Under the pieces are notes generated by a model. The model was given only the letters and a program-made list of their open reading frames with translations. It made no database searches and was not told where the DNA came from. 35,712 nt of DNA from an uncultured Gammaproteobacteria bacterium. GTDB lineage: Bacteria > Pseudomonadota > Gammaproteobacteria > Pseudomonadales > Azotimanducaceae. The translations under genes and the position numbers were made by a program. Shown here one piece after another: positions 1 to 35,712 of the stretch (its first letter is position 1; the number at the start of each line of letters is the position of its first letter). The stretch is from positions 1 to 35,712 of the forward strand of contig CAJXCK010000013.1 in NCBI GenBank assembly GCA_913051785.1, in the 5' to 3' direction.

Positions 1-160
1 AGTCTAGAAGCATGTTGATAGCACCCTCAGGTCCTTTAAAGCCTGTTCTTCGATGGGTCACAAATAATCGGAAATCGGGGGTGCGGCAATAGCTATTCCA
101 GTAGACCTTCGCCAACTCTTCTCCTATCGAGCCACTTGCTCCCACGATTAATACGTCCAT
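1..160 (-). CDS. SDR/NAD(P)-binding Rossmann-fold protein, partial (C-terminal part beyond left edge)
   Basis: Minus-strand reading from the ATG at 158-160 gives MDVLIVGASGSIGEELAKVYWNSYCRTPDFRLFVTHRRTGFKGPEGAINMLLD, open to the window edge; N-terminal GASGSIG nucleotide-binding motif. Confidence 0.75.
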   Translation of the reverse strand, partial: MDVLIVGASGSIGEELAKVYWNSYCRTPDFRLFVTHRRTGFKGPEGAINMLLD

Positions 161-309
161 AATTCACCAAAAGTTAGACAAAATTCAATTATGGTAACAT
201 ACCTGCTACTTTGTCCTAGTATTGTTAAAATAAATCCCTACATTCCTGGACAGCAGTTAACTATTTTACCACCTAAAACTGCGGTGGAAAAATAACAGAG
301 GTTATTATT

Positions 310-1260
310 ATGGACAGATTGACTATTGGAGCGGTCTCGAGGCTCACCAGCATCCCCACGCACACTCTTAGAAAGTGGGAATCACGTCACGAGATTGTTC
401 AACCCTTGCGGAGCGAGTCAGGAAGACGGTTTTACACTGAAGATCACGTTGCCCGTCTCAGCGAAGTCAAAGCCCTTATGGCAGAAGGACATGCCTTATC
501 GGAGCTTGCAAAGCTCGACACTCCAGAATTAAGCAGTTTGAGGGAAAGACATCAAAAGAATGCCAAACCGTGTCTTCTTTCGCACATAGATATTGTGGGT
601 GTCCAACTGGCAGGGAAAATCAAGCAAAAAAGAGGCGGTTTTGGGAAGCAGGTGCAGATCTTTCCTATGGCGGTTAGTGACTGGCTGAACGATCCGGTTA
701 CTAACACTGAGTCTCCCGAAGGAAGTGCACTTTTAATCGAATGCGATACCCTCCCAACTAAGGTCATTGATGCGTTGGCTGGTCTCAGACAAAACAGATA
801 CGACAGAGTAGTAGTTGTTTATACGTTTGCGCCAAGGAGCATTGAAAACGAATTGGGCAACCGCGGGATCAAAGCGTTAAAGGCTCCCGCGACCATAGAG
901 CAGATGAAGTCTGCGCTATCTAACGATCAATCGGTATTGCCGCTAGTATCGTTTAACCTAGAGGCGCCTGAATTCAGCACGGAACAACTGACCAAAATTG
1001 CCAACTATCTGCCATCTCTTCACTGCGAATGCCCTAATCACATCGCTCAGCTTCTTATAGAAGTTAATGCATTCGAAGAATATTGTCAGTTATGCATAAA
1101 GAAGGACCCAGGCCAAAAGGCGATCCATACGGAGCTATCGAAAATGACTGCCCAATCCCGCGCAATTTTCGAGACAGCGCTCAAGGCAGTAGCGATTGCT
1201 GATGGCATTGACCTCAATGAAGTTTTGGCTGAAGAGGAGCTTTCTTCTAGCGCTGGCTGA
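310..1260 (+). CDS. MerR-family transcriptional regulator with large C-terminal effector domain
   Basis: N-terminal MerR winged-helix motif LTIGAVSRLTSIPTHTLRKWESRH...GRRFYTEDHVARL; no B12-binding DxHxxG motif seen. Confidence 0.85.
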   Translation: MDRLTIGAVSRLTSIPTHTLRKWESRHEIVQPLRSESGRRFYTEDHVARLSEVKALMAEGHALSELAKLDTPELSSLRERHQKNAKPCLLSHIDIVGVQLAGKIKQKRGGFGKQVQIFPMAVSDWLNDPVTNTESPEGSALLIECDTLPTKVIDALAGLRQNRYDRVVVVYTFAPRSIENELGNRGIKALKAPATIEQMKSALSNDQSVLPLVSFNLEAPEFSTEQLTKIANYLPSLHCECPNHIAQLLIEVNAFEEYCQLCIKKDPGQKAIHTELSKMTAQSRAIFETALKAVAIADGIDLNEVLAEEELSSSAG

Positions 1261-1272
1261 TCACTGGTCCTA

Positions 1273-1309
1273 CGGTTATCTCTCCTACTAAGGGATAGGG
1301 AGGTAACCG
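1273..1309. terminator. Imperfect hairpin between convergent merR-type gene and folE2 (possible bidirectional terminator)
   Basis: cggttatctctccta / tagggaggtaaccg inverted repeat straddling the folE2 stop codon; no clear U-tract on either side. Confidence 0.35.
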
Positions 1310-2256
1310 TTGTCCTCTCCCTTTGTAAAGACGCCCACAGCGTCATGAGCGTGCAAACTCTCGTGGTGTTCGATTCTTACCCAGAAGTCACTCCACCGAC
1401 TATCCTCGCCCAAGGTATCCTTCAACCGCCGGCCGGCGTCCTCCACAAACATAAGGTTTTTCCCGTTCAGTAACGCGAACTCTTGCTCATCCTCTCTCTT
1501 CACTGCCGCCTGTACAGGTGTTTTCAACGCCGATTCAATCGAGTTAATCAAGTCCGTTATGGGCAACTCATCTTGTGTCGCGTCCAGCTTAACCAATATC
1601 TTAGCTGTACTCCTCTGACTGTGTGGAGTAGCTACGATTCCTTCCTCGGTTCCCAGCCAATTCATGACTTGATCTACCGCCACATGTTTCGTGCCAGCAA
1701 AATCTCTTTTGAACTGCTCCTGGATAAGCTGTCTCGCCAGGGCAGCTGAACAGGGACAGGTCGACGAGTATGTGATCCCCACCGACAATTCCAAGGCGAT
1801 CTCCCCTTTTATTAACGTACCTTTCACCATCACAGGATAAGACGCCCAACCAGAGTTATCGCTCAACAATGCCGAACGCCTGATAAAGTGATCGAACTCA
1901 AATTGAACGAACGCGTTTGTGCTCAAGTCATGATGCGATTCTAGGATGCTTGCCAAAAGTAGTTTCAGACCAGCAGCAGTCAAAGGCCGAGTGTCAGCGT
2001 GTTCGTCCAATAACAGATATAGCCTCGACATATGAATGCCTTTAGCCAATGGATCGTCAAGGTTGACATAAACCTGCACCGACGCCTGCACATCTTTGAT
2101 CTGAGAACCGTCCTTTACCTTCAGTGGTTGATGAACGCTGCCCATCCCGACCCAGTCTAGAGCGGCCTGCTCCTCTACAAAAGCTCTGTTGGCGATATCA
2201 GGCATCTCAGATCGGTTTGCTATATTCACGGTACTCCTTACCTTCCCTTTAAACAC
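1288..2256 (-). CDS. folE2: GTP cyclohydrolase FolE2 (type IB)
   Basis: 322 aa; FolE2-type motifs YSSTCPCSAALARQ and TPHSQRS. Confidence 0.9.
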   Translation of the reverse strand: MFKGKVRSTVNIANRSEMPDIANRAFVEEQAALDWVGMGSVHQPLKVKDGSQIKDVQASVQVYVNLDDPLAKGIHMSRLYLLLDEHADTRPLTAAGLKLLLASILESHHDLSTNAFVQFEFDHFIRRSALLSDNSGWASYPVMVKGTLIKGEIALELSVGITYSSTCPCSAALARQLIQEQFKRDFAGTKHVAVDQVMNWLGTEEGIVATPHSQRSTAKILVKLDATQDELPITDLINSIESALKTPVQAAVKREDEQEFALLNGKNLMFVEDAGRRLKDTLGEDSRWSDFWVRIEHHESLHAHDAVGVFTKGEDNGYLPIP

Positions 2257-2341
2257 AAGGGCCTAATATTAAATGAAAGCCTCTCGTGGGATGTGAATTT
2301 TGACGAGAAATTTTTCAGATGCCTTAGACAAAATGTCCAAG

Positions 2342-2521
2342 TCAATCGGTCTTATTTTCCACTATTTGTCTAGCTTCCTGCGGGATCATTATGGGAATTC
2401 CATCTTTTATGGGATACGCTAATTGACTTTTTTCGCACCAAAGCTCGTGGAGTTCGATATTGTAAACAAGATCGCCTCCGCTGACCGGACAAACAAGGGA
2501 CTTCAACAGTTCTTTATTCAT
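2342..2521 (-). CDS. Trm112/UPF0434 (YcaR-like) family small protein
   Basis: Own translation, 59 aa and so below the ORF track: MNKELLKSLVCPVSGGDLVYNIELHELWCEKSQLAYPIKDGIPIMIPQEARQIVENKTD; matches the family pattern LL..LVCPV.GG.L.Y....EL.C....LAYPI.DGIP.M...EAR. Confidence 0.85.
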   Translation of the reverse strand: MNKELLKSLVCPVSGGDLVYNIELHELWCEKSQLAYPIKDGIPIMIPQEARQIVENKTD

Positions 2522-2547
2522 AAATTAAAATCGTCTGGCGGCAGGAT

Positions 2548-3831
<1,284 letters not shown>

Positions 3832-3883
3832 CTAACTCACTACCGAAAATAAAGAATTCCAGCATTCGACTTTTCTGTTCCTT

Positions 3884-5050
3884 TTAAACAACTTTCCAAT
3901 CGCCATTAATGCGACATATTTGTGCTTCAAACTCGTCAGGGACAGTCTCCTCGGATGACAAGGCAACCTGCACTCTTTTCCCGTCTTGCCTCGCTTTTTT
4001 TATCAAAAGGTCCCTTTTCAATAACTCAGCTGGATTGGAAGCAAAGTGCGCAAAAACCAAATCAGCCGGGCTTTTCTTATCAATTAGTATTTGTTTTAAG
4101 TCTAAATCGAAACCGGTTGCAGGACGTTCTACTCCAAACTGAAAACCAACCCCATCATATCTGCCACCCCTCGCCAGGGCCTTTCCATGCCTAGGATGAT
4201 AAACGGCAAAAACGGGGCCCGTGTGGTAACCAAAACCAGACAACTCGGCAATGTCTATCTTTAACTCAATAGAATTCTTTTTCGCTATAGCGTTGGCAAG
4301 ATCTTCAATCTCATTGAGAAACCCATGCACTCGGCTGGGCGCCTTAGCCAAAGCTTTTCTCGCCTCCAATATTACGGAGACATCGCCCATTAAACCTGGC
4401 AAGTTCACCAACATTTCCTCAATGGCACCATCGGTGCCAACGAGGGTCTCAATATCTGTTTTCGATTTTCGCTGTATCGCTTGGAATAATTTTCTCTTTC
4501 CATCAGCGCCCACCTCAGCGTATTTCGGCAATGCAGATACTAGTTCGTGAAAAACGCCCACGTGCCCTAAAAGGAGAACTGGTTTGTCTATGCCGGCAAG
4601 GGTCAGTGTCTCCAGCATCAGCGAGATAACTTCTTTGTCTGCCTCCCTGGAAGTAGAGCCAAAAATCTCAGCGCCTGCCTTATGTTGAATCCGAGAACCG
4701 CTATCTGCAATCGGATTTGCGTAAACCACAGGACCCGCGTAGCACAACCTTCGAACCCTTTCATCTTTGCTCGTATGGGCGTCAACGCGAACCGCTTGGC
4801 TTGTTAGATCGGCCCTAACGCCAATTTGTTTCCCACTTAGCTGGTCGACTATCTGAAACGTTTGGAGTTGAAGATCTTTGCCATTACCGACCAACAGAGC
4901 GTCCAAATACTCTATTATTGGCGGTTCTATATACTCAAACCCCCAGCTGTGGAAAGCATCTAGAATCTTACGACGCAGCAGCTCAAATTCTCTGGATTGG
5001 GGGTAAAGAAGCTCCTCAACTCCCTCGGGGAGGTTTGAATAAGTATTCAT
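3884..5050 (-). CDS. hisZ: ATP phosphoribosyltransferase regulatory subunit HisZ
   Basis: HisRS-like paralogue: LPEGVEELLYPQSREFELLRRKIL...GFEYIEPPIIEYLDALL...LARGGRYDG; located between purA and hflC. Confidence 0.92.
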   Translation of the reverse strand: MNTYSNLPEGVEELLYPQSREFELLRRKILDAFHSWGFEYIEPPIIEYLDALLVGNGKDLQLQTFQIVDQLSGKQIGVRADLTSQAVRVDAHTSKDERVRRLCYAGPVVYANPIADSGSRIQHKAGAEIFGSTSREADKEVISLMLETLTLAGIDKPVLLLGHVGVFHELVSALPKYAEVGADGKRKLFQAIQRKSKTDIETLVGTDGAIEEMLVNLPGLMGDVSVILEARKALAKAPSRVHGFLNEIEDLANAIAKKNSIELKIDIAELSGFGYHTGPVFAVYHPRHGKALARGGRYDGVGFQFGVERPATGFDLDLKQILIDKKSPADLVFAHFASNPAELLKRDLLIKKARQDGKRVQVALSSEETVPDEFEAQICRINGDWKVV

Positions 5051-5077
5051 TCAAACTGCGCTTTCAAAGGTTCACCG

Positions 5078-5953
5078 CTACCTTCTGACATCTCCGTTTT
5101 GCAGATATTTAAAGAATTCACTATTTGGGTCTAAAACCAAAAGATCGCTCTTATTGGCGAACACTTCGCCATACGCATTGATACTCCGATAAAATTCATA
5201 GAACTCTGGATCTCTGTTGTAGGCAGAGGCGTATTGAGACGCCGCCTTCGCATCTCCATCACCCCTGAGCTGCTCGCTTTCCCTATATGCCTCTGCCTCC
5301 AAGACGACGGCATCTCTGTCGGCCTTAGCTCTTATCGCCAGCGCTTGCTCTTCCCCTTCTGCGCGATACTGTCTAGCCTCAATCTCTCTTTCAGAGTTCA
5401 TCCGCTCATATACAGTGGACGAAACCTCAGGTGGCAAATCGATCTTTTTTACCCTGACATCTATAACTTCTACACCTATCGAGTCCCTCATGACGACATC
5501 GAGATCCGTCCTCAACTCATCCATCAGCTGGTCCCGTTCTCCTGAAATAACCTCAAACATCTCACGCTTACTGATTTGGTTCCGCAATCCTTCATTTACC
5601 CTCTCCTGTAAGAGCCGGGAGGCACGTATCTCGTCAAAAGAAGTTCCTTTGTAAAAAGCCTCACTATCTGAAACCCTCCATTTCACAAATGAGTCGACTA
5701 TTAATGGTTTTTTCTCGAGTGTGTAGTAGGTTTCTGGACTAGCATCTAGCGTAAGAACTCTTCTATCAAACTTTTTGACTTCCTCTATGATCGGAAGTTT
5801 AAAACCGAGACCGGGCTCTATATTGGCTTTTTTTAGATCCCCAAATTCCAAGACAATAGCCGTCTCTCTCTCGTGAACCCTATACAGGACAGAGCTCATG
5901 AGAGCCCCCAGAACGACTAAAATCGCAACAAAAATAGTTCCTTTCATTGACAT
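5078..5953 (-). CDS. hflC: Membrane protease modulator HflC
   Basis: SPFH protein: RVHERETAIVLEFGDLKK...RADRDAVVLEAEAYRESEQLRGDGDAKAASQYASAY; next to hflK. Confidence 0.95.
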   Translation of the reverse strand: MSMKGTIFVAILVVLGALMSSVLYRVHERETAIVLEFGDLKKANIEPGLGFKLPIIEEVKKFDRRVLTLDASPETYYTLEKKPLIVDSFVKWRVSDSEAFYKGTSFDEIRASRLLQERVNEGLRNQISKREMFEVISGERDQLMDELRTDLDVVMRDSIGVEVIDVRVKKIDLPPEVSSTVYERMNSEREIEARQYRAEGEEQALAIRAKADRDAVVLEAEAYRESEQLRGDGDAKAASQYASAYNRDPEFYEFYRSINAYGEVFANKSDLLVLDPNSEFFKYLQNGDVRR

Positions 5954-5962
5954 ATTGAACTC

Positions 5963-7156
5963 CTAGTTGTTTCGGCTGCGGTTTGATCCGCCACGGTTGC
6001 TACTCAACAATTCACGGCGTATTTCATCCGCTGCAGCCCTTATCGCCTCTGGACTGACAGATTCATCCTGTCCCCTCTGAGCAAGCTTGTCCAAAGGCAA
6101 ATACATCATGTTATTCCCACCTTCGACGTCTACCATCACTTTGCTCGAATTTCTGAACACTTTCTCTAGCGCCTCTAGATAGAGCCTATCGCGAGTGACT
6201 TTCGGTGCGCGCAGGTACTCAGTAAGAAGTTTCTCGAATCTCTGAGCCTCACCGTCTGACCTGGCAATAACCTGGTCTCTGTAACCTTGGGCTTCCTCAA
6301 TTTGTTTCTGCGCTCTACCTCTTGCCTCCGGCACAACTTGTTGAGCATAGGCGGTTGCCTGATTCATATATCGCTGTCTATCTTCTTTTGCTTTTTGGAC
6401 ATCATTAAACGCGTCTTGAACCTGAACCGGCGGAGCACTCCGGTCTATATTCACCTTCGTTACTTCGATACCAGTTCCGTACTGCCGGAGATATCTTTGA
6501 AGCCGCTCTTCCACTTCAATGGCTATGGCCTCTCGTCCATCCGTGATCACCTGATCCATGGTAGACGATCCGGCGACGTGCCGAAGTGCACTTTCCGTTG
6601 CTTGGCTCAGACTCTTCTTTGGCTCGCGGACGTTTACCAAGAAGGCCTGAGCGTCATCAATCACCCATTGGACCGTCAAACTAACATCTACGATATTTTC
6701 GTCCTTGGTTAACATCAGTGCTTGGTGTTGATGCGACTGGACTTGAGTAACGTTTACTCGCTCCGTTGTCTCAATAATTGGCGCATACCAATGAATACCA
6801 GCGGTCTCTAGTTCATTTTTCGCGCTGCCGAATTGGAACTCTAACACTCTTTCCTGTTCATCCACTGTGTAGACACCCATGACCACATAGACAGCTGCAA
6901 GTGCAGCAAAAACGCCAAAAAATCCGAGTGTTGATAGCCCCTTCAAGAATCCGCCTCCTGAACCACCACCCGACGAGCCGCCCCCGAAAAGCCCGGACAG
7001 CTGGCCTTGCAATTTCTTTATCGCCTCGTCTAAGTCGGGTGGGCCTTGATTACCACGATCACCCCAGGGGTCATTGTGCATCGCTTCCCCCTCGGATTGA
7101 TTTCGGGATGTTGTTCTATCTGACATTCCTTCCTCTACTAATATATGATCTGCCAA
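5963..7156 (-). CDS. hflK: Membrane protease modulator HflK (start may be the ATG at 7081)
   Basis: NDPWGDRGNQGPPDLDEAIKKLQ N-terminus, Gly-rich segment, SPFH domain; upstream in-frame ATGs make the start uncertain, GGGGGA precedes the ATG at 7081. Confidence 0.95.
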   Translation of the reverse strand: MADHILVEEGMSDRTTSRNQSEGEAMHNDPWGDRGNQGPPDLDEAIKKLQGQLSGLFGGGSSGGGSGGGFLKGLSTLGFFGVFAALAAVYVVMGVYTVDEQERVLEFQFGSAKNELETAGIHWYAPIIETTERVNVTQVQSHQHQALMLTKDENIVDVSLTVQWVIDDAQAFLVNVREPKKSLSQATESALRHVAGSSTMDQVITDGREAIAIEVEERLQRYLRQYGTGIEVTKVNIDRSAPPVQVQDAFNDVQKAKEDRQRYMNQATAYAQQVVPEARGRAQKQIEEAQGYRDQVIARSDGEAQRFEKLLTEYLRAPKVTRDRLYLEALEKVFRNSSKVMVDVEGGNNMMYLPLDKLAQRGQDESVSPEAIRAAADEIRRELLSSNRGGSNRSRNN

Positions 7157-7211
7157 GAGACACAGTCTATCCTCAGGGAGGCATACTTTCGAGCACTATA
7201 ATGTGCCAATT

Positions 7212-8510
7212 CTAAAAATCGCCTTGCTTCATCCTAGACAAACTAGCAACCTCCTCAACATCTATAGCTAAACCTTTCTTTTTTATCTGACCAACCAGCC
7301 AATTGTCCGCTTGGATTCGTAATCGCAACGCAGAATCGTCGCAAAGCGACTCCTCTAAAACCGCACCAGTTGAATAGAGCCAACTTCGTGAAGCGCCATC
7401 CTCCGCTCTTATCCACACGGAATAGGGAGCGTTGACACCGAGGACTCTACTCAATTCCTCTAGTAAGAAATCGATACCAAAATTCGTTTTCGAGGAAACT
7501 CCTACGGCTGTCTGGGGCAGCAGGGTTTTTTCCGCCTCCGCAAGTAAATCCCATTTGTTGAAACATAGTACCTGTGGAATTTGGTCACATTGTATTTCAC
7601 ATAATACGGTATTCACTTGTTGAATTTTATCCCGCCAATTTACATCTGACGCATCAACTACATGCAGGAGCAAATCCGCTCCAACGACTTCTTCCAGGGT
7701 TGCTCTAAAGGAGTCAATTAATAAGGTAGGCAAGTGCGAAATAAAACCCACCGTGTCCGATACAGCGATATCGCCAGTTCCGGGAATCTCTACTCTCCTT
7801 ACTGTCGGATCAAGCGTCGCAAAAAGCTTATCCTCGGCAACCACATTGGAAGAGGTCAAAGCATTGAACAAAGTGGATTTTCCTGCGTTCGTATAGCCAA
7901 CCAGAGCGACTCTTGAGAGCCCGCCTTTGGCTCGACTTTTTCTTCCCGTTTCCCGCCGCTCAGAGACTCGACTTATTTTTGCTTGGATTAACTTTATTTT
8001 CTGACCCACTAGGCGTTTGTCAATTTCACTTTGGCGTTCTCCAGCGCCCCTCAAGCCTACGCCTCCCTTCTGCCTATCTAGATGAGACCACCCTCCCACA
8101 AGACGACTCTGCAAGTGATAAAGCTGCGCCAATTCAACCTGGAGCTTTCCCTCACTGGTTTTTGCGCGCTCTCCAAAAATGAAAATAATGAGCTCAGTTC
8201 TCGTAATCACTCTGATTCCAAGGAATTTCTCTAAATTTCTATGCTGTGCTCCGGAGATTTCGCAATTCACCACCAAAAGATGAACATCACGACCAGCAAC
8301 AATTTCCTTGAGTTCGTTTACTTTTCCTTTGCCAACAAACCACTTTGGATTTGGTCTATCTATAGTGGCAGTTACTACGACCTTGGCCAAAAAGCCGGCC
8401 GAAAGCACAAGCTCGCTAAGCTCTGGAAGTTCAGGGAACTCTGTTTTCTTTGACTGAACGTCTAAGATCAGTACGTTTAGACCCACCTCTGGTCTATCAA
8501 AATAATCCAT
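7212..8510 (-). CDS. hflX: Ribosome-associated GTPase HflX
   Basis: LVGYTNAGKSTLFNALT, DTVGFISHLP, NKWD; between hfq and hflK. Confidence 0.96.
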   Translation of the reverse strand: MDYFDRPEVGLNVLILDVQSKKTEFPELPELSELVLSAGFLAKVVVTATIDRPNPKWFVGKGKVNELKEIVAGRDVHLLVVNCEISGAQHRNLEKFLGIRVITRTELIIFIFGERAKTSEGKLQVELAQLYHLQSRLVGGWSHLDRQKGGVGLRGAGERQSEIDKRLVGQKIKLIQAKISRVSERRETGRKSRAKGGLSRVALVGYTNAGKSTLFNALTSSNVVAEDKLFATLDPTVRRVEIPGTGDIAVSDTVGFISHLPTLLIDSFRATLEEVVGADLLLHVVDASDVNWRDKIQQVNTVLCEIQCDQIPQVLCFNKWDLLAEAEKTLLPQTAVGVSSKTNFGIDFLLEELSRVLGVNAPYSVWIRAEDGASRSWLYSTGAVLEESLCDDSALRLRIQADNWLVGQIKKKGLAIDVEEVASLSRMKQGDF

Positions 8511-8567
8511 TTGAAAAGAACTATATGAAGCTAAAATTTAGTGTTGGAAGCAAAATTGACACTCAAT

Positions 8568-8777
8568 TTAACTTTTTACCGAAATCGTTGAAATAGCATG
8601 CTTGTAGATAAGCTGCGTTTCTGGCGATTTCAATAAAATAACGAACTGATCGAAATCCTGCAGTGTCCCAATTAATTTGGTTCCATTTATTAAGAAAACA
8701 ATTAATTCCAACCCGTGCTCCTTTAGCTCAGCGAGATAGGCATCTTGAAGACCCTTTGTGCCATGACTTGTTTTCAT
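8568..8777 (-). CDS. hfq: RNA chaperone Hfq (short, divergent rim)
   Basis: Sm motifs LQDAYL...FLINGTKLIGTLQDFDQFVILLK...YKHAISTI; miaA-hfq-hflX synteny. ATG at 8777; the ORF track extends to an in-frame TTG at 8786. Confidence 0.95.
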   Translation of the reverse strand: MKTSHGTKGLQDAYLAELKEHGLELIVFLINGTKLIGTLQDFDQFVILLKSPETQLIYKHAISTISVKS

Positions 8778-8815
8778 CGTTTCCAATTAAGACTTTTCAC
8801 CCAATCCAATGATAG

Positions 8816-9787
8816 TTAGCACAGCATTGCTTTCACGTCGGCTGCCACTTCATAAAAATTTTCTTGAGCTCGCAAATCTATAATCTTCTTAGTCCCCGAA
8901 AATCTCTTCAGCCAAGTTATTTGCCTTTTCACAAGATTCCTCGTGGCAACAATGGCCTTGAAAACAAATTCATCGTGGGTCATTTCTCCCATTAGGTGTG
9001 AAATCGCTTGTTTATATCCTACAGCCCTCATAGAAGAGCACTCTCGATTGAATTCACGCGCACGCATCAAATCTTCCACTTCCGATAAGAATCCAGATTG
9101 CATCATCGAATAGAATCTCTTTTCAACCCTTTCATAAAGAGCTTCCCTACTACTGGGTAATAAAATCAATGTCCTACATTGTAAATTAATGCGACGATGA
9201 AAATCTCCTTGAGCCTCTCTACTCCAAAGTTTTGACATCGACTTGCCCGTTATTATGTTCACTTCCAGGGCCCGCAAAACTCGTTGAATATTATTGGGGT
9301 GTATTTTTATAGCAGAGCGAGGGTCGAGTTCATTGAGTTTTTTATACATGCCCTCCGGACCCCTTATTTGGAGCTCCCGCGCTAGATTTTCTCTAACCTC
9401 CAGATCCATCGGCAAATTGGCCAACCCCTTTAACAATCGATCACAATAAAGCATTGTCCCTCCAACTAAAATCGGAATCTTGGAAAGCTCCTTCGCCTTA
9501 ATCAATTCCTTGTCGGCATCTCTAACAAATTCACCGACAGAGTAACTCTCACCAGGAGAACGTAGATCAATCATCGCCAGCGGGTGTTGCTCTAACTCAG
9601 CTGCATTGGGTTTCGCTGTTCCAATGTTCATACCTCGATAGATCATCGCGGAATCCGCGCTAATCAAGGAACAGCGACTCACACCTCCAAGTAAATCCTG
9701 TAGCGCCATCGAAAGACTCGTTTTGCCGATTCCCGTCGGACCAACTATGAGCAAAGCCTTTTGTAAGCCTCTTTCACTACCTTCCAC
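8816..9787 (-). CDS. miaA: tRNA dimethylallyltransferase MiaA
   Basis: IVGPTGIGKTSLS P-loop, SADSAMIYRGMNIGTAKP; GTG start overlapping the mutL stop. Confidence 0.97.
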   Translation of the reverse strand: MEGSERGLQKALLIVGPTGIGKTSLSMALQDLLGGVSRCSLISADSAMIYRGMNIGTAKPNAAELEQHPLAMIDLRSPGESYSVGEFVRDADKELIKAKELSKIPILVGGTMLYCDRLLKGLANLPMDLEVRENLARELQIRGPEGMYKKLNELDPRSAIKIHPNNIQRVLRALEVNIITGKSMSKLWSREAQGDFHRRINLQCRTLILLPSSREALYERVEKRFYSMMQSGFLSEVEDLMRAREFNRECSSMRAVGYKQAISHLMGEMTHDEFVFKAIVATRNLVKRQITWLKRFSGTKKIIDLRAQENFYEVAADVKAMLC

Positions 9788-11573
9788 GCAAAAACCACCT
9801 ATCCATCTCGTCCAGGCCGAACCTTACGAAAGTCGGTCGGCCGTGATTACACAAACCAGCATTTTCAGTAGTCTCCATTTGCCTGAGCAATGCGTTCATC
9901 TCGGCCAAAGATAGTTTTCGATTCGCTTTGATGGCAGCCCTACATGCAAGTGAACCCAGTCTTTGATTTTGAGCTGCGATTAGATCACCAGAATCCAGCT
10001 CGAGAAAAAAGTCAGCAACGAAATCCTCGAGCAGTTGACCCAAGTCATTTTTAGCTAATATCGAAGGCGCCTCCCTCAAAACAAGATCTGTCTGCCCTAA
10101 ACGTTCCACCACAAATCCCATCTCCCCTAATTGCGGAGTCATTTCCTCCAAGTTGTTTGCCTGATTCTCACTCGCATTGAACACTATGGGGATTAATAAT
10201 TTTTGACTAACTAATCCAGTCGTCGAGTGTTCAGCCTTCATTTCTTCATACAGCACCCTCTCGTGTGCCGCATGCATATCTACTACAACAAGGCCATCTC
10301 CGATTCTAGATAAAATATAGGTGCCATGGAGCTGTGAAATAGCTTCACCTAGATAATGACTTGCACCTAAGACTCCTGATTCCTCCGTCCTGTAAAGATC
10401 GAACAGCTCATGAGGACCCTTTATCCGCGTCGCAGCCGGATTAACATAATTGATCTCCCATTTTGCTCGATCACCTACCGAAGCGAGCTCCGTACTAAAA
10501 GCGTTATGAACCGCAGCTATAGTGCCTGGCGCAGAATTTGAGGAGGGTAAACGGGTGCCTAATGGTTTCGCTAGATTGGTATGAAGAGTAGCAAAAATGA
10601 AATCTCTCACGCTTCTTGAATCTTGATAGCGCACTTCTTGCTTCGTAGGATGAACGTTCACATCGAGCTCCTCTTCAGGTAGTTCGAGAAAGAGCACGTA
10701 TACCGCGTGCCTCCTCCCGTACATGAGGTCTCTGTAAGCCTGCCTTACCGCGTGATTGACCACCTCATCCTTCACCGGCCTTTTGTTTACATAAAAAAAC
10801 TGCTGGTCTCTCTGAGCTCTGTTGTGGCTCGGAAGACCAATCCATCCAAATAATCGATAACGATTCCTTGTCTCGTCTAGGAATACAGAGTTTTCTACGA
10901 ACTCAGGAGATAAAACATCCGCTAGTCGTTGGTTCGGATCCCCGACCTTAAGCTCCAACTTCCTGGGTTTTCGCTCATTTTTAGAATTCCCAGATTGAGC
11001 GTAAGAAAACGCTACAGCCATGTTAGCTAGACTAATTTTTTTTACGACCGCCTCAATTTGCCGGTTTTCAGCTCTCTCGGATTTCAGAAATTTTCTTCTC
11101 GCGGGTACATTGAAAAAAAGTTCACTCGCGTGAACCGTAGTACCTCGATTATGCGCTATCGGCTCTTTAGAAAATTTTGAATCACCGGCACTTGATATCA
11201 TCCAACCTGATTCACTTTGATCAGATCTAGATGAAAGCTTAAATCTTGAAACTGAAGCAATGCTTGCAAGCGCTTCTCCGCGAAAACCTAACGTAGAAAT
11301 CGACAACAGATCCTCGCTTTTTCTTATCTTGCTGGTCGCATGTCGTTGAATCGCAAGGGTTAGGTCAGCCTCGTGAATTCCATCCCCATCATCAGAAACA
11401 TAGATACTCTTGAGGCCACCCCCGCTGACGGAAATATCAATATTCTTAGAGCCTGCATCAAGGCTATTTTCCACCACCTCTTTTACGATCGATGCGGGCC
11501 TCTCTACCACCTCCCCTGCAGCTATTTGATCCGCTAAAGCGGAGTCCAACTTACCAATCCGTTTCTGCACCAC
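9777..11573 (-). CDS. mutL: DNA mismatch repair protein MutL
   Basis: IGKLDSALADQIAAGEVVERPASIVKEVVENSLDAG, GFRGEALASIASVSR, CNHGRPTFVRF. Confidence 0.98.
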   Translation of the reverse strand: MVQKRIGKLDSALADQIAAGEVVERPASIVKEVVENSLDAGSKNIDISVSGGGLKSIYVSDDGDGIHEADLTLAIQRHATSKIRKSEDLLSISTLGFRGEALASIASVSRFKLSSRSDQSESGWMISSAGDSKFSKEPIAHNRGTTVHASELFFNVPARRKFLKSERAENRQIEAVVKKISLANMAVAFSYAQSGNSKNERKPRKLELKVGDPNQRLADVLSPEFVENSVFLDETRNRYRLFGWIGLPSHNRAQRDQQFFYVNKRPVKDEVVNHAVRQAYRDLMYGRRHAVYVLFLELPEEELDVNVHPTKQEVRYQDSRSVRDFIFATLHTNLAKPLGTRLPSSNSAPGTIAAVHNAFSTELASVGDRAKWEINYVNPAATRIKGPHELFDLYRTEESGVLGASHYLGEAISQLHGTYILSRIGDGLVVVDMHAAHERVLYEEMKAEHSTTGLVSQKLLIPIVFNASENQANNLEEMTPQLGEMGFVVERLGQTDLVLREAPSILAKNDLGQLLEDFVADFFLELDSGDLIAAQNQRLGSLACRAAIKANRKLSLAEMNALLRQMETTENAGLCNHGRPTFVRFGLDEMDRWFLRGR

Positions 11574-11574
11574 G

Positions 11575-12879
11575 TTAAGAGGATATCCTTCTTGGTATAA
11601 TCAATGTTTGGCCTATCTTAATTTTCGATGTCCGAAGCGCATTGCGTTCCTTAATGGCTTCACTTGAGACTCCAAATTCCTGCCCAATACCCGAGAGAGT
11701 ATCGCCTCGTTGAACCTGATAAGTCACCTCATTCGATACGGAGGCAACCAGTGTTCCTGGGGGTGGATTTTCATAGAAAAAGTCCCAGATACCCGAGGCG
11801 ATTGCCCTACTCAGGCGAACCTGGTGATCCTTCTGAGAAAGCCTGCGCGCCTCCTTTGGATTAGATATGAAACCTGTTTCCACGAGAATCGAAGGGATGT
11901 CGGACGTTTTTAAAACTAGAAACCCTGCTTGCTCGACTTGTTTTTTATGCAATTTAGTTGCTCGTTGTAGACGAGACAACACAGAGTTTCCCGCTTTTAC
12001 GCTGAAAAGCGTTTTTCCATCCATTATCATATCGACAATAGTTTTTGCTACATCATCAGCCCTGCCCTTTATACTTATCGTACCAGCCCCTGAGAACAGA
12101 TCCGATTCATTGGCTCTATTAGCCAGGAACCGACCCATCTCACTCTCAGCACCACCCCCTGACAATGTGTAAATAGACGCGCCAGATACCTTGCTACTGG
12201 TAAACGCGTCAGCATGAATCGAAACAAACAGATCAGCTCCGTTTTCTCTCGCGAATTCTGTCCGCTTTCGATGGGCCATATAATAATCGCCTTTCCTGAC
12301 TAACAGGCCCTTAAAACCTTTTTTCTTCTCTATTTCTGCGCGAAGCTTTTTAGAAATTTGTAAAACCACTTGCTTTTCCTGAATTCCACGTGGGCCTAAA
12401 GCTCCAGGGTCTTCTCCCCCATGACCCGCATCGATGGCAACGACGACGTCTCTCCTCAAAATCTTTTTACGCTCTTTGACAACTATTTTCTTAGGAGGCT
12501 TGTCAGGATACAAATCTATAACAATTCTATCTGTATGCGGTGGAATCGGTTGGAGGCTAAAGGATCTAACCTTCGTTTTCTGCTTTGTCTCCAGAACGAT
12601 ACGAAGATCGTTATCTCTCTTACCACTTCGAACCAGCTTTAAAAGTTTAGACGAGGATTCTGCAACGGGCATCACGAGGTTAGCCGATGCCGAGACCCCC
12701 TTAAGATCAAAAACCGCCCTATAGGGTTCCGTTAAACGAAAATATTTGTAAGTGACCTTGCCAGACAAATCGAGAACGACCCTAGTTGCCTCGGGATTCT
12801 CATGAATCCGAATTTTGGTAAGAGTCGCCGCTTGGAGTATTAGGGCTTGGGAGAAGAACGCCAAAATTAATAACTTAAT
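11575..12879 (-). CDS. amiB: N-acetylmuramoyl-L-alanine amidase AmiB (AMIN + Amidase_3 + LysM)
   Basis: DAGHGGEDPGALGPRGIQEKQVVLQ, ADLFVSIHADAF, ETGFISNPKEA, C-terminal LysM YQVQRGDTLSGIGQEFGVS. The ORF track starts at 12972; I prefer an ATT at 12879 (see finding). Confidence 0.93.
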   Translation of the reverse strand: MKLLILAFFSQALILQAATLTKIRIHENPEATRVVLDLSGKVTYKYFRLTEPYRAVFDLKGVSASANLVMPVAESSSKLLKLVRSGKRDNDLRIVLETKQKTKVRSFSLQPIPPHTDRIVIDLYPDKPPKKIVVKERKKILRRDVVVAIDAGHGGEDPGALGPRGIQEKQVVLQISKKLRAEIEKKKGFKGLLVRKGDYYMAHRKRTEFARENGADLFVSIHADAFTSSKVSGASIYTLSGGGAESEMGRFLANRANESDLFSGAGTISIKGRADDVAKTIVDMIMDGKTLFSVKAGNSVLSRLQRATKLHKKQVEQAGFLVLKTSDIPSILVETGFISNPKEARRLSQKDHQVRLSRAIASGIWDFFYENPPPGTLVASVSNEVTYQVQRGDTLSGIGQEFGVSSEAIKERNALRTSKIKIGQTLIIPRRISS

Positions 12880-13381
12880 TTTGTGGCTCCTCCAAAAAGC
12901 TAGCCGATATACTTCTCTCGTAACCAAGCCTTTGTACCTCGCCGACAGACTCTTTCGGAATATCAAGAACAATCCGGATGCGAGGCAACATCAGAAAATT
13001 AGAAGCTTTGTCCGGCCATTCAAACAATTTAATCCCATCTGAATCAAGAATCTCCTCGAGACCTATAAACTCTAACTCCAGCTCGTCCAAAATTCGATAC
13101 AAGTCAAAGTGAAATACTTTCAGAGATCCATCGGACAGTACATAACTCTCCAGTAACGTGAATGTTGGGCTTTTAACCGACCCCTCATAACCGAGCGAGC
13201 GTAACATGCCGCGAACTAGCGTAGTTTTACCGGCGCCAAGCGGACCCTCCAGAGTAATCACCACGTTCGATCCAAAATTTTTCAAACAATCGCTCAAAAT
13301 CTCAGCGCCGATCAACTCAGTCTCGGAGTCACTTTTAGACAGCTGTACACTCTCGGCAAACAATGACGATCTGCCTCTCAA
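12875..13381 (-). CDS. tsaE: tRNA threonylcarbamoyladenosine biosynthesis ATPase TsaE
   Basis: LEGPLGAGKTTLVRGMLRSLGYEGSVKSPTFTLLESY...FHFDLYR...LFEWPDKA. Confidence 0.96.
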   Translation of the reverse strand: MRGRSSLFAESVQLSKSDSETELIGAEILSDCLKNFGSNVVITLEGPLGAGKTTLVRGMLRSLGYEGSVKSPTFTLLESYVLSDGSLKVFHFDLYRILDELELEFIGLEEILDSDGIKLFEWPDKASNFLMLPRIRIVLDIPKESVGEVQRLGYERSISASFLEEPQN

Positions 13382-13382
13382 A

Positions 13383-14900
13383 CTAAAACATCGTGGGCAA
13401 GTGTTCAGCTAAGTCACTTGCCAACAACCCTCTGGCGCCTTGAGAGGCAACCAGTTCATCCGCGCAAGCACTATGCAGAGCAACTGCGTTGGCAAAGATC
13501 TCTTTGGTACGAGAATCCATAGCATCGATTCGAGATAAACCGCTTGATGCCAACATGCCTACAACAATACCCGCTAGCACATCACCCATACCCGCTGAAG
13601 CCATAGCAGGTCCTCCATGATCACAAACATAATGATCCTCTCCGACAAACACGATCGAACCTGGTCCTTTTAGCACACCTGCGCAATGATATTTTGATGA
13701 CAACGATTCCACAGCCTGAAATCGATTTATTTCTATATCTCTCGGTTCTACTCCCAATAAGCGGGCCGCTTCTCCCGAGTGTGGGGTGATGAAGAGCGTC
13801 CTATTTTCTGTTGCCAATTTTTCCTTTGATAACCAGTACAAACCGTCCGCATCGATCACCAATGGTAAACCTGAATCGAGGGCAGTCTTAAAGACCTTTT
13901 TACCCCAGTCCGATCTGCCCAACCCTGGACCGACAAGAATCAGATCATAAGAACCGAGAGAGTTGATTATCCCCTTCTCCGAGATTTTGAGTGTCATGAC
14001 TTCGGGTAGTCGACTTAATAGGGATCCATGGTGAGACCTGCGGCACCCAACCACCACTATACCGGTCCCGACCCGAAGAGCTGCGTTGGCCGCCATGATT
14101 ACGGCACCACCCATACCCTCGTCGCCGCCCAAGATGAGCACTCGGCCTCTTTTATATTTGTGGATAGCACTCTCGAACTCCGCAGCTGCTGATGCATTCC
14201 ATCTCAAAAGTGATTTACTAGGGCGATCAATAAAATACTTCTTCGCAATACCAAGGTCACCCAACAACTTTTGGCCAGAGAAACTGCGCGCTTTTCCGGT
14301 GAACAACCCTTGCTTTAACGTTATAAAGGAAATGGTGAGTGAGGCCCTAACCGCACTCGGGGTACCATTGTCCTCTTCCATGAAGCCAGTGTCCGAATCA
14401 ATACCCGTTGGGACATCAAGAGCAACGACAAAGCCTGTATGAGCATTCATGCGATCAATACAATTTAAAACGTTAGCCGGTATTCCCTCGCGTAAACCTA
14501 TGCCAAATATTGCATCGATCACAAGGTTAAATCGAATTTCAGCAGTATCAGGCTCTGTAACAACTCCGACTCCAACCGCCTGCTCGAAAGCCCTTTTTGC
14601 ATCGGGTGACAATAGGGTTGGATCAAAGACCGAAATAACCTGCACCTGCAAGCCTGCTTCCTGTGCTAGCTTGGCAATAAGATAACCATCACCGGCATTG
14701 TTTCCCTTGCCACAAAATATGGTGAGGCCCGTAAATTCTGGCCCATGTTTCTGTATGCTTTGCAGCGCAAATCGTGCTGCCCTAGTCATCAACGCAAAGC
14801 CGTCAAGCGTACTATCTTTGCCAGCTTCTTTCTTAAACAAGCTTTCTTCGATCTGACGCGTGGCTTGGCTGCTATATAAGTTTTGGTGTAGACCTTTCAC
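13383..14900 (-). CDS. nnr: Bifunctional NAD(P)H-hydrate epimerase / ADP-dependent NAD(P)H-hydrate dehydratase
   Basis: GKGNNAGDGYLIAKLA (YjeF_N) and DADGLYWLS, ITPHSGEAARLL, GGPAMASAGMGDVLAG (YjeF_C). Confidence 0.96.
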   Translation of the reverse strand: MKGLHQNLYSSQATRQIEESLFKKEAGKDSTLDGFALMTRAARFALQSIQKHGPEFTGLTIFCGKGNNAGDGYLIAKLAQEAGLQVQVISVFDPTLLSPDAKRAFEQAVGVGVVTEPDTAEIRFNLVIDAIFGIGLREGIPANVLNCIDRMNAHTGFVVALDVPTGIDSDTGFMEEDNGTPSAVRASLTISFITLKQGLFTGKARSFSGQKLLGDLGIAKKYFIDRPSKSLLRWNASAAAEFESAIHKYKRGRVLILGGDEGMGGAVIMAANAALRVGTGIVVVGCRRSHHGSLLSRLPEVMTLKISEKGIINSLGSYDLILVGPGLGRSDWGKKVFKTALDSGLPLVIDADGLYWLSKEKLATENRTLFITPHSGEAARLLGVEPRDIEINRFQAVESLSSKYHCAGVLKGPGSIVFVGEDHYVCDHGGPAMASAGMGDVLAGIVVGMLASSGLSRIDAMDSRTKEIFANAVALHSACADELVASQGARGLLASDLAEHLPTMF

Positions 14901-14989
14901 CTCTCGATTATAACGGGTCTGGAGATAACGCTACCAAGATAATTTCGTATGATACTTTTATAGCTTGATAGATCCGCAGCTTAAAAAGA

Positions 14990-16069
14990 ATGAAAGAAGA
15001 AGAGACACATTGTGGTCCATCTCCAAATCGAATACCGACCACTAGCGACCTAAAGATTTGGGCAACAGAGCTTGGCTTCGACGCACTCGGCGTTGCCGAT
15101 ATCGACTTGTCAAAGCAAAAAAAGTCGGTAATCGACTGGCTTAGGGCCGGTTTCGCCGGTGAGATGCATTACATGAAAAGGAATATAAAAAAAAGGCTGC
15201 ACCCTGAGCTGTTGATAACTGGGACGTGCCGAGTTGTCTGCGTCAGAAAAAATTATTTAAACGAAAAAGCTAATCCCAAGAAAACTTTAGAACAAAATGA
15301 GAAAGCCTATATCGCTCAGTACGCGCTCGGCCGCGACTACCACAAACTCATGAGGAAAAGTCTCGCCCGATTGGCGTCTAGGATAAATTCCTCATTGGGC
15401 TACGGTCATTACAGAGCTTTCGTCGATTCCGCACCTGTTCTCGAGAAACCATTAGCTCAAAAAGCTGGCCTTGGATGGATTGGAAAAAACAGTCTCGTCC
15501 TAAACAAAGAGGCGGGATCCTGGTTTTTTCTCGGAGAAATCTATACCAACGTACCGTTTCAGCCGAGTGATCGGGAGCCAAATAGCGAGTGCGGAAAGTG
15601 CCAGGCTTGCATAAATGTCTGTCCCACTGACGCGATAGTAGAACCCGGAAAAATAGATGCAAGGAAGTGCATTTCTTATCTAACAATAGAACATAAGGGC
15701 TATATAGAGGACCAACTTCGCTCCAAGATGGGAAATAGAATTTTTGGCTGTGATGATTGCCAAATTTTTTGTCCTTGGAATCGAGATGCACAAGAAACGA
15801 GGGATAGGCGTTTTGAGCCAAGACATAACCTCGACAATTCGGACCTAGTAGAGCTATTTAATCTTTCAGAGAAGGAGTTTGAAGTATTAACACGTGGTTC
15901 GCCGATCAGACGCGTCAGCTATGATCAATGGCAACGTAACATTGCCATCGCTCTGGGAAACTCAACACCGTCAGAGCAATCTATCGAAGCTTTGAAAGAC
16001 GCATTGGGGAATGTAAGCGACTTAGTCGATGACCATATTCGCTGGGCAATAAAAAAATTGTCACGGTGA
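14990..16069 (+). CDS. queG: Epoxyqueuosine reductase QueG
   Basis: Two 4Fe-4S motifs [16 protein letters not shown] and [26 protein letters not shown]; divergent from nnr. Confidence 0.96.
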
Positions 16070-16597
16070 AAAGAAATTCTTTTTGTAGTACCGCAGTTCT
16101 TCTATCGACTCGCGTATGTCGGACAAAGCGGTGTGTTTCGCTTCCTTCACAAAACCATCAACCAACTCTGGCTTCCAGCGTCTAGCTAGTTCTTTGATGC
16201 TACTGACATCAATGACACGGTAATGCAAATAGCTCTCTAAGGTCGGCATATAACGACTCAAAAAACGCCGATCCTGCCAGATCGTATTTCCACATAACGG
16301 GGCTTGGTTACTCTCCACATGCCGCTCGATAAACTGAAGGGACAAAGCCTCTGCTTCTCTCTCTTCGACGCCTTCTCTTTCTATCCGCTCTAACAGTCCT
16401 GAGGAGGCGTGATGCTCCGTATTCCATTCATCCATTGACGACAACAGTTCTTCCGACTGCCTTATCGCTAAGGAGGGGCCTTCCTCAATGACCTTTAAAT
16501 CCCCATCTGTAACGATTGTAGCAATTTCTATTATCCTATCTCGGATGGGGTCTAAACCAGTCATCTCTAGATCTATCCAAATCAAATTGCTAAACAT
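16061..16597 (-). CDS. orn: Oligoribonuclease Orn
   Basis: DEDDh exonuclease: [58 protein letters not shown]. Confidence 0.97.
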
Positions 16598-16756
16598 CAG
16601 AAGGCCAAAAGCACTTGTACTATCACCTTAGATCAGCATAAATCCGTGTTCAAGCTACAACTCCAAATGGAACGACTCGGGAAATTGCTTTCATTCTCCC
16701 TGGTTAGGGAAAATTTCGTGTTCCTTTTAGAGTGTTGAACCTAGAGGAGACTTTTA

Positions 16757-17584
16757 ATGTTCACGTTCCTTCAACGCTTAATCCCACAACATTTTTTGTC
16801 ACGGCTTTTTGGCAAGGCCGCAATCTCGGGGAACATTCCTCTTAAAATCTTCCTGATTGCTGTATTCAGTCGCGCATATGATATCTCTTTAAAAAAAGCC
16901 AAGAGAAAAGCTCAAAAAGACTATGCAACCTTCAATGATTTTTTCACTAGAGAGCTCGAATCAAAGTATATTCAGTACCCCGATCTAAGAGAGCAAATAG
17001 GAAGCCCGGCGGAAGGCGTGGTGAGCCAATTCGGAGACATACAGGACACAGAGCTGATTCAAGCAAAAAATCATCGCTACCGGATCACTGAACTAGCAGG
17101 TGATTTGGCTAATGGATTCGAATATGGCAAGTTCTTAACCATTTATTTGGCTCCTCACAACTACCACAGGGTGCATCTCCCACTTGATGCAACGCTCACA
17201 AATTCAATAGCGTTCCCGGGAGCTCTTTTCTCTGTTAACAACAAAACCGCCCAGAATGTCAAAGGCCTATTTGTCAGGAACGAAAGATTGGTTTGTAAAT
17301 TTGAATCGGAATTTGGTCAATTCCTTTTAGTTTTTGTTGGGGCATTGTTGGTTTCTTCTATTAAAAGCGTTTGGGGAGAACCGACCTCTCCGTATAAATT
17401 TAAAATACAGTCAGACCACGATATCCAGATGTCGCGAGGCGAGGAAATCGGTCATTTTCTTATGGGATCTACGGTGATTTGCTGCTTTGAGAGAGATTCC
17501 TTTCATTTTGATCCAGCTCTAAAAACGGGTATGGATCTAACAATCGGAGCACCTATTGGTATGGCTCACGACCAATCGGCATGA
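16757..17584 (+). CDS. psd: Phosphatidylserine decarboxylase proenzyme
   Basis: APHNYHRVHLPLDA; processing-site motif GHFLMGSTVI; TFNDFFTREL. Confidence 0.95.
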   Translation: MFTFLQRLIPQHFLSRLFGKAAISGNIPLKIFLIAVFSRAYDISLKKAKRKAQKDYATFNDFFTRELESKYIQYPDLREQIGSPAEGVVSQFGDIQDTELIQAKNHRYRITELAGDLANGFEYGKFLTIYLAPHNYHRVHLPLDATLTNSIAFPGALFSVNNKTAQNVKGLFVRNERLVCKFESEFGQFLLVFVGALLVSSIKSVWGEPTSPYKFKIQSDHDIQMSRGEEIGHFLMGSTVICCFERDSFHFDPALKTGMDLTIGAPIGMAHDQSA

Positions 17585-18449
17585 CCGCGTCTAATGAGTT
17601 CGCACCTGCAAGAATCATCAGCACTCTATCGAGCCCGATAGATACACCCGCGCAATCAGGCAAGCCCGCCTCCAAAGAAAGCATAAAATTTTGATCAATC
17701 CCGGGTAATTCCGCTTTTTTATTTGCACGGCTCTCCAGGTCGTTTTGAAATCGTTTTTCATGTTCCACCGCGTCCTGAAGCTCCCAATAACCATTTGCAA
17801 TCTCAACTCCATCAATGACAAGCTCGAAGCGACAAGCGACAGTTGGGTCTTTCGGATCAATTCTGGCTAACACGGCCTGATCGGCGGGATAATCAGTGAT
17901 GAAGAAGCGGCCCATTCCTAGCTCTCCACAAGAAAGCGAGAATGCCAGGTCTAATTCGCTTCTGTCATTTTTACGCTCCTCATAGCTCAGGCCCAGCAGT
18001 TCTTTGTAGGTTATTGTTTGATACTCCCCCGGACCCAAAATCACGTCAACCAACTCGCTGACTTCAGCCATCAAATCGACGTGATCGAAATCCAAACGGT
18101 ACCACTCCAGCATAGAGAACTCGGGATTGTGGTATCGCCCTAGTTCGCCAGCCCTAAATACATGGACGATTTGAAAAATAGATGGTGCTCCTTTGCATAG
18201 GAGTCTCTTCATCGCATATTCAGGAGACGTATGAAGATATCCATGATTTGGAACTCTAATACTATGAATATCTGGGTCGGTAACCGTGAACTGCGAGAGG
18301 ATAGGGGTCTCCACCTCAAGTACTTCTTTATCGGAAAAATATTGCCGAATTTTCCTCAAAAGGTCGGCTCTCAGCCTCAGAATTTCTAGCGAAGAATCCA
18401 GAAACTCAAACCTTCGCTCGAGAGACATACTCCCCAGTTCTCGTATCAA
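17553..18449 (-). CDS. epmA: EF-P (R)-beta-lysine ligase EpmA (GenX/PoxA/YjeA)
   Basis: Truncated LysRS-like protein without OB-fold: [49 protein letters not shown]; adjacent to efp. Start may be the ATG at 18428. Confidence 0.94.
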
Positions 18450-18981
18450 TTTTCAATACATCGCCGATATTAACGAAAAGAGGGACCGCCTTTATTGAAG
18501 CGCCGGTGGATAAAATCGCCGGTTTCGTCCCTCCCTGCGCGGTATCGCCCTTCAACCCGGGGTCCGTTTGAACGACTTCTAGGTCTATGAAGTTGGGTGG
18601 TTCCACCGAGATCGGGTCATCATTCCATAACGTAACTTGGTATTTTTCTTGCTCCTTCAGCCAGTCCTTGCAATTTCCAACAGCACTATCTGACGCACTG
18701 AGCTGGTCATAACTGCCGTCCGTCTTCATGAAATACCAGAACTCTCCATCGGCATAGAGATATTCCATTTCAATTTCCAAAACGTCCGCCGCCTCAAGCG
18801 CCTCGCCCGACTTAAAGGTCCTCTCCCAAACTCGTCCATTTTTCAGATTGCGCAACTTAACTCTATTGAAGGCCTGTCCCTTACCGGGCTTGACAAATTC
18901 ATTCTCCAAAATGGAACACGGATCAGATTCAAGCATTACTTTCATCCCAGATCGAAATTCATTGGTAGAATAGCTGGCCAT
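18406..18981 (-). CDS. efp: Translation elongation factor P
   Basis: [46 protein letters not shown]...; the ORF track start at 19071 is an unneeded extension, the conserved start is at 18981. Confidence 0.97.
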
Positions 18982-19011
18982 GATTAAAAAAATCCCTCTA
19001 ATAATTCCCAA

Positions 19012-20043
19012 ATGATAACCCCTATGAGACGCAACGAATACCGAATCGTAACTACCGACTCTGAAAAGCAATCGAACTGGCGAACCGAGATATCTGAGGC
19101 GTTCAGAACACCACTCGAACTCCTCACCTATCTTGGACTGGTGGATTCAGAGCTCGGGACAAAAGCGGATTCAGAACAAGAATTTAAGATGTTGGTTCCG
19201 CGGTCATTCGCAGCAAAGATGAAAGCTGGAGATCCGAATGATCCACTACTTAGACAAGTGCTGCCAACTTGTCAGGAGCGAGAAACTGGGGAGGAATTTT
19301 CAAAGGATCCGTTAGAGGAGTGGCCAGATGATCAGGCGACCGAGGGATTACTTCAAAAATACAGGGGAAGAGCTCTACTAATGCCTACAGCGGCCTGCGC
19401 AATAAATTGCCGATATTGCTTCCGTCGTCATTTTCCACACGCGCCCCCAACTAAGGAATCTCTGCACAAAACATTAGAGGCAATTCGCTCGGACAAAACC
19501 CTGAAGGAAATTATTCTGTCTGGAGGTGACCCTCTTATTCTTAGGGACGAGAGTCTTTTCAGTGTAATTGATACCTTATCCAGCATACCTCATGTAAAGC
19601 GCATCCGTATTCACACACGAATACCCACTGTGCTGCCAAGCAGGATTACGGAAAACTTCATCGACAAACTTGAAAGCCATCAAGCAGAAATAATTATGGT
19701 GACTCACATAAACCACCCAAATGAGCTTGATGCGGAAACTGACAGTGTGCTGCGGAAACTAGGGCAAACAGGAATCCAGCTTCTTAATCAAACGGTATTA
19801 CTAAAGGGCATCAACGATAGGACTGAAACACTCGTTGAGCTGTCCGAGCAACTTTTTAGTCAGGGCATACTTCCATACTACTTGCATCTTTCAGACAAGG
19901 TTGAGGGCACACAGCACTTGTGTGTGTCCGTCGAAACAGCGAGAAAAATTTTTAGGGGTATGCTCCGAGAGCTACCAGGATACTTAGTACCTAGACTCGT
20001 AGCAGAGGAGCCTGGCATGTCATCCAAGACATTAATTATCTAG
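19012..20043 (+). CDS. epmB: EF-P beta-lysylation protein EpmB (KamA-like radical SAM lysine 2,3-aminomutase)
   Basis: Radical SAM motif [44 protein letters not shown]. Confidence 0.95.
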
Positions 20044-21305
20044 GAGGCGCTCATCAATGCCTCTTCGATATCAGCGTCACTAAAACCAATCAGATATAGA
20101 ATTGCATCCAAACCAAAGTGTGAGATCGCATGTTTGGCTTGCTCTTTGACCACAGGTTTGGCCCTATAAGCAACACCCAACCCAGCTTTGCTTAACATTG
20201 GCAAATCATTAGCTCCATCACCTACCGCTATCGTTTGAGCCAAGCTAATTCCCTCTTTAGCCGATATATCTTCCAACAATTCAGCCTTTTTATCGGCATC
20301 AATTATTTCTCCCTCGACTTTTCCGGTAAATTTTCCATTCACAATTTCTAGCCGATTTGCTCGAACGTAATCAATCCCAAGTTCATTGGCGAAATAATCG
20401 CCTACTTCCTGAAAACCCCCGGAAATAAGACACGTTTTATAACCAAAGTGCCTTAGCGACTTGATCAATCTGTGCGCCCCTTCATTCAACTCAACACCTG
20501 CAATTACTTCATCTAATGCAGAGATTGGTACATTTTTAAGGAGAGCAGCTCTTTCTAGAAAACTCTTTTTAAAATCTAGCTCTCCATCCATGGCTTTCTT
20601 GGTGATTTGCGACATTTTTAATCTCTTGTCTTGACTGGCACCGAGTTCATCCATGACCTCCTGCTGTATTAATGTAGAGTCCATATCCAGAGCAACTAAT
20701 CGACGATTCTTTCTATAAACGCTGTCGTATTGAACGCTACAGTCAAAATCTTCGCTCTCAGATAAGGGTAAAAGCGCTTTTCTGAAATTTTCTGCAGCTA
20801 TCGCATTTGTGGTTGACCCGCTTACCCTCATCTCAACACATAAGCTATTTGTTCTATCACCCCCAAAATTTAGGCTCGCGCTGCTCAATTGACGAATAAA
20901 GTCCACGTTTAAATTTTGATCAAAAGCAAGCCTGCTAACACTGTGGAGAGCACTTGCAGATCGACCTCTCGTCATTAAAGTGAGAATCAAATTATTCTCG
21001 TCGACAGAAGAAGCCTCATGAATCCGCCTCGCCTTTGTTTCTGACAGCTCGAATCTGACGTCTAATCTCTCACAAACATCGCAAATCGCCAGATTAAGCG
21101 TTTTTTTCTGGTCCGTATGAATAATCATGGCTAACGCCAACTCATCATGTATAACGGCTTGACCGATATCCGAAATTTGAGCCCCAAGCCTGTCGAGATG
21201 CTCCGTGAGCCTCGCTAGCAGTCCTCTCTGATCTCGTCCGGATATTGATAGTAAAAATGATTCCAATTTCTTGCGCCCGATCCAAGAGTTCAATTCTTTT
21301 AACAA
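20040..21305 (-). CDS. serB: Phosphoserine phosphatase SerB with N-terminal ACT-type domains
   Basis: HAD motif DMDSTLIQQEVMDELGA, CLISGGFQEVGDYFA, AVGDGANDLPML; N-terminal ISGRDQRGLLARLTEHL. Confidence 0.96.
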   Translation of the reverse strand: MLKELNSWIGRKKLESFLLSISGRDQRGLLARLTEHLDRLGAQISDIGQAVIHDELALAMIIHTDQKKTLNLAICDVCERLDVRFELSETKARRIHEASSVDENNLILTLMTRGRSASALHSVSRLAFDQNLNVDFIRQLSSASLNFGGDRTNSLCVEMRVSGSTTNAIAAENFRKALLPLSESEDFDCSVQYDSVYRKNRRLVALDMDSTLIQQEVMDELGASQDKRLKMSQITKKAMDGELDFKKSFLERAALLKNVPISALDEVIAGVELNEGAHRLIKSLRHFGYKTCLISGGFQEVGDYFANELGIDYVRANRLEIVNGKFTGKVEGEIIDADKKAELLEDISAKEGISLAQTIAVGDGANDLPMLSKAGLGVAYRAKPVVKEQAKHAISHFGLDAILYLIGFSDADIEEALMSAS

Positions 21306-21404
21306 TTTAAGCTAACGCCTAAGGCAGCTAGCTTAGAACAAACCCTAACTTCAAAGCTAACCTGTGGTAGTTTCTCTCAAGATCTCCATCTATTAAACCA
21401 GCGA

Positions 21405-22508
21405 ATGAAGAACTTTTTAAAGAAAATCTCCTTTAAAGGGCGCATGTTCCAGATCTATATTTGCACTTTTTCTTGTTCGCTTGGTTTTCTGCTCACTTGG
21501 TATCCCTACATAGAGCGATCCCAAAATATTGAAAAAACTGGCAGCTTAATCTCCGAGAGCATTGCAACCACTACCGCCAATGACTTCTTCAACGCAGAGT
21601 TAATCAATCTCAGTATTGCTGGGATAGACATCGCGAAACATCCGGAAATACAGAGCGTGAGATTCATTAATGACAGTGGAGATATTTTGTTTAGTGCGGG
21701 GAAACCAAATCTACAGAACTTGTATGTCACAAAAGTCACGGTCAATAACATACCGGCAGGGACGGTTGAAATATCTCTTAACAGCGATGCTTTTAGGCCA
21801 TCGAAACCTATATTCGAATTGACGCTCAGCATTCTTGTAATTTTCTTAATGCCAATGCTGCTGGCCTTAATTACACGGAACTTTAACCTCGAGAATCGAT
21901 CAATTCCTATAATTTCGGTGAACAATCAGCCCAACGGCAAGGCTTTTTATATAATAATAAACTTGATTAACCGGCTTTCGATGCAGAAAACTTCAGTAGA
22001 ACAAGCACTCCAAGATGCTGAAACTATGAGCAAGGAGGTCACAGCACTGTATGAAGGTTCAACAATACGAGTCGATGACCTCGGAATATGCCTGGCTTTA
22101 CCAAACGGGACTTGTAATGCCAAACAGGCGCTGAATGCAGTCTTTTTATTACAAGTCCTTTTAGGCGAATATTACACAGCAGGTCAATTCAGATGCTTCC
22201 TAAAAGAAGGAGCGTGGACGAGTAAAGAAAATGATATGGAGGGAGCTGATTTCAAATCTTTTTTCAGCGCCAAGGATTTCAGTGCCTGGCTTACTCTGGC
22301 GGCATTGTCTCGGAAAGATACGGCACTGGTTAGTTCCATGATAATTTCAGAACTGCCTGATGAAGTGCGGCAACGAGCAAAGACCTTTGAGCATCCTCTC
22401 ACAAGAGATATTGATACTGTCGAGCAAATCTATCTAATCGAAGAATTGCCAGAAGTAGACGAAGAACTGATCAACCAACAAGCGAAGATGATTCTTGAGT
22501 TCGCATAA
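21405..22508 (+). CDS. Membrane protein, positional homologue of AhpA/Smp(YtjB)-type protein, function unknown
   Basis: Two predicted TM segments (IYICTFSCSLGFLLTWYPY; LTLSILVIFLMPMLLALIT) flanking a ~110 aa extracytoplasmic segment; divergent from serB and abutting parC. Confidence 0.7.
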   Translation: MKNFLKKISFKGRMFQIYICTFSCSLGFLLTWYPYIERSQNIEKTGSLISESIATTTANDFFNAELINLSIAGIDIAKHPEIQSVRFINDSGDILFSAGKPNLQNLYVTKVTVNNIPAGTVEISLNSDAFRPSKPIFELTLSILVIFLMPMLLALITRNFNLENRSIPIISVNNQPNGKAFYIIINLINRLSMQKTSVEQALQDAETMSKEVTALYEGSTIRVDDLGICLALPNGTCNAKQALNAVFLLQVLLGEYYTAGQFRCFLKEGAWTSKENDMEGADFKSFFSAKDFSAWLTLAALSRKDTALVSSMIISELPDEVRQRAKTFEHPLTRDIDTVEQIYLIEELPEVDEELINQQAKMILEFA

Positions 22509-24758
22509 CTATTTCGGGATCGCGGTCAGTTCATCTATTTTTTGAAAGCCACGAGGTACTTTCCTGCCGCGATTTGCTCTTTCGCCCTTGAATATATCAA
22601 GTTCAGTTGGCTTTAGTTTCAGATCCCGATTGCCCGACTTGACCAAAAGAATTTCCTCCGGCTTTAGCACGTCGATAGATACCATCCACTCCTCACCAGA
22701 TTTAAAACTACCGGAGGGAATATTAATTATCTTATTGCCTTTACCCTTGCTCAAACTGGGCAACGCCAACAAATCAAAAATTAGCAACCTCCCCAGATTG
22801 GTTGCCGCTGCGACTTTGAGATAATCCAAGTCGCCAGACTGGATCATGATGGGTGCTAAAGACACAGCACCTTTGCTGATGGAGATGCAGGCTTTCCCAG
22901 ACTTGTTCTTGGTAATCATTTCTTCGACCGGGGCTATAAATCCGAAACCTGCATTAGAGGAAAGCAATACATGAGCTCCTGGCTTGTGCATTACTATTCC
23001 AACAAAATCCGCACCATCTCGAGGCTTGAAACGACCTGTCAATGGCTCACCCTGGCCTCTAGCTGACGGCAGACTATATGCTGGCGTTGAGTAAAATCTC
23101 CCGCTCGCATCCAAGAACAAGGCTAATTCATTGGATTTCCCTCGCGCAAAGTGCCTAAAACCATCACCATCTCGATATGTCAGCTCTGACGGATCCACCT
23201 CATGACCCTTCGCCGATCGCACCCAACCCCTTTCAGAGACAATGATAGTGACGGGGTCATTGGAGATCAGCTCCTCCTCATCGAAAGCCTTGCTCTCTTC
23301 AACTTGCCCGATTGGGCTTCTCCGATCGTCACCAAATTCTCGTGCTAACTCTTGCAATTCCCGCTTTAGCAGGGACTTCAATCTTGATTTGGATCCGAGT
23401 ACTTTTTCTATTTCTTTGCTTTCAGACAAGAGCTCTTCTTTTTCTGATGTAAGCTTCAGTTCTTCAAGTCGCGCAAGATGGCGCAACCTCAGATCGAGGA
23501 TAGAATTCGCCTGAGCTTCTGAGAGCCTAAATTTCTTAACCAATGCTTCTTTCGGCTTATCTTCTTCTCGAATAATCCTGATTACCTCGTCCAAATTCAG
23601 GTAGGCGATCAAAAGACCATCCAAAATGTGAAGTCTGTTGAGGATTTTTTCGAGTCGAAACTCTAATCGGCGAGTAACAACGTCAGAGCGGTATTGGAGC
23701 CACTGCTTCAGCATTGAGGACAAATTTAAAACAGCAGGCCGCTGATTGAGGCCAATCACATTGAGATTGACGCGATAAGTTTTTTCTAGATCTGTCGTTG
23801 CGAATAGATGACTCATCAATCTTTCTTTGTCGACTCGGTTAGAGCGAACAACTAAAACCAGTCTGATTGGACTTTCGTGGTCAGATTCGTCCCGCAAGTC
23901 GACTAGCATCGGCAGCTTTTTTGCGTTCATCTGCTGAGCTATCTGCTCTAAAACCTTAGCGGGAGATGCTTGATGGGGTAGTTCATTGATGACTATCTCA
24001 TCGGACTTCTTCTCAAATATTGCACGCGCGCGGATGGTTCCCCTACCTGTTTCATAGATCTCTCTTATTTCATCGACAGAAGTGATGATTTTCCCGCCAT
24101 TAGGAAAATCGGGGCCCTTTATGTGAGTCATTAGATCTAGATTTGTGGCCTTCGGTTTATCCAGCAAATGAATGCAAGCGCTCACCACTTCATTTAAGTT
24201 GTGAGGAGGGATATCAGTGGCCATTCCTACCGCAATGCCGGTGCTCCCATTCAGCAGCAGAAAAGGCAATTGTGCAGGGAGCAGTTTCGGTTCTTCGAAG
24301 GTCCCATCAAAATTTGGGATATAGTCGACCGTTCCCTGGTCTAGCTCTGCTAAAAGCGCTCTTGAATAGATCGATAATCGAGCTTCTGTATATCGCATGG
24401 CCGCGAAGGATTTAGGGTCATCAGGTGCGCCCCAGTTTCCTTGACCATCAACCATTGGGTAACGGAATGAGAAAGGTTGCGCCATTAGTGCCATGGCCTC
24501 ATAACAGGCACTGTCTCCGTGAGGATGAAATTTACCTATAACCTCTCCAACCGTCCTTGCCGACTTAACATGTTTAGCATCTGATCTCAGACCTAGCTGA
24601 CTCATCGCAAAAATAATTCTACGCTGAACAGGTTTTAAACCATCAGCCACATGCGGCAGCGCACGGTCGTTAATCACATACATCGAATAGTCTAAATATG
24701 CGTCCGATGTATACTGAGACAAAGATAGGGTCTCTATATTTTCGCTTGTTTGATCCAT
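22509..24758 (-). CDS. parC: DNA topoisomerase IV subunit A
   Basis: [30 protein letters not shown]...[25 protein letters not shown]...MRYTEARLS. Confidence 0.98.
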
Positions 24759-24785
24759 TTTTTTGAACTTCCCTATTCTTTTGAT

Positions 24786-26681
24786 CTAATGCAGCTCAGC
24801 CTGGTCTCCATGTTCTTCAAGCCATATTCTTCGATCCCCTGCACGCTTCTTAGCCAATAACATATCAAGCACCTCATCCGCTTTAATTTTGCCCTCTAAA
24901 GTTAATCGGACTAGACGGCGCGTTTCGGGTACCATTGTGGTTTCTCTCAGTTGAGAGGGATTCATTTCACCTAGCCCCTTAAATCTTTGGACTAACAACT
25001 TAGAGCGTTTATTCTCTTTCGCGATCCGCTCGAGGATTTCTTCTTTTTCCGATTCGTCGAGTGCGTAAAACACTTCCTTGTCTAAGTCGATTCGATAGAG
25101 AGGAGGCATAGATACATATACGTGACCTCCCGCAACAAGGGGTCGAAAGTGTCGCAAGAACAATGCACATATTAAGGTTGCAATATGAAGCCCATCAGAG
25201 TCCGCATCAGCCAAAATGCAAATTTTATTGTACCTAAGGTTGCTGAGATCCTCGGAGCCAGGGTCAACCGCTATAGCCTGCGCAATATCGTGAACTGTTT
25301 CAGAGGCTAAAACCTGAGAGGAATCAACTTCCCAAGTGTTTAGGATTTTTCCTCGCAACGGTAGGATCGCCTGATAATCTCTATCTCGCGCCTGTTTAGC
25401 AGAGCCACCAGCTGAATCACCTTCCACTAGAAATAGCTCTGCTCTATCGGCGTCGGGGCTGGAGCAGTCTGCCAATTTCCCAGGAAGCGCGGGGCCCGTA
25501 GTTACCCTTTTGCGGGTGACTTTCTTTGCTGATTGAAGCCTGGTGGTCGCTCTTGCTATCGCCAGATTCGCTATCAATTCAGCTTCTGAAGTATTTTGGT
25601 TCAACCAAATACTGAATGAATCTTTAGTCGCGCTCGAAATAAATGTAGCGGCGTCTCGAGAAGAGAGCCTTTCTTTAGTCTGACCAGCGAATTGCGGTTC
25701 ACGCATTTTGGCATTCAATACAAAATTGCAATGATCAAAAGTGTCCTCACCCGTGAGCTTTATACCTCGAGGCAATAAGTCTCTGAACTCACAAAACTCT
25801 CGTAGCGCGTCCAGAATGCCTGATCTTAACCCGCTGACATGAGTGCCTCCTTGCAGTGTCGGTATCAAGTTGACGTAGGATTCGGTGATTTGCGCCGATT
25901 CGTTCACAGACCAATTCAGAGCAAACTCCAAAGACTGAGTGTCTCCCAACTTCTCGAACAGAATAGGGATGGCGGGAAGAAATTCATCGTCATCTAGTGT
26001 CTCTTGAAGATACTGAGCAAGTCCCGCTTCATAGGCCCAAGTTTCGCTATTACTCTCGTCCCCCTCGACAAAAAGAGAGACAGTCAGACCAGGGCAAAGG
26101 ACCGCTTTTGCTCGCAATAGATGTCTTAAGCGCGATAGGTTTAATGATGGCGTGTCGAAATAATTTGTATCTGGTAAAAATCGGACAAGACTTCCCGTGT
26201 TCCTCATTCCAACTGAACCCGAAATCTTCAATTCAGAAGTAGGCGATCCTGACGCATAAGTCTGTCGAAAAATCTTCCCCTCTCTTTTTATCTCCACTTC
26301 TAAGCTTTCCGAGAGAGCGTTAACAACCGAAACACCAACACCGTGGAGGCCGCCAGAGAAATTATAATTCTCGTTGGAAAACTTTCCTCCCGAATGCAAT
26401 CGGGTGAGGATGAGTTCCACTCCCGTAATCTTATGTTCCGGATGGATGTCCACTGGCATGCCTCTACCGTCATCCGCAACCTCAATCCAACCGGATTTAG
26501 CAACGTTTACCGTGATGGTCCTCGCATAACCTGCTAGCGCTTCATCTACGCTATTATCAACAACCTCTTGGACGAGGTGATTAGGCCTGGATGTATCCGT
26601 ATACATTCCCGGGCGCTTTCGGACTGGGTCAAGCCCCTCCAGCAGCTGAATCGACTCGGAAGAATAGTTCTTTTCAGTCAT
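24786..26681 (-). CDS. parE: DNA topoisomerase IV subunit B
   Basis: LEGLDPVRKRPGMYTDTSRPNHLVQEVVDNSVDEALAG; LVEGDSAGGSAKQARDR; QRFKGLGEMNPSQL. Confidence 0.98.
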   Translation of the reverse strand: MTEKNYSSESIQLLEGLDPVRKRPGMYTDTSRPNHLVQEVVDNSVDEALAGYARTITVNVAKSGWIEVADDGRGMPVDIHPEHKITGVELILTRLHSGGKFSNENYNFSGGLHGVGVSVVNALSESLEVEIKREGKIFRQTYASGSPTSELKISGSVGMRNTGSLVRFLPDTNYFDTPSLNLSRLRHLLRAKAVLCPGLTVSLFVEGDESNSETWAYEAGLAQYLQETLDDDEFLPAIPILFEKLGDTQSLEFALNWSVNESAQITESYVNLIPTLQGGTHVSGLRSGILDALREFCEFRDLLPRGIKLTGEDTFDHCNFVLNAKMREPQFAGQTKERLSSRDAATFISSATKDSFSIWLNQNTSEAELIANLAIARATTRLQSAKKVTRKRVTTGPALPGKLADCSSPDADRAELFLVEGDSAGGSAKQARDRDYQAILPLRGKILNTWEVDSSQVLASETVHDIAQAIAVDPGSEDLSNLRYNKICILADADSDGLHIATLICALFLRHFRPLVAGGHVYVSMPPLYRIDLDKEVFYALDESEKEEILERIAKENKRSKLLVQRFKGLGEMNPSQLRETTMVPETRRLVRLTLEGKIKADEVLDMLLAKKRAGDRRIWLEEHGDQAELH

Positions 26682-26750
26682 ATTTTATTAGTAGGGCAAC
26701 CTGCCGGAAAGAGATTCTATTCTGCTGCATTAGCCCAGTTCCCCGGCATC

Positions 26751-27314
26751 CTATTTTTTTTTGGTTTCTTCAAGGAGAACATATTTGGCGGCTCCAGTGA
26801 GCAGACAGAATTTCAGATATTCCCCTAGGAATAGATTCAACTGAACTTTTTCATCTGTTTGTCTCATTCGTGTGTTGGGGAAATCATAGTGGCTCCTAAA
26901 GCGATTCTGATCCTGATACTCAATAACCTCTGCACTCTTTGTATCATGATACAGACGTACTTTAAGGCGCGGGTTTGCTCCCCATTTCAGCTCGGGCTTC
27001 TGCTCTATCGAAACTACACTGGTATATTTAGAGCGATCTAGTAGAGAGAGCTCAACGACAGCCTTAACAGACGAGCCTGTCATGATGTCAATCTTTTTAA
27101 CCTCTGTTGCAGTTTGATTGGGCATCAACATCATTAATCGATGGTAGTTCAAATCGCAAAGAGTTATATGGCTAGTCAGATCAAGAACATATCCTTTACG
27201 ATACCGAGTCAGGAACGCGTTACTCCTAAAGTCACCGGATACGAACCCGTTGGAGAGTAATTTCGATCTTGATCTCAGCGATTGCGTTGATTTACTCAAG
27301 TTTTCTTGTTCCAA
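26751..27314 (-). CDS. DUF1249 family protein (YqiB-like)
   Basis: CDLNYHRLMMLMP core and location upstream of parE, divergent from tolC, as for E. coli yqiB. Confidence 0.82.
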   Translation of the reverse strand: MEQENLSKSTQSLRSRSKLLSNGFVSGDFRSNAFLTRYRKGYVLDLTSHITLCDLNYHRLMMLMPNQTATEVKKIDIMTGSSVKAVVELSLLDRSKYTSVVSIEQKPELKWGANPRLKVRLYHDTKSAEVIEYQDQNRFRSHYDFPNTRMRQTDEKVQLNLFLGEYLKFCLLTGAAKYVLLEETKKK

Positions 27315-27531
27315 ATAGCGCTCTTATTTTGCTTCTTCGCCAGAGCAGGCGAGCGAAATACTCTCAGATTAAATAATACGAATCCACGAAAATACGAGCT
27401 TATTAGCTCCACACAGCCAAAATAAATCAACATATTTAGTATTATTTGAGTAGAATCGTAACACTGTGTGAGGCATAGGCGCACATAGTTGTTATATTTC
27501 GGTCAAACTGGAGCGTAAAATATATGATTCT

Positions 27532-27549
27532 GTCGGCAGCTTTGCCGAC
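27532..27549 (+). promoter_or_regulatory. Perfect 7-bp hairpin in the tolC 5' leader
   Basis: gtcggca-gctt-tgccgac, ending ~20 nt before the annotated ATG at 27570. Confidence 0.4.
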
Positions 27550-27569
27550 TAGGAAAATATCGGTCAGAG

Positions 27570-29063
27570 ATGAATACATTTCATGAGAAATACTTAGACA
27601 TGCGTATCAAAACCACAGGTTCAGGACTCGGGAGGCCACTTTATAGCTGCTTCGGTTTAAAAGTATGTGCTGTCCTGGCCAACAGTCTGGTCCTTTTCAT
27701 GTGCTGCGCGGCAATCTCTTCACCGGCTTGGTCTGAAGGCATCTACGATGTTTACCTGGTCGCTGTAGAAGAAGACCCGATCTTAGGCGCGGCATCGGCT
27801 TCTCTTCAGATTAATAAAGAGAGATTACCGCAAGCCCGGTCTGCCCTTCTGCCATCCATAGGAGGCTCTGTCAGCACCAGTAATACTACTGTGGAACTGC
27901 CAGACGCCTTTGATCAAAACCCGCTCAGTCCAACTTTTGGACAAAACTATCCATCTCAAAAGTACAATGACCATGGCTGGAACGCCCAACTCCGCCAGTC
28001 TGTTTTTAACCCGACGACCTGGTTCGCCGTTGGCAGCGCGAGTTCTTCGGTTCAAGCAGCTGAACACGATTTCAAATCACAACAGCAAGACCTCATTATT
28101 CGAGTGTTACAAGCCTACCTCAATATTCTACGAGCACAGGATAGACTAGATACGACGAAAGCAGAGATAACCGCCGTCAAAAGACAACTCGAACAGGTTC
28201 AACAACGATTTGATGTGGGTCTTGTCGCAATAACCGATGTCTTTGACTCACAAGCGGCTTACGACAACGCCGTTGTGAGAGGGATCCAGGCGGAGGGCGA
28301 TTATGCGATTTCATTCGAGACACTCAGTACACTGACTGGCAGGAGCTACGATACTTTAAATAGGTTGGATGAGTCGTTGCCTATCGTGGATCCTAATCCC
28401 TCACAAGAGGATGAGTGGGTGAACACGGCGCTTGAAAACAACTACGGCGTCAAGGCTGCAAGAGCCCAATTAAAAGCCGCAAGGAGAGACAAAAGGGCTA
28501 AACAGTCTAGCCATCTTCCTACGGTGGATGCGACTGTGACCCAAGTAGAGAGTGTCACAGGAGGCAGAAATTTCCTCGGAGCTGACACCACCCAAAGCAC
28601 TGTTTACGGCCTACAACTCTCTTGGCCTCTCTACACCGGTGGACTCACCAGGTCGAGGGTTAGGCAGGCAAACGCGACCGCTGAACAGGCCCGCGAGCTG
28701 CTATTAAGCCAACAGCTTAATGTAACGAGAGATACCAGGAACCTTTATAAATCTGTTACCACAGATGTGGTTCGGGTACAGGCCAGATTAAAAGCCATAA
28801 GATCTTCTCAGTCAGCCTTGGAGGCGACTGAAACCGGTTATGAGGTCGGGACAAGGAATATTGTTGATGTGCTTCAGGCTCAACAGCGCTTGTTCGGATC
28901 TCAGTTTGACTATGCAGACTCTCGATATACCTATCTTCTGAATCTAATGAGGCTAAAGCAAAGTGCAGGCACCCTATCTGAAGCAGATCTCCAAGAACTC
29001 AATTCTTATATGAACCCGGCGAACCGTGTCCAGAGGGTAATATCTGCATCCGCGATTAATTAA
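27570..29063 (+). CDS. tolC: TolC family outer membrane efflux protein (start at 27570 or 27600)
   Basis: Signal peptide then IYDVYLVAVEEDPILGAASASLQINKERLPQARSALLPSIG...; ARDTRNLYKSV-like repeat; GTRNIVDVLQAQQRLF. Confidence 0.95.
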   Translation: MNTFHEKYLDMRIKTTGSGLGRPLYSCFGLKVCAVLANSLVLFMCCAAISSPAWSEGIYDVYLVAVEEDPILGAASASLQINKERLPQARSALLPSIGGSVSTSNTTVELPDAFDQNPLSPTFGQNYPSQKYNDHGWNAQLRQSVFNPTTWFAVGSASSSVQAAEHDFKSQQQDLIIRVLQAYLNILRAQDRLDTTKAEITAVKRQLEQVQQRFDVGLVAITDVFDSQAAYDNAVVRGIQAEGDYAISFETLSTLTGRSYDTLNRLDESLPIVDPNPSQEDEWVNTALENNYGVKAARAQLKAARRDKRAKQSSHLPTVDATVTQVESVTGGRNFLGADTTQSTVYGLQLSWPLYTGGLTRSRVRQANATAEQARELLLSQQLNVTRDTRNLYKSVTTDVVRVQARLKAIRSSQSALEATETGYEVGTRNIVDVLQAQQRLFGSQFDYADSRYTYLLNLMRLKQSAGTLSEADLQELNSYMNPANRVQRVISASAIN

Positions 29064-30345
29064 TATTTAACTGGCCCAATTTTTCAAAAAGACTGCCCTC
29101 TAGCCTTGCAAGGCTGCCTCTTTCTTTATTTGCCGATTCTTTCGCCCTCAATCCAACTTGGGAACGCAGCGCATCGTTGGATAGCAGATGAAACAACTCT
29201 TGCTCTAGCTCTATCTCGTCATTGACGAATCGCAGACCTCCACCAAACGCAAGCCTGCTAGTCACCTCTAAAAAATTCTGTCGGTGGGGGCCATACAAAA
29301 TCGGCTTCTCAAGGAGCGCCGGCTCAATGGGGTTTTGACCCCCACTGGGCACCAAAGAGCCCCCTACAAAAGCAATGTCGGTGAGAGAGTAAATCTCTAA
29401 AAGAATTCCCACTCGGTCTATTAGAAGAACGATTCCTTCCTCGAGGGATTGCTGATCCATTTCACTTAGCAGAACGGGTCGCAACTTGAAACGCCGAATT
29501 AGTTCTTCCACGTCCTTGACTCTTTCTATGTGCCTCGGCGCTAAGAAAAGCATGAGATGTGGAAATTTTTCGAGTAAGCCTCTGTGAGCCCGGAGTATTT
29601 TTCTTTCTTCACCGCTTCTGGTTGAAGCTGCAATCCAGGAGAGGCCTATTTTTTTTTGAAATCTTTCGTCGATATTGCCCACCCTCTCCGCCAAATCCTT
29701 CGGCAAGGAGGAATCAAATTTTAAATTCCCCATTAACGTCACTGATTTAGATTGGACCCCCAGAGAAATAAAGTTGTCCCTGTCACTTTCGTACTGAGCA
29801 TAAACCGTATCGAAATAGCCGAATACAGACCTCGTTAGAGCTGCAAAACGACGGTAACCGTTCGCCGACTTCGATGACATTCGCCCATTTACCAAAAAAG
29901 ATGGTATTCCAAGTTTACTTAGCTCATCGAGCAAAACGGGCCAAATCTCTGTCTCCATCAATATTACAGCTTTAGGACAAATTTGACTTAATGCCGACCT
30001 AACAACCAACGCCGAATCGTAAGGCATAAGACTATGTTTTACGCGATTACCAAAAAGGCGCCTTACTTCTGCGGAACCTGAAGGGGTCGTGCTTGTTATT
30101 AGGACTTTGCACTTAGGAAATTCTTGTAATAGTGACTCCACTAATTCCGCTGAGGCTCTTACTTCCCCTAAAGACACGGCTTGAACCCAAATGTCTGCCG
30201 AGGCGTCATGGGAATAAAAGGCTAACCTTTCTCGAAGATTCACACGATAGGACCTATCTCCTATCGACCGAAATAATAATCTGGTAATCAGAACCGGCAA
30301 TAAGACGGTTATTAGGGTCTTATACAGAAACAAAAGCGGTCTCAT
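29056..30345 (-). CDS. waaA: 3-deoxy-D-manno-octulosonic acid (Kdo) transferase
   Basis: DIWVQAVSLGEVRASAELVESLL, ILMETEIWPVLLDEL, VNGRMSSKSANGYRR, FVGGSLVPSGGQNPIEPALLEKPILYGPH. Confidence 0.96.
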   Translation of the reverse strand: MRPLLFLYKTLITVLLPVLITRLLFRSIGDRSYRVNLRERLAFYSHDASADIWVQAVSLGEVRASAELVESLLQEFPKCKVLITSTTPSGSAEVRRLFGNRVKHSLMPYDSALVVRSALSQICPKAVILMETEIWPVLLDELSKLGIPSFLVNGRMSSKSANGYRRFAALTRSVFGYFDTVYAQYESDRDNFISLGVQSKSVTLMGNLKFDSSLPKDLAERVGNIDERFQKKIGLSWIAASTRSGEERKILRAHRGLLEKFPHLMLFLAPRHIERVKDVEELIRRFKLRPVLLSEMDQQSLEEGIVLLIDRVGILLEIYSLTDIAFVGGSLVPSGGQNPIEPALLEKPILYGPHRQNFLEVTSRLAFGGGLRFVNDEIELEQELFHLLSNDALRSQVGLRAKESANKERGSLARLEGSLFEKLGQLNIN

Positions 30346-30378
30346 CTATTGGTTACCTGAACCACGGTCTAACAGATA

Positions 30379-30392
30379 TAAATGTACATTTA
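30379..30392. promoter_or_regulatory. Perfect 14-bp palindrome in the waaA / acyltransferase divergent region
   Basis: TAAATGTACATTTA, identical to its own reverse complement. Confidence 0.35.
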
Positions 30393-30585
30393 CGATTTGA
30401 GGCAGCCATGATTTGTAGAATTCTGCGAGAATCAATATATACGGAAACTTCTAGCTACGATCTAATAAACAAAAAAAATCGAGACGTGAAATCTGGAGAT
30501 CATACTGAGCTTTAGCAAGGTTACAAACAACCTCAATTATTGGATTAGCCGAAAAATCGTATCACTTGGCTGGTTAGTATCACGA

Positions 30586-31410
30586 ATGCCGCTGCGTTTT
30601 ATTTTCCGGTTAGGCGCAGTGCTTGGGACGTTGTATTTATTTTTTGGAGGTAGACGCCGGAGAATCGCCAGAAGAAATATCGAGTTGTGCTTTAGTGATC
30701 TTTCTAGGAAAGAACGATCTAAACTCCTCAGAGAGAACTTTAAAGAATCGGGAATCGGCTTACTAGAATCTCTGATACCTTGGCTGAATCCTGATAGAGA
30801 CCTCAAAAAACATTTTGAAATAACAGGTCTCGATCACTTAAAAAGCGCCTTATCGAAAAATAAAGGTGTGATCCTGATAGGGGCTCACTTTACCTCTATC
30901 GATATCTGCTGCCAGCCGTTGAGCGAACTCGAGTCAGTCGCCGTTATTTATCGCAAAAATAAAAATCCTGTTTGGGAGGATCTCCAAACCCTTGGAAGGC
31001 TCAATTTTTTCGACCACGTTATCGATCGAGGAGATATGAGAAAAACTCTCAGACACCTGAAATCTGGAAAGATCATCTGGTACGCGCCTGATCAAGATTA
31101 TGGAATCAGACACTCCGTTTTTGCACCGTTTTTTGGGATACAGGCCGCGACAATTACTGCAACGGAAAGGATTGCTTCATCTAACAGCTCTCCAGTGCTC
31201 TGCTTTAGCGTGAAAAGAGATAACAAACGACGCAAATGGAGTCTTGTCTTTGATAAGGAGATAACAAATTTCCCTGCAAAGAGCAGTTTTGAGAGCGCTA
31301 AGATCTTAAATAATGCACTCGAAAAAATCATTAAGGAGTGTCCGGAACAATACCTGTGGATGCACCGTCGATTTAAAACACGCCCCCCTGGTGAGATCTC
31401 TCTTTACTAA
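30586..31410 (+). CDS. Lipid A biosynthesis lauroyl/acyltransferase family (LpxL/HtrB-like); N-terminus uncertain
   Basis: RRRRIARRNIELCFSDLSRKERSKLL, HX4D motif GAHFTSIDI, WYAPDQDYG, CPEQYLWMHRRFKTRPPGE. Confidence 0.92.
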   Translation: MPLRFIFRLGAVLGTLYLFFGGRRRRIARRNIELCFSDLSRKERSKLLRENFKESGIGLLESLIPWLNPDRDLKKHFEITGLDHLKSALSKNKGVILIGAHFTSIDICCQPLSELESVAVIYRKNKNPVWEDLQTLGRLNFFDHVIDRGDMRKTLRHLKSGKIIWYAPDQDYGIRHSVFAPFFGIQAATITATERIASSNSSPVLCFSVKRDNKRRKWSLVFDKEITNFPAKSSFESAKILNNALEKIIKECPEQYLWMHRRFKTRPPGEISLY

Positions 31411-31550
31411 CTCAGCGTATTTTTTAGGATCGGTAGGGCGCGTTTCGGGTAATATCTGAGCAACAAAATGACAATACGACCCACTCCAAGTATGAAAACG
31501 TCTAAGGACAGAATTCGCCTGTTTATGGGGAGTTGAGACAAGGAAAGATC

Positions 31551-33227
31551 ATGGTTGATGAGCGAAAGTATAGTTCAAGAGTCGTAGACGGAATCGAACA
31601 GGCGCCCAGCAGGGCGATGCTTTATCCCACGGGATTCAAAAAGGAAGACTTCAGCAAGCCACAAATTGGAGTCGCTTCGCTGTGGAGCATGGTAACTCCC
31701 TGCAACATGCACATAAACCATTTAGCTGACGAGGCCATTAAAGGAGCAGATAGTGCTGGAGGCAAAGGTGTCCTCTTCAACACAATAACCGTTTCAGATG
31801 GCATTTCCATGGGTACGCCTGGAATGAGATTCTCTCTCGTATCAAGAGAAGTTATCGCTGACTCAATTGAAACCGTTGTTTGTGCTCAGGGGTTTGATGG
31901 TTTCGTGGCTATTGGTGGTTGCGACAAAAATATGCCTGCCTGCGGCATCGCGATTGCACGCATGAATCGTCCAAGTGTTTTCGTCTATGGCGGCACCATT
32001 TTACCTGGGGAGCAGCGCCGAGATATCGTATCGGTGTTTGAGGCTGTAGGCAGCCACGCTGCAGGAAAAGTTTCAGACATTGAGTTACAGGAAGTGGAAG
32101 CTACGGCGATACCTGGACCGGGATCATGCGGTGGCATGTATACCGCCAATACAATGGCGTCATCGATGGAGGCATTGGGGCTGTCTTTACCTAATAGCTC
32201 TGCACAAAATGCAGTTAGCGAAGCCAAGCTCCAGGACAGTTACAACGCCGGGGCAGCTGTACGCAACCTGATTAAAATGGGGATCAAACCCAGTGACATC
32301 CTGTCCCGAGAAGCATTCGAAAACGCAATAACCCTCACTATCGCATTGGAGGGGTCTACGAACGCAGTACTACACCTGTTAGCCATAGCGCATGCTGCGG
32401 AAATCCCCCTAACTCTGGATGATTTCAGCCGAATTGGTAAGCGAGTGCCCGTTCTGGCTGATATGCGCCCAGCAGGTCACTACGCCATGAGCGAGCTTAT
32501 AGAAATTGGTGGCATCCAACCGCTTATGAAGACTTTACTCGCTGAAGGTTTAATCCACGGCGATTGCTTAACGGTGACCGGAAAAACCTTGGCGGAAAAT
32601 TTGATGAATGTGCCTGACTATCCGGCCACACAAAAAATAATCCGTCCACTTAGTAATCCAATCAAGAAAGACAGTCACTTAGTCATACTGCGGGGCAACC
32701 TAGCACCAGAGGGCGCCGTTGCAAAAATCACCGGTCATGAGGGTCTGACGTTTACGGGCACCGCTCGCTGCTTCCACGGCGAAGAAGCCGCTATGGCAGC
32801 AATTATGGGCGGCACTGTGGATAAAGGTGATGTGGTAATCGTGCGCTATGAGGGACCAAAGGGAGGCCCGGGAATGCGAGAAATGCTCAGCCCAACCAGC
32901 GCCATCAACGGCCGCGGACTCTCCGAACACGTTGCACTATTGACAGACGGTCGTTTTTCTGGAGGTTCCCATGGATTCGTAATTGGCCATGTAACACCCG
33001 AGGCTCATTTGGGCGGACCCATAGCACTAGTACATGACGGCGACACGATTACAGTCGATGCCGAACAGTGCACGGTGACCTTAGCCGTGAGCGACGAAGA
33101 AATGGCTCAACGTCGGGCTCAGTGGACACCACCAGAGCCTTATGCGACGAGAGGCACACTGGCCAAATATGCACAACAGGTCAGCTCAGCAAGTGAAGGC
33201 GCCGTTACTGATAAGTATCTGGACTGA
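31551..33227 (+). CDS. ilvD: Dihydroxy-acid dehydratase
   Basis: Fe-S region motifs [13 protein letters not shown] and [60 protein letters not shown] before the ATG at 31551. Confidence 0.97.
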
Positions 33228-33228
33228 A

Positions 33229-33468
33229 GTGCAGCCAGCCGCAGACTGCAGGCTATGCGATGCGCCGAGCGAGAACCGCCACAGCGTGCCGGTCTACCGG
33301 CTATCGGTTTGTGATTTGTGCTGGCAGCAGGCCCAGAACGGCTGGCCTAAGGAGGCTGAGCCTATTTTATTCGCCGCGCTGGCCAAGGCCGGTCTGCTGA
33401 TCCCGGACCGCAACGACCGCGGTTTGTTGCCACGGCAATATGCGCCACCAAAAGACTACGCCCTTTAA
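33229..33468 (+). CDS. Small CxxC/CxxC (putative zinc-ribbon-like) protein, 79 aa, unknown function
   Basis: GTG one nt after the ilvD TGA; VQPAADCRLCDAPSENRHSVPVYRLSVCDLCWQQAQNGWPKEAEPILFAALAKAGLLIPDRNDRGLLPRQYAPPKDYAL; the ORF track gives a longer version from 33142. Confidence 0.6.
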   Translation: MQPAADCRLCDAPSENRHSVPVYRLSVCDLCWQQAQNGWPKEAEPILFAALAKAGLLIPDRNDRGLLPRQYAPPKDYAL

Positions 33469-33488
33469 TCCAGCCCGCGCCTATGTCC

Positions 33489-33896
33489 TCAACTTGTAGG
33501 AGTTAGTCGCAGTGCTACCGAATCCTCTCTGGGCGCCATCATGCTGATGATCTGATCGCGCCAGCCGTACTTATCGCGCATCAACTCATTCACTAGTACT
33601 ACTCGCTCCGGCTCTGATGCAATAAAAAACTCATAACGGACGCCATCACGCTCCAAGGCCACTGGCATGGATTGCGCAAGGGCGCGCTGGGTTCATCCCG
33701 AGGCGGCGTCTCCGCGCAGCCACATCGCGCCGTCGTGATCCACCACCCATAAGCCCGTTGTTGTTGGAGCACTAGTCGCCTGATCCACTGAAGTCAGTAC
33801 CACCACCTCACCAGTTTCCGACGCCACCCCTTGCAGCAAGACGACAAACAACAGCAGCGCGAATACACTGCCTACCAGCTTTGCTATCAGTCTCAT
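33489..33896 (-). pseudogene. Small nitroreductase/PNPOx-like (DUF385-type) secreted or membrane-anchored protein interrupted by one in-frame TGA (33693-33695)
   Basis: N-terminal ORF MRLIAKLVGSVFALLLFVVLLQGV...LWVVDHDGAMWLRGDAASG* continues in the same frame after TGA as TQRALAQSMPVALERDGVRYEFFIASEPERVVLVNELMRDKYGWRDQIISMMAPREDSVALRLTPTS*. Confidence 0.75.
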
Positions 33897-33925
33897 AATT
33901 CTCCCGAGTGGTGCGTCGAAACGCT

Positions 33926-34951
33926 TTAGCGGGCGCTGTGCTGATGCACAAAATCCACTAGGAACTTAACGTTATCCACCGGCGTCTCAGGAATGATGCC
34001 GTGGCCTAAGTTAAAGATATGACCGCCGCGACCTGCCACGTCGTGCAAAAGCTGACCTGCCTGCTGGCCGATTGCGCGTTGCTCTGCACACAATATAATT
34101 GGATCCAAATTACCCTGCACCGCCTTACAGCCAAGCTGCTCCCACGTTGCTACCAGCGGGGTACGCCAATCAAAGGCTAAAACGTCGAAGGGTAAGGTGG
34201 ACACGCTCGGTAGCAGATGCGAATTGCCAGTACCGAAATAAATTACCGGTACCGTAGTGCCCAATTGCTGTAGCATCGTCTCTAAATACGGGTGCACAAA
34301 AGTGGTGTAATCCTGAATCGACAAGTTGCCCACCCAAGTGTCAAATAACTGCACCGCCTCCACCCCAGCACTGATCTGCAGCTGCAGATAACTGACCAGT
34401 TGCTGTACCAACTTTTCCATAAGGTGGGCCCATAAGTCCGGGCGGTTGTGCATCATTTTTTTCACTTCAACATAGTTGCGCGAGCCGCGTCCTTCTATGG
34501 CATAAGAGGCCAGCGTGAAGGGCGCTCCAGCAAAACCAATTAACGCGATGTGCTTGGGCAAATCCGCATTAATGCAGCGAACGGTATCCGCAATATAGGG
34601 CGTGGCTTCTATGGCAGGCGCTGTCCGCAGCGCCACAACATCCTTTTCATGACGAATGGGATTACTAAAAACTGGCCCCTCACCAGGCAAATAGTCTAAG
34701 TGCAATCCCATAGGCTCAAGAATAGGTAGTAAATCAGCGAACATAATGGCGGCATCAACTCCGAGAATACGCTGAGCGTCTAATGTCGCTTGGGCGGCTT
34801 TCTCTGGATTTTTAAAAAAATCCAAGCTCGGCAGGTCACCTTTCACTTGATGATATTCGGGCATGTAGCGCCCGGCCTGGCGATTCAGCCATATAGGCGT
34901 CCTGGGGGTCCGTTCTCCTCGACATGCCTGAAGAAATATTTTTTCCTTCAT
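33926..34951 (-). CDS. hemE: Uroporphyrinogen decarboxylase
   Basis: TPIWLNRQAGRYMPEY; IMFADLLPILEPMGL; GFAGAPFTLASYAIEG; NLGHGIIPETPVDNV. ATG at 34951 preferred over 34963. Confidence 0.97.
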   Translation of the reverse strand: MKEKIFLQACRGERTPRTPIWLNRQAGRYMPEYHQVKGDLPSLDFFKNPEKAAQATLDAQRILGVDAAIMFADLLPILEPMGLHLDYLPGEGPVFSNPIRHEKDVVALRTAPAIEATPYIADTVRCINADLPKHIALIGFAGAPFTLASYAIEGRGSRNYVEVKKMMHNRPDLWAHLMEKLVQQLVSYLQLQISAGVEAVQLFDTWVGNLSIQDYTTFVHPYLETMLQQLGTTVPVIYFGTGNSHLLPSVSTLPFDVLAFDWRTPLVATWEQLGCKAVQGNLDPIILCAEQRAIGQQAGQLLHDVAGRGGHIFNLGHGIIPETPVDNVKFLVDFVHQHSAR

Positions 34952-34959
34952 CTGTTTTC

Positions 34960-35712
34960 TCACCCGAAATCGAAAATGCGCTTTGGATCGACATCTAATT
35001 CATAATCAATGTCATCGAACCCGAAACCGAAGATATTCAAAAAATCAGAACGGAAACCCTCTAAATCGCCTAGTTCATCGAGATTTTCTGTCGTTACATT
35101 CAGCCAATTTTGTGAGACTACCTTTTGAACTTCAGGCCGTAATTCGAGGTCATCCATTCGAATCCGACCCTCATCGTCTAGACGCTGCTCAACGCCACCC
35201 AAAAGTTGCGTGGCGAATAATCGATATATATGCGTAATACAGTCTTCATGAAGATTCATTCTCTTCATCACACGAAACAGCAGCGCAACGTAAAGCGGAA
35301 CGACTGGAATCGCCGCACTTGCCTGACTAACTATCGCCTTCAAAACGGCGACCTGCGCCTTACCGCCAATAGTAGTCAGTTTCTCTGAGATAGCTCTACT
35401 CGCTCTATCTAAATCTGCTTTTGCTAAACCGAGAGTCCCATCCCAATAAATAGGCCAGGTTAATTTACTGCCAATATAGGTGTAAGAAATCGTTTTTGCT
35501 CCCTCCGCCAAGAGGTCTGCTTCTGCCAACGCGTCAATCCAATACTCCCAGTCCTCACCACCCATGACCGCCACTGTTGACTTTGCCTCCTCTTCAGTCG
35601 CTGGTTCCAAAGTTATTTCGCTGACCTCTCCTTTTTCGACATGCACTGTCTTTATCCGAAGAACACTTTCCATGGGTTTTATACTTGAGCGGTAAAGCAA
35701 TCCATCCTTTGG
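34960..35712 (-). CDS. fabV: Enoyl-ACP reductase FabV (trans-2-enoyl-CoA reductase family), partial (N-terminal part beyond right edge)
   Basis: PATEEEAKSTVAVMGGEDWEYWIDALAEADLLAEGAKTISYTYIGSKLTWPIYWDGTLGLAKADLDRA; frame remains open to the window end (PKDGLLYRSSIKPMES...). Confidence 0.93.
   Translation of the reverse strand, partial: PKDGLLYRSSIKPMESVLRIKTVHVEKGEVSEITLEPATEEEAKSTVAVMGGEDWEYWIDALAEADLLAEGAKTISYTYIGSKLTWPIYWDGTLGLAKADLDRASRAISEKLTTIGGKAQVAVLKAIVSQASAAIPVVPLYVALLFRVMKRMNLHEDCITHIYRLFATQLLGGVEQRLDDEGRIRMDDLELRPEVQKVVSQNWLNVTTENLDELGDLEGFRSDFLNIFGFGFDDIDYELDVDPKRIFDFG

Follow-up and report, generated by a model that had tools for sequence, protein, structure and literature searches.

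A recent nonsense codon at a conserved tryptophan probably inactivates a putative F420-reductase-like gene beside hemE in a gammaproteobacterial metagenome contig

A single in-frame TGA, at a codon that specifies tryptophan in every aligned intact homologue, interrupts a small gene next to hemE in the DNA of an uncultured gammaproteobacterium. Many related marine bacteria keep an intact version of it at that place. The window, meaning the whole stretch of 35,712 nucleotides that was analyzed, is an entire contig of a 134-contig MAG. We favor, with a probability of about 0.72, the reading in which a recent nonsense mutation, or a strain variant, inactivates an F420-reductase-like gene. The simplest history is a single G-to-A change on the coding strand. 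The case is that of a clean, explained nonsense codon at a conserved Trp, spotted from raw sequence, and one caution goes with it: the gene sits in the mosaic end of a metagenome contig (Table 1).

Table 1. Coordinates of the interrupted gene, its altered codons and its surroundings in the window
Feature	Positions	Strand	Remarks
Interrupted gene	33489..33896	-	135 codons plus final TGA; one in-frame TGA; predicted N-terminal membrane helix and split-barrel, F420-dependent-reductase-like
In-frame TGA, codon 68	33693..33695	-	TGG in 19/19 aligned intact homologues
Codon 48, GGC (Gly)	33753..33755	-	Arg in 19/19 intact homologues; change private to the window copy, base 33755
Codon 77, ATG	33666..33668	-	ACG in the three closest relatives; private in-frame ATG downstream of the TGA
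hemE (uroporphyrinogen decarboxylase)	33926..34963	-	Immediately upstream of the interrupted gene; neighbors in more than 20 same-genus genomes
Tract about 97% identical to G009 (ARS1012)	33215..34589		34590-34785 is a less similar transition

The interrupted frame and its intact relatives

Translation of the minus strand from 33896 to 33489 gives MRLIAKLVG...LRGDAASG*TQRALAQ...LRLTPTS*, where the asterisks mark stops. The TGA at 33695-33693 is the sole interruption, there is no indel, and a second TGA at 33491-33489 ends the frame. An earlier note on this DNA had described exactly these coordinates and this frame, with the TGA splitting an otherwise intact gene. Sequence comparison indicates that the frame is not open by chance alone, since all 135 codons align without gaps to the intact orthologues of the three nearest relatives, which are of the same genus: ARS1012 (G009), CPC316 (G008), and ERR599006_bin.59 (G038). 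These proteins are stop-free and 94, 90, and 90% identical to the window copy over their full length, respectively, and at the same locus in all three genomes the frame is open and the codon at the TGA position is TGG. The gene is present in most genomes of the genus: 40 of them yield 38 other matches without a single internal stop, and the window copy alone has one.

Among 19 aligned intact homologues, the column of the interrupted codon is always Trp, always encoded by TGG, and the half of the gene downstream from the TGA aligns in the intact orthologues. With TGG invariant in the relatives and the 38 other matches all free of internal stops, the proposal that TGG was changed to TGA at the Trp following an SG pair holds. 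The downstream block N..M..KYG, singled out in the same note as NELMRDKYGW, is indeed conserved, with N103, Y110, and G111 invariant and M106 and K109 nearly so among the 19 homologues. In a scan of the window against sister orthologues, the interrupted gene is the only one with an internal stop; the remaining “stop” matches appear to be shadow frames on the strand opposite real genes, or precede a start codon.

Fold of the intact protein and the F420 link

The intact G009 protein, as modeled with AlphaFold2 (pLDDT 85.9), has a single N-terminal helix (residues 2-27) followed by a split-barrel. When this model is submitted to Foldseek, the top solved structures are 7kl8, 3h96, 3r5y, and Ddn (E about 1e-5), the nearest being F420-binding, Ddn-type proteins: Rv1558, Msmeg_3358, Nocardia nitroreductases, and Ddn itself. 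Sequence-only searches of the PDB return chance matches, namely an influenza haemagglutinin chain alone with the family profile and aminopeptidases with one homologue; the fold is assigned by structure comparison instead. The earlier assignment to small secreted nitroreductase/PNPOx-like proteins thus stands at the level of the fold, but “secreted” should give way to membrane-anchored in view of helix 2-27.

Profile matches are mostly weak. DUF2255 (PF10012), a domain of no known function, is matched by 18 of the 19 intact homologues; L017 passes its cut-off, but the nearest orthologue, L003, stays under it (22.7 bits vs. 29.8). F420H2_quin_red (PF04075), the closest F420-reductase profile, is matched by 7/19, at best with an E-value of 2.3e-5; it does not match L003, and L017 scores 18.2 bits, under the curated cut-off of 22. 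NCBIfam adds weak F420-dependent matches. The intact protein is most likely an F420-dependent reductase.

In Ddn, the loop that follows strand 3 carries W88, which touches F420 at its phosphate and ribityl moieties (PMC3267046). In the G009 model, W68 is found directly past the third strand (strand 57-63, with a helix from 67), and a weak alignment (E 0.21) pairs it with the same-motif Trp of MSMEG_2850. This position and this pairing suggest that W68 is probably the equivalent of the F420-contacting W88. The protein resembles Ddn of Mycobacterium tuberculosis (FDOR-A, PF04075) in its predicted split-barrel, in a Trp located in the loop behind strand 3, and in having an F420-making host. It differs in its N-terminal membrane helix, in a weak PF04075 match that is under the cut-off where checked, and in the stop carried by the window copy.

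This genome encodes CofD, which occurs throughout the genus, and a CofH-type F420 synthase, both over their curated cut-offs. Both lie at G000:C5:25929-29933, where the CofH-type match falls in an 834-aa frame along with a second, weaker match, an arrangement like that of a fused FO synthase. Biologically, the stop itself is of less interest than a gammaproteobacterial genus that encodes F420 synthesis and retains, next to hemE, a membrane-anchored F420-reductase-like gene. Other F420H2_quin_red genes are present in this genome, including a strong match (PF04075) at G000:C50:3482-3877 which is possibly a functional F420-dependent reductase, though a protein query finds neither a second copy of the interrupted gene in the assembly nor a compensating intact paralogue in the genome.

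Neighborhood and mosaic contig end

Up to about 31.6 kb, the window is about 65-70% identical to its sisters. From 31596 to 35712, the identity to G009, G008, and G038 changes in sharp steps, the first at about 33.2 kb, the second at about 34.6-34.8 kb. ilvD is 80-88% identical to the three sisters; the gene under study lies in a high-identity tract of ~1.4-1.6 kb inside otherwise distant DNA; and between 34803 and 35712 the identity is about 98% to G038 but about 60% to G009 and G008. The G+C content is 0.54 in the middle of this mosaic end and 0.46 in its last part, which matches the remainder of the genome. The mosaic end possibly reflects inter-species recombination or chimeric assembly, and a short foreign tract between home-like flanks favors natural recombination over a chimeric join. 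A small conserved ORF at 33094-33465 on the plus strand, which has no Pfam match, is 82-85% identical in the sisters, overlaps the end of ilvD, and converges on the broken gene.

The G038 assembly shows a related peculiarity. Its contig CAJXAC010000073.1 (G038:C73, locus L033) is a hybrid at hemE/fabV, with a fabV side 98% identical to the window, and a second fabV locus of the native type, 93% identical to the sisters, is found on a short contig (G038:C119, L064). G038:C73 is likely to be chimeric or recombinant at hemE/fabV. Since this hybrid has the same hemE/fabV boundary, cross-assembly of species that occur together has to be taken seriously.

Alternative readings of the stop codon

Such mixing bears on whether the base is genuine. 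The TGA might occur in no cell, as the result of a consensus error, or might come from an assembly chimera built of mixed reads from co-occurring related species. The mosaic last ~4 kb of the MAG contig would fit with this, as would the G038 hybrid with its native-type fabV elsewhere, but several observations point the other way. hemE and ilvD each occur only once in the genome, and because the G+C content of the distal fabV segment is that of the home genome, a chimera would need two switches. The hemE stretch of the same tract is normally conserved, with 3 nonsynonymous vs. 10 synonymous changes, so the tract is not generally error-rich. Lastly, mixing leaves unexplained a TGA present in no relative. 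On balance we consider an artefact unlikely. Phase variation, also raised in the earlier note, finds no support, since one base was substituted and no repeat changed in length.

If the base is genuine, the stop could still be read. In low-level readthrough, a near-cognate tRNA-Trp would decode UGA and reinsert Trp at the required site, so that the stop merely lowers expression. This would fit with a UGA at a Trp position in a frame that is intact apart from it, and conserved in-frame stops with dN/dS below 1 have been reported as widespread in bacteria (PMC7918605). Here, however, the stop is confined to one genome, R48 is lost as well, and no stimulatory RNA structure is found at the stop, where folding is no stronger than in shuffles (z -0.90). 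A tRNA-Trp with a 4-bp anticodon stem has been proposed as a UGA reader (PMC13092985), but the tRNA-Trp of this genome has a CCA anticodon, not UCA, and a normal five-pair anticodon stem, as read by eye. Readthrough therefore seems improbable, and more doubtful still is its elaboration into a regulatory or tolerated UGA, with Trp insertion at the cofactor-contacting residue yielding low levels of protein from a gene just gained by inter-species recombination. Split translation, in which the private ATG at codon 77 would start a separate product from the downstream half, deserves very little credence: this ATG (33668-33666) is new in the window lineage and opens a 59-codon frame, but it has no clear ribosome-binding-like sequence upstream, and the G009 model suggests that a split-barrel divided after strand 3 would be unlikely to assemble. 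An in-frame TGA within an otherwise open gene might also point to UGA recoding, either as Trp genome-wide or as selenocysteine, which would leave the gene intact. This is contradicted, and we give it practically no weight. TGA is a usual terminator, ending the same gene in 11/19 intact homologues (the three nearest included) and ilvD at the same place in the sisters; an internal TGA is found in only one gene of the window; the tRNA-Trp is ordinary; no tRNA-Sec over the Rfam cut-off appears in a search; and the column is Trp in homologues, never Cys.

Fate of the gene

The favored reading is thus that of a nonsense mutation, in which one substitution, from TGG to TGA at the codon for Trp68, would recently have inactivated a small, hemE-linked, membrane-anchored split-barrel gene. 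Only the membrane helix and strands 1 to 3 would be translated. The truncated product would lack both the Trp probably equivalent to the F420-contacting residue of Ddn and the whole C-terminal half, and should be non-functional. The nonsense allele may be fixed in the species, or it may segregate as a strain variant. The stop, the intact orthologues, the invariance of W68, the private loss of R48, and the lack of another copy in the assembly are observed; loss of function, F420 binding, and a genuine base as opposed to a consensus error we infer. Since the gene has been kept beside hemE in more than 20 genomes, its loss would strike a long-kept gene.

Changes on the window branch were counted in a comparison with G009 that used G008 and G038 as outgroups. 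Five are nonsynonymous (R48G, W68*, T77M, V91F, and A100V) and three synonymous, a ratio that is not significant and is underpowered, whether set against an omega of 0.17 (binomial P 0.09) or against the adjacent hemE stretch in the same comparison (Fisher P 0.16). The intact G009 copy is similar on its own branch, with 3 nonsynonymous vs. 1 synonymous. The double loss of the invariant residues R48 and W68 is suggestive, but not proof, of relaxed selection rather than a lone base error. The frame beyond the TGA has no further stop or indel, so that we only infer decay. That any decay would be young, as the earlier note had argued, fits with how little the gene has diverged from its nearest intact counterpart, at 14 countable changes across its length. 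A broken gene of this sort is an ordinary kind of event: recent single-stop pseudogenes and in-frame-stop polymorphisms of bacteria (PMC7918605) likewise have one in-frame stop in an otherwise intact frame, and nothing notable sets the present copy apart from them, its stop falling at a Trp that probably contacts the cofactor.
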